Assembly (NCBI GenBank): GCA_003167415.1 | Contig: PMTF01000016.1 | Span: 148-64,147, forward strand | Direction: 5' to 3' | Origin: Acidimicrobiaceae bacterium | GTDB taxonomy: Bacteria; Actinomycetota; Acidimicrobiia; Acidimicrobiales; RAAP-2 | DNA: 64,000 bases | In this document: in pieces, positions 1 through 64,000 of the stretch | How the letters are laid out: each line of letters starts with the position of its first letter | How positions within the stretch are numbered: position 1 is the stretch's first letter | Notes under the pieces: model-generated | Database searches by the model: none | Told to the model about the DNA's origin: nothing | What the model saw: only the letters and a program-made list of their open reading frames with translations | Position numbers and translations under genes: made by a program

Positions 1-672
1 CGCGGCATCGGCGCGGCCATCGCCGAGTGGTTCATCGCCCAAGGCGATCACGTCGTCGGACTCTCTCGTTCGGGCGAGTCACCGGCGGGCTGCGCCAAGA
101 GCTTCGCCGTCGACGTCGCGGACTCTTCGGCGGTGAACGAGGCCGTCAAATCAGCGATCGCCGAATTTGGTCCGGTGGAGGTCGCGGTCCTCAACGCCGG
201 GGTCACGAGAGACGGCCTGGCCATGCGCATGTCCGACGACCAATGGCGCGAGGTCCTCTCGACGGACCTCGACGGCGCCTTCTACGGCGCACGCGCGACG
301 ATGGCCTCCATGGTGCGCCACCGCGCCGGCTCGATCATCTTCATCGGATCGATCAGCCCCTTCGTGGGCGTGCCCGGCCAGGCGAACTACGCCGCGGCCA
401 AGGCCGGCCTCGTCGGGCTGGCCCGAGCGCTCGCCAAGGAAGTGGCCTCGCGCAACATCACGGTGAACGTCGTCGCCCCCGGGCTCATCGAGACCGACAT
501 GACCAACGACCTGGGCGCCGCCAGGGACGCCATGGCCGCCCTGATCCCCATGGACCGGATTGGCCAGCCGAGCGACGTCGCCGGGGTGGTCGGATTCCTC
601 GCCAGTAATGAGGCCCGTTACATCACCGGAGCCGTCATCGCGGTCGACGGTGGCCTCGCCATGGGTCTCTAG
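1..672 (+). CDS. fabG: 3-oxoacyl-ACP reductase FabG, 5' end cut off by window
   Basis: NADPH-dependent reduction of 3-oxoacyl-ACP in type II fatty acid synthesis (cytoplasm). The frame is open from base 1, and its first residues RGIGAAIAEWF are the end of the SDR cofactor motif TGxxRGIG, so only about 15-20 N-terminal residues lie outside the window. The SDR motifs follow in order: NAG (LNAGVTRDG), the catalytic Ser in GSIS, the YxxxK pair in YAAAKAG, and a C-terminal substrate loop ending GLAMGL. An ACP gene and a KAS II gene follow on the same strand, which supports a fatty-acid rather than a general SDR role. Confident family call. Confidence 0.92.
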   Translation, partial: RGIGAAIAEWFIAQGDHVVGLSRSGESPAGCAKSFAVDVADSSAVNEAVKSAIAEFGPVEVAVLNAGVTRDGLAMRMSDDQWREVLSTDLDGAFYGARATMASMVRHRAGSIIFIGSISPFVGVPGQANYAAAKAGLVGLARALAKEVASRNITVNVVAPGLIETDMTNDLGAARDAMAALIPMDRIGQPSDVAGVVGFLASNEARYITGAVIAVDGGLAMGL

Positions 673-731
673 CTGACCGAAGCGGGGCGGCCGTTGAGTA
701 CCATGGAGCGACAGAAAAAAGGGGCACCTCC

Positions 732-971
732 ATGGACCGCAACGAAGCATTAAGTAAGTTCACCGACGCCGCCGTCGAAGTCTTGGCGGTCGACCCTTCC
801 AAGGTGACACTCGAGGCCTCTTTCAGTGACGACCTCGGCGCCGACAGCCTCGACCTGGTCGAACTGGTCATGGCGCTCGAAGAGACCTTCGACATCGAAG
901 TCGCCGAAGATGAACTGAAGGACATTCACACGGTCGGCGAAGCCTTCGAACTGATCTACGCCAAGCTGTAG
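732..971 (+). CDS. acpP: acyl carrier protein
   Basis: 79-residue acidic carrier of acyl chains for FAS II. The 4'-phosphopantetheine attachment serine is in GADSLD at about residue 37, the classic DSL motif, followed by the helix II consensus LVELVMALEETFDIEV. A GGGG-containing purine stretch sits 6-12 bases before the ATG. Its last base is shared with the GTG start of fabF, so the two are probably translationally coupled. Length and composition are standard for AcpP. Confidence 0.95.
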   Translation: MDRNEALSKFTDAAVEVLAVDPSKVTLEASFSDDLGADSLDLVELVMALEETFDIEVAEDELKDIHTVGEAFELIYAKL

Positions 972-2170
972 TGCGCGTCGCGGTCACTCCTTCGGGTCCA
1001 GTTCCGGGTTACCGGGTCGCCGTCACGGGCTCTGGCGCGATCACTTGCGCCGGGGTCGGGGTCGAGGCACTCTGGAGCGCCCTCCAGAAGGACACGGCAC
1101 CACCGAGCAAACGCATCGCGCCCTTTGACGCGACGCACATCGGTGGACCGAAAGAGTTGCGTCGCTTCGACCCGTTCTCGCTCTACGCGCTGATGGCGGC
1201 CGACGAAGCGTGGAACCAGAGCGGCCTAACCGGTCCGCTCGTTGACGCCGGTAGCATCGTCACCACGGGCATCGGCGGACTCCAGACCGTTCTCGAACAG
1301 TTCCGCGTTCTCTCTGAGAAAGGTCCCGACCGCGTCTCGCCGTTCATGGTGCCCATGATGATGCCCAACGCCGCCACTGCCGCCGTCTCGATGCGCTTCG
1401 GACTCGGAGGCCCCTGTGAAACCGTAACGACCGCCTGCGCGGCCGGCACCCACGCGATTGGCAACGCCGCGAGACTGGTCGCCACCGGGCGAAGCACCGT
1501 GGCGGTCGCCGGCGGCGCCGAAGCGGTGATGGTCGAGATCGCCGAGGCCGGCTTCCGCAACATGACGGCACTCAGCAACACCGAATTCTCTCGTCCCTTC
1601 GACATCGAGCGCGACGGATTCGTCATGGGCGAGGGCGCGGGCATCTTGATCCTGGAAGAGTGGGAGCACGCCATCGCGCGCGGCGCCACTATCTACGCCG
1701 AAGTCCTGGGCGCCGCCTCCACCGCCGACGCGCACCACATCACCGCGCCGGACCCCTCGGGACACGGCGCGATTCGCTGCATGGAATTAGCGCTCGAGGA
1801 CGCGGGCGTCACGGCGAGCGAGGTCTCGCACATCAACGCGCACGGCACGTCGACGCCGCTCAATGACCTGGCCGAGTCGGTGGCCGTTCACGCGGTCTTC
1901 GGCGATGACCCTCCTCCGGTGACATCAATCAAAGGTCACCTCGGTCATTCACTGGCCGCGGCCGGCGCCCTCGAGGGCGTCGTCTCGGTCCTCACCTTGG
2001 TCAACCAGTTGATTCCGCCGACCGCGGGCACCACCAAGGTCGACCCCGACGTCGGACTCGACGTGGTCATCGGAGAGGCGCGCGCAGCGAACGTCGAAGT
2101 GGTGCTGTCGAACTCCTTCGGCTTCGGCGGCCACAACGGCAGCGTCGTCTTTCGACGCTTTCACGCCTAG
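971..2170 (+). CDS. fabF: 3-oxoacyl-ACP synthase II (KAS II)
   Basis: Condenses malonyl-ACP with acyl-ACP in fatty-acid elongation. 399 residues, normal for FabF (about 410). The catalytic cysteine is C156 in [12 protein letters not shown]. The two histidines lie in [11 protein letters not shown] and [12 protein letters not shown], and the C-terminal GFGGHN glycine loop is present. The start is a GTG that overlaps the acpP stop by one base. With fabG and acpP it forms a FAS II cluster; the enoyl reductase is not here but at 44032-44811. No FabH or FabD gene is seen in the window. Confidence 0.95.
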
Positions 2171-2225
2171 ACGACAACGAGCCGCGGGCGCATTTTCGCA
2201 GACGGTTCTACCCACGGGGGGTTGT

Positions 2226-2891
2226 CTACATCGGCCATTCGTCGTGGTGGCGTTCCACGTACGCGTTGTCAAAGGCCCATCGCGCGTTGGCGATGAACTG
2301 TCCTAGGAGGACGGGATCCTTCTCGCCTACCGATTTTTCGACGCCGGCGCGTACGTCAACACCCCAGACCGGGTAGTTCTGCACGATGTCCACCACGTTG
2401 GAGGGCGTCAGCCCACCGGAGGCGATCATCGGGGTTCGCACCTCGCGGTCACCGAACAGCTCCAGACAGTCCATCAGTGAATAGTGGTCATCGGATTCGG
2501 GCACCACGAGGTAGTCGACGCCCGAGAGGGCGGCCACCAAGTCGTGATTGGCCGTGCTGGGCAGGCTTCGCAACACGGTGTTGACGCGCTCGGACACGTA
2601 GGTGAGCTCTTCCTTCGCGATCGTGCCGTCGATTTGAACCGCCGAAAGTCCGAGCGTGTTGGCGATCTCCACGATGCGCTGGGGCATCTCGTTGCGAAAG
2701 ACCCCCACCGATATCGCGCCCACCGGGAGACGGCGAACAATATCGTGCGCGGCGTTGACCGAGATCTGGCGCGGCGTCGGACCGAAGTCGAAACCGATGG
2801 CGCTCGCCCCGAGCCCGATGGAGAACAGTGCGTCGTCTTCGGTGGTAACGCCGGAGACCTTGATGAAGATGCCGTCTGTAAGCAACCGCAC
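2226..2891 (-). CDS. TrpF-like TIM-barrel protein lacking the catalytic Cys
   Basis: 221 residues if started at GTG 2891, which has a perfect AAGGAG 5 bases upstream. A longer frame to GTG 2939 exists but adds residues outside the family fold. The fold resembles phosphoribosylanthranilate isomerase: KVSGVT near the N-terminus, GASAIGFDFGPTPRQIS, VGVF, ASGGLTPSNV and GVDVRAGVE with GEKD. In true TrpF the first motif is KxCG with Cys as general base; here it is Ser (residue 13). The general-acid Asp region (usually LLD followed by GGTG) reads LVVPESDD with no GGTG, and QLHG is QIDG. The TrpF reaction is therefore doubtful. It lies directly downstream of tnpB and convergent to fabF. Confidence 0.7.
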   Translation of the reverse strand: MRLLTDGIFIKVSGVTTEDDALFSIGLGASAIGFDFGPTPRQISVNAAHDIVRRLPVGAISVGVFRNEMPQRIVEIANTLGLSAVQIDGTIAKEELTYVSERVNTVLRSLPSTANHDLVAALSGVDYLVVPESDDHYSLMDCLELFGDREVRTPMIASGGLTPSNVVDIVQNYPVWGVDVRAGVEKSVGEKDPVLLGQFIANARWAFDNAYVERHHDEWPM

Positions 2892-2929
2892 TTGTCGACT
2901 CCTTGGCCGTTGCAGCCGAGTGATCTCCA

Positions 2930-2987
2930 GTGAGTCCACTCACGTTGCCCTCCTCACGGAGTTGTTCGGTCTAAAAGACTCTAGACC
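2930..2987 (-). ncRNA. candidate 3' part of a TnpB guide RNA (reRNA/omegaRNA)
   Basis: On the minus strand the end of tnpB contains three adjacent stem-loops: GGTCTA/TAGACC arms at 2968-2987 with an 8-base loop; CTCC-GTGA-GGAG within 2949-2961; and a 14-base palindrome GTGAGT-CC-ACTCAC at 2930-2943 that spans the tnpB stop codon. TnpB guide RNAs are known to derive from the 3' end of the tnpB transcript and the right end of the element, with the guide taken from flanking DNA. The hairpins are seen in the sequence; the RNA itself is inferred and its exact ends are not determined. Confidence 0.3.
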
Positions 2988-4304
2988 TCCCTTGCGCGTG
3001 TCTTCGCCAGCCGCTGAGTGAGACTCAGTCTGATGCTCGGCTCCACGCTTCACCGGGGCTCCAACTGAACCCAGGCTCGCCCATCTGGCGAGGTTTATAG
3101 CTGCGTTGTCGTCACGCTGGTGTGAAGAAGAACATTCCTCACAGTTCCATTGCTCGGACCAGCCAATGTCCTGCACGTGACCACAGTCGTGGCACGTTTT
3201 TGAAGAAGGAAAGAACCGGTCAGCTTCGATCAAGGTGGACCCGTACCAGGGGCACTTGTAGCGAAGCTGACGGCGGATCTCACCAAGGGCTGCGTCAGAA
3301 AGCCCGCGCCGGCGCGAACGCGCGCCGGGAAGACTTTTCTGCTTCAGCATCGCCGACGCGTCCAAGCCCTCGACCACAATCACGCCGTGGGTCTTGGCGA
3401 GATTCGTGGTGAAGACGTGGAACGTGTGCTGGCGAATAAGGGCCGCATCTGCATAGAGACGGGCAATCTTTTGTGTGGCCACCAGGTACTGGCGCGAACC
3501 GCGTGTGCGTCGACTCCGTTGGCGCTGAAGTAGGCGTAGTTCCTTCAAACGACCCTCCAGAGCTCGAGGGTTGGCGAGTTCAGCGATCACCGTGTCAACT
3601 GTGGCGACTGTCGCCAGACGTCGCACGCCGACGTCGACGCCGACTACAGAATCGGGTTGAGAGACGCCGGCTTGTTGAGGACGAACGATCGACACCCGCA
3701 CCGCCGCGATGATCCGGTCCCCGTGTCGCGAGACGGTGACCCCCAACACCTTCGCTCGATCCAGGACAATCAAGCGCTCTAGGCGCCGAGTGTTTTCGTG
3801 AGTGCGGATTGTCCCGAGCACAGGCAGCGTGAGGTGTCGTCGATCGGATTCGAGCCGCATCGCGCCAGTCGTAAAGGAGAATCGATCTCGGTCGCGGCCG
3901 CGCTTTTTGAACCGAGGAAATCCAACGGGCTGACCGGCAATCATCCCCTTGCGCGACTTCTGCCATCGCCAGTAAGCGTCGTTGGCGCCACGCACGCCGT
4001 CGGCGAAGACCTCCTTCGAGATGTCGGTCCACCAGACCTCGCCTGTTTCGTCGTTGGCGCACACCGTGTTCTTCTCGGTGTTCCATTGCTTTCGCAAGCT
4101 GTAGAAGGACGGCGCGGTCGTTGATTCGCACGTGGCGCGGTGATGCTCGATGGAGTCCTTTATCTGGGAAAGAGCCCAATTAAAGGCGAAGCGGCGAGCG
4201 CCGAAAAACCGGTTGATCAACACCATCTGTTCGTCGGTGGGATCGAGGGCGAAGGAAAAGCCTTGGACGACCCGGCCTTCGGGTGGTTGGTACTTACTCG
4301 GCAC
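2940..4304 (-). CDS. tnpB: TnpB, IS200/IS605-IS607-type RNA-guided nuclease
   Basis: 454 residues, GTG start with AGAGG upstream. Order of parts: N-terminal HTH/wedge region (FSFALDPTDEQ, FNWAL), RuvC I with D224 in VGVDVGVRRLATV, RuvC II with E312 in IVVEGLDASAM, a zinc ribbon with C371/C374 and C388/C391, and RuvC III with D398 in RDDNAAINLARW. All three acidic RuvC residues and four zinc ligands are present, so nuclease activity is plausible. No TnpA (Y1 or serine recombinase) lies next to it, so this is a lone tnpB or an element needing a transposase in trans. It sits between ygfZ and the TrpF-like gene, 48 bases from the latter's start. Confidence 0.92.
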   Translation of the reverse strand: MPSKYQPPEGRVVQGFSFALDPTDEQMVLINRFFGARRFAFNWALSQIKDSIEHHRATCESTTAPSFYSLRKQWNTEKNTVCANDETGEVWWTDISKEVFADGVRGANDAYWRWQKSRKGMIAGQPVGFPRFKKRGRDRDRFSFTTGAMRLESDRRHLTLPVLGTIRTHENTRRLERLIVLDRAKVLGVTVSRHGDRIIAAVRVSIVRPQQAGVSQPDSVVGVDVGVRRLATVATVDTVIAELANPRALEGRLKELRLLQRQRSRRTRGSRQYLVATQKIARLYADAALIRQHTFHVFTTNLAKTHGVIVVEGLDASAMLKQKSLPGARSRRRGLSDAALGEIRRQLRYKCPWYGSTLIEADRFFPSSKTCHDCGHVQDIGWSEQWNCEECSSSHQRDDNAAINLARWASLGSVGAPVKRGAEHQTESHSAAGEDTRKGGLESFRPNNSVRRAT

Positions 4305-4617
4305 GGCCTATGACCTCTGCTGACGTGTCGTGTGCCTCCGCATTGAGAGCACACGCCGCCTTATGGATGGCACCACGGCTCCGCAGATGGGTGAGCGGCC
4401 GGCCACAGTGGTTTCGGCGTTCGCCTCCTCGCCCATTATGACTCGACCCAACTTCTGAGCGAGATCTGGTGGCTCTTCCTCACGAAACCGCTGACAGGAG
4501 GTCTGGGGGTGTTTTCCTTGGAGGCGAACCCACTTTCTCAAATGCATTGCCTCTGAGTCTTGTGCGCAGGTGTTACGTCAGTGGAACGCTCACGTTAATG
4601 GCTCGCACTGAGTGCTG
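4305..4617. other. gene-poor stretch upstream of tnpB, probable left flank of the element
   Basis: About 310 bases between the tnpB and ygfZ-like genes. A 79-codon minus-strand frame at 4308-4547 shows no recognisable family features and is probably chance. A short inverted repeat GCACT-G-AGTGC at 4605-4615 lies just past the stop of the ygfZ-like gene and could be a weak terminator, although no T-run follows. The left end of the TnpB element should lie here, but its exact boundary cannot be seen. Confidence 0.4.
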
Positions 4618-5316
4618 TTAGGCAATCTCCGCGACGTGCACGTCGACGGCGTGTTCGAACTCCTCTGATCCAAGCAGACTCCGGTGCGCGAATCCGAGCC
4701 CAACGACCGTTTCACCATCGTGCATCGACGATGTGAGTCCCGACACTCCGGCGGGACCTTTTGAAGTGAGTACGTCGGCAATGCGCGATTCGTTCGGACC
4801 GGTCGCTCGAACCATTCGCCAGGGCACGCTCGAGCCTCGCGCGTCGAGACGCCCAACCAACTCTTGTCCGGTGAAACAGCCCTTGGTGAAGGAGACCGCG
4901 GAAGTGACGAAGCCAGCGCCGAAACACTGAGGCGTCAGGCCTCGCGCGAACTCGGCCGCTCCGGGCAAGCCCGCGTCAATCTGTTCGCGCACCGTGTTGA
5001 AGGGTCCATGTTCACGTTCGACCAACTCCAGCGTGCACTGGGTGCGAAGGAGGAATCGTCGAAGACGCGCGAGGGCGACGTCACCGAGCACTCGTGGCAC
5101 CGCCAGGTCATAGCCGTCAGGTGTGGTCGAAACGTGACACGACGTGATGACGATACCGTCGGGCGCGAGCAGGAGCGCCCACGCGCCAGTCGTGCTCACC
5201 GTCGAGACGTCTTGACTTAACTGGCCCTGAAGGAAGGACTCGGCTTCGGGACCGCGCGCGACGATGCTCGACCAGCGAACGGTCGAATCGATGACGGTGT
5301 CGGAGGTTTCATTCAT
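4618..5316 (-). CDS. ygfZ: YgfZ/GcvT-type folate-binding protein
   Basis: 232 residues from ATG 5316 (an in-frame TTG lies just before it). The family signature KGCFTGQE is present at about residues 145-152. Its cysteine is the conserved YgfZ residue that distinguishes this group from GcvT aminomethyltransferases. N-terminal FLQGQLSQDV also matches. YgfZ homologues bind folate and help assembly or repair of some Fe-S proteins; that role is inferred from the family. The gene is divergent from a small unknown gene at 5374. The intergenic gap upstream is only 57 bases and must hold its promoter. Confidence 0.85.
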   Translation of the reverse strand: MNETSDTVIDSTVRWSSIVARGPEAESFLQGQLSQDVSTVSTTGAWALLLAPDGIVITSCHVSTTPDGYDLAVPRVLGDVALARLRRFLLRTQCTLELVEREHGPFNTVREQIDAGLPGAAEFARGLTPQCFGAGFVTSAVSFTKGCFTGQELVGRLDARGSSVPWRMVRATGPNESRIADVLTSKGPAGVSGLTSSMHDGETVVGLGFAHRSLLGSEEFEHAVDVHVAEIA

Positions 5317-5373
5317 CAACCATTACAGTATTCGCCAGCGCGCGAGACGCTCCCAATGCAAAGGACCACGTCG

Positions 5374-5562
5374 ATGAGCATGCAGAACGAATTGAACACC
5401 ATCACCTCGACGATGAACGATCTATCGCATCGCGTCACGGCACTCGTGGAGACCGAGGGCTCGGCCATGCCGCCGGACATCTACTCCGAACTCGTCGCGG
5501 CCGAGCGAACGCTCGGGGCGCTGCTTCGTCGTCTGAACCGCGTTGTCGGTCGAATCGCGTAG
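5374..5562 (+). CDS. small hypothetical protein (62 aa)
   Basis: Start chosen at ATG 5374 because AAAGGA lies 8 bases upstream; an earlier in-frame ATG at 5356 has no ribosome site. The product looks like one or two amphipathic helices (NELNTITSTMNDLSHRVTALVE, then ELVAAERTLGALLRRLNRVVG) separated by a Pro-containing turn, suggesting a small helical or coiled-coil protein. No family is recognised. It ends 20 bases before mshD and could be co-transcribed with it. Confidence 0.6.
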   Translation: MSMQNELNTITSTMNDLSHRVTALVETEGSAMPPDIYSELVAAERTLGALLRRLNRVVGRIA

Positions 5563-5582
5563 CGCGAAGGTAACCTGCGCTC

Positions 5583-6428
5583 ATGACCGATACGTGGCAA
5601 CGCAGCCACTCGCTGACGCCCGACCGTCGGCTGGAAGTCCTGAATCTCCTCAACCGCACCGAGACGCTATTGGGCCGCGAGGCCATCGATGAAGGTCGCC
5701 GTCGGATCGTCGTGCACGGGTGGCGAGCCGAACACTGGTTGCTGTATCACGAAGGTCTGCTCGTCAAGTACGCCATGGCGACGGGAACCAAGAACGCGAT
5801 CGTCGAAATGAGTGGCGGCGGCATCGACGAAGACCTCTTGCAGAATCTGCTGAAGTACCACGAGTCCCTCGACTGGTGGACCCGGGGCTCGATGGTGCCG
5901 GTCCATTCGCAGTGTCGGGTCGTTCGGACCTTGCAATTGATGCAGGTGGCCCTACCGGTGGCGACCGTCGACGTGCCCGAAGGCGCCACGCTGCGCAACT
6001 ACGAGCCCGGGCGCGACGAAGACGCCTGGCTCGAACAGAACAACGCCGCCTTCGCCGATCATCCGGAGCAAGGCGCCTGGCTGCGTTCGGACCTCGAAGA
6101 GCGCACGAGCGAACCGTGGTTCGACCCTTCGGGATTCTTGCTGTTGGAGATCGACGGACGGCTCGCAGCGTCGTGCTGGACCAAGGTCCACGAACTGCAC
6201 CCGGACCGCTTCGGAGAGATCTACATCATCTCGGTGCACCCGGACTTTCAGGGACGCAATCTCGGACGCGTCATGGTCACCCAGGGTCTCGACGTTCTTC
6301 GAAAGAAGGGGGTCTCCACGGCGATCCTCTTCGTCGAACAATCGAACGCCGGAGCAGTCGCGCTGTACGAATCACTCGGATTCAAGGTCGAACGCGACGA
6401 CCGCCTGTTGCATTTTCACCGCAACTAG
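5583..6428 (+). CDS. mshD: mycothiol synthase (MshD)
   Basis: Acetylates Cys-GlcN-Ins with acetyl-CoA, the last step of mycothiol synthesis. 281 residues with two GNAT-type domains, as in MshD. Family hallmarks in the C-terminal half: NNAAFADHPEQGAW, CWTKVHELHP, GEIYIISVHPDFQGRNLGR (acetyl-CoA loop) and NAGAVALYESLGF. Slightly short compared with about 300 residues in mycobacteria. The partner gene mshC is at 42220-43341 in the same window. The 3' end overlaps the end of the convergent VIT1-like gene by 4 bases. Confidence 0.93.
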   Translation: MTDTWQRSHSLTPDRRLEVLNLLNRTETLLGREAIDEGRRRIVVHGWRAEHWLLYHEGLLVKYAMATGTKNAIVEMSGGGIDEDLLQNLLKYHESLDWWTRGSMVPVHSQCRVVRTLQLMQVALPVATVDVPEGATLRNYEPGRDEDAWLEQNNAAFADHPEQGAWLRSDLEERTSEPWFDPSGFLLLEIDGRLAASCWTKVHELHPDRFGEIYIISVHPDFQGRNLGRVMVTQGLDVLRKKGVSTAILFVEQSNAGAVALYESLGFKVERDDRLLHFHRN

Positions 6429-7126
6429 TGCACGCCGACGAGTCGGCCAATCCCGAAGGTGACGGCCGCGGCGAACGCGCCCACGAGGACTTGACGAAGC
6501 GCCCATTTGAAGATGCCGTTGCGCGTGAACCAGCCGATCACTCCCCCGACGATCGCGGCAGCAATGACGGCCAGCACGATCGACCACACGATCGGATTGC
6601 CCTTAGACGTCAAAAGCCACGGCAGGAGCGGAATGAAGGCGCCGATCGCGAAGGAGAACAGTGATGAGATCGCCGCGCCCCACGGAGAGCCGGTCGTTGA
6701 AGGATCGACGCCCAACTCTTCGCGTGCGTGCGTGCGTAGGGCCATCTCCGGGTCACGCATGAGGTCTTCGGAGAGACGGCCCGCCAGTTCCACTTCGATG
6801 CCGCGTGCAACAAATAGTTGACGAAGCTCTTCCTGCTCTTGCACGGGCGAGTCCTCGATCGACTTGCGTTCGACGCCGATCTCGTATTCGAGCAGCTCCT
6901 TTTGCGCGCGCACCGAGATGTACTCGCCACTCGCCATCGAAAAGCCTCCGGCGACGAGTCCCGCGAGACCGGCCAGTCGAACGATGTTGTGACCGGGACT
7001 GGCACCGGCGAAACCGAGGATCAACGAAGCGTTGGTGACGAGGCCGTCGCTCACTCCAAAGACTGAGGCGCGATACCAACTCCCGGCGACGTTTCGGTGT
7101 TTCTCCGGGTGGAAGGTTTGACTCAC
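6425..7126 (-). CDS. VIT1/CCC1-family transporter
   Basis: 233-residue membrane protein of the family that moves Fe2+ or Mn2+ out of the cytosol. N-terminal motif GVSDGLVTNASLILGFAGA and the following GLVAGGFSMASGEYISVRAQKE are strongly diagnostic. A cytoplasmic acidic helical region (residues ~75-145, with EQEELRQLF and DPEMALRTHAREELG) corresponds to the metal-binding domain, then three more membrane helices. GTG start. It is transcribed away from the MaoC gene, with 75 bases between them. The exact metal cannot be told. Confidence 0.88.
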   Translation of the reverse strand: MSQTFHPEKHRNVAGSWYRASVFGVSDGLVTNASLILGFAGASPGHNIVRLAGLAGLVAGGFSMASGEYISVRAQKELLEYEIGVERKSIEDSPVQEQEELRQLFVARGIEVELAGRLSEDLMRDPEMALRTHAREELGVDPSTTGSPWGAAISSLFSFAIGAFIPLLPWLLTSKGNPIVWSIVLAVIAAAIVGGVIGWFTRNGIFKWALRQVLVGAFAAAVTFGIGRLVGVH

Positions 7127-7178
7127 CGCCCAATCCTACGGCTCGGCATCGTCTGTTGGTCTGAAGAGTCGATTGTCT

Positions 7179-7190
7179 AGAGTTGACTCT
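7179..7190. promoter_or_regulatory. short inverted repeat in divergent promoter region
   Basis: AGAGT-TG-ACTCT is a perfect 5-bp inverted repeat immediately before the GGAGG ribosome site of the MaoC gene, in the 75-base gap between two divergent genes. Its position suits an operator, but no cognate regulator is adjacent. Confidence 0.2.
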
Positions 7191-7201
7191 GGAGGTTTTC
7201 T

Positions 7202-7657
7202 ATGACGACACACGTGAAGAGCATCGAAGAGTTGACAGCACTCGTCGGCACGCACCTCGGATTCAGCGAGTACCGAACCGTGACCCAAGAACAAGTGAAC
7301 CTGTTCGCCGACGCCACCGGTGACCACCAATGGATTCACGTCGATCCCGAACGAGCCAAGGCCGGACCGTTCGGCGGACCGATTGCTCACGGGTACCTCA
7401 CGCTTTCGTTGATTCCCGTCCTGCTCGGGGGTGTCATGAAGGTCGACGGCGTCGCGATGGGCGTCAACTACGGCACCAACAAGGTCCGCTTCACCAGTCC
7501 CGTGCCGGTCGGATCGGAGATCCGCGCCGGCGCCACCTTGGCGTCGGTCGACGAGGTCGCCGGCGGCGTGCAAGTCGCGCTCGACGCCGTGGTCGAAGTG
7601 AAGGACGCCCCCAAGCCATCGTGCGTCGCGCAAGTGGTCTTTCGCTACTACCGCTGA
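7202..7657 (+). CDS. MaoC-like (R)-specific enoyl-CoA hydratase
   Basis: 151 residues, single hot-dog fold. The hydratase-2 motif is clear: DATGDHQWIHVDPERAKAG with catalytic Asp/His, then FGGPIAHGYLTLSLIP. It hydrates trans-2-enoyl-CoA or a related acyl-thioester; the substrate is unknown. A strong GGAGG ribosome site lies 6 bases before the ATG. Followed 5 bases later by menG, but no functional link to menaquinone synthesis is implied by the family. Confidence 0.88.
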   Translation: MTTHVKSIEELTALVGTHLGFSEYRTVTQEQVNLFADATGDHQWIHVDPERAKAGPFGGPIAHGYLTLSLIPVLLGGVMKVDGVAMGVNYGTNKVRFTSPVPVGSEIRAGATLASVDEVAGGVQVALDAVVEVKDAPKPSCVAQVVFRYYR

Positions 7658-7662
7658 GTCCT

Positions 7663-8352
7663 TTGTCCACTCCCCTCCCCCAAGGCGAAGAAAAGACCCG
7701 TCAGGTCCGAGTGATGTTCGACGCCATAGCGTCGCGCTACGAATTGGTCAACAAACTGATGACCTTCGGCCTCGACACGCGCTGGCGTCGTCGCGCGGTC
7801 GCCGACCTTCGCCTGCCGCGCTCGAGCGTGGTCCTCGACGTCGCCGCGGGCACCGGTGACTTCACGCGAGAACTCGCCCGACAAGGTCATCGAGCGGTCG
7901 CTACCGACCTGAGCTTCGGAATGCTACGGGCCGGCAAGCTGATAGACCAGCGCGTCCAGGCCGACGCGTCGGCGCTCCCGTTTCGAACGGGCGGATTCGA
8001 CGGCGTGACCTGTGGCTACGCGCTGCGCAATTTCAGTGACCTGGCGGCCACCTTTGACGAGATGGCCCGCGTCATTCGTCCCGGGGGGAGGTTGTCGCTC
8101 CTCGAGGTCTGCGAACCTCGATCGGGACTCTGGCGCGCCGGATTCCGCGTGTGGTTTCGACGCGTCGTGCCCTTCATTGGATCACTGGTCTCGGACCGGG
8201 CCGCCTATCACTACCTTCCCGAGTCCACGGCGTACCTGCCCGCGAGCGAAGAGATCGTTCGGATGTTGAACCGTTCCGGCTTCGCCGCGGTCAATCATCG
8301 TCGGGTCATGGGCGGACTCAGTCAACAGTTCATCGCGACGAGATCGTCGTGA
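7663..8352 (+). CDS. menG: demethylmenaquinone methyltransferase (MenG/UbiE)
   Basis: SAM-dependent methylation of demethylmenaquinone, last step of menaquinone synthesis. Motifs: VRVMFDAIASRYELVNKLMTFGLD at the N-terminus, SAM loop LDVAAGTGDFT, CGYALRNFSD, and the UbiE signature around YHYLPESTAYLP. TTG 7663 gives 229 residues, the normal family length, and keeps the conserved N-terminus; ATG 7714 or GTG 7711 would cut into it. No strong ribosome site precedes the TTG, so coupling to the gene before is likely. Its stop overlaps the menF start by 4 bases. Confidence 0.9.
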   Translation: MSTPLPQGEEKTRQVRVMFDAIASRYELVNKLMTFGLDTRWRRRAVADLRLPRSSVVLDVAAGTGDFTRELARQGHRAVATDLSFGMLRAGKLIDQRVQADASALPFRTGGFDGVTCGYALRNFSDLAATFDEMARVIRPGGRLSLLEVCEPRSGLWRAGFRVWFRRVVPFIGSLVSDRAAYHYLPESTAYLPASEEIVRMLNRSGFAAVNHRRVMGGLSQQFIATRSS

Positions 8353-9593
8353 AGTTCCAACGCCGCCGGATTCCCACCCAGCCCCTCGCGGCGCTGCGCT
8401 GCGTCGGCGCCCGTGACGGCTGGCTCATCGAGACCGCCGACGTCATTCGCGTCGGTTTCGGAGCGGCGGTCGATCACGTCGTCCTCGAACAGGGACTGGA
8501 CGTCGCCGTCGACGCGACGGGGACGCTCCGCCGCCACGACTTAGAAGGCGACGACGGACCGCCCGGCTCGGGCGTGGTCGCCTTCGGGGCATTGCCCTTT
8601 GAACGCTCGGCCCCCAGCCGGCTCGACGTTCCGCAATACTGCGTCACGCAGACCAGTGACGGCGAAACGTGGCTCACCGGACTGGACGGCTCCGACTCGT
8701 GGCGTGAGCTTCTGGACGGTGCGCGCTCCCCGGTGCAAGAGACCCAGAGCCTCCGTTCGCTTTCACTCCAGCCCACCCCCGACGAATACGCGCACAACGT
8801 GGCCCTGGCCGTCGAGATCCTCCGCTCCAAGGAGATCGACAAGGTGGTGCTCGCCAGGTCCGTGCGCGGCACGGTGCCCGAAGCGATCGACGCCGCCGCG
8901 GTCGCCCAACGCCTTCATCATCGTGAGCCGCTGTGCACCATTTTCAGCATCCCCACCAGTGATCAGCATCGATTCGTTGGTGCGACGCCCGAGTTGATTG
9001 CCCGTCGCACCGGCCGAACGTTACGCAGTCACCCCCTCGCCGGCACCATCGCCCTGCCGCCGAACGTCGCGCCCGAGGACTATTTGACCTGGTTGCTCGG
9101 CAGCACCAAGAACCTGCACGAACACAACGTGCCGGTCAACGAAATCGTCACCGCCCTCGAGAGTGTGTACGACGACGTGCGCGCCGACGCCGGGCCATCA
9201 ATCGTGGCGCTGCGCACCCTGGCGCACCTCGGCACCTGGATCGAGGCGTCGTGTCGAAACGAAGCCGACGCGCCCGACGCGCTCGAAGTCTTGCGCCTCT
9301 TGCACCCGACGTCGGCGGTCGGTGGCGTCCCCCGCCGCAGTGCCTACGAACTGATTCGGCGCCTCGAACAGGTCGACCGCGGCTTCTACGCCGGACCGCT
9401 CGGTTGGATCGACGCGAACGGCGACGGCGAGTGGTGGATCGGCTTTCGAGGCGTGATGCTGGCGGGCGCCGAATTCGAAGCGTGGGCCGGCGCCGGCATC
9501 GTCAGTGAGTCGGACCCCATCGCCGAACGCGAGGAGACCAAAGCCAAACTGGCCAGCTTCTTGTCGTCGGTCCTGGTCGACGCCGTTCAGTGA
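8349..9593 (+). CDS. menF: isochorismate synthase
   Basis: Converts chorismate to isochorismate. 414 residues from a GTG that overlaps the menG stop. Chorismate-enzyme motifs: SHPLAGTI, HLGTWIEA, LHPTSAVGGVPR, FYAGPLGWIDANGDGEWWIGFR and AGAGIVSESDPIAEREETKAK. The placement directly after menG supports menaquinone synthesis, although siderophore or salicylate synthases share this fold; no isochorismatase or salicylate genes are nearby. The other men genes are not in the window. Confidence 0.9.
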   Translation: MKFQRRRIPTQPLAALRCVGARDGWLIETADVIRVGFGAAVDHVVLEQGLDVAVDATGTLRRHDLEGDDGPPGSGVVAFGALPFERSAPSRLDVPQYCVTQTSDGETWLTGLDGSDSWRELLDGARSPVQETQSLRSLSLQPTPDEYAHNVALAVEILRSKEIDKVVLARSVRGTVPEAIDAAAVAQRLHHREPLCTIFSIPTSDQHRFVGATPELIARRTGRTLRSHPLAGTIALPPNVAPEDYLTWLLGSTKNLHEHNVPVNEIVTALESVYDDVRADAGPSIVALRTLAHLGTWIEASCRNEADAPDALEVLRLLHPTSAVGGVPRRSAYELIRRLEQVDRGFYAGPLGWIDANGDGEWWIGFRGVMLAGAEFEAWAGAGIVSESDPIAEREETKAKLASFLSSVLVDAVQ

Positions 9594-10306
9594 GCGCCGC
9601 GGCCGAAAGGCCGCTCGATCGCCCACTTGGTGACCAGCCACAGCGCTTCGACCACGATGGCCCGCGACATCTTCGACTCGCCCAACTCACGGTCAGTGAA
9701 GGAGATCGGCACTTCGATGATCGAGGCGCCGGCTCGTCGGGCGCGGTACGTCATCTCGACCTGAAAGCCGTACCCGTCGGCGCTCACGGTCGGAAAGTCA
9801 ATCAACTCCAGCCCCCGCTGGGAATAGACCCGATAACCGGCGGTCGAATCAGCGACGCCGAGACCGAGCATGATCGACGCGTACTGATTGCCGCCGCGCG
9901 AGAGCATTCGACGGGAGAAACTCCACTGCGGAATGTGGCCACCGGGGATGTAGCGCGAGCCGATCACCACGTCGTGGTCTTCGGCGGCACTCAGGAGCAT
10001 CGGCAGCACGTTCGGGTCGTGGCTGAAGTCACAGTCGATCTCGACGAAGTGGTCGTAGCCCTGACCGAGGCCCCAGGCGAAGCCGGCGCGGTACGCGCCG
10101 CCCAGTCCACTTTTCTTCGTTCGTCGAAGTACCGTGATCTGTCCGACTTCGTCGGCGATCTCCTCGGCCAGCTTCGCCGTGCCGTCAGGACTGCCGTCGT
10201 CGACCACCAGCACGTCGCACTGGGGTACGACCTTGCGCAGCGTGCGCAGCATCGACTCCACGTTCAAAATCTCGTTGTACGTGGGCAGAACCACGAGCGT
10301 ACGCAT
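9587..10306 (-). CDS. polyprenol-phosphate mannosyltransferase (GT2, DPM1/Ppm1-like)
   Basis: 239-residue GT2 enzyme that loads a sugar, probably mannose, onto polyprenyl phosphate at the inner membrane face. Motifs: VLPTYNEILNVESML, VVDDGSPDGT, the metal/nucleotide motif EIDCDFSHDP, and the acceptor region GYGFQVEMTYRARRAG with a C-terminal FTDRELGESKMSR. No fused acyltransferase domain or C-terminal membrane helices are present, as in short actinobacterial Ppm1/D2 forms. Its stop overlaps the end of menF by 7 bases (convergent). Confidence 0.88.
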   Translation of the reverse strand: MRTLVVLPTYNEILNVESMLRTLRKVVPQCDVLVVDDGSPDGTAKLAEEIADEVGQITVLRRTKKSGLGGAYRAGFAWGLGQGYDHFVEIDCDFSHDPNVLPMLLSAAEDHDVVIGSRYIPGGHIPQWSFSRRMLSRGGNQYASIMLGLGVADSTAGYRVYSQRGLELIDFPTVSADGYGFQVEMTYRARRAGASIIEVPISFTDRELGESKMSRAIVVEALWLVTKWAIERPFGRGAH

Positions 10307-10389
10307 TGGTCGATTCTACCTGGACCGGCTTTCGACAACCAGGGGCCGATTGTTTGGAGCATCCAAGATGCCACGTTTAAAGTACTGCT

Positions 10390-11451
10390 ATGCCGGAGCC
10401 CGTCAAGAAGAAGCGATTTGCGCTCCCGCGCGAAGTACGCATCATCGTGAGCGTCGGGGCCCTGGTCTTCGTCTTCGCATACTTCGTGCTTCCCCAGTTC
10501 GCGGGGGCTCGCAAATCGCTGCACCTGCTGGCGACGGTGAACCCCGTGCTCGTAGTAGTGGCCGTGCTCTTGGAGATGGCCGCGATCTACGCCTACGTCG
10601 AGCTGACCAAATCAGTGCTTTACCCTTACGCCCCGAGTCGCTACAACCTGCTTCGAGTGAACCTGGCCGGTCTCGCGATCAGCCACGTGGTTCCGGGCGG
10701 CACCGCGCCGGCCGGCGCGCTCTCCTATCGAATCTTCAATGAACTCGGCGTGCCCAAAGAGACCAACGCCTTCGGACTGGCCGTCCAAGGCGCCGGCTCG
10801 GCCGTCGTGTTGAACATGATCTTCTGGTTCGCGTTGGTGATCTCGATTCCGCTGCGGGGTTTCAACCCCGCGTACGGATTCGCCGCTCTGGCCGGCGTCT
10901 TCTTGTTGGCGGCGTTTTTCGGCACAATTCTCCTGATCACCCGGGGTCAGCGCCACGCCGCTAACTGGCTTCGCTGGATCGCTCGCCGGGTCCCCGCGGT
11001 GAACCCCGACAGGATCAGCGCGCTGATCGCCAAGGTCGCCGACCGCATCACCATGCTGGTGAACAACCGACGTACCCTGTGGGCCGCCTTCATGTGGGCC
11101 TCGCTGAATTGGCTCTTCGACGCCGCCTGCCTGTGGGTCTTCATCTGGTCCTTTGGTCACGTGATATCGCCCATCGACCTCCTCGTCGCCTACGGGCTGG
11201 CCAACATCCTGGCGGCAATCCCGATCACGCCGGCGGGATTGGGCATCATCGAGGGAGTCCTGATTCCGACGCTTCACGGCTTCGGCGTGCCTTACAGCCA
11301 GGCGATTCTCGCGGTGTTGTCCTATCGCCTCATCAATTTCTGGATCCCCATTCCCATCGGCGGGATTTCCTACGCCACCCTGATCTGGCGCAAGGAGAAC
11401 GGGCTCGCGCCTAAGCGAGAGCCCGAGACCGGAGCATCGCCAGCCGTTTGA
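10390..11451 (+). CDS. AglD/UPF0104-type integral membrane protein (LPG synthase TM-like)
   Basis: 353 residues with about eight membrane helices and conserved features of the flippase-like UPF0104 family: NLAGLAISHVVPGGTAPAGALSYR and AIPITPAGLGIIEGVLIPTL. Members are related to the membrane domain of lysyl-phosphatidylglycerol synthase. No aminoacyl-transferase domain is fused, so lipid lysylation is not implied. The divergent neighbour is a polyprenol-phosphate mannosyltransferase, which suggests a joint role in cell-envelope glycolipids (inference). The last 41 bases overlap the 3' end of ppk1 on the other strand. Confidence 0.82.
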   Translation: MPEPVKKKRFALPREVRIIVSVGALVFVFAYFVLPQFAGARKSLHLLATVNPVLVVVAVLLEMAAIYAYVELTKSVLYPYAPSRYNLLRVNLAGLAISHVVPGGTAPAGALSYRIFNELGVPKETNAFGLAVQGAGSAVVLNMIFWFALVISIPLRGFNPAYGFAALAGVFLLAAFFGTILLITRGQRHAANWLRWIARRVPAVNPDRISALIAKVADRITMLVNNRRTLWAAFMWASLNWLFDAACLWVFIWSFGHVISPIDLLVAYGLANILAAIPITPAGLGIIEGVLIPTLHGFGVPYSQAILAVLSYRLINFWIPIPIGGISYATLIWRKENGLAPKREPETGASPAV

Positions 11452-13507
11452 ACTCGCTCTGGGCCGAGAAACTGTTCACCGGCTGCAGGCGACGCCAACG
11501 ACGATCCGTGCCGAGGACCCACGTATAGAGATCGTCGCGCCACGTGACTTCGAAGGCCTCGAGGAGTTCTTGTTGGAGCGTGCGATTCTCAATTGGAACC
11601 TGGACTTCGACGCGACGGTCGAGGTTGCGTTCCATGAGATCGGCCGAGCCGAGCCAGATCGAGAACTCCGGCTCCCCGGGGGTCCCGAAGATGAGAATCC
11701 TCGAGTGTTCGAGGAACTCGCCGACCAGGCTGTGCACGGTGATGTTCTCCGACAGTCCGGCGACGCCGGGACGAAGGGAGCAGAGTGTGCGGACCTCGAG
11801 ACGGATCTCGACCCCGGCAGAACTCGCTTCGTAGAGGGCGTCGATGATGGTCGGATCGGTGAGTCCATTGACCTTGATCGAGATTCGACCGGACTCTCCG
11901 TGGTCACGTTGAAGGTTGATGAGTTCAATGACCCTGGTTCGCGTCGACAGCGGGCTCACCATGATCTTCTTGTACTGACCGATTCGTGAAAAGCCGGTGA
12001 GAAAATTGAAGAGCTCACCCACGTCGTCGGTGATGGCGGGGTCACAGGTCAAGAGCCCGAAGTCTTCGTAGGTTCGCGCCGTCTTGCCGTTGTAGTTGCC
12101 GGTGGCGATGTGGACGTAGCGCGCCGTCGTGTGACCTTCACTGCGCAGTACCAGCGCCGTCTTCGAGTGCGTCTTCAAGCCCACGATGCCATAGACCACG
12201 TGGACGCCCGCGTCTTCTAGAGCCTTGGCCCATTCGATGTTGGCCGCCTCGTCGAAGCGGGCCTTCAGCTCCACCAGAGCGGCCACTTGCTTGCCCTGTT
12301 CGGCGGCGTGGATCAGTGAGGCCACGATCGGCGAGTCACCGGAGGTGCGGTACAGCGTCATCTTGATGCCGACGACCTTCGGATCGGCCGCCGCTTGTGC
12401 GATGAACATCTCGACGGAGTCCGTGAAGGACTCGTAGGGGTGGTGCAACAAGATGTCGTCTTCGCGAATCGCGGCGAAGATGTCGGCGACGTGTTCACCG
12501 TCGAGGAGTCGTCGCGGCGTGATTGGAGACCACCCTTCGCCCTTGAGATCGGGCCGATCGATCGCGTAAAGACTCCACAGGTCGTGCAGTCCGAGCGGCG
12601 CGTCGGTGAGGTACACGTTGGATCGGTCGAGTTCGAGTTGGTCGACGAGAAGTTCTAAGAATTCCGGCGACATCCCGCTTTGAATCTCAACGCGCAGGGC
12701 TTCGCCGAATCGCCGTCGACGCAATTCGACTTCGAGGGCCACCAGGAGGTCGTCGGCCTCGTCCTCTTCCAACGTGAGGTCGGCGTTACGGGTGACGCGA
12801 AAAAGGTCGGCGCGTCCAACAGTCATGCCCGAGAACAGTCGACCGAGGTTCGACGTGATCAGGTCTTCCAACATGCACCACTGGCTCTCATTCGCCTGCA
12901 AGAAGCGCGGCAGGGAGTTGGGAACTTTCACGCGCGCACTGCGCTCTTCACCGGTGACGTCATCGCGTACGTACACCGCGATGTTCAACGAGAGGTTCGA
13001 AATCATCGGGAAGGGATGTCCCGGATCGACGGCCAGCGGCGTGAGGACGGGGTACACGTTCTCGTCGAAGTACTTCGTCATTCGGTCGTGGTCGTCGGCG
13101 CTCAGGGAACTAAACGGAACGATCGCAATGCCCTTCTGCGCCAGTTCCGGCAGGAGGACGTCGAGCATGAGTCGGTCCTGGCGCTCGACGAGCGAGAGGA
13201 CCCGCTCACGAATCGATTCGAGCTGCTGACGTGGTCGAACGCCGTCAATCGACGGCGTCTGCACGCCGGCCGCGACTTTGTCTTCCAGACTTACGACGCG
13301 GACCTGAAAGAACTCGTCGATCATGTCGGCGAAGATGGCGACGAATTTGCAGCGATCCAGTATCGGCAACATGTGGTCATCGGCGAGGTCGAGGAGTCGC
13401 GCGCCAAACTCAAGCCGCGACAGTTCTCGGCTTGAAAACCGCTCCGGTCCGAACGATCGGACGTCGATGACGAGCGCGCCCGATTCCTCCGCGTCCATTA
13501 AGTCCAT
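11411..13507 (-). CDS. ppk1: polyphosphate kinase 1
   Basis: Reversibly makes polyphosphate from ATP. 698 residues, full length. N-terminal domain: SSRELSRLEFGARLLDLA and DEFFQVRV. Central ILLHHPYESF and KMTLYRTSGDSPIV. The phospho-acceptor His lies in GLKTHSKTALVLR, and the second catalytic His in FLEHSRILIFG. RYVHIATGNYNGKTARTYEDFGLLT is also present. The start is 28 bases from the start of a divergent SEDS gene, so promoters must overlap. No exopolyphosphatase gene is adjacent. Confidence 0.96.
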   Translation of the reverse strand: MDLMDAEESGALVIDVRSFGPERFSSRELSRLEFGARLLDLADDHMLPILDRCKFVAIFADMIDEFFQVRVVSLEDKVAAGVQTPSIDGVRPRQQLESIRERVLSLVERQDRLMLDVLLPELAQKGIAIVPFSSLSADDHDRMTKYFDENVYPVLTPLAVDPGHPFPMISNLSLNIAVYVRDDVTGEERSARVKVPNSLPRFLQANESQWCMLEDLITSNLGRLFSGMTVGRADLFRVTRNADLTLEEDEADDLLVALEVELRRRRFGEALRVEIQSGMSPEFLELLVDQLELDRSNVYLTDAPLGLHDLWSLYAIDRPDLKGEGWSPITPRRLLDGEHVADIFAAIREDDILLHHPYESFTDSVEMFIAQAAADPKVVGIKMTLYRTSGDSPIVASLIHAAEQGKQVAALVELKARFDEAANIEWAKALEDAGVHVVYGIVGLKTHSKTALVLRSEGHTTARYVHIATGNYNGKTARTYEDFGLLTCDPAITDDVGELFNFLTGFSRIGQYKKIMVSPLSTRTRVIELINLQRDHGESGRISIKVNGLTDPTIIDALYEASSAGVEIRLEVRTLCSLRPGVAGLSENITVHSLVGEFLEHSRILIFGTPGEPEFSIWLGSADLMERNLDRRVEVQVPIENRTLQQELLEAFEVTWRDDLYTWVLGTDRRWRRLQPVNSFSAQSEFKRLAMLRSRALA

Positions 13508-13535
13508 TGGAACATCGTACGACTACTGTTGAATC

Positions 13536-14912
13536 GTGGCGAGACACGCGAATACCGTCGTAGCCCCGGCCAAGCGACCTTCCGTCACCAGAGTGTCACA
13601 AGGTCGTCTCACAGAACTCGGACTGATGATCCTCGCGTGGGTCATCGTCGGATCGTTCTACGTGTTGGCGTCACTCGGGGCGAAGGGTCACCTGCCCGAC
13701 CGCCTCGGCGTCTTCCTCACGTCCATCATCGCTATCTCGCTCGCCATGCACGTATGTATCCGATTCCTCGCGCCTAACGCCTCACAGATCCTCTTGCCAA
13801 TCGCTACGTTGTTGAACGGCGTCGGCTACGTCGAGATCGCTCGGTGGAACCCCCCGTACGCCGGGTACCAAGCTCTGTGGTTCCTGGTCAGCGCAGTCGG
13901 CCTTGTCGCGACATTGATACTGGTTCGTCGCGTGCGCGACCTCGATCGCTATCGCTACCTGACGCTGCTGACGGCCATTGGACTTTTACTGATGCCGCTG
14001 GTTCCCCACATCGGCGAGAACTTAAACGGCGCCCGTCTGTGGGTCGCCGTCGGGCCGATTTCCTTTCAGCCGGTCGAGATCGCCAAAATCCTCCTCGTCT
14101 TCTTCTTCGCTTCGTACTTCGCCGCCAATCGCGAACTGTTGTCGACTCCGACCCAGCGAATCGGTCGATACCAGATAGTCCCGCCCAAAGTCCTGCTGCC
14201 GATTCTCTTCGCGTGGGGCTTTTCGATGGCGATCCTCGGCGCCGAGAACGACATCGGATTCGCGCTTCTGCTCTTCGCGCTGTTCATCTCGATGCTCTGG
14301 GTGACGACCGGTCTCAAGACCTACGTCGTGTTCGGTATGGGGTTGTTCGCCGGGGGCATGTATGTTGCCGCGCGCTACTTCTCGCAAGTGCACTCGCGCC
14401 TAGAGATCTGGTTTAACCCTTGGACCGCGTGTTTCAATCACACTGGCAGCTGTCAACTCGCCTACGGTTGGTACTCACTCGCCGCCGGTGGCATAACCGG
14501 GACCGGCCTCGGACTCGGCCAGGCTGGTCACACCGTCTCCTACCTCACGTCGGACATGATATTGGCCGCGGTTGGCGAAGAACTCGGTTTCCTGGGGATC
14601 ATTTTGATCGTCTGTCTCTTCGCGGCCTTCGTCGGTGAAGGATTTCATATCGCGCAAAAGGCCACGTCGGATTACGTGCGCCTCGCCGCCACCGGCCTGA
14701 CGGCCCTGATGGGATTCCAGGCGTTCTTCATCATGGCCGGCGTACTTCGTGTACTCCCGTTCACCGGCATCACGTTGCCCTTCGTCGCCTACGGCGGTAG
14801 CTCGCTCGTCGCGAACTACCTAATCGTCGCCCTGTTACTGCGGATCTCGGACGAGAACAGTCTCGACCGACGCGGCGGCGAGATCGTCGCCGTGAAATTC
14901 AAGAAACCGTAA
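13536..14912 (+). CDS. SEDS-family (FtsW/RodA/SpoVE) peptidoglycan glycosyltransferase, second copy
   Basis: 458 residues, about 12 membrane helices, GTG start. Shares the SEDS core with RodA: NGARLWVAVGPISFQPVEIAKI, GAENDIGFALLLF, GLGLGQAG, DMILAAVGEELGFLGI and TGITLPFVAYGGSSLVANY. The N-terminal region is extended relative to the 379-residue RodA at 16080-17219. Such longer forms occur in actinobacteria near pbpA/pstP genes, but none is here. It polymerises lipid II or flips it, together with a class B PBP that must be encoded elsewhere. Confidence 0.88.
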   Translation: MARHANTVVAPAKRPSVTRVSQGRLTELGLMILAWVIVGSFYVLASLGAKGHLPDRLGVFLTSIIAISLAMHVCIRFLAPNASQILLPIATLLNGVGYVEIARWNPPYAGYQALWFLVSAVGLVATLILVRRVRDLDRYRYLTLLTAIGLLLMPLVPHIGENLNGARLWVAVGPISFQPVEIAKILLVFFFASYFAANRELLSTPTQRIGRYQIVPPKVLLPILFAWGFSMAILGAENDIGFALLLFALFISMLWVTTGLKTYVVFGMGLFAGGMYVAARYFSQVHSRLEIWFNPWTACFNHTGSCQLAYGWYSLAAGGITGTGLGLGQAGHTVSYLTSDMILAAVGEELGFLGIILIVCLFAAFVGEGFHIAQKATSDYVRLAATGLTALMGFQAFFIMAGVLRVLPFTGITLPFVAYGGSSLVANYLIVALLLRISDENSLDRRGGEIVAVKFKKP

Positions 14913-14985
14913 CCAGTATTTCGAGGGTACGGGTTGGGGAGGTGCCTACCATCAAAGGAAGAACCTCGAAACCACTGGAGCAGTA

Positions 14986-15543
14986 TTGGCACACGTCCGA
15001 TCGCTCACCCACCTCACGCTCGCATCGGCATTGTTGACCTCCCTCCTCTCGGTCTGCGCAACCGACGACCAAGCATTCGCGAGATCCATCAACCTCTGCC
15101 AGGAGACTCAATTGGACGTGCGGTGGGTGGGTGGTGGCGCCGGCCTCGGGCATACCGCGCAATTGATCGTGATCACCAACATCAGCTCGAATGAGTGTCG
15201 GGTGACGGGCTATCCCACAGTGAGAATGACGGGTGGCGCCAGCGTATTGGCGACGATAGCGAAAAGAACTCGAAACGGATACATGGGCGGCCTGGGCGGC
15301 CCAAACGCGACAGTCCCCCTTCCCGTAGTGACTCTTCGAGCGCACCGCGGCACGGCCTCGAGCATGGTCGAGGGTGGCGATATCCCCATTGGCAACGCCA
15401 TCAAGTGCACGATCTACACGAAGGTGTCCATCACCCTCGCCAATTTGAGTGCTCCCTACAGATTCGCCACCAGATTTTCGGGCTGCATTCGTCCCCAAGT
15501 CCACCCCATAGTCAAGGGTGCCAGCGGATCGTCAATGAAGTAG
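14986..15543 (+). CDS. secreted DUF4232-type protein
   Basis: 185 residues from TTG 14986, preceded by TGGAG. N-terminal hydrophobic segment LTLASALLTSLLSVCATDD looks like a signal peptide, possibly a lipoprotein (LLSVCA gives a weak lipobox). The mature part fits DUF4232: a Cys near the start (LCQETQLDVRW), GGGAGLGHTAQLIVITNISSNECRVTGYPTVRM, then a late Cys pair. The function of the family is unknown. It follows the SEDS gene by 73 bases on the same strand. Confidence 0.72.
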   Translation: MAHVRSLTHLTLASALLTSLLSVCATDDQAFARSINLCQETQLDVRWVGGGAGLGHTAQLIVITNISSNECRVTGYPTVRMTGGASVLATIAKRTRNGYMGGLGGPNATVPLPVVTLRAHRGTASSMVEGGDIPIGNAIKCTIYTKVSITLANLSAPYRFATRFSGCIRPQVHPIVKGASGSSMK

Positions 15544-15560
15544 CTGGTGAAGCGGCGAAG

Positions 15561-16067
15561 TTACGCGTAGAAAGCCTGGAGCACGGACTCCGCACAGAGC
15601 ACCGGCGCGCGTACGCCCTGTCGCGTGGCCAGAATCAAGGCGTCGCTGGTGCGACAGTCGAAGACCTCGCGCCCCCTCGGGGTCATGAGGTCGAGTTCGG
15701 CGTAGAAGACGCCGTCGTCGTATCGGGTGATCCGCGCGGCGACGATGTCGGCGTTCAGTCGACGCAAGACTTCGGCCATCACCTCGTGGGTACCCGGTCG
15801 CCGTCCGTCGATCTTGTCCAGGGCGTTGTGTAACGCCACCGCTTCGGTCAGAGCAATCGGAATCGCCAGGTACCGATACGGGGTCTCTTCTTCGATCAGG
15901 TGCACCAGGGGCGAGGAGTCCGAAAGATCGAAGAGCACCGATTCGATGCTCATGACGTTGAACTTCAACGTATCCGGATCGACCAGTTCGGCCTGGTCGG
16001 CCGCGTTGGCACTGGCCTCGAGCGATTCACTCGGCTCGTCGCGCGCCGGCGTCGGTTCGTCGCTCAT
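15561..16067 (-). CDS. bifunctional nuclease family protein (DUF151)
   Basis: 168 residues. The DUF151 core is clear: VLFDLSDSSPLVHLIEEETPYRYLAIPIALTEAVALHNAL, then HEVMAEVLRRLNADIVAARITRYDDGVFYAELDL and CRTSDALILATRQGVRAPVLCAE. Plant and mycobacterial relatives have reported nuclease activity, but the physiological role is unclear. The N-terminal 30 residues are acidic and low in complexity. It is the last gene of the long minus-strand block, 12 bases after rodA. Confidence 0.82.
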   Translation of the reverse strand: MSDEPTPARDEPSESLEASANAADQAELVDPDTLKFNVMSIESVLFDLSDSSPLVHLIEEETPYRYLAIPIALTEAVALHNALDKIDGRRPGTHEVMAEVLRRLNADIVAARITRYDDGVFYAELDLMTPRGREVFDCRTSDALILATRQGVRAPVLCAESVLQAFYA

Positions 16068-16079
16068 CAGGGGTCCAGC

Positions 16080-17219
16080 CTAATTGCCGCTGCGGCGAGA
16101 AATGGAGAGCACCAGCCCTCCGGCGGTGAAGAACACCAGGGCCGCCGATCCGCCGTAACTCAAGAGCGGCAGCGGGATTCCCGTCACCGGCATGATGCCC
16201 ATGGTCATCCCGATGTTCTCGAAGCAGCTGAAGGCGAAGAACACGAAGACGCCGATGCAAATGATGCGACCCATGGTGTCCTTGGCCAAACGGCCGATTC
16301 GAAAGAGTCGGAAGGCGACGAAGGCGAGCAGGAGGAGAATCAGAATGGAACCGCGGAATCCCAACTGCTCACCGATGGCCGTGAAGATGAAGTCCGTGTG
16401 CTGTTCGGGCACGTAACCCAGGTTCGTCTGGAGTCCCTTGAAGAGCCCGGCGCCGGCGATGCCGCCCGAACCTATGGCGTTCTTCGCGTTGTCGACGTTG
16501 TAGATGTACTGCGCCCAATGCGGGCTGGTCGAATTTTGATGGAGGAAGGCCGCGAACCGGTCGATCGCGTAGCGCTGTACCAGATCCAGATAAAACGCCA
16601 GGACGACGCCGATCGAGCCGAGGACGGCGAGCAGCGTCAACAGTCGCGGCGGCACACCGGCCACGACGAGCATGGCACTCACGGTCAACACGATGATGAT
16701 CGACGTGCCGAGGTCGGGTTGCAGCACAATGAGTAGTAGCGGCACCGCCGCCATCACCAAGAGTCGCGCGACGTCGTACATGGTGAGTCCGTCCGGTCTT
16801 CGTTGACAGAACGTGGCGATCGCGAGAATGATAATTAAGACCGTGAATTCACTGGGCTGTATCTGCAAGATGCCGATGCTGTACCAGCGCTGGGCGCCCA
16901 GCGCCGATTGGCCGATGAAGTACACGCCCACCAGTCCGAGCAGCGCGCACACGTAGAACGGTGTGCTGACGATCTCGAGGCGTCGGTAGTCGATCAGCGA
17001 CACGACGTACATCACGATGATGCCGAGTCCGACGAAGAAAGCCTGTCGCTCCAAGTAGTAGTGGGGATTGTCCCCGGCGTTGATGAGACCCTGGCGCGTC
17101 GCGCTGTAGATCATGATGACGCCAGTGACGCCGAGGGCGATGAGTCCACAGGCCAGGCCGAGGTCCAGTCGGTCCTTCGAGCGAATGCGCGTCGACATCG
17201 TGCTGAGGGTGTCGGTCAT
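16080..17219 (-). CDS. rodA: rod-shape SEDS glycosyltransferase RodA
   Basis: 379 residues with about ten membrane helices. SEDS motifs: GAQRWYSIGILQIQPSEFTVLI, LQPDLGTSIIIVLT, LFKGLQTNLGYVPEQHTDFIFTAIGEQLGFRGS and TGIPLPLLSYGGSAALVF. It polymerises lateral-wall peptidoglycan with PBP2. The start overlaps the aroE stop by 4 bases. The MltG transglycosylase lies two genes upstream, so cell-wall genes are mixed with aroE in one operon. Compact length separates it from the longer SEDS protein at 13536. Confidence 0.92.
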   Translation of the reverse strand: MTDTLSTMSTRIRSKDRLDLGLACGLIALGVTGVIMIYSATRQGLINAGDNPHYYLERQAFFVGLGIIVMYVVSLIDYRRLEIVSTPFYVCALLGLVGVYFIGQSALGAQRWYSIGILQIQPSEFTVLIIILAIATFCQRRPDGLTMYDVARLLVMAAVPLLLIVLQPDLGTSIIIVLTVSAMLVVAGVPPRLLTLLAVLGSIGVVLAFYLDLVQRYAIDRFAAFLHQNSTSPHWAQYIYNVDNAKNAIGSGGIAGAGLFKGLQTNLGYVPEQHTDFIFTAIGEQLGFRGSILILLLLAFVAFRLFRIGRLAKDTMGRIICIGVFVFFAFSCFENIGMTMGIMPVTGIPLPLLSYGGSAALVFFTAGGLVLSISRRSGN

Positions 17220-17998
17220 GAGATCACCTTCAGAAGTTGCGCGGCGTCAATGGGCCGGTCCCACCACCATTGCATCTGCAGTGCCGCCTGATGGGCGAGC
17301 ATGCCCAATCCGTTCGCGCTGGGACAGCCCGATCGCTCGTGCAGGGCTCGCCACGCCGACAGGCGAGGTTCGTAGGTGATGTCGACGGCGACGGTGTGCG
17401 CTCCCACGCCTTGCATGACGGCGACGTCCTCGACGCGCCCCTGGATCGGCGTGGCGTTCACGATCAAGTCCACCGGTCGGTACGTCAGCGAGAAATCGTA
17501 GACGTGGTCGTAGCGCGCGACGAGCGCTTCGACCTTGGCTTCATTGCGCGCGTGCACGGCCACTGACGCGACCCCGGCGCGAATGAGCCCGTCGATGATG
17601 GCGCTCGCCGCTCCCCCGGCGCCCAGCACGACCACGTGCGTGCCCTCGACGTTCAGCCCGAACTGCCCGCGAACGGCGTGGACGAAACCGTCACCGTCGG
17701 TGGAAGCGCCCAAGAGACGCCCGTCGTGCACCAGCAGTGAATTGACCGACTGGGTTCTCGTCGCCACTTCGTCGAGTTCGTCGCAAATCTCGACCCCGAA
17801 TCCCTTGAGGGGCATCGTGAGTGACAGGGCGTCGAACTCCTTGCGCACTACTTTGTTCAACTTCGCCTTGTCCTTGGCGCCTAGTTCGACGCGTCGCGAC
17901 GTTCCTTCGAATCCGACCATGGCCAGGGCCGCGTCGTGCAGCTGGGGAGTGAGGGAGTGTTCGATCGGCGAGCCGGCCACGCCGAGACGCCACTTCAT
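17216..17998 (-). CDS. aroE: shikimate dehydrogenase
   Basis: NADPH-dependent reduction of 3-dehydroshikimate. 260 residues. Substrate-binding GSPIEHSLTPQLHDAA, catalytic Lys in LSLTMPLKG, and catalytic Asp in STDGDGF (N is S here). Cofactor loop VVLGAGGAASAIIDGL, then VDLIVNATP and a C-terminal NGLGMLAHQAALQ. SLTMPLK in place of the commoner NVTIPHK is frequent in actinobacterial AroE. Overlaps rodA and mltG by 4 bases at each end, so tightly coupled. Confidence 0.92.
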   Translation of the reverse strand: MKWRLGVAGSPIEHSLTPQLHDAALAMVGFEGTSRRVELGAKDKAKLNKVVRKEFDALSLTMPLKGFGVEICDELDEVATRTQSVNSLLVHDGRLLGASTDGDGFVHAVRGQFGLNVEGTHVVVLGAGGAASAIIDGLIRAGVASVAVHARNEAKVEALVARYDHVYDFSLTYRPVDLIVNATPIQGRVEDVAVMQGVGAHTVAVDITYEPRLSAWRALHERSGCPSANGLGMLAHQAALQMQWWWDRPIDAAQLLKVIS

Positions 17999-19008
17999 CC
18001 GACACCGTTCTTTTCGCCAATTGACTCCTCATGCAATTGTTGAGTGAAAGTGGTGGAAAAGGCCATCGTGCCGTCTTCGTTGATCAGCGTGAAATAGAGC
18101 CAGGTGCCGACCGGCGGGTGCAGCGTCGCGCGCAAGGCGATCGTCGAAACGGTGCAGATCGGGGTCGGGGTCAGACCGGTGTTCTTATAGGTGTTGTAGG
18201 GCTCTTGAGTGTGAAGCATCGCCGGGGTCACCGTACCGCCGTCCTTGCCGAGGTAATAGAGCACCGTGGCGTCCATCTGGAGCGGCCCACCGCGCGCGAG
18301 GCGGTTGTAGATGACTCGCGCGACCTTGGGCATGTTCACCGGGTAGTAGCCCTCTTTTTCCACAATCGAGGCGGCGATCACCAGTTGGTACGCGTTCAGA
18401 CCATTCAACGTCGTCGTCGACGTCAGACCGACCGAAGCGGCTTGCTTCACGAATCGCTTCTCCATCGTGGTGGCGAGCTGGGCCGGCGACTCTCCCGGCC
18501 GAATGATGTATTCGCCAGTGCCGATGAGTCCCTCGAGCGAACCCGAACTATGAAACGGGCTGGGCGTCTTGTCGGCGGTGGCCAGCTGGGCGAAGCTGTC
18601 GCCGTACGAGTTTCCTTTACCTTGGGCAACGTCGAAGGCCACCTCGTGCAACGTGAGACCGGCGGTGACGTCGACGGACACGACGTTGGGAGGTGCGCTG
18701 AATACCGAACGGACGTGCGAGAATGACGAACCCTGCGCGATCTCATAGGAACCTGCCGCCACTCGGAACGAGCCGAAGAGCGTCGTGTCGATTTGGAACG
18801 CGAGCGTCGAAGCGATGACACCCTTGGCGTGGATTGCACTCGTGAGCGCCGACATCGACTCTCCGTCGCTGACGGTGACGATGACGTTCTTGCCCTTGCC
18901 GTGAAATAGTGGGTCCACCTGAAGGGCGAACCACGCCACCATGACGATGATGACGACAACGAGACCAGTAACAATCCGGCCCAGCGGCTTACTCAGCATT
19001 GAGCCCAT
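17995..19008 (-). CDS. mltG: endolytic murein transglycosylase MltG (YceG)
   Basis: Cuts nascent glycan strands at the membrane. 337 residues. One N-terminal membrane helix (IVTGLVVVIIVMVAWFALQ), a LysM-like region, then the catalytic domain with Glu in ASIVEKEGYYPVNMPKVARVIYNRL and the LQMDATVLYYLG, TYKNTGLTPTPICTVSTIALRATLHP signatures. The start overlaps the ruvX stop by 20 bases, the usual alaS-ruvX-mltG-aroE order of actinobacteria. Confidence 0.92.
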   Translation of the reverse strand: MGSMLSKPLGRIVTGLVVVIIVMVAWFALQVDPLFHGKGKNVIVTVSDGESMSALTSAIHAKGVIASTLAFQIDTTLFGSFRVAAGSYEIAQGSSFSHVRSVFSAPPNVVSVDVTAGLTLHEVAFDVAQGKGNSYGDSFAQLATADKTPSPFHSSGSLEGLIGTGEYIIRPGESPAQLATTMEKRFVKQAASVGLTSTTTLNGLNAYQLVIAASIVEKEGYYPVNMPKVARVIYNRLARGGPLQMDATVLYYLGKDGGTVTPAMLHTQEPYNTYKNTGLTPTPICTVSTIALRATLHPPVGTWLYFTLINEDGTMAFSTTFTQQLHEESIGEKNGVG

Positions 19009-19405
19009 CTACGTAGTTTTGCAGCATGATGACGGCGGCCGCGCTGTCGAGGCGTTCGCGAGACGCCTTGGCCGTCAATCCGGCCTCTGACAACGACTTT
19101 TGCGCCTCTCGCGTCGTTAAGCGTTCGTCCCACTGAATGACGGTCACTCCATCGAAGTGTTCTCGCACTTGTGAGAAGAAATGATCGGCGTCAACAGTGC
19201 TCGCGGTGTCTCGGCCGGAGAGCGCGATCGGTCGTCCAATCACAACGACTTCAATCGCCTCTTCATCGATCACGGCACGGAGTCGCGTCATCGTTGTGTC
19301 GTCACGAGCGATTGCCGGTCGCGGGAACGCCATGGTCGGCACCGAGTCGGTGACGGCAATGCCGCAGCGCTTGGTGCCGGGGTCGATGCCGAGGACTCGT
19401 GCCAT
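18989..19405 (-). CDS. ruvX: YqgF/RuvX RNase H-fold nuclease
   Basis: 138 residues. RNase H-like start VLGIDPGTKRCGIAVTD, VVIGRPIALSGRDT, QWDERLTTREAQKSL and C-terminal RLDSAAAVIMLQNYVD. Known roles in the family include pre-16S rRNA 5'-end processing and a proposed Holliday-junction activity. It starts 6 bases after the alaS stop. Confidence 0.9.
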   Translation of the reverse strand: MARVLGIDPGTKRCGIAVTDSVPTMAFPRPAIARDDTTMTRLRAVIDEEAIEVVVIGRPIALSGRDTASTVDADHFFSQVREHFDGVTVIQWDERLTTREAQKSLSEAGLTAKASRERLDSAAAVIMLQNYVDGLNAE

Positions 19406-19411
19406 CGCGCC

Positions 19412-21961
<2,550 letters not shown>

Positions 21962-21966
21962 GGCCT

Positions 21967-23214
21967 TTACTCTACCGGCGGCCCGGAATTGGCCTCGTCC
22001 TCGCGTTGCACCATGACGCGCCACTGTTCGACCAGCGACCTTTCGCGTCCGTACTCACTGGGTTCGTAGTAGCGCTGACCGATGAGAGCGTCCGGAAGAT
22101 ACTGCTGGGAGACCCAGCCGCGTTCGTAGTCGTGCGGGTACTGATAGTCCGTGCCGAAGCCCTGTTCGGACGCGCCGCGGTAGTTCGACCCGCGCAGGTG
22201 ATCGGGGACTTCCCCGACGCCGCCCTCTTGCACGGCGCGGGTGACGGCGCCCAGCGCTCTCGTCACCGAGTTGCTCTTGGGCATCAGCGAAAGAGTGATC
22301 GTGGCGTGGGCCAAGGTGAGGCGACCTTCGGGCAGCCCGATGAATTCGACGGTTCGCGCGGCGGCGTCCGCGAGGACCAGGCCCATGGGGTCGGCGAGAC
22401 CGATGTCCTCGCTCGCGAGGATGACGAGGCGTCGCGCGAGGAACCGGGGGCTCTCGCCACTCTCGAGCATCGTCACCAGCCAGTAGAGCGCACCGTCGGG
22501 GTCCGATCCCCTCACCGACTTGATGAAGGCGCTGATCTGGTCGAAGTGCGTATCGCGCGACTGGTGATAAAGACGGCCGTCGCGCGCCTGGGCGACGTGT
22601 TCGACCTGGACCAGATCCGTGTCCCGGTCCTCCGCGCGCGCGAGAACAATCGCCGTATCCAACGTCGTGAGCGCGACGCGCGCGTCACCGTCGCTGGCCG
22701 TGGTGATCGCCTCGAGCGCTTCGTCGGTGATGGAGCTCTTCCTCAGCTCCACTCCCCTGCGCACCAGGACTTCGAGGTCAGGGCCCGACAAGGGATGCAG
22801 TCGCCACAGTGTTGCGCGACTCATCAAGGCGGCGTTCACTTCGAAGTAGGGGTTCTCGGTCGTGGCGCCGATGAGTACGACTTGACCCGTCTCGGTCGCT
22901 GGCAACAAGAGATCCTGTTGGGACTTGTTGAATCGATGGACCTCGTCGATGAAGAGTACGGTTCGCTGATTCTGTTCACCGAGACGGTCGTGGGCGCGCG
23001 ACAGCGCTTCGCGCACGTCTTTCACGCCACTGGTGACCGCCGAAAGACTCTCGACCGCGTAACCCGCCGAGCTCGCCACGATCCGTGCCAGCGTTGTCTT
23101 TCCCGTCCCGGCCGGCCCCCACAGGATCATCGACGTCAGTTCGCCCGCCTCCACGAAACGCCGTAAAGGACCGTTCGGTCCGACGAGGTGCGGTTGACCG
23201 ACGAGTTCATCCAA
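21967..23214 (-). CDS. rarA: RarA/MgsA replication-associated AAA+ ATPase
   Basis: AAA+ ATPase acting at stalled forks. From TTG 23214 it has 415 residues: Walker A GPAGTGKTT, Walker B FIDEVHRFNKSQQD, sensor GATTENPYFEVNAALMSR, and C-terminal GSDPDGALYWLVTMLE and PHDYERGWVSQQYLPD. The family N-terminus is missing from this start but is encoded just upstream in the same frame (23295-23215), where LFDD and PLADLLRPRT match RarA. That stretch has no ATG, GTG or TTG, and is bounded by the aspS TGA, which is in the same frame. The true start is therefore unclear. Confidence 0.9.
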   Translation of the reverse strand: MDELVGQPHLVGPNGPLRRFVEAGELTSMILWGPAGTGKTTLARIVASSAGYAVESLSAVTSGVKDVREALSRAHDRLGEQNQRTVLFIDEVHRFNKSQQDLLLPATETGQVVLIGATTENPYFEVNAALMSRATLWRLHPLSGPDLEVLVRRGVELRKSSITDEALEAITTASDGDARVALTTLDTAIVLARAEDRDTDLVQVEHVAQARDGRLYHQSRDTHFDQISAFIKSVRGSDPDGALYWLVTMLESGESPRFLARRLVILASEDIGLADPMGLVLADAAARTVEFIGLPEGRLTLAHATITLSLMPKSNSVTRALGAVTRAVQEGGVGEVPDHLRGSNYRGASEQGFGTDYQYPHDYERGWVSQQYLPDALIGQRYYEPSEYGRERSLVEQWRVMVQREDEANSGPPVE

Positions 23215-23295
23215 GGTGCGCGGACGCAGGAGATCAGCGAGTGGCGCGACCTGCTTCAGGCGCTGGGCGACGGCGTCGTCAAAGAGCGACGTAAC

Positions 23296-25038
23296 TCACG
23301 AACCTTTCGGTGAGATAGTGATGCGAAGTTCTCGCATCACTTTGGGCGCGACGCCCTTGGGCGCGCCGGTCATCAAGTCCGCACCCGACTGCGTCTTGGG
23401 ATAGGCAATGACCTCACGGATGTTCTCTTCGCCCGCGAAGATCGCCACCAGTCGGTCGATGCCGAAAGCGAATCCGGCGTGCGGCGGCGCACCGTACTTG
23501 AAGGCGCCGAGCAGGAATCCGAAGCGACTCTCGGCCTCTTGTTCAGAGATGCCCAGCGCTCGAAAGACCCGCGACTGGATATCGGCGCGATGAATACGAA
23601 CCGATCCACTGCCGAGTTCCCAGCCGTTCAGGACCAGGTCGTAGGCGCGCGAGCGGACCTTCAACGGGTCCGTTTCGATCAGGTCCATGTCGTCGGGGTG
23701 CGGCATCGTGAAGGGGTGGTGCGCGGCCATGGGGTTGCCGTTCTCGTCAACACCTTCGAAGAGGGGAAACTCGGTGACCCAGACGTACTTGTGCGGTCCT
23801 TCGCCGACCGGCGGCGATCCCAGCGTCGTTCGGATCGCCCCGAGCACGTGACAGGCCTCGGCGTACTCGTCAGCCACGCAAAAGACGATGTCACCGATCT
23901 CGGCGCCGTCGACGGATGAAAGTGCCGCGCGCTCGCTCTCGTTGAGAAACTTGTCCAAGGGTGAGTCGAGTCCCTCCGTGGTGACTCGGAACCACGCCAG
24001 TCCCTTGGCGCCCAGCGCCTTCGCCTGTTCGGTCAGTTCGTCCAACCGAGCGCGCGAGAAACTCGCCCCGCCGGGCACGCGCATCGCCTTGACGGTCGGC
24101 GCCGAGAAGGCCTTGACCTCGGTGGCGGCGAACACGTCGGAGAGGTCCTGCAGCAGCATCTCGAATCGCAGGTCGGGCTTATCGGTGCCGTAACGATCGA
24201 GGGCCTCAGTCCAGGTCATCGACGGGATGTCCTCGGGCCGCACGCCGGTCACCGCTTCCGCCGCGTCGAGCACGGCCACCGAGACGAAACCGAGAACGTC
24301 ATCTTGATCGACGAAGCTCGCTTCCATGTCGAGCTGCGTGAACTCGAACTGTCGGTCGGCGCGCAGGTCTTCGTCTCGCATGCACCGCGCGATTTGGTAG
24401 TACCGGTCGAAACCACCGACCATCAAGAGCTGTTTGGCGATCTGCGGACTCTGCGGCAGGACGTAGAACTCGCCCGGCTGCAGACGCGACGGCACGACGA
24501 ACTCGCGTGATCCTTCCGGCGTCGGCGCCCAGAGTAGTGGCGTTTCGACCTCGCAAAATCCCTGGGCGTCCATGGCTCGGCGGATCGCACCATTGACCAC
24601 CGCGCGAAGTCGAAGGTTGCGCTGCATGTGTTCGCGGCGCAGATCGAGATAGCGAAAGCGCAGGCGCACCTGTTCGTCGATGTCGACGCGGTCATCGAGT
24701 TGAAAGGGCGGCGGCTCCGCCGACGCCAGAACTTCGACGACGCAGTCCGTCAGTTCGACCGACCCGGTGTCGAGTTTGTCGTTCACGGTTCCCTCGGGAC
24801 GTCGGGTCACCGTCCCGCTCACCCGTACGACGTATTCACTGCGAACGTCGACCGAGCCCTCGACGACGGCTTGAATGATGCCCGAGTGGTCGCGGACGTC
24901 GAGAAAGGCCAGGTGTTCACCGTGTTCGCGGCGCTTGGCGACCCAGCCGCACACGCTGACCTTCGTGCCAATGTCGCTCTCGCGCAGCGACGCGCACAAC
25001 AGATCGCGCATGCTCGTGGATTCCAGATTCTTCGACAT
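23296..25038 (-). CDS. aspS: aspartyl-tRNA synthetase
   Basis: 580 residues, class IIb. OB-fold anticodon domain GTKVSVCGWVAKRREHGEHLAFLDVRDHSGIIQ, catalytic motifs RFRYLDLRREHMQRNLRLR, RDEDLRADRQFEFTQLDMEASF and C-terminal FGIDRLVAIFAGEENIREVIAYPK. The bacterial-type GAD insertion is present between motifs 2 and 3. Starts 2 bases after the hisS stop. Whether it is discriminating or also charges tRNA-Asn cannot be decided from the window, which holds no gatCAB or asnS gene. Confidence 0.95.
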   Translation of the reverse strand: MSKNLESTSMRDLLCASLRESDIGTKVSVCGWVAKRREHGEHLAFLDVRDHSGIIQAVVEGSVDVRSEYVVRVSGTVTRRPEGTVNDKLDTGSVELTDCVVEVLASAEPPPFQLDDRVDIDEQVRLRFRYLDLRREHMQRNLRLRAVVNGAIRRAMDAQGFCEVETPLLWAPTPEGSREFVVPSRLQPGEFYVLPQSPQIAKQLLMVGGFDRYYQIARCMRDEDLRADRQFEFTQLDMEASFVDQDDVLGFVSVAVLDAAEAVTGVRPEDIPSMTWTEALDRYGTDKPDLRFEMLLQDLSDVFAATEVKAFSAPTVKAMRVPGGASFSRARLDELTEQAKALGAKGLAWFRVTTEGLDSPLDKFLNESERAALSSVDGAEIGDIVFCVADEYAEACHVLGAIRTTLGSPPVGEGPHKYVWVTEFPLFEGVDENGNPMAAHHPFTMPHPDDMDLIETDPLKVRSRAYDLVLNGWELGSGSVRIHRADIQSRVFRALGISEQEAESRFGFLLGAFKYGAPPHAGFAFGIDRLVAIFAGEENIREVIAYPKTQSGADLMTGAPKGVAPKVMRELRITISPKGS

Positions 25039-25040
25039 CG

Positions 25041-26330
25041 TCAGCTCTTCGTCAGTAGTTCGGCGACCACGAAGGCGACTTCACTACGGGCTACACGGCG
25101 CTGCGTCTGCTCGAAGTCGTCGCTTCGCAAGTCCCTAATCGTAACCTCGTCGGCCGCGAACTCTTGGGGACCGACCAGGAGGGCCAGGCGCGCGCCCGAT
25201 TTATCGGCCACCTTCATTTGGGACTTCATCGAGCGAGCGTCGTAGGCCCGGGCCGTCGCGAATCCGGCGGTGCGCAACTCGTCGACCAGGACCGTGGCGG
25301 CGTCTTCATTCGTCGTATCGATGACGAAGAGGTCGAGCGAACGCTCGACGAGGTTGCGCGGTTCGACGCTCTCGGCCTCTCGCGTGAGGAGCAGTCGTTC
25401 GATGCCGCTGCCAAAGCCGATGCCACTGGTGGGCTTGCCGCCGAGTTGCTCAGTCAGTTTGTCGTAGCGCCCTCCCCCGCCGATGGCGTTCTGCGCGCCG
25501 CCCAAGGCGTCGGCGACGAATTCGAACGTGGTGCGCGTGTAGTAGTCAAAACCCCGGACCAGTCGCGGGTCCAGGTGCGATTCGATGCCGATTGACGTCA
25601 GACCGGCCACGACCTTGTTGAAGTGAATGCGACAGTCCTCACAGATGTGGTCGATGAGGAACGGACCTTCGGCGGTGACGGCGATGCAGGCGGGGTCCTT
25701 GCAGTCCAGCACGCGCAGCGGATTCTCCGACCAGGTCGTTCGGTGTTCGTCGCAGAGCCGAACGGCGTTCTTCTCCAAGTGCGCGCGCAGCAGTTCCAGG
25801 TAGGCCGCGCGACAAACGTCGTGACCCATGGAGTTGATCAGCAGACGGAAACGCTGTAGGCCCAGCGCACGATAGAAGCGCTCGGCGAGGGCGATCACCT
25901 CGACGTCGACCGCCGGGTCGTCGGTGCCGAGCACTTCGACGCCGAGTTGGTGGTGCTGGCGATAGCGCCCGGCCTGAGGACGCTCGTAGCGAAAGGCCGG
26001 GGTCACGTACCACGCCTTCCACGGCGTGGTGGGGCTGTGTTGAATGAAGGCGCGAACAACCGGCGCGGTCCCTTCCGGACGCAGCGCGTAGACCCGATCA
26101 CCGCGGTCCGAGAAGACGTACATCTCCTTCTTGGCGACGTCGCTCTCCTCGCCAATACCGCGATTGAAGACGCCGACGTCTTCGAACATTGGCGTGATGA
26201 CCAGTTCGAAGCCGTAGCGGTAGGCGAACTGCGCGAAGGTCGCGACGACGCCTTCCCACTCCGCTGAAGCGGGCGCCAGGACGTCGTGAGTCCCGACGGG
26301 GGCTTGAAACGGTGTGACGGCGTCACTCAT
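25041..26330 (-). CDS. hisS: histidyl-tRNA synthetase
   Basis: 429 residues, class IIa. Motifs: PVGTHDVLAP, FEDVGVFNRGIGEESDVAKKEMYVFSDRGDRVYALRPEGTAPVVRAFI, the His-specific ALGG/GGGGRYDKLTEQLGG, and LVRGFDYYTRTTFEFV. The C-terminal anticodon-binding HGTP domain covers the last ~90 residues. It overlaps the rel stop by 4 bases, so it is coupled to the stringent-response gene. Confidence 0.95.
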   Translation of the reverse strand: MSDAVTPFQAPVGTHDVLAPASAEWEGVVATFAQFAYRYGFELVITPMFEDVGVFNRGIGEESDVAKKEMYVFSDRGDRVYALRPEGTAPVVRAFIQHSPTTPWKAWYVTPAFRYERPQAGRYRQHHQLGVEVLGTDDPAVDVEVIALAERFYRALGLQRFRLLINSMGHDVCRAAYLELLRAHLEKNAVRLCDEHRTTWSENPLRVLDCKDPACIAVTAEGPFLIDHICEDCRIHFNKVVAGLTSIGIESHLDPRLVRGFDYYTRTTFEFVADALGGAQNAIGGGGRYDKLTEQLGGKPTSGIGFGSGIERLLLTREAESVEPRNLVERSLDLFVIDTTNEDAATVLVDELRTAGFATARAYDARSMKSQMKVADKSGARLALLVGPQEFAADEVTIRDLRSDDFEQTQRRVARSEVAFVVAELLTKS

Positions 26331-28540
26331 GAATTCTTGTTCTGTCCCGGTAGTTGACGGAAGGCGTCGAAGACGCCGTCGACGCTCTTCAGCGCCGCCA
26401 ACAGGCTACTGAGGTGCGTCGGGTCCGCCAGCTCCACGTCGAAGACCATGCGCACGATTCGTGAACCCGAAGTCGAGGTCGAACTCGAGATGATGCTGAG
26501 GTGGTACTCGGCGACGACCTTCGAGACGTCCAGGAGCAGTCGCGATCGATCGAAGGCCATGACCTCCAAGACCGCGCGGTACTGACCGCTCACCGAGCCG
26601 TCCCATTCGACGTCGATGATGCGTTCGCCCAAGCGCTGGGCCAGGGCGACGGCGTTGGAGCAGTCGTCGCGGTGCACTGACACCCCTCGACCCTGCGTGA
26701 TGAAGCCCATGATGCTGTCCCCGGGCACCGGTGAACAGCACCGCGCCAGGTGGATCATGACGTCATCCAGCCCTTCGACGTACACCCCGGCCGTTCGGCG
26801 CGTCGTGCGGCTGGTGCGCGGCATGCGCGTGACCGTGGTCGGCATCTGTTCGGTGTCGCCACCGCCGCGTAGTTCGCGGTCCAGTCGTTGGACGACGGCG
26901 AGGGCCGAGATCTGTCCGCTGTCGATCGCCATGAAGAGCGCGTCGATGTCCTCTAGGTTCAACGTGGCGATGACCGCGTCCAGGGCGCTCGACGAGAGCG
27001 ACGTGGCGATCGGCAGGCCCTCGCGGCGAAGGGCCTTGGTAAGTTCCTCGCGACCGCCCTCGATCGCGTCGTCTCGTCGTTCACGCTGGAACCATTGGCG
27101 GATCTTGGACTTGGCGCGCGACGACTGGGCAATGGCGAGCCAGTCGCGCGATGGACCGGCGGTATCGCTCTTGCTGGTGACGATCTCGACCACGTCGGCC
27201 GAGCGCAGTACCGTATCGAGCGGCACCAGTCGGCCGTTGACCTTGGCGCCCACGCAGTGGTGGCCGACTTCGGTGTGCACGGCGTAGGCGAAGTCGATCG
27301 TCGTCGCGCCCTCGACCAGGGCGATGACCCGGCCCTTGGGCGTGAAGACGTAGACCTCGTCTTGACCGAGGTCGAGCTTGAGCGCTTCGAGGAAGGCGAT
27401 CGGGTCGTTCTCTTCCTCTTCGACGTCGGCGAGGCGCTGCATCCAGGCGACCTCTTTGTTCGAGGCGCCCTCTTTGTAGCCCCAGTGCGCGGCCACGCCG
27501 AACTCGGCCCGTCGGTGCATCTCGAAGGTCCGGATCTGCACCTCGACCGATTTGCCCCGGGGTCCGATCACCGTGGTGTGCAACGACTGGTACAGGTTGA
27601 ACTTGGGCGAGTTGATGTAGTCCTTGAAACGTCCGGGGACCGGGGACCACAGCGCGTGAATGGCGCCGATCACCGCCCAGCAGTCACGATCCTCATCGAC
27701 GATGACGCGCAGCCCGACCAGGTCGAAGATGTCGTCGAACTCCTTGCCGCCGATGACCATCTTCTCGTAGATGCTCCAAAGGTGCTTCGGGCGTCCGCGC
27801 ACCTCGGCCTTGATGCCGAACTCGTCGAGCTTGGCCGAGAGCGTCGCCATAACCTCGCCGAGGTAGTCCTCGCGCTCGGGCTGACGCGCCGCCACCATCT
27901 GTTCGATCTCGGCGTAGCGCTTCGGGTGCAACGTCGCGAAGCTGAGGTCCTCGAGCTGCCACTTGACCTGCTGGACACCGAGTCGGTGGGCCAGCGGCGC
28001 GTAGACGTCGAGCGTCTCTTGGGCGATGGCGCGCTGACGGGCCATCGGCATGACCGAGATCGTGCGCATGTTGTGCAAGCGGTCGGCCAGCTTGATCAGC
28101 AGTACCCGCCAGTCCTGGGCCATGGCGATGAACATCTTGCGGATGGTGGCGGCCTGTTGCTCTTCCTTGGAATCGAACTCCAAACGGTCGAGCTTGGTGA
28201 CGCCGTCCACGACCGCGGCGACCTGATCCCCGAATTCTTTGGCCACCCACTCCTTCGTGATGCCGGTGTCTTCGACGGCGTCGTGCAGCAACGCCGCCGT
28301 GATGGTGGTCTCGTCCAGTCCCAGGTCGGCGGCGATATCGGCGACAGCGATGGGGTGGGTGACGTAAGGCTCGCCGGTTCGGCGAAGTTGGCCCTCGTGG
28401 GCCTTGATGGCGGCCGCGCCGGCGCGTCGAATGACCTCGACGTCGCCGTCGGCGTGGTGCTCGAGGAATCGCCCGACGAGGCGATCAATGGACCCGGTCA
28501 GCGCGGGGTCAGCCGAGGAGCGAGAAGTGAGACTGACCAT
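26327..28540 (-). CDS. rel: bifunctional (p)ppGpp synthase/hydrolase Rel
   Basis: Makes and degrades (p)ppGpp on the ribosome. 737 residues. N-terminal HD hydrolase with HPIAVADIAADLGLDETTITAALLHDAVEDTG and LKLADRLHNMRT. The synthetase domain has RVIVDEDRDCWAVIGAIHALWSPVPGRFKDYI and FNLYQSLHTTVIGP. Then TGS (VFTPKGRVIALVEGATTIDFAYAVHTEVGHHC), helical/zinc-finger region with ARCCSPVPGDSI, and a C-terminal ACT domain. All domains look complete, so both activities are expected. Preceded by secF, as in many actinobacteria, but the apt gene often found between them is missing. Confidence 0.95.
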   Translation of the reverse strand: MVSLTSRSSADPALTGSIDRLVGRFLEHHADGDVEVIRRAGAAAIKAHEGQLRRTGEPYVTHPIAVADIAADLGLDETTITAALLHDAVEDTGITKEWVAKEFGDQVAAVVDGVTKLDRLEFDSKEEQQAATIRKMFIAMAQDWRVLLIKLADRLHNMRTISVMPMARQRAIAQETLDVYAPLAHRLGVQQVKWQLEDLSFATLHPKRYAEIEQMVAARQPEREDYLGEVMATLSAKLDEFGIKAEVRGRPKHLWSIYEKMVIGGKEFDDIFDLVGLRVIVDEDRDCWAVIGAIHALWSPVPGRFKDYINSPKFNLYQSLHTTVIGPRGKSVEVQIRTFEMHRRAEFGVAAHWGYKEGASNKEVAWMQRLADVEEEENDPIAFLEALKLDLGQDEVYVFTPKGRVIALVEGATTIDFAYAVHTEVGHHCVGAKVNGRLVPLDTVLRSADVVEIVTSKSDTAGPSRDWLAIAQSSRAKSKIRQWFQRERRDDAIEGGREELTKALRREGLPIATSLSSSALDAVIATLNLEDIDALFMAIDSGQISALAVVQRLDRELRGGGDTEQMPTTVTRMPRTSRTTRRTAGVYVEGLDDVMIHLARCCSPVPGDSIMGFITQGRGVSVHRDDCSNAVALAQRLGERIIDVEWDGSVSGQYRAVLEVMAFDRSRLLLDVSKVVAEYHLSIISSSTSTSGSRIVRMVFDVELADPTHLSSLLAALKSVDGVFDAFRQLPGQNKNS

Positions 28541-28560
28541 GGAGTCAGCCTAATGGCGGC

Positions 28561-29721
28561 CTATCGCCGTTTTTGTTTACGCGCGCGCGCCTGAATGGTG
28601 CCACGTGACAGTGTGCCCGGCGTCGTTCGAGGGAGCGTTCCGGTCGACGCGGTGGAGCGTGCGAGACGATGGGCGCCGTCACCGGCGAGCAGCGCCGCCG
28701 CGGCCGGGGTGAGTACGCGCTGATCGCCACGGAGTCGCGCGCGTTCGGCCATCTCACGAAAGCGCGGCTCGCGCTCTTTCATCCACGCCAGCAACGGGCT
28801 CGCGATGAAGATCGAAGAGTAGGCCCCGCTCATCAGACCCACGAAGAGCGCGAGGCCGTAGTTCTGCAGTGTCGTCGCGCCGAGGAGGTCGGCGCCTACT
28901 AACAGCACGGCCAAGACCGGGAGAATCGCGACCAGCGAGGTGTTGATCGAGCGCGCCAGCGTTTGGTTCATGGAGAGGTTCACCATCTCGCCGTAACTGA
29001 GGTCGCCGCTCTTCAAAATGCCCCCGGCGTTGTCGCGCACGCGGTCGAAGACGACCACGGTGTCATAGAGCGAGTACCCGAGGATGGTGAGGATAGCGAT
29101 GACGGTGTCCGGCGTGATTTGAAAACCGAACAACGAGAACACGCCCACGGTGACCAGGAGGTCGTGGATCATGGCGATGAAGGCCGCCAGCGCCATCTTG
29201 GGCTCGAAACGAATACTGATGTAGGCCACGACCGCGATGAAGAAGACGATCAATGCTTCGAGCGCGCGGTGCGTGATCGAAGCACCCCAGGTCGGTCCGA
29301 CGCTGCTCGTCGAGACTTGGTTGGTACTTTTACCGGCCGTTTTGGCCATGGCGTCGGAGACCTTGTTCGAAAGGGCCGTCTGAGCGACGCTACTCAGCGA
29401 TTTGATGTCGGCGGTGACTTCGTACGTCTGCGATCCAAGCTTCACGACGGTCGGGTTGCTGAGCCCGGCATTCTTGACCGCAGTGGTCATGGCAGTGATC
29501 GAGGAGTGCGGTGCGAGAACCTCCCACGAACTTCCACCTTTGAAGTCGATGCCGAGATTGAAGCCGCGGATACCCAGCGACGCCAGTCCGAGCACGATGA
29601 TCACCATCGAGATCGTGAACCACGTTCGCTTGCGTCCCACGAAGTCGACCGTGGTGCGGCCCTGGTAGATCCGACCGAGGCGTCCGGGCGTCTTTTCTTC
29701 GGTCGTCACGTCGTCACTCAT
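28561..29721 (-). CDS. secF: preprotein translocase subunit SecF
   Basis: Proton-motive-force-linked partner of SecYEG. 386 residues, six membrane helices. First helix and loop: RGFNLGIDFKGGSSWEV. Later AYISIRFEPKMALAAFIAMIHDLLVTVGVFSLFGFQITPDTVIAILTILGYSLYDTVVVFDRVRDN, and LARSINTSLVAILPVLAVLL. The C-terminal ~70 residues are basic and cytoplasmic. Overlaps the secD stop by 8 bases. Confidence 0.94.
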   Translation of the reverse strand: MSDDVTTEEKTPGRLGRIYQGRTTVDFVGRKRTWFTISMVIIVLGLASLGIRGFNLGIDFKGGSSWEVLAPHSSITAMTTAVKNAGLSNPTVVKLGSQTYEVTADIKSLSSVAQTALSNKVSDAMAKTAGKSTNQVSTSSVGPTWGASITHRALEALIVFFIAVVAYISIRFEPKMALAAFIAMIHDLLVTVGVFSLFGFQITPDTVIAILTILGYSLYDTVVVFDRVRDNAGGILKSGDLSYGEMVNLSMNQTLARSINTSLVAILPVLAVLLVGADLLGATTLQNYGLALFVGLMSGAYSSIFIASPLLAWMKEREPRFREMAERARLRGDQRVLTPAAAALLAGDGAHRLARSTASTGTLPRTTPGTLSRGTIQARARKQKRR

Positions 29722-31234
29722 GGGCGCTCACTCCCGGCGTCAGACCGGCGACCATCGAAAGCGCAGACGTGCTCTCATTCGTGCGACGTCCCAACAGGAT
29801 CACCAACGGCCGAGTGAAGTACCAGGTGATGAAGACGTCCATCAACGTGGAGAGGCCGAGGAAGAAAGCGAAGCCCCGCACGTCGCCCACGGCGATGAGA
29901 TAGAGCAAAATGGCGGCGAGCAGGCTGACCGTGTCGGCGGCCAACACCGTGCGCCAGGCCGAACGGAATCCCCGGTCGACCGAAGTGCGGATCGAACGCC
30001 CTGCTCGGGCCTCGTCTTTCAATCGTTCGAAATACACGATGTAACTGTCGACGGTGATACCGATGGACACAATGATCCCCGTGATACCGGCCAGGTCAAA
30101 ACTCGGCGCCAAGGCCGTATGGCCGAGCGCCGAAATAATCGCCCACAGCAGGGCCGCGGTCGTGGCGAGTCCGAGCACGATGACCAGACCCAACGCGCGG
30201 TAATAGAGAATCGTGTAGAGCAGCACCAGCGCCAGACCGACGAGTCCCGCGCCGAGACCGGCGACCAGGGCGCTGTGCCCGAGGGTCGGCGAGATGATCT
30301 CAGTGTTGAGCGGGTTCAGTCGAACCGGCAACGCGCCGAACTCCATGGCGATGGCCAGGTTCTTCGCACCCTGTTCGGTGAAGGATCCCGAAATCTCACC
30401 GGAACCCTGGAAACTCGAAAAGGCGGCCTGTCCCGGTTGAATGAACGGCGCCGATTGAATCACGCCGTCGAGTTCAATCGCGAGTGCCTGGTGAAAGTTC
30501 TTGTTGGCCACGGCGTCCCACTCCGGGCTGCCCTTTTTGGTCAGGGTGTAGTTGACGACCCACGCGCCGAATTGGTCCTGCTGCGCGACGGCCTTACCAA
30601 TGGACTGCCCGGTCAGTTCCGATTTTCCGAGGAGATAGCGCACACCGGGTGAGCCGAGGAGCGGAAGGATGACGTTGTCCTTCGCAAAGTCCTTGTTGGG
30701 ATTGGTCGTCTTGACGATCGAGTACGCCGAGTCCACCGGCAGAGGGTTGCTACTAAAAGTCGCAATCGAATTGTTCGGCGTGATGCCAAGGGCGGCTTCG
30801 GTCCATAAGTAGGAACTGGCGCAAGCCGGCACCGAACCGGGATAGGTCTTGGCCTTCTTGGTCGGCTCCGCGACTTGACAGAGAACGGGACGGAAGAGCA
30901 ACTGCGCCGTCTCACCAACGAGTTTTAACACTCGACGCGCGTCGGTGACGCCCGGCACACTGACGACGACGTTCTTACCCTGCAGGTTCACTGCGGCGCC
31001 CGAGACGCCGAGGCCGTTGACGCGGTTGTTCAGGATCGTTACGACCTCTTGCAAGTTGGCGTTCGAGACGTGCGTGGCCGGGGTGTACACCACCGAAAGG
31101 CCCCCGGCCAGGTCCAGGCCCAGTTTCGGTCCCCATCCCAGTGACAGAGTCGCCACCAATGAACCGAACGCAATGGCGATCGTAAGGATGAGACTGACGA
31201 TCATCGATCGTCGCGAACCGACCTGTTGGGCCAT
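29714..31234 (-). CDS. secD: preprotein translocase subunit SecD
   Basis: 506 residues. First membrane helix then LGWGPKLGLDLAGGLSVVYTP, a large periplasm-facing P1 region (residues ~60-320), and five more helices with SPTLGHSALVAGLGAGLVGLALVLLYTILYY, ITGIIVSIGITVDSYIVYFERLKDEAR and FLGLSTLMDVFITWYFTRP. The last residue codon overlaps the yajC stop region by one base. Confidence 0.94.
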   Translation of the reverse strand: MAQQVGSRRSMIVSLILTIAIAFGSLVATLSLGWGPKLGLDLAGGLSVVYTPATHVSNANLQEVVTILNNRVNGLGVSGAAVNLQGKNVVVSVPGVTDARRVLKLVGETAQLLFRPVLCQVAEPTKKAKTYPGSVPACASSYLWTEAALGITPNNSIATFSSNPLPVDSAYSIVKTTNPNKDFAKDNVILPLLGSPGVRYLLGKSELTGQSIGKAVAQQDQFGAWVVNYTLTKKGSPEWDAVANKNFHQALAIELDGVIQSAPFIQPGQAAFSSFQGSGEISGSFTEQGAKNLAIAMEFGALPVRLNPLNTEIISPTLGHSALVAGLGAGLVGLALVLLYTILYYRALGLVIVLGLATTAALLWAIISALGHTALAPSFDLAGITGIIVSIGITVDSYIVYFERLKDEARAGRSIRTSVDRGFRSAWRTVLAADTVSLLAAILLYLIAVGDVRGFAFFLGLSTLMDVFITWYFTRPLVILLGRRTNESTSALSMVAGLTPGVSAHE

Positions 31235-31602
31235 TACTTCTGATCGCCTTCTTCGTGGTGTTCGTCGTCGGCGGATTCGGCCACGGCCGCCGGCGGATCG
31301 TATTTGCGGGCGATCGCCGTGGGGACGAAGTCCAGTTCCACGCCGCTGGCGGCGCGCAGGGTAATCAGGCCGTCCTCCATCTTCACGACGGTGCCGACAA
31401 AGCCGCCGATGGTCTGGGCGCGCTCGCCCAACTCAACCTTGCGGTTGGTCATGCGGGCGGCCTTCTGCTTCTGGGAACGGGGGCGAATGTAGAAGAAATA
31501 GAGGGATCCGAAGACCACCACGTAGACCAGAATCAGGATGGGACTGATTGACGAGCCCGTCTTTTTAGTTGTCGCCAACAACAAATCAACCGCGAACAAC
31601 AT
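31234..31602 (-). CDS. yajC: preprotein translocase subunit YajC
   Basis: 122 residues, one N-terminal membrane helix (ISPILILVYVVVFGSLYFFYIRPRSQKQKAARM) followed by a small beta domain (GERAQTIGGFVGTVVKMEDGLITLRAASGVELDFVPTAI). The C-terminal tail is acidic and His-rich (DDEHHEEGD). Accessory factor of SecDF. GGAGG lies 8 bases before the ATG, marking a possible new transcription unit after the 54-base gap to ruvB. Confidence 0.92.
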   Translation of the reverse strand: MLFAVDLLLATTKKTGSSISPILILVYVVVFGSLYFFYIRPRSQKQKAARMTNRKVELGERAQTIGGFVGTVVKMEDGLITLRAASGVELDFVPTAIARKYDPPAAVAESADDEHHEEGDQK

Positions 31603-31656
31603 AGGTAATTCCTCCGTATATAGACAAAGAAACCCTAGTCGTTTTGGGCCAACGCT

Positions 31657-32697
31657 TTAGACCAGCCCACCCCCACGGGGCGTTATTCCCAAGTGATGGT
31701 AGGCCCGTTCGGTCGCGACGCGACCACGGGGCGTTCGAATCAACAGACCGTCGCGCAGTAAGAACGGCTCGTACGCGTCTTCGATCGTCGAGGGCTCTTC
31801 GCCGCAGGCGTGGGCCAGCGTCGTGAGCCCGACCGGCTGATTGGCGAACTGCTGACAAAGCAGTCCCAGGATGCGACGGTCGATTTTGTCGAGGCCGTAC
31901 TCGTCGACCCCGAAGAGCGCCAAGCCCTCGACGGCCACGTCGTCGTCCACGACGTCGTGGCCCTGGACCGCGGCGAAGTCGCGAACTCGCCGCAGTAAGC
32001 GATTGGCGATGCGCGGCGTGCCGCGACTGCGACCGGCGATGATCATGGCCGCGTCGCCCTTCAACATCACGTCCAACAGGCCGGCCGATCGACTGACGAT
32101 GACGGTCAGGTCCTCAGGGTCGTAAAGGTCGAGTTGACCGACGAAGCCGAATCGGTCTCGCAACGGTGCCGCGACTAGTCCGGTACGCGTCGTGGCGCCG
32201 ACCAACGTGAAATTCGGCAGGTCGAGTCGGATGGCGCGCGCCGACGGGCCGCGTCCGATCATGACGTCGAGGCGACGGTCCTCCATGGCCGGATAGAGAA
32301 TCTCCTCCACGCCACGCGAAAGTCGGTGGATCTCGTCCACGAAGAGAACGTCGCCGTCCTGCAGGTCGGTGAGCAACGCGGCCAAGTCACCGGGGCGTGA
32401 GAGCACCGGTCCCGAAGTGATGCGCAGTCCCGCGCCCATCTCGGCGGCAACGATGCTCGCCAGCGACGTCTTGCCGAGTCCCGGGGGTCCGGCGAACAAG
32501 AGGTGATCGGCGGTCTGATGGCGCGCCCTCGCCGAACCGAGCACGATCTCCAAGTGGCGCACCAGTTCGCGCTGTCCCACGAACTCGGCCAAAGTGCTCG
32601 GCCGCAGCGACACTTCGGCGCGACGGTCCTGCTCGTCGGCGACCGGGGCCACCACGTTGCGCGTCAACTGCTCGACGTCGATCTCGTGACGGCTCAC
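31657..32697 (-). CDS. ruvB: Holliday junction branch-migration ATPase RuvB
   Basis: 346 residues. Family start RPSTLAEFVGQRELVRHLEIVLGSARAR, Walker A GPPGLGKTSLA, Walker B DEIHRLSRGVEEILYPAMEDRRLDVMIG, sensor LVGATTRTGLVAAPLRDRFG, and a C-terminal winged-helix domain with GLTTLAHACGEEPSTIEDAYEPFLL. Works with RuvA and RuvC, all encoded here with 4-base overlaps. Confidence 0.96.
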   Translation of the reverse strand: MSRHEIDVEQLTRNVVAPVADEQDRRAEVSLRPSTLAEFVGQRELVRHLEIVLGSARARHQTADHLLFAGPPGLGKTSLASIVAAEMGAGLRITSGPVLSRPGDLAALLTDLQDGDVLFVDEIHRLSRGVEEILYPAMEDRRLDVMIGRGPSARAIRLDLPNFTLVGATTRTGLVAAPLRDRFGFVGQLDLYDPEDLTVIVSRSAGLLDVMLKGDAAMIIAGRSRGTPRIANRLLRRVRDFAAVQGHDVVDDDVAVEGLALFGVDEYGLDKIDRRILGLLCQQFANQPVGLTTLAHACGEEPSTIEDAYEPFLLRDGLLIRTPRGRVATERAYHHLGITPRGGGLV

Positions 32698-33263
32698 GGG
32701 CGCCTCAGCAGTTGCAGCGCCTGACGCAGCGCCGCGCCCTCGTCGTTCGAGAGCGTTGTACCACTCAGGGCTTGGCGTACCTCTTGCGTGCTGTAGCCCA
32801 GGCCTCGTAAGGCGTCTTCGATGGCGTCGTTCTGCGGGGCGGCCTTCGTCGCGACGTAAGAGTCCGGCACGACGACCTTGCCCTTCAGTTCGAGCACGAT
32901 GCGACTGGCGGTCTTGGGTCCGATGCCCGGAATCGTCGCGATCGTCTTGGCGTCGTCGCTCTCGATGGCCGTCGCCAGGTCACCGATGGACATCGTTCGA
33001 AGGGCCGCGAGCGCCGTCGATGGTCCCACGCCGGGCGTTACCAACAACAGTTCAAAGAACTCGCGGTCCAGGTAGCTCGGGAATCCGTAGAGCACGATGG
33101 CGTCATCGCGCACCGCCGTGAAAATATAGAGGTCCACGACGTCCCCGACGCGGTAGTCCTCCTGGGAGGCGACGCTCACTTCGTAGCCCACGTCGTGCAC
33201 GTCGAGCACGATCGCGCCGTCCTTGTGGTGATGCAACACCTGGCCGTGCAGCCAACCGATCAT
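32694..33263 (-). CDS. ruvA: Holliday junction DNA helicase subunit RuvA
   Basis: 189 residues. OB-fold start MIGWLHGQVLHHHKDGAIVLDVHDVGYEV, two HhH motifs (LLVTPGVGPSTALAAL and ATIPGIGPKTASRIVLELKGKV), and a C-terminal RuvB-binding helical domain (DAIEDALRGLGYSTQEVRQAL). Between ruvC and ruvB in the usual actinobacterial order. Confidence 0.95.
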   Translation of the reverse strand: MIGWLHGQVLHHHKDGAIVLDVHDVGYEVSVASQEDYRVGDVVDLYIFTAVRDDAIVLYGFPSYLDREFFELLLVTPGVGPSTALAALRTMSIGDLATAIESDDAKTIATIPGIGPKTASRIVLELKGKVVVPDSYVATKAAPQNDAIEDALRGLGYSTQEVRQALSGTTLSNDEGAALRQALQLLRRP

Positions 33264-33772
33264 GCGCGACTCTCGATCGGATACTTCTGTTCAGTGCGCA
33301 CCACCATGAAGTACGTGATGGCGAGGGCTAGCGCGTCCGCGGCGTCGGCCGGCTGGGGTATCTCGGCCAGTCCACAGAGGCGCGCGACCATGCCTTGGAC
33401 CTGGACCTTGCTCGCCGCCCCGTACCCGGTGACCGCCAACTTGACCTCTTGGGCGTTGAACTGGCGAACCGGCAGGTTGATGGCCGACGCCAGGGCGACC
33501 GCGACGCCGCTGGCTTGCGCGACGGGGATCGCGGTCTTGGCGTTTCGCTGGTAGAAAACCCTCTCGACCACCACCGCGTCCGGCGTGGTCTCTTCCAATA
33601 ACGTGCGCAGCTCGACGAGCATCTGGCCCAGGCGAAGTTCGACCGCCGCTTCGTGGTCCGTTTCAATGGTGCCGGCGCGAACCGCCCGAAAGGACTCGAC
33701 CCCTTGGAACGACCCTTCGACCAGGCCGTAGCCACAACGGGTCAATCCGGGGTCGATCCCGAGTACGAACAT
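33260..33772 (-). CDS. ruvC: Holliday junction resolvase RuvC
   Basis: 170 residues from ATG 33772, where the family N-terminus FVLGIDPGLTRCGYGLVEG begins; upstream in-frame sequence to 33889 is not conserved. First catalytic Asp in GIDPGL, then Glu in VVVERVFYQRNAKTAIPVAQASGV, and the late acidic pair in PADAADALALAIT. Resolves junctions moved by RuvAB. Confidence 0.94.
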   Translation of the reverse strand: MFVLGIDPGLTRCGYGLVEGSFQGVESFRAVRAGTIETDHEAAVELRLGQMLVELRTLLEETTPDAVVVERVFYQRNAKTAIPVAQASGVAVALASAINLPVRQFNAQEVKLAVTGYGAASKVQVQGMVARLCGLAEIPQPADAADALALAITYFMVVRTEQKYPIESRA

Positions 33773-33812
33773 ACGTTCGATACTAGACCTCAATCGACCG
33801 AGAAACCGGGAA

Positions 33813-34562
33813 TTATCCCTCGTACGACGACAGAATCTCGTCGGCGATATCGAAATTAGAGAAGACGTTCTGCACGTCGTCGTGGTCATCGATGGCGTCC
33901 ATCAAACGCAGGATCTTCTTGGCCTCGGTCTCGGAGTCGACCGGAATCGAGTTCTGGGGAATCAGTGTCAGTTCGGCGCTCAGCACCTTGGCGCCGTAGC
34001 CGTCGAGCGCGTCGCGCACCGAGCCGAGGTCCTGGGGCTCGGTCGTGACCGTGAAGTTCGCGCCGTTGGACTCGAAGTTCTCTCCCCCGGCGTCCATGAC
34101 CCATTCGAGCAGCTGATCCTCGTCGAGGGGACCCTTGACCTCGATGACGCCCTTGCGGTCGAACTGCCACGACACCGCGCCGGGCTCGGCGATCGTGCCG
34201 CCGTTTCTCGCGAAGACGTGCTTGATCTCGGCGCTGGTTCGGTTGCGATTGTCGGTCAGCGTCTCCACGATGACCGCGACGCCGTCGGGACCGTAGCCCT
34301 CGTAGCTGATCGCCTCGTAACGCACGCCTTCGAGTTCGCCGGTGCCGCGCTTGATGGCGCGCTCGATCGTGTCCAGGGGGACCGAGGCCTCGCGGGCCTT
34401 CTGGTACATGGTGCGCAGTGAGGCGTTGGTGTCGACGTCACCGCCGCCTTCTCGCGCGGCGACCTCGACTTGGCGAATCAGCTTGGCGAAGACCTTGGCG
34501 CGCGCGCTGTCTTTGGCGCCCTTGCGATGTTTGGTCGTTGCCCATTTCGAATGGCCGGACAT
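33813..34562 (-). CDS. yebC: YebC/PmpR-family protein
   Basis: 249 residues from ATG 34562, which has GGAGGA 5-10 bases upstream and begins the family start SGHSKWATTKHRKGAKDSARAKVFAKLIRQ. A longer frame to 34622 overlaps pdxT and is not conserved. Also RAIKRGTGELEGVRYEAISYEGYGPDGVAVIVETLTDNRNRT. YebC proteins have been described as transcription regulators and, more recently, as ribosome factors easing proline-rich stalls; which applies here is unknown. Confidence 0.93.
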   Translation of the reverse strand: MSGHSKWATTKHRKGAKDSARAKVFAKLIRQVEVAAREGGGDVDTNASLRTMYQKAREASVPLDTIERAIKRGTGELEGVRYEAISYEGYGPDGVAVIVETLTDNRNRTSAEIKHVFARNGGTIAEPGAVSWQFDRKGVIEVKGPLDEDQLLEWVMDAGGENFESNGANFTVTTEPQDLGSVRDALDGYGAKVLSAELTLIPQNSIPVDSETEAKKILRLMDAIDDHDDVQNVFSNFDIADEILSSYEG

Positions 34563-34605
34563 CAAATTCCTCCTGCCCGATTGGGCTTTATTACTGTACC
34601 GGAAT

Positions 34606-35184
34606 TCAAAGTGCGTCGACAAAGAGCCGGTGAATCCGCTCGTCGTTCGTCAGTTCCGGGTGGAACGAACAGCCCCAGATTCTTTCGCGGCGAACCAGCA
34701 CCGGGTGTTCGCCGTCGCCGTGGTCGTGAAAGGCGAGAACTTCAAGGTCCTCGGACCAGGTTTCGATCTTCGGCGCCCGGATGAACACGCCGGGCACTTC
34801 ACCGACGCCCTTCACGTTGACCAACGTCTCGAAACTCGAGATCTGACGGCCGTAACCGTTGCGGCGTACCGCCAGTGGCAGCACGTCGAAACTCCACTGG
34901 TCGCTTCGACCGTCGAGGATTTCATGGGCCAGCAGGATCAGTCCGGCGCACGTGCCCAAGACGCTCAGCCCGTCTTCGATCTTCTTCTCCAGCGTCGGGC
35001 GAATGTCGGACGTCGTCAGCAGATAGGCGATCGTGGTGGACTCCCCCCCGGGCATCACCAGGCCGTCCAGGTCGTCGAGTTGTTCGACACTGCGCACGGC
35101 CACGACGTCCGCGCCGACGCGTTCGAGCATGGAGGTGTGTTCGCGCACATCGCCCTGAAGGGCGAGGACGCCAACGCGAGGCAC
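34606..35184 (-). CDS. pdxT: pyridoxal 5'-phosphate synthase glutaminase PdxT
   Basis: 192 residues. Supplies ammonia from glutamine to PdxS. Class I glutaminase triad: GGESTTIAYLL, nucleophile Cys in LGTCAGLILLA, and His/Glu in CSFHPELTND. N-terminal VGVLALQGDVREH. Starts 2 bases after the pdxS stop. Confidence 0.94.
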   Translation of the reverse strand: MPRVGVLALQGDVREHTSMLERVGADVVAVRSVEQLDDLDGLVMPGGESTTIAYLLTTSDIRPTLEKKIEDGLSVLGTCAGLILLAHEILDGRSDQWSFDVLPLAVRRNGYGRQISSFETLVNVKGVGEVPGVFIRAPKIETWSEDLEVLAFHDHGDGEHPVLVRRERIWGCSFHPELTNDERIHRLFVDAL

Positions 35185-35186
35185 GT

Positions 35187-36089
35187 CTACCAGCCGCGTT
35201 CGGCGAGACGCTGCTCCAATGAGGCCGTCTCGATGCCCTTCATCGCGGCACCCAGTCCGGTCGAGACCTTGGCGACCACGTGCGCGTCACGGAAGTGCGT
35301 CGTCGCTTCGACGATGGCCTTGGCCATGCGCTCGGGATCGTCACTCTTGAATATGCCCGAACCGACGAAGATCGCCTCGGCGCCGAGTTGGAGGACGAGC
35401 GCCGCGTCGGCCGGGGTCGAGATGCCGCCGGCGCAGAAGAGCGGGACGGGAAGTTTGCCCGTCAGCGACACCTCTTGAATCAGTGGCAGGGGCGCCTGGA
35501 GGTCTTTGGCGAGCGCGAACAGTTCATTGGCGTCGGCCGATTGGAGTCGACGTAGCTGCGCGTTGATCGTGCGAAGGTGTCGAACAGCCTCGACGACATT
35601 GCCGGTGCCGGCCTCGCCCTTGGAACGAATCAGGCACGCGCCCTCGCCGATGCGTCGAAGCGCCTCGCCGAGATTCGTCGCGCCACAGACGAACGGTACG
35701 GTGAAGGCCCACTTGTCGATGTGGTTCTCCTCGTCGGCCGGCGTCAAGACTTCCGACTCGTCGACGTAATCAACGTCGAGCGCTTCGAGGATCTGGGCTT
35801 CGGCGAAGTGACCGATGCGGGCCTTGGCCATGACGGGAATGGTGACCGCGGCCTGGATCCCTTGGATCATCTCGGGATCGCTCATTCGAGCGACGCCTCC
35901 GTCGCGCCGGATGTCCGAGGGAACGCGCTCGAGGGCCATCACCGCGACGGCGCCCGAGTCTTCGGCGATCTTGGCCTGTTCGGGATTGACCACGTCCATG
36001 ATGACGCCGCCGCGAAGCATGTCGGCCAGCCCGCGCTTGACGAGGGCCGATCCGATGGTTGAGGAATCGTGCGATGAACTCATGGCCAC
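35187..36089 (-). CDS. pdxS: pyridoxal 5'-phosphate synthase PdxS
   Basis: 300 residues, (beta/alpha)8 barrel. Builds PLP from ribose 5-phosphate, glyceraldehyde 3-phosphate and ammonia. Motifs: [52 protein letters not shown], catalytic Lys in [38 protein letters not shown], and [19 protein letters not shown] 36089 or ATG 36083 are both possible starts. Deoxyxylulose-independent PLP pathway with pdxT. Confidence 0.94.
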
Positions 36090-36107
36090 CAGCCTAATTG
36101 CCTTCAG

Positions 36108-37007
36108 TTACCACTCTTCGAGCGCTCGGGCCCGCAGTTCCACGTCGTCGAGGTCACCGAGATCGCTCGCTCGCCCGCTCCAGATGTCGAACCAGATCCA
36201 GCGCCACTGCGCGTACGTGGGGCCAGCGAAGAACGACGTGCTCGAGAGTTGCTGGCTCGCGCACTTGCGCAGCGCCCCGGCCAGACCCGGCGGGTAGCGA
36301 ATCGCGACGGCCGCGACCTCATCGGCGCGGTAGGCCAGTCCCTGACCGGCCAGCGTGCGTCGCGATTCATCGTTCGTGACGGCGACGGCCGCGACACTTT
36401 CACGCAGCAAGAGACCGAGGCGGTGTCGCGCGAGACAGTGCGCCACGACGCCTTCGAGTTCGATGAGTTCAAAATCGCGCATCAGAGCGTCGGTCACGAA
36501 GAAGGAGAGTCCCGTTCCACTCGGTACGAGCGCGGCGTTGTAGCCGGGGTCGCTCACGATGTAGGTGTTGACGGCGTCGACGCCAAAGGTGGCGGCCAGT
36601 CGGTCCATCACCGTCGTGAGACGAAGGCGATCCATTGCGGTGCCGCCGGCCTTGAACTGATCGACGACGAGGTTCCCGAGCGTGAGTCCCTTGGCTTCGT
36701 AGCGAACCAGCGCGCGACGCAGGTCCCAGCCGTAGAGAAGCGCGATGGCGATGCCCACCAATGGGAGCCAGGGCCACACGACGACGCCGGCGATCAACAC
36801 CACCACCACGATGGCGACGCCGATGCTCTCGGGCAGCTTCTTACGTAGGGCGAAACTGCGCACGACCTTTTGATTCGCGTGCTTTTCGGCGTTGGTGGGC
36901 GAATACGGGCTTTTCCAGTTCGGATCGAGCACCGGAGCGACGTAACGCGGTGCGCGGTCGCGCGAGGTATTCGAGCGCCGAGACCTCGAGCGTTGCTTGG
37001 TGGCCAT
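36108..37007 (-). CDS. M48-like membrane protein with degenerate zinc motif
   Basis: 299 residues. A basic N-terminus, a membrane hairpin at residues ~61-92, then a domain that aligns in layout with M48/HtpX peptidases: VNTYIVSDPGYNAALVPSGTGLSFFVTDALM, LIELEGVVAHCLARHRLG, and YRADEVAAVAIRYPPGLAGALRKCAS. The zinc motif HExxH should be at 190-194 but reads H-C-L-A-R, with Glu and the second His both lost (a His follows at 195). The EADxxA-like region is partly kept. Probably a catalytically dead relative; function unknown. It lies between pimA and pdxS, in the same transcription direction. Confidence 0.68.
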   Translation of the reverse strand: MATKQRSRSRRSNTSRDRAPRYVAPVLDPNWKSPYSPTNAEKHANQKVVRSFALRKKLPESIGVAIVVVVLIAGVVVWPWLPLVGIAIALLYGWDLRRALVRYEAKGLTLGNLVVDQFKAGGTAMDRLRLTTVMDRLAATFGVDAVNTYIVSDPGYNAALVPSGTGLSFFVTDALMRDFELIELEGVVAHCLARHRLGLLLRESVAAVAVTNDESRRTLAGQGLAYRADEVAAVAIRYPPGLAGALRKCASQQLSSTSFFAGPTYAQWRWIWFDIWSGRASDLGDLDDVELRARALEEW

Positions 37008-37016
37008 TACCTAAGG

Positions 37017-38117
37017 CTACCGGGTCGCTGAAAATCGTTCGCGGGCCAACGAATAGAGATCTTCGTAGCGGTCCATCAACGTGGCCATCGACCACCCGTT
37101 CGCGTGCGCCTTCGCCTTAGCAATCGACTCGGGCGTCTCATCTCGAAGGGCGCGTTCGATGGCCAGCTCGAGGCTGGTGTCGTCGCCCGGCGTGAACATC
37201 GTGGCGAAACCCGACGCCGCCTCGTGATATCCCTCGATGTCACTGGCCACGACCGAAATCTCACTGGCCATTCCTTCGAGCAGAATTAGGCCGAAGCTCT
37301 CGCCCCCGAGGGACGGCGCGATCAAGGCGTTCGCTCGGCGCAGCCAACGTCGCTTGTCTTCGTCGTTCGGCGCGCCTACGAACTCAATCGATGAATCACC
37401 GGCCGCCAGCGCTTCGAGCGAACGTCGCTGCGGTCCGTCGCCTACGACCACGAGTCGCCACGTATCCCCGCCCCGCGCGTTGTGCGCGCGAACGGCGTTG
37501 ATGGCGTGGGCCACGCCTTTCCGTTCTTCGTGGCGACCAAGCACGACGAGCACGGTCTCGTCGCTGCGCTCCCGAGGTGTCGCGACGAAGCGTTCCATTT
37601 CGAATCCGTTATAAAGGACCGTCGGAACGATGTCGCACGCGGCCGTGATCGTCGCGGCGGCCGACGCACTGACGGCGGCGGTGGCGTCGAGGTGGCGGGC
37701 CAGTCGTCGAAGCAGGGGCTTGGTCAGGCTGAGCGCCGGCCCGCCGCCTCCGCGGTGAAAGGTCGCCACCGCCGGGGCTCGGTGCGCGCGCAGTACTCCC
37801 CAGCCGATGAGTGGCGCGAAAGGCTCGTGGAAGTGCACGACGTCGGGACGAAAGTTCGCGACGGCCTGCGCGGCGCGTCGCGACGCCCTCGGGGACAGCG
37901 TGAGAGGAGCCCGACTGCCGTTGGCCGGGACCTTGAGGACCGCTCCGAAGCACGCCACCGGCGCCGGCGTGTCGTAGGTTGCGTGGTCGTTGCCGTCGGG
38001 CGCCACTAGTAATACGTCGTGGCCGCGACGAGAGAGCTCGCGGCTCATGGCAAGGGCCTGCTCCTGCGCTCCGCCGTACGCGCTCAGCGCGTAGGACGAC
38101 ACGATCGCGACGCGCAA
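37017..38117 (-). CDS. pimA: GT4 glycosyltransferase, probable phosphatidylinositol mannosyltransferase PimA
   Basis: 366 residues, GT-B fold. N-terminal VAIVSSYALSAYGGAQEQALAMSRELSRRGHDVLLVAP, central VLVVLGRHEERKGVAHAINAVRAH, and the nucleotide-sugar site SLGGESFGLILLEGMASEISVVASDIEGY. Family and operon (pgsA-patA-pimA) argue for transfer of the first mannose from GDP-mannose to phosphatidylinositol on the inner face of the membrane. The substrate is inferred mainly from context. Confidence 0.85.
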   Translation of the reverse strand: MRVAIVSSYALSAYGGAQEQALAMSRELSRRGHDVLLVAPDGNDHATYDTPAPVACFGAVLKVPANGSRAPLTLSPRASRRAAQAVANFRPDVVHFHEPFAPLIGWGVLRAHRAPAVATFHRGGGGPALSLTKPLLRRLARHLDATAAVSASAAATITAACDIVPTVLYNGFEMERFVATPRERSDETVLVVLGRHEERKGVAHAINAVRAHNARGGDTWRLVVVGDGPQRRSLEALAAGDSSIEFVGAPNDEDKRRWLRRANALIAPSLGGESFGLILLEGMASEISVVASDIEGYHEAASGFATMFTPGDDTSLELAIERALRDETPESIAKAKAHANGWSMATLMDRYEDLYSLARERFSATR

Positions 38118-38118
38118 C

Positions 38119-39006
38119 TCAAGCCCCGTCGAATCGCGGTTGCAACACGTGCCACTGCTCGGGCGCTCGGCGGATGAGGCCCTCGAGCTCCACCGCGAGG
38201 GCCTGGGTCACGCGCGTGACGTCGCTGCGTAAACGGCCGAGTCGTTCGGCGGCGATGGGCGGCGTGATGACGGCGAAGTGATCACGTCCGGGTCCCGAGT
38301 AACAGGCCGCCGCTACCAGCGTCGCACCGGTGCGCAGAGCCAAGGTGGCCGGGCCGGCCGGCAGGCGGACGCGTTCACCGAAGAACTCGACCTCGATGCC
38401 GTTGCCTTGGATGTCGCGGTCACAGAGCAGACCGATGACGCCGCCCTCCTTCAGCGTCTCCAACAAGACCGTGCCGGCGTGTTCGTCGAGTCGTTCGATG
38501 CGGATCCCGATCGACTCGCGCTTTTCTTTGAACCAGGCGAAGAGTTCCGGCGGTTCGAGGTCTTCGGCGACCGCGGTCATACCGAGACCGAGGGAGTTGA
38601 GGAACGACCCGCCCCACTCCCAGCTGCCGATGTGCGGCAGCGCGATGATCGTGCCGCGGCCCATGGCCTTGGCGTCGTAGAGGTACTCCAGTCCTTCACC
38701 GATGCGAAAGCGCCCGAAGACGCGTTCCGGTTTGATGCCCGGCAGTTTCGCGCCCTCGGCCCAGTACTGCCCGTAGCTCTCAAATGCCCGGTCGACGAAG
38801 TGCTCCAACGTCCGATCGTCGAGCTCTTCAACGCCGACTCGTAACGCGTGCGCGACATTAGTGCGTAGGTTCTTTCGAGCGCCTTTGCTGCGTCGGCCCA
38901 CGAACTTGGCCAGGCGTTTCGCCAAGGACACGTCGAAACGCTCCGGCAGTCGTTCCATGACGGCGCCGAGCGTCTTGAACAGCGTGACCTTCGATCTGTC
39001 GCCCAC
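38119..39006 (-). CDS. patA: phosphatidylinositol mannoside acyltransferase (PatA/HtrB-like)
   Basis: 295 residues from GTG 39006, 2 bases after the pgsA stop; a longer frame to 39114 would overlap pgsA and is not conserved. LpxL/HtrB-type acyltransferase. The HX4D-type motif is HIGSWEWGGSFL (His then Glu, as in PatA), followed by EDLEPPELFAWFKEKRESIGIRI and LCDRDIQGNGIEVEFFGERVRLPAGPATLALRTGATLV. Acylates mannose of PIM; role inferred from family and operon. Confidence 0.86.
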   Translation of the reverse strand: MGDRSKVTLFKTLGAVMERLPERFDVSLAKRLAKFVGRRSKGARKNLRTNVAHALRVGVEELDDRTLEHFVDRAFESYGQYWAEGAKLPGIKPERVFGRFRIGEGLEYLYDAKAMGRGTIIALPHIGSWEWGGSFLNSLGLGMTAVAEDLEPPELFAWFKEKRESIGIRIERLDEHAGTVLLETLKEGGVIGLLCDRDIQGNGIEVEFFGERVRLPAGPATLALRTGATLVAAACYSGPGRDHFAVITPPIAAERLGRLRSDVTRVTQALAVELEGLIRRAPEQWHVLQPRFDGA

Positions 39007-39008
39007 GG

Positions 39009-39674
39009 TTAGCGACGTGACGTGCGGCTGAGCCCTCGACGAATCCGGCTGCTGTGGTGGTGGATCCGCCCGGCTTGGGTCATCGGCGGATCGGCGCTGG
39101 CCGCGATCTGCCAAATCCGCCAGAATCGGCCGGCGGCGGTCATAGCCGTGAGCGCCAGCATGATCCAGAGCACGGGGATGAAGATCGGCTTGGCGAGGAG
39201 GCCGATGCCCAAGAGAATCATCCGCTCGGCGCGTTCCATGAGTCCGCCCCTGGCGGCCAGTCCGAGACTCTCGGCCTTCGAGCGCTGATAGGAGATCAGG
39301 TACGTCGTGGTGAGAATCGCGAAGGGCAACAGCACCAGTTGACCGTGACCGTGCGCCGTCAGATAAAAAGCGACGCCGCCGAGGATCAAGGAATCGGCCA
39401 CCCGGTCCATGACCGAGTCGAAGAACGCGCCGCGCTGACTGGCGCGCTTCGAGGCCTTGGCGACCGGTCCGTCGAAAAGGTCGTGGAATCCGGTGAGGGT
39501 GAGGAGCACGATGGCGATCCAGAAGTGGCCCAGGGCGATCATCCAGGCCGTGGCGAAGGAGAAGACCAGGCCCGAGAAGGTAAGTACGTCGGCCGAGAAC
39601 CCGATGCGGACCATCCAGCGCCCCGTCGGCAGCGTTACCGTCTCCACCGACTTCCTAAAGTTTCCGTCGAGCAT
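39009..39674 (-). CDS. pgsA: CDP-alcohol phosphatidyltransferase, probable phosphatidylinositol-phosphate synthase
   Basis: 221 residues from ATG 39674, which has GGAGGA just upstream. Six membrane helices. The CDP-alcohol signature is D-G-P-V-A-K...G..FD...D in DLFDGPVAKASKRASQRGAFFDSVMDRVAD; the usual AR is AK. Arg/Lys-rich loop YQRSKAESLGLAARGGLMERAERM fits the inositol-phosphate-using PIP synthases of actinobacteria. First enzyme of the PI/PIM operon here. Confidence 0.88.
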   Translation of the reverse strand: MLDGNFRKSVETVTLPTGRWMVRIGFSADVLTFSGLVFSFATAWMIALGHFWIAIVLLTLTGFHDLFDGPVAKASKRASQRGAFFDSVMDRVADSLILGGVAFYLTAHGHGQLVLLPFAILTTTYLISYQRSKAESLGLAARGGLMERAERMILLGIGLLAKPIFIPVLWIMLALTAMTAAGRFWRIWQIAASADPPMTQAGRIHHHSSRIRRGLSRTSRR

Positions 39675-39727
39675 CGATCCTCCGGATCCCGTCACTCAAT
39701 TGTAACGAACCGTCATATCCGGTTGTC

Positions 39728-40222
39728 TCAAAATCTCTCGTGGACCTTTCGCCACGTCGATTCCAGTGATTCCGGCAATACGCGAGTTTCGCCAATGGTG
39801 GTCATGAAATTGGTGTCGCCGAGCCAGCGCGGCAGCACGTGACCGTGCAAATGCTTGGGAATTCCGGCTCCGGCCGCCTGGCCCAGGTTCATGCCGATGT
39901 TCATGCCGTCGGGGCCGTAGGCCGCCTCGAGGGCCACGACCGTGCGGCGCAGCATCACGAAATAGTCCGTGTATTCGGCGTCGGTGAGCTCTTGGACCGC
40001 GGACACGTGACGCCTCGGCAGGATCAAGACGTGCCCCGAGCCGTAGGGAAAGGCGTTCAAGAGCACGAACGTGAGGTCGCTCTTCGCGATGACCCCGGTG
40101 CTCTCGTCGACCGGCTCTTCGCCCAGCGCGCAAAAGACGCACGCGCCGTCGTCGGCGTGGCTCTGAGCGACGTTGGCGACGTAGTTCTCGCGCCACGCGG
40201 CCGAGAACCGCTCGAGGGCCAC
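39728..40222 (-). CDS. HIT-family nucleotide hydrolase/phosphorylase
   Basis: 164 residues. The HIT triad reads HLHGHVLPRW. Also CVFCALGE, a likely zinc-binding CxxC, and GHVLILPRRHV, NIGMNLGQAAGAGI. Similar to the mycobacterial AP4A phosphorylase group, which sits at the same place next to thrS and pgsA. Start overlaps the thrS stop by one base. Confidence 0.88.
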   Translation of the reverse strand: MALERFSAAWRENYVANVAQSHADDGACVFCALGEEPVDESTGVIAKSDLTFVLLNAFPYGSGHVLILPRRHVSAVQELTDAEYTDYFVMLRRTVVALEAAYGPDGMNIGMNLGQAAGAGIPKHLHGHVLPRWLGDTNFMTTIGETRVLPESLESTWRKVHERF

Positions 40223-42213
40223 TAACGGTCCTCGGGCGAGCCGTGGGTGGCGACCTCGTCGACGACGCGTTCGCGAAACGCCGCCAAGCTCACGCCGCGT
40301 TCGGGATCGTTCGAACCGCGCGCGTTGACCCCGAGCGTGCTCTTTTCGACGTCGTCGTCACCGACCACGAGGATGTAGGGGATCTTCTCGAGCTTGGCCC
40401 TTCGAATTCGCGCGCCCAGTGGTTCACTGGCCACCTCGACGTTCACCCGCAGACCGTCGAGCGCGAGGGTCTCGGCGACGTAACTGGCGTAGGCGTCGTG
40501 ATCGTCGCGCACGCCGAGGACCCGCACCTGCTCGGGACAGAGCCAGGTCGGCATGTTGCCGGCGTAGTGCTCGAGCAGTATGGCCATGAATCGCTCCACC
40601 GAGCCGAAAAGGGCCCGGTGAATCATGATGGGCACTCGGCGGGTGTTATCGGCCGCGACGTAGCTGGCGTCGAAGCGCTGGGGCGTCTGGAAGTCGAGTT
40701 GCACGGTCGATATCTGATGGGTCCGGCCGATGGCGTCGCGAGCCTGAACCGAGATCTTCGGCCCGTAGAACGCGCCACCACCGGGGTCCATCACCAACTC
40801 CAATCCCGCCGCGATCGCCACCCGCTCCAACGTCGCCTCGGCCTCATCCCATTCCTCGACGGTCCCCACCGCTTTGCCCGGGGGGCGCGTGGAGAGTTCG
40901 AGGTAGAAGTCGTTGAGTCCGAAGTCGCGCAGCAGGTCCAGCACGAACTGCAAGGTGCGCGTCAACTCTTCGGCCATCTGTTCCTTGGTGCAGAAAATGT
41001 GGGCGTCGTCCATGGTCATCCCTCGTACGCGAGTGAGTCCGTGAACGGCCCCGGACTTCTCGTAGCGATAGACCGAACCGAACTCGAAGTAGCGAAGCGG
41101 TAGATCGCGGTAACTGCGCTGGCTCGACTTGAAGATCAACGTATGGAAGGGACAGTTCATCGGTTTCAGGTAGTACTGGGTACCGCCGTCGAGCTCCATG
41201 GGCGGGTACATCGACTCGGCGAACCATTCGAGGTGTCCGGAGATCTCGAAGAGGTCGGACTTGGTGATATGGGGTGAGTAAACGAAGTCGTAGCCCGAGG
41301 ACTCGTGGCGCTGGCGCGAGTACTCCTCCATCACGCGGCGCATCGTACCGCCCTTGGGGTGAAAGACCGCCAGTCCGGGACCGATCTCACTGGGGAAGGA
41401 GAAGAGGTCCAACTCCGCCCCGAGCTTGCGGTGATCGCGCAGTTCGGCCTGGGCCATCTGTTCGAGGTGCGCGTTCAGCGCCGCGTCGCTCTCCCAGGCC
41501 GTGCCGTAGATGCGCTGTAACTGCGGGTTCTTCTCGTCACCGCGCCAGTAGGCCCCGGCGACCCGGGTCAGCAAGAAATGTCCCAAACGCGCCGTCGAAG
41601 GGACGTGCGGACCACGACAGAGGTCGGTGAACGCCGGTGAGTTCGAATAGGTCGAGACCGAGGACGTCGAGCCGACTTCCGCGAGGTCTTCGTCGGTCGG
41701 GGCCTTGGCCACGGCGTTGATGATCTCCACCTTGAAGGGCTGATCCCGGAAGAGCGCCAGACCTTCGTCGATCGAGTACTCGTGTCGGGTGAACGGTTGG
41801 TCCTCGGCGATGATGGCGCGCATCTCTTCGTCGATGCGAATCAGGTCGTCGTCGCTGAAGTGCGCCCCGCCCGGCAGTTCGAAGTCGTAATAGAAGCCGT
41901 CGGCGATGGCCGGGCCAATGGCGTAGTGCGCCCCGGGCCAAAGTCGGGTGACGGCTTGGGCCAGTACGTGAGCACTGGAGTGACGGATGACCTCGCGACC
42001 ATGGTCGCTCTGGGGTGTCACGATCGCGACGGTGGCGCCGTTGGGCAGCGGCGCCGTGAGATCCGTCAATTGGCCGTTGACTTGGGCCGCGAGGGCGTCT
42101 TTCGCCAGGCGTTTGCCAATCGCGCTCGCGAGGTCGTGGGCCGAGGAACCTTGCGGGAGCGTGCGCCGACTGCCGTCCGGGAGCTGAACTTCGATGTCAG
42201 ACATTTCGGCCAC
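40222..42213 (-). CDS. thrS: threonyl-tRNA synthetase
   Basis: 663 residues (ATG 42204 is an alternative start; neither has a strong ribosome site). Domains in order: TGS (VQLPDGSRRTLPQGSSAHDLA), editing domain with zinc-like HSSAHVLAQAV, catalytic core with PHITKSDLFEISGHLEWF, MNCPFHTLIFKSSQRSYRDLPLRYFEFGSVYRYEKSGAVHGLTRVRGMTMDDAHIFC, and a C-terminal anticodon domain. Full length; leads the run of genes down to pimA. Confidence 0.95.
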   Translation of the reverse strand: MAEMSDIEVQLPDGSRRTLPQGSSAHDLASAIGKRLAKDALAAQVNGQLTDLTAPLPNGATVAIVTPQSDHGREVIRHSSAHVLAQAVTRLWPGAHYAIGPAIADGFYYDFELPGGAHFSDDDLIRIDEEMRAIIAEDQPFTRHEYSIDEGLALFRDQPFKVEIINAVAKAPTDEDLAEVGSTSSVSTYSNSPAFTDLCRGPHVPSTARLGHFLLTRVAGAYWRGDEKNPQLQRIYGTAWESDAALNAHLEQMAQAELRDHRKLGAELDLFSFPSEIGPGLAVFHPKGGTMRRVMEEYSRQRHESSGYDFVYSPHITKSDLFEISGHLEWFAESMYPPMELDGGTQYYLKPMNCPFHTLIFKSSQRSYRDLPLRYFEFGSVYRYEKSGAVHGLTRVRGMTMDDAHIFCTKEQMAEELTRTLQFVLDLLRDFGLNDFYLELSTRPPGKAVGTVEEWDEAEATLERVAIAAGLELVMDPGGGAFYGPKISVQARDAIGRTHQISTVQLDFQTPQRFDASYVAADNTRRVPIMIHRALFGSVERFMAILLEHYAGNMPTWLCPEQVRVLGVRDDHDAYASYVAETLALDGLRVNVEVASEPLGARIRRAKLEKIPYILVVGDDDVEKSTLGVNARGSNDPERGVSLAAFRERVVDEVATHGSPEDR

Positions 42214-42219
42214 TCATTG

Positions 42220-43341
42220 TCAAATGTTAATGCCTAACAATGAAGCGGCTGGGGCGACGTTGAAGCCGGCGTGCGCGGCGTCATCGACCGCGCGCAACGC
42301 CGCCGGACTGTCGAGGTCGTCGTCGAGGGCGCCACGCACGTCGTCCAAGACCGAGCTCGGTCGACCGTTGGTGAGCGTGGAGCGCCACGTCGCGAGACGG
42401 GATTGGGCTATGGCGAGCAACTCATCGCGCCACTCCCAGTCCTCGCGGTAGTGATGATCCAGCAGCGCCAATCGCACGGCGGTCGGTTCCGCGCGCTGGG
42501 CCAACTCTTCGACGAAGACGAGGTTGCCCAGGGACTTCGACATCTTCCTGCCGTCGAGTCCGACCAGTCCAGTGTGCATCCAGTGCTTCACGAACGGCGC
42601 GCCGGAGACCGACTCACTCTGGGCCGCTTCGCACTCGTGATGCGGATAGGCCAAGTCGCGTCCCCCGCCGTGCACGTCGAGGGTCACGCCGAGGTCGCGC
42701 AGCGCGATCGCCGAACACTCGATGTGCCACCCCGGTCGTCCCGCCCCCCAGCGCGATTCCCAGGCCGGTTCGTCTTCTAAGGACGGCTGCCAGAGCACGA
42801 AGTCCAGCGGATCGCGTTTGTTGGGATCGTCGGGACGCCCTCCGTGCACGGCCGCGAGTACCAACATGGCGCTGCGGTCCTCGTGGCTCACCTGTCCGAA
42901 CTTGGGAAACTTCGAAACCTCGAAGTAGACCGACCCGTCGACCTCGTAGGCCAGTCCCGCTTCGAAGGTGCGCCCGATCATGGTGAGGATCTCCGGAATG
43001 GCTCCGGTCGCGCGTGGTTCGCCGTAGACCGGGAGCAGGTTGATCAGTTGCATGTCGCGTTCGAACTTGGCCATCTCCTGGGCCGCGAGGTCTAAGTAGT
43101 TGACCCCCAGCTCGCGCGACTTGCGCAACATGTCGTCGTCGACGTCGGTGACGTTGCGCACGCAACGTGTCTCGTGACCGGCGTCGCGCAGTCGGCGCTG
43201 CAAGAGATCGAAGCAGAGATAGACGTAGGCGTGTCCCAGGTGCGCCGCGTCGTAGGGCGTGATACCACAGGTGTAGATGGTGACGAGCGGGCCCGCCTCG
43301 AGGGCGTACACGCCGCCACGCGCGGTGTCGTAGAGCTGCAT
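42220..43341 (-). CDS. mshC: L-cysteine:1D-myo-inositol 2-amino-2-deoxy-glucopyranoside ligase MshC
   Basis: ATP-dependent ligation of cysteine to GlcN-Ins in mycothiol synthesis. 373 residues, a class I CysRS relative. HIGH-like motif AHLGHAYVYLCFDLL after YTCGITPYDA, NVTDVDDDML, GWHIECSAIALRDLG, HGGGRDLAYPHHECE and KMSKSLGNLVFV. It lacks the long C-terminal anticodon domain of true CysS (about 460+ residues) and has MshC-type residues (CGITPYDAAHLGHA), so it is called MshC. mshD in the same window supports this. Confidence 0.88.
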   Translation of the reverse strand: MQLYDTARGGVYALEAGPLVTIYTCGITPYDAAHLGHAYVYLCFDLLQRRLRDAGHETRCVRNVTDVDDDMLRKSRELGVNYLDLAAQEMAKFERDMQLINLLPVYGEPRATGAIPEILTMIGRTFEAGLAYEVDGSVYFEVSKFPKFGQVSHEDRSAMLVLAAVHGGRPDDPNKRDPLDFVLWQPSLEDEPAWESRWGAGRPGWHIECSAIALRDLGVTLDVHGGGRDLAYPHHECEAAQSESVSGAPFVKHWMHTGLVGLDGRKMSKSLGNLVFVEELAQRAEPTAVRLALLDHHYREDWEWRDELLAIAQSRLATWRSTLTNGRPSSVLDDVRGALDDDLDSPAALRAVDDAAHAGFNVAPAASLLGINI

Positions 43342-43345
43342 CGAG

Positions 43346-43990
43346 CTAGAGACCCGCCATCTTCACGTAGCTGTGGGCCTTGTGTCGAATGTTGATCGAG
43401 ATGCACACGGCCGTGAAGGCCTCGATCGGACTGGCGAGGGACATGGATCCCGCGATGACCGCGCGCAGTCCACTCACTCGATCGATCATCTCGGCGACCT
43501 GTCGACGCGCGTCGTCGTCGTCAGAGAAAATCAGTACGTCCGCGTCGAGTTCGGAGTCCAGGTCTTCCATCTGCGCAGCCGGCAGGTGGTGGAAGGCACC
43601 GACGACCACGCTCTCGGGCAGCGCGTGGGCGATCTGAGCAGCCATGGAACCGCGCGACGGATAGAGCGCCACCATCTCGCGGCCCTCGCGCGAGAGCGCG
43701 TTCACCATCGAGATCACGATCTTGCCCTTGAGTTCTTGACGCAGCGCGTTCGTGGTGGCGATCGCCGAATCCCACGGTGTCGCCACCACGACCAGGTTGC
43801 ACGCGGCGGCTTCCTCATTCGTACCGCCTTCGACGGTGCCCTCGCCACGAGGCGTGAGTCCTCGCGCGATACCCTTCGCTCGCACGGCGTCACGCGAGCC
43901 GAGTACGACGGTGTAACCCGCACCCGCGAGTCGCGCCGCGACTCCTCGACCGGCGGGACCGGTGCCACCCAGAATGCCAACTGTTGCCAT
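43346..43990 (-). CDS. F420H2:NADP+ oxidoreductase-like protein
   Basis: 214 residues. Rossmann start TVGILGGTGPAGRGVAARLAGAGYTVVLGSRDA, then VVVATPWDSAIATTNALRQELKGKIVISMVNALSREG and VVGAFHHLPAAQMEDLDSELDADVLIFSDDDDARRQV, the layout of archaeal FNO and actinobacterial NpdG proteins that move hydride between F420 and NADP. Implies that the host makes coenzyme F420, although no F420 synthesis gene is in the window. Starts divergently to fabI, with 41 bases between. Confidence 0.85.
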   Translation of the reverse strand: MATVGILGGTGPAGRGVAARLAGAGYTVVLGSRDAVRAKGIARGLTPRGEGTVEGGTNEEAAACNLVVVATPWDSAIATTNALRQELKGKIVISMVNALSREGREMVALYPSRGSMAAQIAHALPESVVVGAFHHLPAAQMEDLDSELDADVLIFSDDDDARRQVAEMIDRVSGLRAVIAGSMSLASPIEAFTAVCISINIRHKAHSYVKMAGL

Positions 43991-44031
43991 CGTCGTCCTT
44001 GAAAATAGATGTTGGCAAGTACGCTAACAAG

Positions 44032-44811
44032 ATGCCGCTCTTAAAAGACCACCGCATTCTCATTACCGGCGTCCTCACCGACGACTCGTTGGCCTTCGGC
44101 ATCGCCAAGCGCGCCCTGGAGGAGGGCGCGACGATCGCGCTCTCGGGGGCCGGGCGCGGCCTTTCATTGACGAAGCGCACCGCGCGCAAACTCGGTGACG
44201 TCGGCGAAATCGTCGAACTCGACGTTACCGACCCCGACCAGGTCGAGGCCGCCGCGGCCGAACTGACGACTCGATTCGGGCGACTCGACGGGCTCGTGCA
44301 CGCCATTGGCATGGCGCCGCCGAGCTGTCTCGGTAACGGCATGTTCGCCTCTCCCTTCGAAGACGTCGCGACCGCGCTGCACATCTCGACCTATTCATTG
44401 GCCGCACTCGTCGGCGCCTTTCGCCCGCTGCTGCAAAAAAGTGAGGCTCTCGGCGGGGCGTCGGTCATCGCGTTGGACTTTGACGGCTCGAGGGCCTATC
44501 CGGCCTACGACTGGATGGGCGTCATGAAGGCCGGACTCGAATCCCTCGGTCGCTACGTCGCCAAGGAGGTCGGACCCGACAAGATCCGCGTCAACATGCT
44601 GGCGGCCGGGCCGATTCGCACCGTCGCCGCCAAATCGGTCCCCGGTTTCTCACAGTTCGAGGACGCGTGGACCGACAAGGCGCCGCTCGGCTGGGACGTC
44701 TATGACTCGAGCGCCGTCGCCGACACCGCCGTCGCGATATTGTCGCCACTGCTTCGGGGCACGACCGCGTCGATCATCTACGTCGACGGCGGCTTTCACT
44801 CGATGGGTTAG
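44032..44811 (+). CDS. fabI: enoyl-ACP reductase, InhA-like
   Basis: 259 residues from ATG 44032; the 16 codons before it are not conserved. Last step of the FAS II cycle with NADH. LLKDHRILITGVLTDDSLAFGIAKRALEEGA is the FabI-type cofactor start. LDFDGSRAYPAYDWMGVMKAGLES contains the Tyr and Lys of the active site in InhA spacing (YxWMxxxK). VNMLAAGPIRTVAAKSVPGF is the substrate loop. Separated from fabG-acpP-fabF by 42 kb. Its 3' end overlaps the ABC exporter stop by 4 bases. Confidence 0.92.
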   Translation: MPLLKDHRILITGVLTDDSLAFGIAKRALEEGATIALSGAGRGLSLTKRTARKLGDVGEIVELDVTDPDQVEAAAAELTTRFGRLDGLVHAIGMAPPSCLGNGMFASPFEDVATALHISTYSLAALVGAFRPLLQKSEALGGASVIALDFDGSRAYPAYDWMGVMKAGLESLGRYVAKEVGPDKIRVNMLAAGPIRTVAAKSVPGFSQFEDAWTDKAPLGWDVYDSSAVADTAVAILSPLLRGTTASIIYVDGGFHSMG

Positions 44812-46694
44812 TCCTCTTGATCGGCGAACTGCGTCTCGTAGAGGACCCGGTAGACACCACCCTCGGCCAAGAGCTCCGCGTGCGAGCCGCGTTGGACCAC
44901 GGTGCCGTTTTCGACGACCAATATCTGATCGGCGTTTCGAATCGTCGAAAGCCGGTGCGCGATCACCAATGACGTGCGTGATGACATGGTCTCGTCCAGG
45001 GCGCGCTGCACTGCCGCCTCGCTCTCGTTATCGAGGTGGGCCGTGGCCTCATCGAGGACCACGAGACGCGGCGCCTTGAGCAACAGTCGCGCGAGCGCGA
45101 CCCGCTGCTTCTCGCCGCCGCTGAGTCGATAACCACGCTCGCCCACGACGGTCTCGAGACCGAGCGGTAGCGACTGCACCAACTCCCAGATCTGGGCCGC
45201 TCGAAGAGCCGTTTCGATTCCCGCCGGTGTGGCGTCGGGCCTCGCAAAAATTAGATTGGTCCGCAAGGTGTCATGAAAGAGGTGCGGGTCTTGCGTGACA
45301 ACGCCGACCATGGCGTTGAGTGACGCTGTAGTGGCGTTACGCACATCGACGCCATTGATGGTGACGGCGCCACGGTCGACGTCGTAGAGGCGCGACACCA
45401 ACATCGAAATAGTCGTTTTACCCGCACCGCTGTGACCGACCAGCGCCGTCATCGTGCCCGGCTCCGCCCGGAAAGAGACGTCGTGGAGCACGTCAGTGCG
45501 CGGCGTGTCGTCCAGTCGCGCGACCGCCTCGAGCGAAGCCAATGACACCTCTTCGGCCCCGGGGTAGGAGAAGTCCACGTGATCGAAGATCAACTCCGCC
45601 GGACCATCGGGTATCACGACGGCGTCGGAACTCTCCTTGTTCATCGGCTCCAGGTCGAGCACCTCGAAGAGCCGTTCGAAACTGACCATGGCTGACATGT
45701 AGTCGATGTTCAGTTGCGACAGTTGCGTGAGCGGTCCGTAGAGACGGGTCAAGTAGAGGGTCAGGGCCACGAGGGTTCCGAGGGCGAGTTCGCCCTTCAA
45801 CACCTCAACGCCTCCGAAGCCGTAGGCGAAGGCCACGGCCAACGACGCGGTCAAGGAGAGCGCGACGAAGAAGAAGCGTTGATACGTCGCCTGGCGAATG
45901 CCGATATCGCGCACCTGCCCGGCCCGATTTTCGAAGAACTTTCGCTCGTCCTGGGGGCGACCAAAAAGCTTCACCAGCATGGCGCCGGACACGTTGAAGC
46001 GTTCGCTCATCACCATGTTCATTTCGGCGTTCAGTTCCATGCCCCGCTGGAACAGAGTTCCCAGCTTCCGTCCAACCCTTCGTGCCGGAATCAGAAATAC
46101 CGGTAACAACAGCAACGCCACGAGCGTGATCTGCCAACTCAGGACGAACATCGTCGCGATGATGATGGTCACCAAGATCACGTTACCGACGACGTTCGAG
46201 AAGAGGTCGGTAAAGGCCTGCTGGGCCCCGATCACGTCATTGTTCAATCGACTGATTAAGGCGCCGGTCTGCGTGCGCGAGAAAAAAGCGATCGGCATCT
46301 CTTGAATGTGGCTGAAGACCTTCGCCCGCAGGTCGTAGATCAGACCTTCGCCGATCAACGCCGAAATTCGGCGTTCAAAGAGTGAGAGGATTGCGTCGAA
46401 GATGGCGAGGCCGGCGGCCACCGACGCCAGTCCGACGACCAGGCCCTCGCGTTTGTGCTTGATGCCGATATCGATAACGGCGCGAAACAATAATGGTGTG
46501 ACGGAACTCACGATGGCGTCCAGAACGACGGCGGTCAGAAAGACGACGAGCAACGCGTGGTACTGCTTGGCGAAAGTGAGAATCCTCGGTAATGTCCCTT
46601 TTTTGATTTGGTGCTCGAGGATGTCGCGGTTCTGGCGCAACGACCGCATGCCCATGCGACCGCCGCCCCCGCCCCCTGCGCCGTGCATACTCAT
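44808..46694 (-). CDS. ABC exporter, fused permease and ATPase
   Basis: 628 residues from ATG 46694 (GGAGA upstream). A longer frame to 46859 would overlap the next gene and starts with random-looking Arg/Ser sequence. N-terminus is unusually Gly-rich (MHGAGGGGGGRMGMRS). Six membrane helices (residues ~45-330) then NBD: Walker A GHSGAGKTT, signature LSGGEKQRVALARLLL, Walker B LVVLDEATAHLDNESE, and H-loop IAHRLSTIRNAD. Type IV (MsbA-like) exporter; substrate unknown. No second half-transporter is adjacent, so probably a homodimer. Confidence 0.9.
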   Translation of the reverse strand: MSMHGAGGGGGGRMGMRSLRQNRDILEHQIKKGTLPRILTFAKQYHALLVVFLTAVVLDAIVSSVTPLLFRAVIDIGIKHKREGLVVGLASVAAGLAIFDAILSLFERRISALIGEGLIYDLRAKVFSHIQEMPIAFFSRTQTGALISRLNNDVIGAQQAFTDLFSNVVGNVILVTIIIATMFVLSWQITLVALLLLPVFLIPARRVGRKLGTLFQRGMELNAEMNMVMSERFNVSGAMLVKLFGRPQDERKFFENRAGQVRDIGIRQATYQRFFFVALSLTASLAVAFAYGFGGVEVLKGELALGTLVALTLYLTRLYGPLTQLSQLNIDYMSAMVSFERLFEVLDLEPMNKESSDAVVIPDGPAELIFDHVDFSYPGAEEVSLASLEAVARLDDTPRTDVLHDVSFRAEPGTMTALVGHSGAGKTTISMLVSRLYDVDRGAVTINGVDVRNATTASLNAMVGVVTQDPHLFHDTLRTNLIFARPDATPAGIETALRAAQIWELVQSLPLGLETVVGERGYRLSGGEKQRVALARLLLKAPRLVVLDEATAHLDNESEAAVQRALDETMSSRTSLVIAHRLSTIRNADQILVVENGTVVQRGSHAELLAEGGVYRVLYETQFADQED

Positions 46695-46750
46695 CGCGTC
46701 TCCATTGCCCCATCGAGTGTAGGAAGGGCGATGGTCGAAACGAGCGCTGC

Positions 46751-47269
46751 TTAGTCTTCGTCGAGTCGCCGCTCGAGGTCGCGCAAGGTCGCTTGATAGT
46801 GAACGCGCGCCTCTTCTCGAAGTTCGTCGCTCGAACGATCGCGACGGGGCATCTCCCACGTGCGCACCGACACCGGATTGGTGTCAGTCTCTCGAAGCAC
46901 GTGGTAGACCGCGTCGCACGTCAGGGCGGCAATCTTCTCGAGTCCGGTGATCCCGCTCGCTTCGTAACGCCAATTGGGTGTCGGGCCGGGCGACGGCTCG
47001 GACCAACCGGCCTTTCGAAGCTTCTCCTCGTCCTCCGGGCTCAGCACTACGGCGTCGCCGATATTGAGGTTCGAGACCACCTCGGCGATGATCAGGCCTT
47101 CGGGCTCGACCCAGAACTGCACGTAGCGAAAGTCCGCGAACTCGATAATCGACACGAGACAGCGTGGGTCCGCGGCCATGGCGCCGAGCATCTCGGGCAG
47201 GTTCGCGATGAACGAACCAACGTACGACTCCACTCGCTGGCTATGTCCGCCGGCGTACACATTCCCCAC
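46751..47269 (-). CDS. TY-Chap/YbjN-like hypothetical protein
   Basis: 172 residues, no membrane segment. The middle part, RYVQFWVEPEGLIIAEVVSNLNIGDAVVLSPEDEEKLRKAGWSEPSPGPTPNWRYE, has the look of TY-Chap domains found in actinobacteria (short strand, acidic linker, GW...P..NW). The C-terminus is charged and helical. The role of the domain is not settled; chaperone-like functions have been suggested. Not linked to any secretion gene here. Confidence 0.55.
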   Translation of the reverse strand: MGNVYAGGHSQRVESYVGSFIANLPEMLGAMAADPRCLVSIIEFADFRYVQFWVEPEGLIIAEVVSNLNIGDAVVLSPEDEEKLRKAGWSEPSPGPTPNWRYEASGITGLEKIAALTCDAVYHVLRETDTNPVSVRTWEMPRRDRSSDELREEARVHYQATLRDLERRLDED

Positions 47270-47307
47270 GTATCGAAACTACAAAACCGCTGTGACATTA
47301 AAGCCGC

Positions 47308-47958
47308 CTACGACGTGAGAGCACTCACCACGATGATCACGCCGAGCGTCATCATCACGCACGCCCCGACCGTTCGAAGGACGACCAACCGATGCGGCGA
47401 GTCGGACAGCCACTCGCGCGCCGTGCCGGCGATCATGCCCCACGTCGCGTCACTCAGAAAGGCCATCACACTGAAGATGCCCCCGAAGATCAACAGCTGC
47501 ACCGTCACGCTGCCTTTGGTCCGGTCCACGAAGTGCGGAAAGACGGCGGCGAAGAACACCAGCGACTTCGGGTTCAAGATGCCGACGGTGAAGCCCTGGC
47601 GAATGACCTGCACGTTCGACGGGCGATACTCTTCGCGCTTGGTCATCGCGGCGGCGTGCGCGTGTCGATGCCGCATGGCGCTCACACCGAGCCACAACAG
47701 GTACAGACCACCGGCCAACTGCAACGTGATCGAGAACGTCTTGGAGTGACTGAGCAGCGGTCCGAGTCCGACCGCCACAACGATCGAGAGGATCAACGTG
47801 CCGATCGAGTTGCCGAGGACCGTCAGCACCGCTACGGCGCGGCCCCACGCGACGCCGCGCGCCAGCGTGAATAATACGCTCGGTCCGGGCACCATGATGA
47901 TGGTGATCGAAGCGATGAAGAACTCCGCGAGCTGACTTCCCGAGATCACCCGCGCCAC
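47308..47958 (-). CDS. LysE-family exporter
   Basis: 216 residues, six membrane helices. N-terminal IASITIIMVPGPSVLFTLARGVAWGRAVAVLTVLGNSIGTLI contains the family PGPS motif. FTVGILNPKSLVFFAAVFPHFV is the second signature (NPK). Exports amino acids or small metabolites; substrate unknown. Overlaps the YczE-like gene by 13 bases. Confidence 0.88.
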   Translation of the reverse strand: MARVISGSQLAEFFIASITIIMVPGPSVLFTLARGVAWGRAVAVLTVLGNSIGTLILSIVVAVGLGPLLSHSKTFSITLQLAGGLYLLWLGVSAMRHRHAHAAAMTKREEYRPSNVQVIRQGFTVGILNPKSLVFFAAVFPHFVDRTKGSVTVQLLIFGGIFSVMAFLSDATWGMIAGTAREWLSDSPHRLVVLRTVGACVMMTLGVIIVVSALTS

Positions 47959-48596
47959 CAGTTCACTGTTCGCTCCATCACGTTCAGACTCGCGCCGATG
48001 CTAAAACCGATCGTCGCGGCGAAGAACGCCGTGGCGACGCCGACGGTGCCACCGAGGAGCCAGCCGATCGTCAACACCACCGCTTCGATGGTGAGACGGA
48101 TGTACACAATGCTCACGTTCAGTCTTTTGTGCAGACCCGTCATGAGCCCGTCGCGCGGACCCGGTCCGAGGTTGCACGTCAGATAGAAGGCGCTGCCAAT
48201 GCCGATGGAGAGCACCGCACCAAGGACGTAGGCGATCTTCAACCACACCGCGTGCGGCGCCGCAACCGCGTACGTCGTCAGGTCCAAGACGTAGGCGATG
48301 ATGACGACGTTCGAAATCGTCCCGAAACCGAGACGCTGGCGAAGCGGAATCCACGCGAGGAGAACGACCACGCTTATCAGCGCGGTCGCCCAGCCCAACG
48401 AAATCCCCAAGTGCTTGGCGATTCCTTCGGCGAAGACGGTCCACGGCGACGCCCCCCATTGGGACTGAACGAGGAGACCCTCACCGAAACCGAAGGCCGC
48501 GAGTCCTCCGAAGAGCGGCACCACGATCGTCGGCCGTACGGCCCAGGTGTTACGCGCTCGCCACGGCGTCTCAGGAATCTTGTGGCTGAGCCTCAT
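47946..48596 (-). CDS. YczE/YitT-like integral membrane protein
   Basis: 216 residues with five to six membrane helices. Recognisable pattern: GLLVQSQWGASPWTVFAEGIAKHLGISLG, QRLGFGTISNVVIIAYVLD, GSAFYLTCNLGPGPRDGLMTGLHKR and RLTIEAVVLTIGWLLGGTVGVATAFFA. The GPGPRDGLM motif is typical of YczE. Function unknown. In some actinobacteria this family sits beside a GntR or MocR regulator; here its neighbour is LysE. Confidence 0.75.
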   Translation of the reverse strand: MRLSHKIPETPWRARNTWAVRPTIVVPLFGGLAAFGFGEGLLVQSQWGASPWTVFAEGIAKHLGISLGWATALISVVVLLAWIPLRQRLGFGTISNVVIIAYVLDLTTYAVAAPHAVWLKIAYVLGAVLSIGIGSAFYLTCNLGPGPRDGLMTGLHKRLNVSIVYIRLTIEAVVLTIGWLLGGTVGVATAFFAATIGFSIGASLNVMERTVNWWRG

Positions 48597-48714
48597 GGTT
48601 TATGAACGCTAACGGCGGGCCATCCATTCTCCAACCCAGGGACTGAATAAATGACGGCTATGAAATCGTCATCGACCGATTCGAGAGCACTGCTTACGTC
48701 ACGAGATCGCTGAA

Positions 48715-50100
48715 CTATCGGGTCTGTCCGACCAACCGTTCGACCGCACCGGTGACGGCGGTGACGACCAACGGATTAAAGACCGTCGGCACGATGTAGT
48801 CGGCCGACAGTTCGCCCGGCGTGACGACGTCGGCAATAGCGCGTCCTGCGGCAATCTCGATTTCCTCGGTGACCTGTTTGGCCCCCGAGTTGAGCATGCC
48901 GCGAAAGATTCCCGGAAACACCAAGACGTTATTGATCTGGTTCGGTTCGTCGCTGCGGCCCGTCGCCACAACCGCGGCGTACCGTCTCGCCAGCACCGGG
49001 TCGACCTCGGGGTCCGGGTTGGCCAGGGCGAAGATGATTGACTCCGGCGCCAATAACTTCAGCTGATCTTCGGACACGAGGTTGGATCCCGAGACGCCGA
49101 TCAAGACGTCGGCGCCCGTCATGGCGTCACTGAGCGAGCCCGTGCGCTTTTCTTTATTGGTGTGCGAGGCCAGCCATCGCCGTTCTGAGTCGAGGCGCTC
49201 GTCGTTCGGGGAAATAATGCCGCCGCGATTGACGCCAATGACGTCGCCCACCCCTTCTTTTAAGAGCAACTTGGAAATGGCGACGCCGGCCGCCCCGACG
49301 CCGAGCACCACGACCCGAACCTCCTTCATCTCCTTGCCCACCACCCGAAGAGCGTTGAGCAGGGCCGCGAACACGACGATGGCCGTGCCGTGTTGGTCGT
49401 CGTGAAAGACGGGAATATCGAGCAGGTCGCGAAGGCGCCGCTCGATCTCGAAGCAGCGCGGGGCGGAGATGTCCTCTAAGTTGATACCGCCGTACACCGG
49501 AGCGATGCACTGGACGATTCGCACGATCTCGTCGACGTCCTGGGTCGCGAGACAGACCGGCCACGCGTCGATGCCCGCGAAACGCTTGAACAAGAGCGCC
49601 TTGCCTTCCATGACCGGAAGAGCCGCCTCCGGTCCGATATTGCCCAGACCGAGGACCGCCGAACCGTCGGTCACGACGGCGACGGTATTGCGCTTGATGG
49701 TCAACTTGCGCGCGGCCGACGGGTCTTTGGCGATCGCCATCGAAATGCGCGCTACGCCCGGTGTGTAGGCCATCGAAAGGTCGTCGCGCGTTTTGAGCGG
49801 AACTTTGGGTTCCACCGAGATCGTGCCGCCGAGGTGCATGAGGAAGGTGCGGTCACTCATGGCGATCACGCGGACGCCGTCGACCACTTCGACGGCCGCG
49901 CGAAGCAGCTCCGAGTGGCCCTCGTCGGTGGCGTTGCAGGTCAAGTCGATGGTCATACCCGAGCCGTTGGGATCGACCACGTCGAGGGCCGTGACGGCGC
50001 CCCCGGCGTCGCCGACCGCGGTGGTGACCGCGCCGATTCGCGAGTGGTTCTCCAGCGTCACGCGTATGGTTACGGAATACGAGGCACTGGGAACACTCAT
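48715..50100 (-). CDS. malic enzyme with N-terminal ACT domain
   Basis: 461 residues from ATG 50100 (AAGGAT upstream); a longer frame to 50220 adds non-conserved residues. N-terminal ACT-like domain (residues ~5-80, YSVTIRVTLENHSRIGAVTTAVGDAGGAVTALDVVD). Then malic domain: LSMAYTPGVARIS, VAVVTDGSAVLGLGNIGPEAALPVMEGKALLFKRF, FHDDQHGTAIV, and the cofactor site VVVLGVGAAGVAISKLLL. Decarboxylates malate to pyruvate with NAD(P)H. The fused ACT domain suggests amino-acid control. Ends with VFPGIFRGMLNSGAKQV. Confidence 0.92.
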   Translation of the reverse strand: MSVPSASYSVTIRVTLENHSRIGAVTTAVGDAGGAVTALDVVDPNGSGMTIDLTCNATDEGHSELLRAAVEVVDGVRVIAMSDRTFLMHLGGTISVEPKVPLKTRDDLSMAYTPGVARISMAIAKDPSAARKLTIKRNTVAVVTDGSAVLGLGNIGPEAALPVMEGKALLFKRFAGIDAWPVCLATQDVDEIVRIVQCIAPVYGGINLEDISAPRCFEIERRLRDLLDIPVFHDDQHGTAIVVFAALLNALRVVGKEMKEVRVVVLGVGAAGVAISKLLLKEGVGDVIGVNRGGIISPNDERLDSERRWLASHTNKEKRTGSLSDAMTGADVLIGVSGSNLVSEDQLKLLAPESIIFALANPDPEVDPVLARRYAAVVATGRSDEPNQINNVLVFPGIFRGMLNSGAKQVTEEIEIAAGRAIADVVTPGELSADYIVPTVFNPLVVTAVTGAVERLVGQTR

Positions 50101-50374
50101 GGGCACGATCCTTCGGTTGTGGGTCACGGGTGAATAAGGTGCAGGTCGCGCAACGTGACTCGGCACGAACCCGTGGCGCAGACCAATTCTAAGACTGACG
50201 GGTAAGCGAACCAAATCCATTCAGTGACATTCTTAAGGTCCAAAGTCACGACAGGCAGTCGTCGACATTGCTGATCAATCGAGATGGGGCGACATTCGCA
50301 TCAAGTCTCGGGCGGGCGAAGCATCAGCGTTGAGCGGTAACGTGACGGTGAGCAGGCGACACAAAGGAGATCCC
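50101..50374. promoter_or_regulatory. divergent intergenic region
   Basis: About 270 bases between the malic-enzyme and the small helical-protein genes, transcribed away from each other. It must hold both promoters. No strong hairpin, tRNA or conserved RNA was seen; the ribosome site AAAGGAGAT for the downstream small gene is at 50363-50371. Confidence 0.4.
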
Positions 50375-50647
50375 ATGGGATTCATGGACAAGGTGAAAGA
50401 ACAGGCGGCTTCGGCAGCGTCGGCGGCCAAGGACGCGGCGGCCAAGGGCCAGGCCAAGGTCGGCGAGGTCCAGGCCAAGCGTGGGGCCGACGGCGTGTTG
50501 CGCCAGTTGGGACTCGCGGCCTACCTCCAGACCCAGAATCGTGCTCCGGCCACCATCGAGAGTGACATAGAGAAGTACATCGAAACGCTCAAGACGTTCG
50601 AGGCCGAGCACGGCGAACTGAGCGCTGAGGACTCCCCCAGCACCTGA
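50375..50647 (+). CDS. small Ala/Lys-rich helical protein (90 aa)
   Basis: Start ATG 50375 follows an ideal AAAGGAGAT. N-terminal GFMDKVKEQAASAASAAKDAAAKGQAKVGEVQAKRGADGVLRQLG is an amphipathic Ala/Lys helix as in a group of small actinobacterial proteins of unknown function; the C-terminal half is acidic (IEKYIETLKTFEAEHGELSAED). No signal peptide. Perhaps a DNA- or membrane-surface-binding helix, but this is not proven. Convergent to the quinone oxidoreductase gene. Confidence 0.7.
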   Translation: MGFMDKVKEQAASAASAAKDAAAKGQAKVGEVQAKRGADGVLRQLGLAAYLQTQNRAPATIESDIEKYIETLKTFEAEHGELSAEDSPST

Positions 50648-50653
50648 TCGCGG

Positions 50654-51625
50654 CTACTCAGTGAGCAGGACCACCCGGCCAAAGGCCTGACGACTCTCGA
50701 TGAACGCGTGCGCCTCCTCGGCGTCGGCCAAGGCGAATCTCCGGTCGATCTCGACGCGGAGATCTCCCGCGGCGACTTCCTCCAGAACGTTCGCAATCAT
50801 GGCGTAGGCGCGCGATCCGACGAAAAGTTCCGGCCCGAGGAAGTAGCCGATCAGACTCTGATTCGAGCCACCGAGCATCGAGGTGTCCAGTTTCGTCACT
50901 TCGCCTCGGCCCGCATTGCCGAACGTGACGCACCGACCGCGATAGGCCAGTGCGGTGAGGCTCTTTTGGAGGTTCTCTCCGCCCACCGAATCGAGGATGA
51001 CGTCGGCACCCCTGTTGTTGGTGAGTGAACGAACTTCGGCCGCGAAGTCCTTCTCGCGGTAGTTGATGCCGTCATCGAGACCAAACGGACCAAGGCGCTC
51101 GAGGCGCTCGTCGCTCGAGGCCGTCGCGATGACCCGCGCGCCGGCGCGCTTGGCCATCTGAATGGCCGCCAGTCCCACGCCGCCGGCGCCGGCGTGGACC
51201 AGTGCCGTCTCTCCTTCGGCCAGGCGCCCGAATTCGAAGAGTCCGTCATGGGCCGTCCCGTAGGCCACGGGCACGCAGGCCGCTAGTTCGGTCGCGAGTC
51301 CGTCGGGGATCTTCCAGGTGGTGAGCGGGTGCGCGACGCGAAGCTCGGCGTGCGATCCGTGAAAGGCGAGGGAGACGACGCGGTCCCCGACCGCGAAGCC
51401 CGAGACGTCCGGTCCGACGCTCAATACGGTTCCGGCGCATTGGTAGCCGACGACGTGGGGAACGGTGACCAGTGGTCCACCCAGTCGATTCAGCGTGTCG
51501 CCACCTTCGATGCTGACGACCTCGACACCGATCAGCATCTCGCCGGGTCCGGGGATCGGGTCCGGTACCTCTTCGTAGCGAAAGACACTCGGGGCGCCAT
51601 TCTCGTAGTAGACCGCGGCTTTCAT
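50654..51625 (-). CDS. NADPH:quinone reductase-type zinc-free MDR oxidoreductase
   Basis: 323 residues. MDR N-terminal domain VPDPIPGPGEMLIGVEVVSIEGGDTLNRLG, PHVVGYQCAGTVLSVGPDVSGFAVGDRVV, and cofactor motif ALVHAGAGGVGLAAIQMAKRAGARVIATASS. The zinc-ligand Cys/His residues of alcohol dehydrogenases are absent, so it is of the QOR class. NADPH-dependent reduction of quinones or enones; exact substrate unknown. Divergent from the Baeyer-Villiger monooxygenase. Confidence 0.88.
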   Translation of the reverse strand: MKAAVYYENGAPSVFRYEEVPDPIPGPGEMLIGVEVVSIEGGDTLNRLGGPLVTVPHVVGYQCAGTVLSVGPDVSGFAVGDRVVSLAFHGSHAELRVAHPLTTWKIPDGLATELAACVPVAYGTAHDGLFEFGRLAEGETALVHAGAGGVGLAAIQMAKRAGARVIATASSDERLERLGPFGLDDGINYREKDFAAEVRSLTNNRGADVILDSVGGENLQKSLTALAYRGRCVTFGNAGRGEVTKLDTSMLGGSNQSLIGYFLGPELFVGSRAYAMIANVLEEVAAGDLRVEIDRRFALADAEEAHAFIESRQAFGRVVLLTE

Positions 51626-51805
51626 CGCTCCTCTTTCCGTCTGGTAGGCGCCAAGACTTTAACGCGGAGGAATGTGCGCCCTTCACCATCGACGCGACCA
51701 ACGAGCAACATCACTCGGCGTCAGATTCGCGCGCCGGTTAATCTCCAATTGAGGCGGACCGAGAGCACGACGACGTTGTCGCTGACGTCGTACCCGGAGA
51801 GGACG

Positions 51806-53311
51806 ATGATGAGCACGACCATGGAGCGCGAAGCAACGAAGGACCAGGCGACCGAGCACTTCGACGTCGTCATCGTGGGCGCCGGCATCTCCGGAATCGG
51901 AACGGCCTATCACTTGCAAACGCAGAATCCCGATCGCAGTTTCGTCATGCTCGAGGCCCAAGAAAGTTTCGGCGGGACCTGGCATACGCACCGCTACCCC
52001 GGGATTCGTTCCGACAGCGACCTCTACACCTTCGGGTACCGATTCAAACCGTGGACCAGTGCGCCCATCGCGACGGCCGCCGAGATTCAGAAGTACCTGA
52101 GCGACGTCATCACCGAGAACGACCTGAACCGCCATATTCGCTACGGACACCACATCGACTCGGCGTCGTGGAGCAGTGCCGACAACCTTTGGACCGTGCG
52201 CGCGACGCGCGCGGACACCGAGGACACGGTCCTCATCAGCGCCAACTTCCTTTGGATGTGCCAGGGCTACTACCGCCACGCCGAGGGTTACACACCCGAG
52301 TGGCCGGGCATGGAGAGGTTTCAGGGCACGATTGTCCATCCCCAAACCTGGCCAGAAGACCTGGACTACCGCAACAAAGAAGTTCTCGTCATCGGTTCGG
52401 GCGCCACCGCCGCCACGCTGGTGCCGGCGATCGCCGCTGACGTCGAGCACGTCACGATCCTCCAACGCTCGCCGACCTATTACTTCACGGGTGAGAACCG
52501 AAATCTCCTGGCCGATCATCTGCGCGAACTCGAAGTTCCCGAAGAGTGGGTCCACGACATTGTGCGACGCGAGAACCTCTTCAACTTGCGCGCACTCACC
52601 CAGCTCGCACTCGAAGAGCCGGAGTTCGCCAAGACCGCACTGATTGACCTGGTTCGCGATGCCCTGCCACCGGGCTTCGACGTCGCGACGCACTTCACGC
52701 CGCGCTACCTGCCGTGGCGCCAGCGAATCGCCTTCCTGCCCGACGGCGACCTGTTCAAGGCCATCAGCGCCGGCCAGGCGTCGATCGTCACCGACGAGAT
52801 CGAAACCTTCACGGAACGAGGCGTCGCGCTTACCTCCGGAGGCGAACTGGACGCGGACATCATCGTGACGGCGACCGGATTCAACCTGAGCGTCTTGGGC
52901 GATATCTCGTTTTCGATCGATGGCGCGCCGTTGGACTTCGCCGACACGGTCACCTACCGCGGCATGATGTTTTCCGGTGTGCCCAATCTCGTGTGGGTCT
53001 TCGGTTACTTCCGCGCCAGCTGGACCCTGCGCGTCGACCTCGTCAGCGATTTCGTCAATCGAATGCTCTCGCACATGGACGAACTCGGCGCGACGCGCGT
53101 CACTCCGCAACTGCGCGAGGAGGACCGCGACGATCCGTGGCTGGAATGGGTCGACGTGGAGTACTTCAACCCGAACTACCTGATGCGTTCGATGCACCTC
53201 ATGCCGAAGCGACTGGAGAAGCCGGATTGGCGTCACACCCAGGACTACTGGGCCGAACGAGACGAACTGCCGTTGGTCGACCTCGACGAAGGCTGTCTGG
53301 TGTTCGAATGA
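51806..53311 (+). CDS. Baeyer-Villiger-type flavin monooxygenase
   Basis: 501 residues from ATG 51806 (GGAGAGG 5 bases upstream). FAD site VVIVGAGISGIGTAYHLQ, then GGTWHTHRYPGIRSDSDLYTFGYRF, the type I BVMO fingerprint F-x-G-x-x-x-H-x-x-x-W-P in FQGTIVHPQTWPED, and the NADPH site VLVIGSGATAATLVPAIA. Inserts oxygen into a ketone to give an ester or lactone. Followed 12 bases later by a hydrolase that could open the product. The closest relatives may be annotated as cyclohexanone- or 4-hydroxyacetophenone-type enzymes; substrate unknown. Confidence 0.9.
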   Translation: MMSTTMEREATKDQATEHFDVVIVGAGISGIGTAYHLQTQNPDRSFVMLEAQESFGGTWHTHRYPGIRSDSDLYTFGYRFKPWTSAPIATAAEIQKYLSDVITENDLNRHIRYGHHIDSASWSSADNLWTVRATRADTEDTVLISANFLWMCQGYYRHAEGYTPEWPGMERFQGTIVHPQTWPEDLDYRNKEVLVIGSGATAATLVPAIAADVEHVTILQRSPTYYFTGENRNLLADHLRELEVPEEWVHDIVRRENLFNLRALTQLALEEPEFAKTALIDLVRDALPPGFDVATHFTPRYLPWRQRIAFLPDGDLFKAISAGQASIVTDEIETFTERGVALTSGGELDADIIVTATGFNLSVLGDISFSIDGAPLDFADTVTYRGMMFSGVPNLVWVFGYFRASWTLRVDLVSDFVNRMLSHMDELGATRVTPQLREEDRDDPWLEWVDVEYFNPNYLMRSMHLMPKRLEKPDWRHTQDYWAERDELPLVDLDEGCLVFE

Positions 53312-53323
53312 CGGGGGGCGCCT

Positions 53324-54226
53324 GTGCCGTTCGCCTCTAACGGTCCGGTCGAGCTGTACTACGAAACGTTCGGATCGCCGGGTGATGAGCCACTGCTGCT
53401 CGTGAATGGGCTGGGCAGCCAGTGCGTTAGCTATGACGTTGAGTTCTGCCAAAGGTTCGTGGACCTGGGTTTCTTCGTCATTCGCTTTGACAACCGCGAC
53501 GTCGGACTCTCGAGCAAACTTGATGAGTTCACACCGCATCTCAAAGACGTCACCGCCGCTCTTCGTGAAGGCCGCGAGGCCGACGTCCCGTACCGCCTGT
53601 CCGACATGGCCACTGACGCCATCGCCGTCCTCGACGCCCTCGACGTGGAGAGGGCCCACGTCGCGGGCGTGTCCATGGGCGGGATGATCGTCCAGCAATT
53701 AGCGATCGACCACGCGAGTCGGCTGTGGTCGATGACCTCGATCATGTCCACGACGGGCGACCGCGACGTCGGACAGGCCAGTCCCGAGGTCGCCGCCCTG
53801 TTCTACGCGCCGCCGGGTCAGGACCGGGCCACGGTCATCGCCCGAAGTCAAGCACTCCAACGGCTCACCAGCCCGACGGAGTTCGACCCGGACCGAGTTG
53901 CCCAGCGCGTGGGTGACGCTTTTGATCGCTGCTTTTGCCCGCGCGGCGTCGCGCGACAGTTGGCGGCCGTAATGGCCTCGGGCAGCCGCACGCAGTCACT
54001 TCGAAGCGTCGACGTGCCCGCGCTGGTCATCCACGGTGACGCCGACACACTGATCGACATCAGTGGCGGGGTTAGCACGGCCCAATGCATCCCCGGAGCC
54101 CGATTCCTGACCGTTGCCGGCATGGGCCACGACCTCGCACCGCGCGACTGGGCGACGATCGTCGAGGCCATCAGCGACCACGCCTGGTCGGCGAGCGAGC
54201 GTACGAAGAACCAAGGCACGACCTAA
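53324..54226 (+). CDS. alpha/beta-hydrolase
   Basis: 300 residues, GTG start. Oxyanion region LLLVNGLGSQC, nucleophile elbow GVSMGGM, catalytic Asp in VIHGDADTLID and His in VAGMGHDL. No signal peptide. It is the second gene of a BVMO-hydrolase pair, a layout used to break ketones by esterification and hydrolysis (inference from context). Confidence 0.9.
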   Translation: MPFASNGPVELYYETFGSPGDEPLLLVNGLGSQCVSYDVEFCQRFVDLGFFVIRFDNRDVGLSSKLDEFTPHLKDVTAALREGREADVPYRLSDMATDAIAVLDALDVERAHVAGVSMGGMIVQQLAIDHASRLWSMTSIMSTTGDRDVGQASPEVAALFYAPPGQDRATVIARSQALQRLTSPTEFDPDRVAQRVGDAFDRCFCPRGVARQLAAVMASGSRTQSLRSVDVPALVIHGDADTLIDISGGVSTAQCIPGARFLTVAGMGHDLAPRDWATIVEAISDHAWSASERTKNQGTT

Positions 54227-54245
54227 AAATTCTCTCCAATTTCAG

Positions 54246-54281
54246 TTGCTTCTTACGTAAGCATTCGCTTACACTATAGGC
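54246..54281 (+). promoter_or_regulatory. promoter and palindromic operator of the ArsR-type regulator
   Basis: A -35-like TTGCTT at 54246 and -10-like TACACT at 54270 are 18 bases apart. Between and over the -10 lies a perfect inverted repeat, GTAAGC-attc-GCTTAC at 54257-54272, overlapping a palindrome CTTACGTAAG at 54252-54261. The expected start of transcription falls on or beside the A of the ATG at 54282, so the message is probably leaderless. The palindrome is the likely autoregulatory binding site. Confidence 0.55.
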
Positions 54282-54605
54282 ATGGATACCGCACTCAAAG
54301 CAATCGCCGATCCCAAGCGTCGCGAGATTCTGCGCCTTGTCTGGTCAAGCGAGATGCCCGCGACCGACATCGCTTCGCACTTTCACGACGTCACGCGTTC
54401 GGCGATCTCCCAGCATCTGGGCGTGCTGCGACACGCGAATCTCATTTGTGAACGACGCGCCGGCAATCGTCGGCTCTATCGCGCCAACGTCGAAGAGATG
54501 GCTCGTCTGCGCACGTTCCTCGACCAGTACTGGTCCGGTGGACTCGATCGACTCAAAACCGCCGCGGAAGCGGCCCAACAAAAAAAGGAAAACAGACATG
54601 GCTGA
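54282..54605 (+). CDS. ArsR-family winged-helix repressor
   Basis: 107 residues. Winged-helix core: LKAIADPKRREILRLVWSSEMPATDIASHFHDVTRSAISQHLGVLRHANLICERRAGNRRLYRAN. No Cys pair of metal-sensing ArsR proteins is visible, and it belongs to the group that is paired with an AHSA1/SRPBCC protein, which follows with an 8-base overlap. The ligand is unknown. It probably represses its own promoter through the operator at 54257-54272. Confidence 0.9.
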   Translation: MDTALKAIADPKRREILRLVWSSEMPATDIASHFHDVTRSAISQHLGVLRHANLICERRAGNRRLYRANVEEMARLRTFLDQYWSGGLDRLKTAAEAAQQKKENRHG

Positions 54606-55011
54606 ATTAACACGCGAGGTCCTGGTGAAGGCCGATCCGTCGACGATCTTTGCCCTACTGATAGAGCCCGGAATGCAGTCGTGGTTGGGCACCGACGTCG
54701 AGTTCGACGCTCGGCCCGGCGGCCTCTACAAGATCAAGGTCGGCGGCGATCATCCCGCCCTGGGCGAGTTCGTGGAAGTCACGCCGAACGAAAAGGTGGT
54801 CTTCACGTTCGGCTGGAACGAACCGGGTCATCCGATCCCAGCCGGATCAACCAAGGTCGCCATCACGCTCATCCCGGAGGGCGACGAGACCCTCGTGCGA
54901 CTGGTGCACAGTGGACTCCCGGACGACGCCATCAGTGACCACGAAGAGGGTTGGCAGCACTTCTTGGATCGCCTGGCCACGGTTGCCGTCGGGGGAGAAC
55001 TAGTCGACTGA
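54598..55011 (+). CDS. SRPBCC/AHSA1-domain protein
   Basis: 137 residues from ATG 54598, with AAAAAGGAAAA upstream. START-like fold: LTREVLVKADPSTIFALLIEPGMQSWLGTDVEFDARPGGLYKIKVGGDHPALGEFVEVTPNEKVVFTFGW, ending EEGWQHFLDRLATVA. Such proteins bind small hydrophobic ligands; the pairing with an ArsR-type regulator suggests that it senses or handles the inducer. Confidence 0.88.
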   Translation: MAELTREVLVKADPSTIFALLIEPGMQSWLGTDVEFDARPGGLYKIKVGGDHPALGEFVEVTPNEKVVFTFGWNEPGHPIPAGSTKVAITLIPEGDETLVRLVHSGLPDDAISDHEEGWQHFLDRLATVAVGGELVD

Positions 55012-55069
55012 ATCCTTCGGACGCGACGTCGCTCGTTGCCTACGATGAGGTGAACATAGAGGAGAGATC

Positions 55070-55702
55070 ATGAGCGACAGCACTCACACCTGGAAAATGA
55101 TTCACGACGAACGAACCCGCGCCGCGGACATGCTGGAATCGCTGTCGCCCGAGCAGTGGACGCCCGACACCCTCTGCAATAACTGGAACGTCCGTCTGGT
55201 GGCGGCCCACATGATGGTCGCCGGCGAACAGACGACGGGGCGTTTCTTGAAGGGTCTCATCTCCAGTGGCTTTCGTTTTAACGTCATGACGGATCGAGAT
55301 GTTCAAGTTGCCGGCCAGCTTTCACCCGGTGACATCGTCGCGCGCATTCGCGCCCGAACGACGACGACCAACAAGCCGCCAGCTCCGGCGATGGCGATGC
55401 TCGGCGAAGTGGTGGTCCACGGCACGGACATTCGAGAACCCCTCGGTATTGCCGATAACACGTCGATGGACGCCAAACTGGCTTGTCTCAACATGTTCAA
55501 AGGCTCGAACTTTCCGGTCAGAGCCAAATCGACCATTGCGGGTCTGAGCCTGCGCGCTACCGACGCGGACTGGTCCTACGGAGATGGTCCCGAAGTCGCG
55601 GGACCCGCGCTGGCACTGCTGATGGCGATGGCCACACGACCGCTGTTTTTATCGCTCAGCGGTGAAGGTGTCGAGACACTTCGCGGTCGACTCAAGCAAT
55701 AG
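55070..55702 (+). CDS. MDMPI_N/DinB-like protein, possible mycothiol-dependent enzyme
   Basis: 210 residues. Helical bundle of the mycothiol-dependent maleylpyruvate isomerase N-terminal type: MIHDERTRAADMLESLSPEQWTPDTLCNNWNVRLVAAHMMVAGEQ, and EVVVHGTDIREPLG, giving the conserved His/Glu/His pattern for metal binding. Fits a mycothiol-making host. The reaction is unknown; many family members have no assigned substrate. GGAGAG lies before the ATG. Confidence 0.78.
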   Translation: MSDSTHTWKMIHDERTRAADMLESLSPEQWTPDTLCNNWNVRLVAAHMMVAGEQTTGRFLKGLISSGFRFNVMTDRDVQVAGQLSPGDIVARIRARTTTTNKPPAPAMAMLGEVVVHGTDIREPLGIADNTSMDAKLACLNMFKGSNFPVRAKSTIAGLSLRATDADWSYGDGPEVAGPALALLMAMATRPLFLSLSGEGVETLRGRLKQ

Positions 55703-55735
55703 CCGTACTGCTCTACATTCGAAAAAGGAGTTCAC

Positions 55736-56137
55736 GTGACCAAGGGCACGAAGAGCGACCCGTGGGAGTTGACGACACCACCGGGTACATCGAAGTATTC
55801 GATGTACCGCGACTCCGCCGACGATCCCCCGGCGATCGTGTGCGTCGTGGGATCCACGACGCTGAAGTACCGCTTTTCGGCGATCGACGACCTGCACACG
55901 TGGCTCCTCGCCCAGGGGGACTGGGTCGCTCTGGGCGCGGCTGACGAGAACAAACCGGCCGTCGACGGCACGGTCGAAGCGTGGGGACGATCGTCGACCA
56001 ATCCGGTCGGTGGATGGTACGGACTTCGTAAGGGTTTCCGCGGTCGATTCGGGATGTATCTTCCTCCCTTGCTCGAGGCACTCGGACTAGCCGAGGTCAC
56101 GCACGACCCACGCAACAACAAGATGCGAGCGCTCTAG
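55736..56137 (+). CDS. conserved hypothetical protein (133 aa)
   Basis: GTG start with AAAAAGGAG upstream. Soluble; motifs KGTKSDPWELTTPPGTSKYSMYRD, LAQGDWVALGAADENKP and EAWGRSSTNPVGGWYGLRKGFRGRFGMYLPPLLEALGLAEVTHDPRNNKMRAL look highly conserved and recall a family found across bacteria with no known function (possibly DUF6855; not certain). It is the third of three soluble genes in a row after the ArsR unit. Confidence 0.75.
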   Translation: MTKGTKSDPWELTTPPGTSKYSMYRDSADDPPAIVCVVGSTTLKYRFSAIDDLHTWLLAQGDWVALGAADENKPAVDGTVEAWGRSSTNPVGGWYGLRKGFRGRFGMYLPPLLEALGLAEVTHDPRNNKMRAL

Positions 56138-56165
56138 TCGCGAAGCCTTTCGGACGCTTGACGCG

Positions 56166-56357
56166 TTAAGCGACGCGGCGACGCAACCACCAGTAACTGA
56201 ACGCAAAGAGGGCGACGCCCGCCGCGAGATAGATCGATCCCTCGAGCCATTGAAAGGTCCAAAATCGGTTCGCCGGTTGATACGTCAGGACCTGGTGGAA
56301 GTTGGCGGCGATCTTGTCGACGCACTCACCGAAGGCTTTGGGTGGAGCGAGAGCGCC
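56166..56357 (-). pseudogene. 3' remnant of an ABC-2-type permease gene
   Basis: On the minus strand an open stretch from just after a TAG (56360-56358) to TAA at 56168-56166 reads KAFGECVDKIAANFHQVLTY, then QPANRFWTFQWLEGSIYL, then AAGVALFAFSYWWLRRRVA. The pattern YQPxxRFWxFQW followed by a last membrane helix and WWxRRR is the C-terminus of ABC-2 permeases of actinobacteria. There is no start codon and the N-terminal ~200 residues are missing. It follows the membrane-protein/PadR unit, which suggests a decayed exporter once under PadR control. Confidence 0.55.
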
Positions 56358-56360
56358 CTA

Positions 56361-57302
56361 TCAATCAAGAGATGGGTGCTTTAGTGCCACCGATTGGGCA
56401 ATCCTGATCGTACCGATGGAGGCGAACGTCAATCCGGCGAACATCAGGAATACCGCAGCGATAAGTGGGGGCGGAAGGACGTTTGACGTCGCAAGCAGGC
56501 CACTTCCTAAGAACCGGGGAGCGTAGTCAGCCATAACGGCCCACCAGATGATCGTCCCCACGGCAACACCCAGCATGAGAACTGTCAATGCGGTGGCCAT
56601 CGATCCCAACAGGCGAAGAACTCGTCGCGACACGGAGGTGTGGTGCGCTACTGCCGTCGCGGCGGACGTGGCCATGACGAGTGCAATGACGATCGACAGA
56701 CTCCACAGGACGAATACCAATCCGTGAAAGAGAAATCCTCCGTTTCGTTGGTGTGGGCTGAGATGGTGAGACCAAATCACGATCGCGACCGTGGCGATGA
56801 TTGCGGTGACGCCGGCCACCATGGACCGAATCACCGGACGTCGAATCTCGAGCCACTTTCTCGCTCGCAGCAACTCGAGGAATCCCGGCAACGAGATGGC
56901 GGCGGCAATCAAGACGATGAGGCCCCCGAGTCCACCGGCGAGCTGCACCACTCCGAAGGCGACCCGGGGAAGCGATCGATGTGCCGCCGGAATGGCGGAT
57001 TCCCAGTGTTCGCCGATTTTTGCGTCAATCGCCCCCGCCACCATGAAGAGTGCCCACCCCCAAAGAACAAGGAGCGATCCGGCGCGGGTCAAGTTCGGGC
57101 CTTCCAAGGAGTTCCCGAAGAGACCAGATGCTCGAGCTCGTTCGATCGAGCCGCGTCTCGCCAAAGAGAGTCGAACACCGAGGGGAACCTTCGACGTGCC
57201 GTGCGCGTCGTGGAGGAGGGTCGTCAATTCTTCCGCGTATCGAGCTCGCCACGAAGCGGGGTACCAGCGGATCATGCTCTCGAAGCGGTCCCGTTCGCTC
57301 AT
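56361..57302 (-). CDS. PadR-linked multi-pass membrane protein
   Basis: 313 residues. N-terminal RFESMIRWYPASWRARYAEELTTLLHD is the YPxxWRxRYxxEL motif found in actinobacterial membrane proteins encoded next to PadR regulators. Then about seven membrane helices. Start overlaps the padR stop by 4 bases, so both are on one message. Function unknown; not related to the ABC-2 permease remnant in sequence, although adjacent to it. Confidence 0.72.
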   Translation of the reverse strand: MSERDRFESMIRWYPASWRARYAEELTTLLHDAHGTSKVPLGVRLSLARRGSIERARASGLFGNSLEGPNLTRAGSLLVLWGWALFMVAGAIDAKIGEHWESAIPAAHRSLPRVAFGVVQLAGGLGGLIVLIAAAISLPGFLELLRARKWLEIRRPVIRSMVAGVTAIIATVAIVIWSHHLSPHQRNGGFLFHGLVFVLWSLSIVIALVMATSAATAVAHHTSVSRRVLRLLGSMATALTVLMLGVAVGTIIWWAVMADYAPRFLGSGLLATSNVLPPPLIAAVFLMFAGLTFASIGTIRIAQSVALKHPSLD

Positions 57303-57679
57303 GGCATTGATCCAATGATGCGAGATCCGCAGCCGACTGAACGCGCGAGTGTCCGAAGTCCGAGCCTCTGCTCGCCGGTATCCACCAACGTACGCATCTC
57401 TCGAACCGCTTCAGTGAGCGCGGCTCGGCCACTGGCCGAAATTCGATACGGTCGTCGGCGGTCCTCGACCGGCAATGGCTCAATCAATCCCCGCTCCTCG
57501 AGACGAGTGATAGCGCCGTACAAGGTACCGGGGCCGAGAGCGATTCCGGAAAAGTCCTCGATGTCCTTCGTGAGGGCCCACCCGTGCTTGGAACCCGAAA
57601 CGAGGCTCGTCAGAATGAGCACCGTCGGATCGTTGGATCGCGCCGAGAGATGTGTCGGTGATGCCGTGCGTCGTGCCAT
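57299..57679 (-). CDS. PadR-family transcription regulator
   Basis: 126 residues. DPTVLILTSLVSGSKHGWALTKDIEDFSGIALGPGTLYGAITRLEERGLIEPLPVEDRRRPYRISASGRAALTEAVREM is the PadR winged-helix with the GTLY recognition motif. ATG start, 11 bases from the -10-like TAGTAT. Likely repressor of itself and of the membrane protein after it. Confidence 0.9.
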   Translation of the reverse strand: MARRTASPTHLSARSNDPTVLILTSLVSGSKHGWALTKDIEDFSGIALGPGTLYGAITRLEERGLIEPLPVEDRRRPYRISASGRAALTEAVREMRTLVDTGEQRLGLRTLARSVGCGSRIIGSMP

Positions 57680-57685
57680 GTTCTA

Positions 57686-57710
57686 ATACTACTACGTATC
57701 ACGTACTACG
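57686..57710 (-). promoter_or_regulatory. putative padR promoter and operator
   Basis: An inverted repeat TACGT-atc-ACGTA at 57693-57705 lies inside a pair of TACTACG direct repeats (57690-57696 and 57704-57710). On the minus strand TAGTAT (57691-57686) could be the -10 box, 6 bases from the ATG, so the transcript may be leaderless. Clear in sequence; binding by PadR is inferred. Confidence 0.4.
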
Positions 57711-57740
57711 CACCCCGCCCGCGCCGATCGGGTCGACCGA

Positions 57741-58172
57741 CTAGTGGTCTTCGCGCACTACGAGGACCGGGCAGTGCGAGTGGTGCACACATTGAGTGGA
57801 GACCGAACCCATCATGAGACCCTTGAAACCCCCGACGCCGCGCGAACCGACGACGAGCAGCGCCGCACCACGACTCGCTTCAATGAGGACCTCGGCGGGG
57901 TTGCCGGGCACGGCGAGCCATTCGACCTCGAGTCCGTCGGTCGACGGCGCCTTGGACATGATGCCCTCCAAGAACTCGCGGGCATCGGCCTCGACCTGGT
58001 CGTAATAGTCCTTGCCGGTCGATCCGGTGACCGGCCTCTCCATGACCGGGTAAGCGTACGTGACGTGCAAATGGGCGTGGCGCAGCTGCGCCTCCTCGAC
58101 GGCGAATTCGAGCGCGTTCCTCGAGAGGGGCGATCCGTCGACCCCGACAACGATGCGTGGGTTGTTAGTCAT
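57741..58172 (-). CDS. universal stress protein (UspA family)
   Basis: 143 residues. VVGVDGSPLSRNALEFAVEEAQLRHAHLHVTYAYP, and the ATP-binding pattern G-x2-G-x9-G-S in VVGSRGVGGFKGLMMGSVSTQCVHHSHCPVLVVRE. Single USP domain, ATP-binding type. Lies 13 bases after the APC permease stop, so probably co-transcribed; USP-transporter pairs are common. Confidence 0.92.
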   Translation of the reverse strand: MTNNPRIVVGVDGSPLSRNALEFAVEEAQLRHAHLHVTYAYPVMERPVTGSTGKDYYDQVEADAREFLEGIMSKAPSTDGLEVEWLAVPGNPAEVLIEASRGAALLVVGSRGVGGFKGLMMGSVSTQCVHHSHCPVLVVREDH

Positions 58173-58185
58173 AGTCCCTGCTTTC

Positions 58186-59754
58186 TCAGTCGACCGAATC
58201 GGCCGGGGTAACGAACTCTTCGGTCACCAGCGTCGGCGAATTACGCGTCAACGTCTCACCACGGAAGAACGCCGGGCGGTACGCATTCATCGCGAACATC
58301 AAGATGATGCCAAGCAAGAGGGCGCCCACGTCGAGGGTGAACGTTCCCCCGATCTCGCGACCAAAGAGCTCGAAGTGGGTGTAACTCTCGACGGGATTCC
58401 AGTAGTACCAGAACGTCCAGCCGAGGATGGACCAGAGAATCAGTCCGCCGAGGAGCGGCGCGAGGCCCTGGATAAAAAAGTTGTGCACGCTCTTGGTGAG
58501 TTGCTTGCGGTAGTACCAGAAGCAGGAGAATCCGGTGAGTCCGCAGTAGAAGGCAATCATTGTGCCGAGCGAGTCCACCGAGTCCGCGATGACGTGACCG
58601 GCGGAGATCGAATTCATCACGACGTAGAGCGCGATGGAGGCGACCCCGAAGCTAATCGTCGCGACCGTCGGGGTGAGGAATCGCCGGTGCATCTTTTTGA
58701 AGACGTCCGGCAGCGCCTTGTGCACCGACATGGAGAGCACCGTGCGTGCCGTGGGCAAGATCGTCGTTTGGGTCGAGGCCGCGGCAGAGGAGAGAACCAT
58801 CAAGAGCAAGAGGTGATCAAGGATCGAGGCCAAGGTGGAGTGGCCAAAGATCGCCGGCCCGAGGATGGACAGTACGTCGTTCGTGTGGTTCTGATTGCCG
58901 AGGCCGATGCCGTGGGTACCAATACCGGCGAAGGACTCGGTGGCGAGGATGACGAGCGCGTAGATCCCGAGCAGTATGAAGGTCGAGTAGACGCCGGCCT
59001 TGCCGGGAATGTTTTTCGCGTCCTTCGACTCCTCGTTCAAGTTCAGAGCGGTGTCCCAGCCCCAGTAGATGAAGAGCATGTCCGACAGACCGATGACGAA
59101 GTAACTGAAATGTTTGATCGCGAAAGGATTGAACCACGAAGCGGCGATGGCGATGTGCCCGACCGGGGCCGAACCGTCGCCCACGCGAATGAGGGCCCAC
59201 ACGGACATGACAATCAGCATGGTCAGTTCAACACCCAGCAGAGCTTTTTGAAAGTTCGCCGAGATCTCGATGCCCACGTAACAGATCCCCGTCATGGCAA
59301 CAATCCAGGCGATGCCGACGAGCAGCACCCAAACGCTCGACGCGTCGTTACCAATGCCATTGGCATTGAAGAGGTCGAAGACGTACTGACCGGCAATCTG
59401 CGCGAGGCTCGCCATCACGATGACGTCGGCCACGAGAACACCCCAACCACCCATCCAGCCCACTCGTGGGCTGAAGGCCCGCGTCGCCCAGGTGAAACTG
59501 GCGCCGCAGTCGGGGTCGGCCTTATTCATCTGCTGGAAGGCGAGTGAGACGAAAAACATCGGGACGAAAGCCAGAATCGTGACAATGGGTGCCTGGAGGC
59601 CAATCGCCACCACGACAAAACCGAGGGTGGCGGCCAAGCTATAGGCGGGCGCCGTTGAGGCAATACCGATAACCGTGCTGGAGATCAGGCCCAGTGCGCC
59701 GGCCTTGAGTCCTTTTTCCGGCGCCCGGTTAGCCGGTTCCACGAACAATGACAC
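58186..59754 (-). CDS. APC-superfamily amino-acid permease
   Basis: 522 residues from GTG 59754, preceded by GAGGGGGG. Twelve or more membrane helices. First helix GLISSTVIGIASTAPAYSLAATLG has the APC Gly-rich unwound stretch, and helix 3 region DPDCGASFTWATRAFSPRVGWMGGW is typical. Substrate not assignable. The last ~30 residues are cytoplasmic. This is the last ordinary chromosomal gene before the tRNA remnant. Confidence 0.88.
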   Translation of the reverse strand: MSLFVEPANRAPEKGLKAGALGLISSTVIGIASTAPAYSLAATLGFVVVAIGLQAPIVTILAFVPMFFVSLAFQQMNKADPDCGASFTWATRAFSPRVGWMGGWGVLVADVIVMASLAQIAGQYVFDLFNANGIGNDASSVWVLLVGIAWIVAMTGICYVGIEISANFQKALLGVELTMLIVMSVWALIRVGDGSAPVGHIAIAASWFNPFAIKHFSYFVIGLSDMLFIYWGWDTALNLNEESKDAKNIPGKAGVYSTFILLGIYALVILATESFAGIGTHGIGLGNQNHTNDVLSILGPAIFGHSTLASILDHLLLLMVLSSAAASTQTTILPTARTVLSMSVHKALPDVFKKMHRRFLTPTVATISFGVASIALYVVMNSISAGHVIADSVDSLGTMIAFYCGLTGFSCFWYYRKQLTKSVHNFFIQGLAPLLGGLILWSILGWTFWYYWNPVESYTHFELFGREIGGTFTLDVGALLLGIILMFAMNAYRPAFFRGETLTRNSPTLVTEEFVTPADSVD

Positions 59755-59991
59755 ACTGCCCCCCTCAAGACATAGCGCCACAGGCGCCGATCAGAATGTG
59801 CCAAATACTACGGCATGACGAGCTCGCGCGGAGGGTTGCGACAAGATGCTCCGAGAACATCGACTCGACGTCGGCGACCCTGTCGACCGCGACGATTTCG
59901 CAAGGGAGTAATCAACCTGCGCCTGGACGTTGATCGACTTCGAGCCTGGCTGCAGGGGATGTGGTCGGTCGCTTTCGCCGAATCCAAGGAG
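59755..59991. other. intergenic region before the tRNA remnant
   Basis: About 240 bases holding the APC permease promoter region on the minus strand. Frames that cross 59980-60050 (for example one encoding GDSNPRP) are artefacts of the tRNA sequence. No other feature seen. Confidence 0.4.
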
Positions 59992-60033
59992 TGGGCGCTG
60001 GGGGACTCGAACCCTCGACCTCAGCCGTGTGAA
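59992..60033 (-). other. 3' fragment of a tRNA gene, probable attachment-site scar
   Basis: On the minus strand, the sequence reads as a tRNA from the anticodon loop to the discriminator base: loop TTCACAC (anticodon CAC would be Val), 3' anticodon stem GGCTG, variable loop AGGTC, T stem GAGGG, T loop TTCGAGT, CCCCC, acceptor strand AGCGCCC and A73, with no encoded CCA. The 5' side does not continue: the bases that should pair with GGCTG do not, so the 5' half of the tRNA is absent. A 3' tRNA half is the usual footprint of integrase-mediated insertion. Confidence 0.6.
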
Positions 60034-60136
60034 AGTGTTAAGAACCATTTCACCTTACGACGCGACACGACGCCGTAGCACTTGACGAGGAACAATGACA
60101 GCGCGAGACGACGTGAGAAAACTGCACGCGACGCGA

Positions 60137-60159
60137 TTTGTGGAGCATTTTGTGGAGCA
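60137..60159. repeat. tandem 11-bp direct repeat TTTGTGGAGCA
   Basis: Two perfect copies, 60137-60147 and 60149-60159, with one T between (12-base period), about 105 bases from the tRNA remnant. They could be arm-type integrase sites or part of a decayed integrase C-terminus. Their position beside the tRNA scar is the only evidence for a role. Confidence 0.5.
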
Positions 60160-60345
60160 AGATGAACACTGCCCGTAAACGGATGACGTGGTTGCTCAGC
60201 TAAGGCGCCGAAAAACGTTCCAAGTATTAGTGGCGTGGAAGCATGATTTCGACTGAGCATTCCGGAGGATTTGTCGAATAAACGTGCTGCAGTCCCCTGA
60301 TTACGACCAGCGAGTGTTTGATTTGGGCCCGCATTTCCGTGTGCA

Positions 60346-60377
60346 TTGGGTGGTCATAAAACGTCCTCGCTCTCGGT
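60346..60377. repeat. 32-bp direct repeat, copy downstream of the Ig-repeat gene
   Basis: Identical to 62571-62602 over all 32 bases (begins TTGGGTGGTCATAAAACG, ends CGCTCTCGGT). On the minus strand both copies contain a GAGGAC-like ribosome site followed by ATGACCACCCAA. At the other copy this ATG is the start of the Ig-repeat protein. Confidence 0.85.
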
Positions 60378-60383
60378 GAGTCC

Positions 60384-62582
60384 TTAGAAGTGTGGCGCGT
60401 CGCATTGCCCAAAAGTAGGACCTGTGACCTGGTTTGGATGGCCGTTATCGCTGGGCGGCGGGGTGTTGCCGGCGCACCAGAGTGCGCCCCAGATGCGGTT
60501 TCCCTCGATCTCGGTTATTGCGTTTCCGACCGTAGGCCCGGACCCGGACGTGAAGGTGATGGAGACCCCCCCGGCGATTTGATTGCCTCCGAGCTCGAGC
60601 TGGCCTTTGTTTCCCGTGAGGCTCAAGGCGCCCCTCAGGACGTTGCCTCCACAGGAAAATCCGTGATCACCGTTGTCACCGATGAGCACGAAGCCGCTCG
60701 TCGAACTGATCAAACTAGCTCCGCTGAGCGTGTCAGCACAATACGTCACAGCCTTTGCTCCCACGGAAATGATGGCGCCGTTCACCGTGGAGTTGGTGAG
60801 TGAGAGGGCCGCGCCAGGTAGCACGACGATCGCGCCATTAACCGTGGCGTTGTTGATACATGTTGAACCGGACACAACCAGCACCGAATGAATTCTTCCG
60901 GTCAACACCGTCATGCACCGCACCAACTGGGAGACCGAAGTCGATGTGCTGGACAGGAAATTCCCATCACCGCCGTAGGTGGCGACCAGAGCGTGGGTGC
61001 CGACCTGCAACCCGGCCGTGATGAGCGTGGCTTGTCCCGAGGGGCTCAGCGGGCTGGTGCCTACAACCGTCGTCCCGTCGGTGAATGTCACGATTCCCGT
61101 AGGGATACCGGCTCCCGGTGGAGGGACGCTCACCGACGCCGTCAATGTGACTCCATCGCCAAAAAATGACGGGTTGGGAACGGAACTGAGGGTGATGGAC
61201 GTCGGCGCCTTGTTCACCACCTGACCGCCGGCGAGCGAGCCGGAACTGGCCAAGAAGTTGGCGTCACCTAGATAGGAGACCGAGATTGGATGCGTCGCCA
61301 CCGAGAGGGACCCCACTGCAGTCGACGTCGCCGACTCGCATCCCGCAGGAGCTGACGTGGCCGAAATGGTTTCTGTATCGAACGGCGTCGCTGCCCCGTC
61401 GGCAGTGAACGTCACGGCGCCCGACGGGAGCTGATTTGGATTGGAACTCGGCGAGAGCGGGCAAATCGTTGCGCTGAAAGTCACCGCCTGGCCGAACACG
61501 GACGGGTTCGCAGAAGAGCCGACGATGGCGGCGGTCGGAGCCTTATTCACTGTCTCGGTCAAAGTGCCGATACTGGAGTTGAAGTTGCCGTCCCCGCTAT
61601 AAGAAACGGTGAGGTTATGACCACCGACCGACAACCCAGACGTGGTCATGCTGGCCACACCACCGGAAAGGAACGCACCACCGAGCGTCGTCGTCCCGTC
61701 AGCGAAGGTCACGGTGCCCGTCGGCGTACCCGCTCCGGGAGCGAGAGCGCCCACACTCGCCGTCAAGACGACCGGCTGCCCAAAGACTGCAGGGTTCGCG
61801 CTTGACGTGAGCCCGGTCGACGTCGAGGCCATATCGACTTCCTGGCTGAAGGTGCCGGAGCTCCCCAAGAAGGTGGTGCTGTCACTCGTGTAGGTAGCCA
61901 CAATGTTGTGGGTACCTGTCGTCAGACCCGAGGAACTGACGGACGCGGCGCCGGCGGCTAGCGTCACGCTTCCACCGATATTGGCGCCGTTGTCTGTGAA
62001 TTGGACGGAACCAGTTGGGGTCCCCGCCGACGATGAATCGGCGGTGACCGAGGCGGTGAAGGTAACTCCTTGCCCGAAGACCGTCGGGGGCGACGGCGCC
62101 GCGCTGATCGACGTTGTGGTGGTAGTTCCATTTACGGTTTGCACAATCGGATCGCTGAGGCTCGTCCCAGATGGCGCCCCCACTGCGAAGGCGGTGATCA
62201 GGTGCGTCCCGCCCGACAAACTCGATGTCGTGAAGGACGCTGAACTCGACCCAGTGGGAACGCAGTCGCAGAAAGTACCGAAGTTCGGGCTGAGAACAGC
62301 GATTGCGTTCATCGGCTCTAGACCGTCGAAGAAGATGACGTTACCGAATGTAATCGAGTCGACCGTCGCGGTAAAGGTGACGCCCTGGCCCAAGTTTGAA
62401 GGGTTGGGATTTGAGCTCACCGTCGTCGGTACGCCATAGCCCGCCGCGGCTGCCGGAAGTGGCGAAATCGTCACCAAGGCAGCACATGCCAGGACAACGA
62501 CGACCCACCCTGTAAAGAGACGCTTGAACCTCATGCCGACCCTGTCGCGTCGACCGGCTTTTCCATGGGGTTGGGTGGTCAT
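60384..62582 (-). CDS. secreted protein with five Ig-like repeats and a C-terminal beta-helix-like domain
   Basis: 732 residues. N-terminus: basic segment then GWVVVVLACAALVTISPLPAAAAGYG, a Sec signal peptide with an AxA-type site near residue 46. Five Ig-like (Big_3-type) repeats, each starting with a TxxxSSNPxP / FGQxVTFTA pattern and ending with THxxVxYxGDxNF: near residues 51, 153, 253, 350 and 460. From ~560 to the end a Cys-containing, Gly/Asn-rich repeat region (NATVNGAIVVLPGAALSLTN, NSTVNGAIISVGA, GNQIAGGVSITF) resembles a right-handed beta-helix. Probably exported and surface-bound or adhesive; no sortase signal is seen. Flanked on both sides by a 32-bp direct repeat. Confidence 0.8.
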   Translation of the reverse strand: MTTQPHGKAGRRDRVGMRFKRLFTGWVVVVLACAALVTISPLPAAAAGYGVPTTVSSNPNPSNLGQGVTFTATVDSITFGNVIFFDGLEPMNAIAVLSPNFGTFCDCVPTGSSSASFTTSSLSGGTHLITAFAVGAPSGTSLSDPIVQTVNGTTTTTSISAAPSPPTVFGQGVTFTASVTADSSSAGTPTGSVQFTDNGANIGGSVTLAAGAASVSSSGLTTGTHNIVATYTSDSTTFLGSSGTFSQEVDMASTSTGLTSSANPAVFGQPVVLTASVGALAPGAGTPTGTVTFADGTTTLGGAFLSGGVASMTTSGLSVGGHNLTVSYSGDGNFNSSIGTLTETVNKAPTAAIVGSSANPSVFGQAVTFSATICPLSPSSNPNQLPSGAVTFTADGAATPFDTETISATSAPAGCESATSTAVGSLSVATHPISVSYLGDANFLASSGSLAGGQVVNKAPTSITLSSVPNPSFFGDGVTLTASVSVPPPGAGIPTGIVTFTDGTTVVGTSPLSPSGQATLITAGLQVGTHALVATYGGDGNFLSSTSTSVSQLVRCMTVLTGRIHSVLVVSGSTCINNATVNGAIVVLPGAALSLTNSTVNGAIISVGAKAVTYCADTLSGASLISSTSGFVLIGDNGDHGFSCGGNVLRGALSLTGNKGQLELGGNQIAGGVSITFTSGSGPTVGNAITEIEGNRIWGALWCAGNTPPPSDNGHPNQVTGPTFGQCDAPHF

Positions 62583-62602
62583 AAAACGTCCTCGCTCTCG
62601 GT
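62571..62602. repeat. 32-bp direct repeat, copy at the 5' end of the Ig-repeat gene
   Basis: Second perfect copy of the repeat at 60346-60377. It holds the ribosome site and start codon of the Ig-repeat protein (ATG at 62582 on the minus strand). The distance between copies is 2,225 bases, so the gene body sits inside one repeat unit. Confidence 0.85.
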
Positions 62603-62784
62603 CGCTTCTTGTGAACTATCGACACTCTCAACGCCGGCAATCGACAGCGCGACGACGGGTGGAGAGCGTGCTTTTGCAGATCATGCCAGGACAAACAGCC
62701 TCTACACATGAGTAATTGTCCTACTCAGCCATGGCTCGCTACCTACTCACCCTGACATGAGTTCGGGGGCACTAAGGTCGCGGC

Positions 62785-64000
62785 GTGGTACAGACCTGGC
62801 CGATCATCGGGCGCGGCAAGGAGATCGCCTCCATTCTGGCTGACCTGCGGCGCGGGGTCGGCACCGTGGTCGTCGGAGAGGCCGGGGTCGGCAAGACCAT
62901 GTTGGCCCGAGAGGTGCGTCGACGGCTGGACGCGGACGGCTGGCGCACCGATCTCGTGATGTGCAGCGCACGGCCGGGTTTCTCCTTGCCAACCCTCGCG
63001 CAGGCCGTCGCGGTCGAAGGTCCACAAGGTCTGCTCGCGGTGGGTCGGCGACCGCGCCTGCCCCGCTCCCCCAAGGCGACGGTGCTGCTGGTCGATGACG
63101 CGCATCTGCTCGATGAGGAGTCGGCAGAGTTGTTGTGGCGGATGGCAGGGGGTGGCGTGGTACTGGTGGTAGCCACGGTGCGTTTGGGAACGCGGGCTCC
63201 TGATCGGGTAGCCCGACTGTGGGCCGACGGAGCCTGCAGCCATCTCGCTCTTGCACCTTTGGTCGAGGGTGACGTCCGGGCGCTGTTGGAGCTTGTACTC
63301 GGCGGTGACGTAGAGGACCGTCTGCCTCGGTTGCTCGTCCGTCGAGCGGCGGGCAACGCGCTGTTGCTCCGGGAATTGGTGCGATCGGGGGTGGATTCCG
63401 GTGCGATCGTACACAGCCACGAGGTGTGGCGGCTAGCTGGTGAACTTCCCGTCGGTGCTGGGGCGGCTGACCTGATTCGCGGCAACCTCGCCGGGCTGGA
63501 CAGGAACGAACTGCGGGCAGTGCAGTTGTTGGCCATCGGCGAACCGTTGCGCTTGGAGGTCGCGGAGTCCATCATCGGCCACGGGTTGATGGAGGCTTTG
63601 GAGGACAAGAGGATTCTGGCGCTCGTTGACACGATGGACGGACCGGTTCTCACCCTCGGCCATCCGCTCTATGGCGAAGTGCTGCGGGCGGACATCGCGC
63701 CGCTGCGGCTGCGCCGCCTGCAAAGGGAGCTGATTAAGGCCGTCACGCTCGCCGAGGCGCCTATCGCACACGACGTGTTGCGGTCGGTGCTGTGGCGCGT
63801 CGAGCTCGGCGACGTACCCGACCCGGCCGATCTGCTCGCCGCAGCGCGCTTGGCCCGCTCGTTCAGTCATGCCATGGCAGAGCGCCTTGCTCGGGCTGCG
63901 TTGGCGAAGAGCCGGTCCGTCGATGCCGTGGTGCTGTTGGCCGAGATTCTCGTCATGCAGGGCCGAGTCGCCGAGGCAGACCGACTTTTCGACGAGCTGG
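62785..64000 (+). CDS. LuxR/LAL-type ATPase regulator, 3' end cut off by window
   Basis: Open from GTG 62785 (TAAGG upstream) to the last base, over 400 residues, with no stop. QTWPIIGRGKEIASILADLRRGVGTVVVGEAGVGKTMLAREV contains the Walker A, and KATVLLVDDAHLLDEESAELLWRM the Walker B of the AAA/STAND ATPase domain of large LuxR (LAL, MalT-like) regulators. Then LVEGDVRALLELVLGG, RRAAGNALLLRELV and helical TPR-like repeats start near the edge. A C-terminal LuxR HTH is expected beyond the window but is not seen. The regulated genes are unknown. Confidence 0.82.
   Translation, partial: MVQTWPIIGRGKEIASILADLRRGVGTVVVGEAGVGKTMLAREVRRRLDADGWRTDLVMCSARPGFSLPTLAQAVAVEGPQGLLAVGRRPRLPRSPKATVLLVDDAHLLDEESAELLWRMAGGGVVLVVATVRLGTRAPDRVARLWADGACSHLALAPLVEGDVRALLELVLGGDVEDRLPRLLVRRAAGNALLLRELVRSGVDSGAIVHSHEVWRLAGELPVGAGAADLIRGNLAGLDRNELRAVQLLAIGEPLRLEVAESIIGHGLMEALEDKRILALVDTMDGPVLTLGHPLYGEVLRADIAPLRLRRLQRELIKAVTLAEAPIAHDVLRSVLWRVELGDVPDPADLLAAARLARSFSHAMAERLARAALAKSRSVDAVVLLAEILVMQGRVAEADRLFDEL

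Follow-up and report, generated by a model that had tools for sequence, protein, structure and literature searches.

What is a tnpB gene that stands without a working transposase, and does it still possess a guide RNA and a target? The window (i.e., the whole stretch of 64,000 nucleotides analyzed here) contains such a gene. An earlier note had read it as a lone TnpB with a guide RNA. Comparison with relatives supports that reading for the most part, and it also supports what had gone unseen at that time, namely that the locus is a decayed copy of an IS607 element (Table 1).

Table 1. Features of the element and its surroundings (window positions)
Feature	Position	Strand	Evidence
TrpF-like gene (phosphoribosylanthranilate isomerase family)	2226..2891	-	PF00697; start and leader compared with 29 relatives
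Predicted guide, first 20 nt; contains Shine-Dalgarno AAGGAG and trpF-like GTG start	2887..2906	-	bases after right GG; analogy with ISXfa1
Decayed IS607 element, whole, core dinucleotides included	about 2907..4589	-	similarity of relatives ends at 2907 and near 4589
Putative guide-RNA (reRNA/omegaRNA) scaffold, covers about the last 50 tnpB codons	about 2907..3092	-	covariation, synonymous variation, covariance-model matches
Hairpin 3, may pair with scaffold 3' end instead	2930..2943	-	two incompatible helices of about equal fit
Hairpin 2, CTCC-GTGA-GGAG	2950..2961	-	invariant in 21 copies
Hairpin 1, variable, covarying	2968..2987	-	two-sided pairs 5/7 in 21 copies, 6/7 in 22
tnpB, TnpB RNA-guided endonuclease family, 454 aa	2940..4304	-	NCBIfam NF038280; Pfam PF01385, PF07282, PF12323
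Probable tnpA remnant, C-terminal, residues 173-192, different frame	4318..4377	-	tblastn E 0.19, weak alone
tnpA remnant, N-terminal, residues 1-38 of 193	4434..4547	-	tblastn E 2e-8
Left end, degenerate: GC for the GG core of relatives, small deletions	4569..4589	-	comparison with relatives
TTAACGT box, possible -10 element	4592..4598	-	box in 27/29 relatives
YgfZ-like gene, upstream of insertion	4618..5319	-	weak sub-cutoff match to NCBIfam YgfZ models

An IS607-type TnpB with RuvC triad and zinc ribbon

As the earlier note had claimed, TnpB is intact, with a 454-amino-acid frame that starts with GTG and has no internal stop. The protein is of the IS607 type: it scored 537 bits with the NCBIfam model NF038280 (IS607_TnpB; cutoff, 350), whereas the NCBIfam IS200 model gave 196 bits, under its cutoff of 425. 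The RuvC residues D224, E312, and D398 and the four zinc-ribbon cysteines (C371, C374, C388, and C391), whose presence had likewise been reported, were invariant among 11 aligned TnpB proteins. The window TnpB thus has the RuvC D-E-D triad and the zinc ribbon of OMEGA/TnpB nucleases. When the protein is aligned with the solved TnpB 8bf8, its triad falls on residues 191, 278, and 361, which we take to be the catalytic residues there. ISDra2 is an element with an HUH-type transposase, unlike IS607. Its TnpB (PDB 8h1j, 8bf8, and 8exa) is related to the window protein over nearly the whole length (E about 1e-42), with the same triad positions. IS607 TnpBs from Mycobacterium plasmids showed 58 to 60% identity over 96 to 97% of the query in the five best records. 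An AlphaFold model of the window TnpB (mean pLDDT of 60 on a shallow alignment, with means of 36 or less in blocks from residue 401 onward) was set aside rather than taken into a fold search.

Thirteen further TnpB-like places, with 24 to 36% identity, were seen in the window genome (G000). At the nine of these places that were searched (L002 to L010), the scaffold described below had no match, and the right end of the window element is a single copy in its genome.

Ends of the element and the tnpA remnant

Among the 99 genomes of the genus, 15, the window's own included, contained close relatives (73 to 80% identity; E of 1e-90 or better). From the contig collection, 32 loci were drawn, some of them more distant. 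Removal of duplicates left 21 distinct copies including the window, plus L052, whose run of N excluded it from alignment A1. All 22 distinct copies were common up to ..AACGG and divergent immediately beyond, at window position 2907; the element end had previously been placed at 2930. A decayed remnant outside this set (L134) has the right end ..AACGA. Left ends consisted of GG and then GTTGCCAACTGATGTCACACC, with variants. Such an end was recognized in 14 of the 21 copies examined and was preceded by GG in 12 of the 14, the exceptions being the window and L032; a purine stood ahead of this GG in 11 of the 12 copies. No left end was recognized in six copies, and the left-end row of L054 was spurious. 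IS607 elements insert at GG and have this dinucleotide at both junctions; in the window, it stands at the right junction, and the left core reads GC. The distance from the left-end mark to the element's right end was 1999 to 2004 nt in 11 of 13 relatives, 1966 nt in L035, 1653 nt in L032, and 1675 nt in the window.

Relatives also revealed what had been lost between these ends. The 193-amino-acid TnpA of L024 matched the NCBIfam IS607 transposase model NF033518 with 212 bits, and this serine-recombinase gene is intact in six relatives. About 330 nt of it are missing from the window, where fragments are left at about 4318 to 4547. The N-terminal fragment is the sole match to L024 TnpA in the window genome at an E value of 0.001 or better, and the C-terminal trace sits directly ahead of tnpB, where the TnpA C terminus is expected. 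The claim that no TnpA adjoins TnpB was thus right in effect, but it overlooked the deleted tnpA remnant.

The window holds a copy of an IS607-family insertion sequence, which we file as decayed because TnpA, a serine recombinase with an N-terminal DNA-binding domain, is present only as a remnant. Elements of the IS1341 type similarly have TnpB between element ends and no working transposase (excerpt of PMC9956272). The window differs in keeping a recognizable tnpA remnant and, under the rule given in that excerpt, is therefore a decayed IS607 element; the TnpA-derived sequence adjoining tnpB rules out an IS1341 (TnpB-only) identity. Because tnpA is gutted and the left end is mutated, the element is probably no longer mobile by itself.

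Insertion ahead of a trpF-like gene

The flanks of the uninterrupted site L057 aligned with the window as far as position 2907 at one end of the element and position 4592 at the opposite end. In G034, where the site is uninterrupted, the trpF-like protein is 98% identical to that of the window, and the flanks show 94.7% identity from window position 2907 and 90.6% identity to 4592, with no element in between. This comparison with insertion-free genomes, which the earlier note had proposed, fixed the right junction at 2907 and put the predicted guide on the trpF-like leader and start. Altogether, 29 trpF-like loci were read (L057 to L085, the best-scoring matches besides the window's own). In the other 28, the 110 nt leading up to the trpF-like start contained no right end of the element (in L083, 52 nt were read, as its sequence begins there). 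For a second copy, L030 of G066, a contiguous counterpart was found in G077, with 93% identity and one extra base in the junction G run; in G066, the two flanks of the copy overlap by GG. For a third copy (L024), the search for an empty site gave no contiguous high-identity match, the best partial matches being at 68 to 73%.

A TAACGT- or TAGCCT-like box precedes the trpF-like start in 27 of the 29 relatives, at a distance of 22 to 26 nt except in L076 (13 nt; the start there may be misplaced). The window has this box directly beside the left end of the element, 1.7 kb from the trpF-like start, and the ribosome-binding site lies beyond the element; box and gene are thus separated by the insertion. 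The TTAACGT box is a possible -10 element. A consensus scan did not find a sigma-70 promoter, and a promoter role of the box is for this reason something that we infer.

A second TrpF homologue, with 33% identity, was observed in the window genome (G000:C29:46134-46733). Two or more TrpF matches at an E value of 1e-20 were present in 36 of 61 genomes, so the interrupted trpF-like gene may be a paralogue. Inspection by eye placed six copies (L030, L042, L045, L027, L032, and the window) shortly ahead of a start codon that points the same way, as might be expected if Shine-Dalgarno sequences frequently served as the G-rich target.

A putative guide-RNA scaffold overlapping the end of tnpB

The three 3' stem-loops that had been proposed as the site of a guide RNA were found where they had been reported, with arms at 2968 to 2987, 2950 to 2961, and 2930 to 2943. 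Across 21 copies, the three hairpins alone had 97.9% of cells paired and two-sided changes in 6 of 16 pairs, a result reached in 0 of 500 shuffles; five of these six pairs came from hairpin 1 and one from hairpin 3. Hairpin 2 is uninformative because it never varies. Hairpin 3 competes with a helix of about 2948 to 2937 with 2922 to 2912 (97.1% and 95.7% of cells paired for the two helices). Hairpins 1 and 2 lie in the scaffold, which extends at both ends beyond what the earlier note had proposed.

For the whole scaffold (about 185 nt), RNAalifold gave 55 pairs in the 21 copies, with 98.1% of cells paired. Two-sided pairs numbered 8 of 55, versus 3.2 in shuffles that take no account of kinship among the copies (0 of 500 reached the observed number). 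When partner positions were slid, pairing fell to 38% or less. In a 22-row alignment fitted to the covariance model, with L039 and L134 added and L034 left out (A3), two-sided pairs rose to 23 of 55, versus 4.8 in shuffles (again 0 of 500). L039 is a copy in a metagenome-assembled genome labeled Mycobacterium, located on a short contig. Its TnpB is about 60% identical to that of the window, and its scaffold is retained (E of 2e-29 with the covariance model, which was run on 19 loci including L039 and loci from Catellatospora). The earlier note had named a lack of conserved structure at 2930 to 3060 in homologues as grounds against a guide RNA; the opposite was found, i.e., a covarying structure at about 2907 to 3092 in the 21 copies and L039. 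In Catellatospora, a short scaffold core was also seen behind TnpBs of about 40% identity (L048, L050, L051, and L053), at E values of 0.1 to 5.

Synonymous variation in tnpB, calculated without the near-duplicates L034, L041, and L054, dropped four- to fivefold over the last 40 codons (observed/expected ratio of 0.22 in codons 415 to 454). Twenty-codon windows starting at codons 410 to 435 had a mean of 0.27 and a maximum of 0.37, versus a mean of 0.97 for those starting at codons 20 to 375. The lowest of the latter was 0.38, near codon 291, and blocks from codons 340 and 375 were already at 0.74 and 0.68; since dips also occur elsewhere in tnpB, synonymous variation does not sharply fix the 5' end of the scaffold. 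Covariation and synonymous depression together indicate a scaffold that covers the end of tnpB, from about 3092 to 2907, the boundary near 3092 being the less certain one. The window strand by itself folds with a moderately unusual stability (z of -3.0; 1 of 200 shuffles equally stable), and the strength of the case lies in the comparison among copies rather than in the single-sequence fold. The structured right-end RNA expected of OMEGA/TnpB systems, with a guide from just beyond the element, has its counterpart here in a conserved structure that reaches the right end.

No Rfam family matched the window at its gathering score. RAGATH-18 was not found, and at E values up to 10 the region from 2850 to 3150 gave two unrelated weak matches only. 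With no such motif seen downstream of tnpB, the element was not placed in the RAGATH-18 reRNA group of IS607.

Matches to the scaffold model turned up in 21 of the 99 genus genomes. Some were not accompanied by a strong TnpB match, and 18 places of this kind were inspected. Twelve (L121 to L132) lie where a contig stops, which may have cut off the remainder of the element. Among those inside contigs, L133, L134, L135, L136, and L138 are remnants; L133 and L136 are right-end remnants with much of the scaffold and no tnpB, and L133 directly follows a tRNA-like sequence (by eye). L137 (positions 1862 to 2106, on G085:C239) is a mini-element of 245 bp with both ends and no tnpB, in which the left end and the first 22 tnpA codons run straight into the terminal ~130 nt of the element's right end. 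In view of the 12 contig ends, the mini-element, and the five remnants, a separate solo guide-RNA system was rejected.

Predicted guide and target

In ISXfa1, a fixed base after the right end is part of the scaffold (excerpt of PMC10711439). By analogy, the guide of the window element would begin past GG, at 2906. The earlier note had expected a guide from around the trpF-like start, and the guide predicted here, 2906 to 2887, indeed comprises the ribosome-binding site and extends past the GTG start at 2891. A search of the genome for GG plus 15 nt of guide found no other place with 2 or fewer mismatches. With three mismatches, 23 places were found in G000, versus 4 for a reversed control, an excess that may be due to composition.

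For IS607 elements, the motifs AGGAG and GAGGG have been published from ISFba1 (excerpt of PMC11061315) and GGG from ISXfa1 (excerpt of PMC10711439). A motif rich in G is compatible with the left flanks of our copies, the candidate target motif at the window being about GAGG. The empty allele of G034 has two mismatches in the first 20 nt of the guide and is preceded by AGGAG instead of GAGG; because of both differences, it may escape cutting.

The resemblance to ISXfa1 includes a serine-recombinase element, a GG crossover, a guide RNA past the right end, and a G-rich motif (excerpt of PMC10711439); the window element differs in that its transposase has been lost and in that its motif and RNA ends are predicted. 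ISFba1 likewise has an IS607 TnpB and shares the AG-rich motif, and its right-end RNA is of similar length (184 nt), but that RNA does not overlap the coding sequence and includes RAGATH-18 (excerpt of PMC11061315), whereas the window RNA overlaps about the last 50 tnpB codons and has no Rfam match.

Loss of tnpA with persistence of tnpB

Both genes were covered in 17 of the 21 copies; contig ends cut tnpA or both genes in L045, L028, L041, and L054. A gene was scored as intact if one open frame ran to its end from residue 6 or earlier (TnpB) or from residue 1 (TnpA). Both genes were intact in six copies (L037, L031, L029, L024, L025, and L030), tnpA was broken and tnpB intact in six (the window, L042, L032, L035, L040, and L089), and both were broken in five (L027, L033, L034, L038, and L026). 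None of the 17 had an intact tnpA with a broken tnpB. The six copies with only tnpA broken were taken as five events because L035 and L040 come from one genome and have the same lesion. L027 was scored as tnpB broken on a stop in the C-terminal tail; scored as intact, it would add one tnpA-first case. L033 (G021) and L034 (G099) have the same insertion site and the same broken genes, and their right flanks differ by 1 base in the first 30 nt.

Because these copies had been found through TnpB, the 99 genomes were also searched starting from TnpA. Eight intact full-length TnpA copies were recovered, six with an intact TnpB; in the others, TnpB was open to the contig end (L143) or cut by it (L140). 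None of the seven testable copies had a broken TnpB beside the intact TnpA. Two TnpA fragments (L153 and L155) had no TnpB match in the stretch read. If lesions were proportional to length, the 2.3-fold-longer tnpB would leave a chance of about 0.30 for tnpA to be hit first and of about 0.002 for five hits of five, a bias that assembly errors in draft metagenome genomes could weaken.

Selection was gauged by pairwise distances. Relative to the six intact copies, the nonsynonymous distance of the window tnpA remnant (38 codons) was 1.96 to 2.25 times that of TnpB, versus ratios of 0.30 to 1.45 in 15 pairs of intact copies; in one of the six comparisons, some 38-codon block of TnpB was equally diverged. 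Pairwise dN/dS ratios of the window tnpB to 18 relatives were 0.12 to 0.19. These ratios give no sign of selection after the loss of tnpA, since copies with both genes broken were equally low (mean of 0.16, versus 0.17 for intact copies), and they mostly reflect the history before insertion.

Possible explanations

With a probability of roughly 0.85, the locus is a decayed IS607 copy with a gutted tnpA that retains TnpB and a scaffold whose guide would be directed at the empty allele, and cutting would favor the occupied allele. Within this reading, the element ends, an empty site, the loss of tnpA, the open TnpB frame with its catalytic residues, and the conserved RNA structure are observed, whereas we infer transcription, processing, the exact guide start, the target motif, cutting, and the advantage to the element. 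An IS607 element inserted at GG between the upstream box and the trpF-like ribosome-binding site. Its transposase gene was later gutted and its left end mutated, while TnpB and the right-end scaffold stayed intact. A transcript that passes from tnpB into the trpF-like gene would be cut down to the scaffold (about 3092 to 2907) and the guide (2906 down), and this guide would match the site in its uninterrupted form. TnpB and this RNA would then cut the empty allele beside the G-rich motif (about GAGG), and the occupied allele would be favored. According to excerpts of the sources, the TnpB family is capable of RNA-guided cutting (PMC8612924), its guide RNA is released by trimming of the tnpB message (PMC10278001), and element-bearing DNA was favored over empty DNA when IS200/IS605 elements were in plasmids (PMC11870625).

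The same anatomy might have no present function, TnpB being merely unbroken so far and the scaffold being intact through a recent insertion. We consider this possible, with the odds somewhat against it. The gutted tnpA and mutated left end fit such an explanation, as do the absence of the insertion from G034 (at a dS of 0.19 to 0.28 in the flanking genes), the 5 of 17 copies with both genes broken, and the existence of tnpA fragments without tnpB. However, the tnpA remnant is about twice as diverged as TnpB at amino-acid-changing sites, and every single-gene lesion fell in tnpA despite the greater length of tnpB. It is improbable, by comparison, that the host has tamed the element as a TldR-like regulator, with a ribonucleoprotein that binds DNA or with trimming of the tnpB RNA tied to trpF-like expression. 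The coincidence of the predicted guide with the trpF-like ribosome-binding site and start codon would suit such a role, and so would the separation of this gene from its conserved upstream box. TldRs, however, are nuclease dead, with an inactivated RuvC, and the intact triad of the window TnpB does not allow that identity. Moreover, the guide has no second genomic place within two mismatches, and the element was seen at this site in none of the 29 relatives read, which gives no sign of long maintenance. Least probable is that the 3' hairpins form a terminator or arose by chance. The single-sequence z value of only -3.0 would be compatible with chance, but the covariation exceeds all 500 shuffles and the structure, which extends precisely to the end of the element, is retained in the mycobacterium-labeled L039. 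A scan of the minus strand between 2200 and 5400 gave no terminator-like site.

A more far-reaching version of the preferred reading, i.e., retained cutting of the empty allele, is doubtful. Across the genus, TnpB and its guide RNA would repeatedly outlive the transposase because they are selected as a stationary guardian that cuts empty alleles. At this locus, trimming would also remove the ribosome-binding site from some trpF-like messages, coupling their expression to nuclease assembly.

Implications for lone TnpB genes

It has been called unclear whether elements with TnpB alone are autonomous or represent copies in decay (excerpt of PMC9956272). Here, a route of decay is visible within one genus, together with ends, empty sites, and remnants: the single-gene lesions seen are in tnpA, and tnpB and its RNA persist. 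What keeps lone TnpBs becomes testable, because both a natural guide and its natural target allele are predicted, and the scaffold is a starting point toward testing a further IS607 TnpB. The element is of an ordinary kind, but it shows cleanly one way in which lone cutters can arise.
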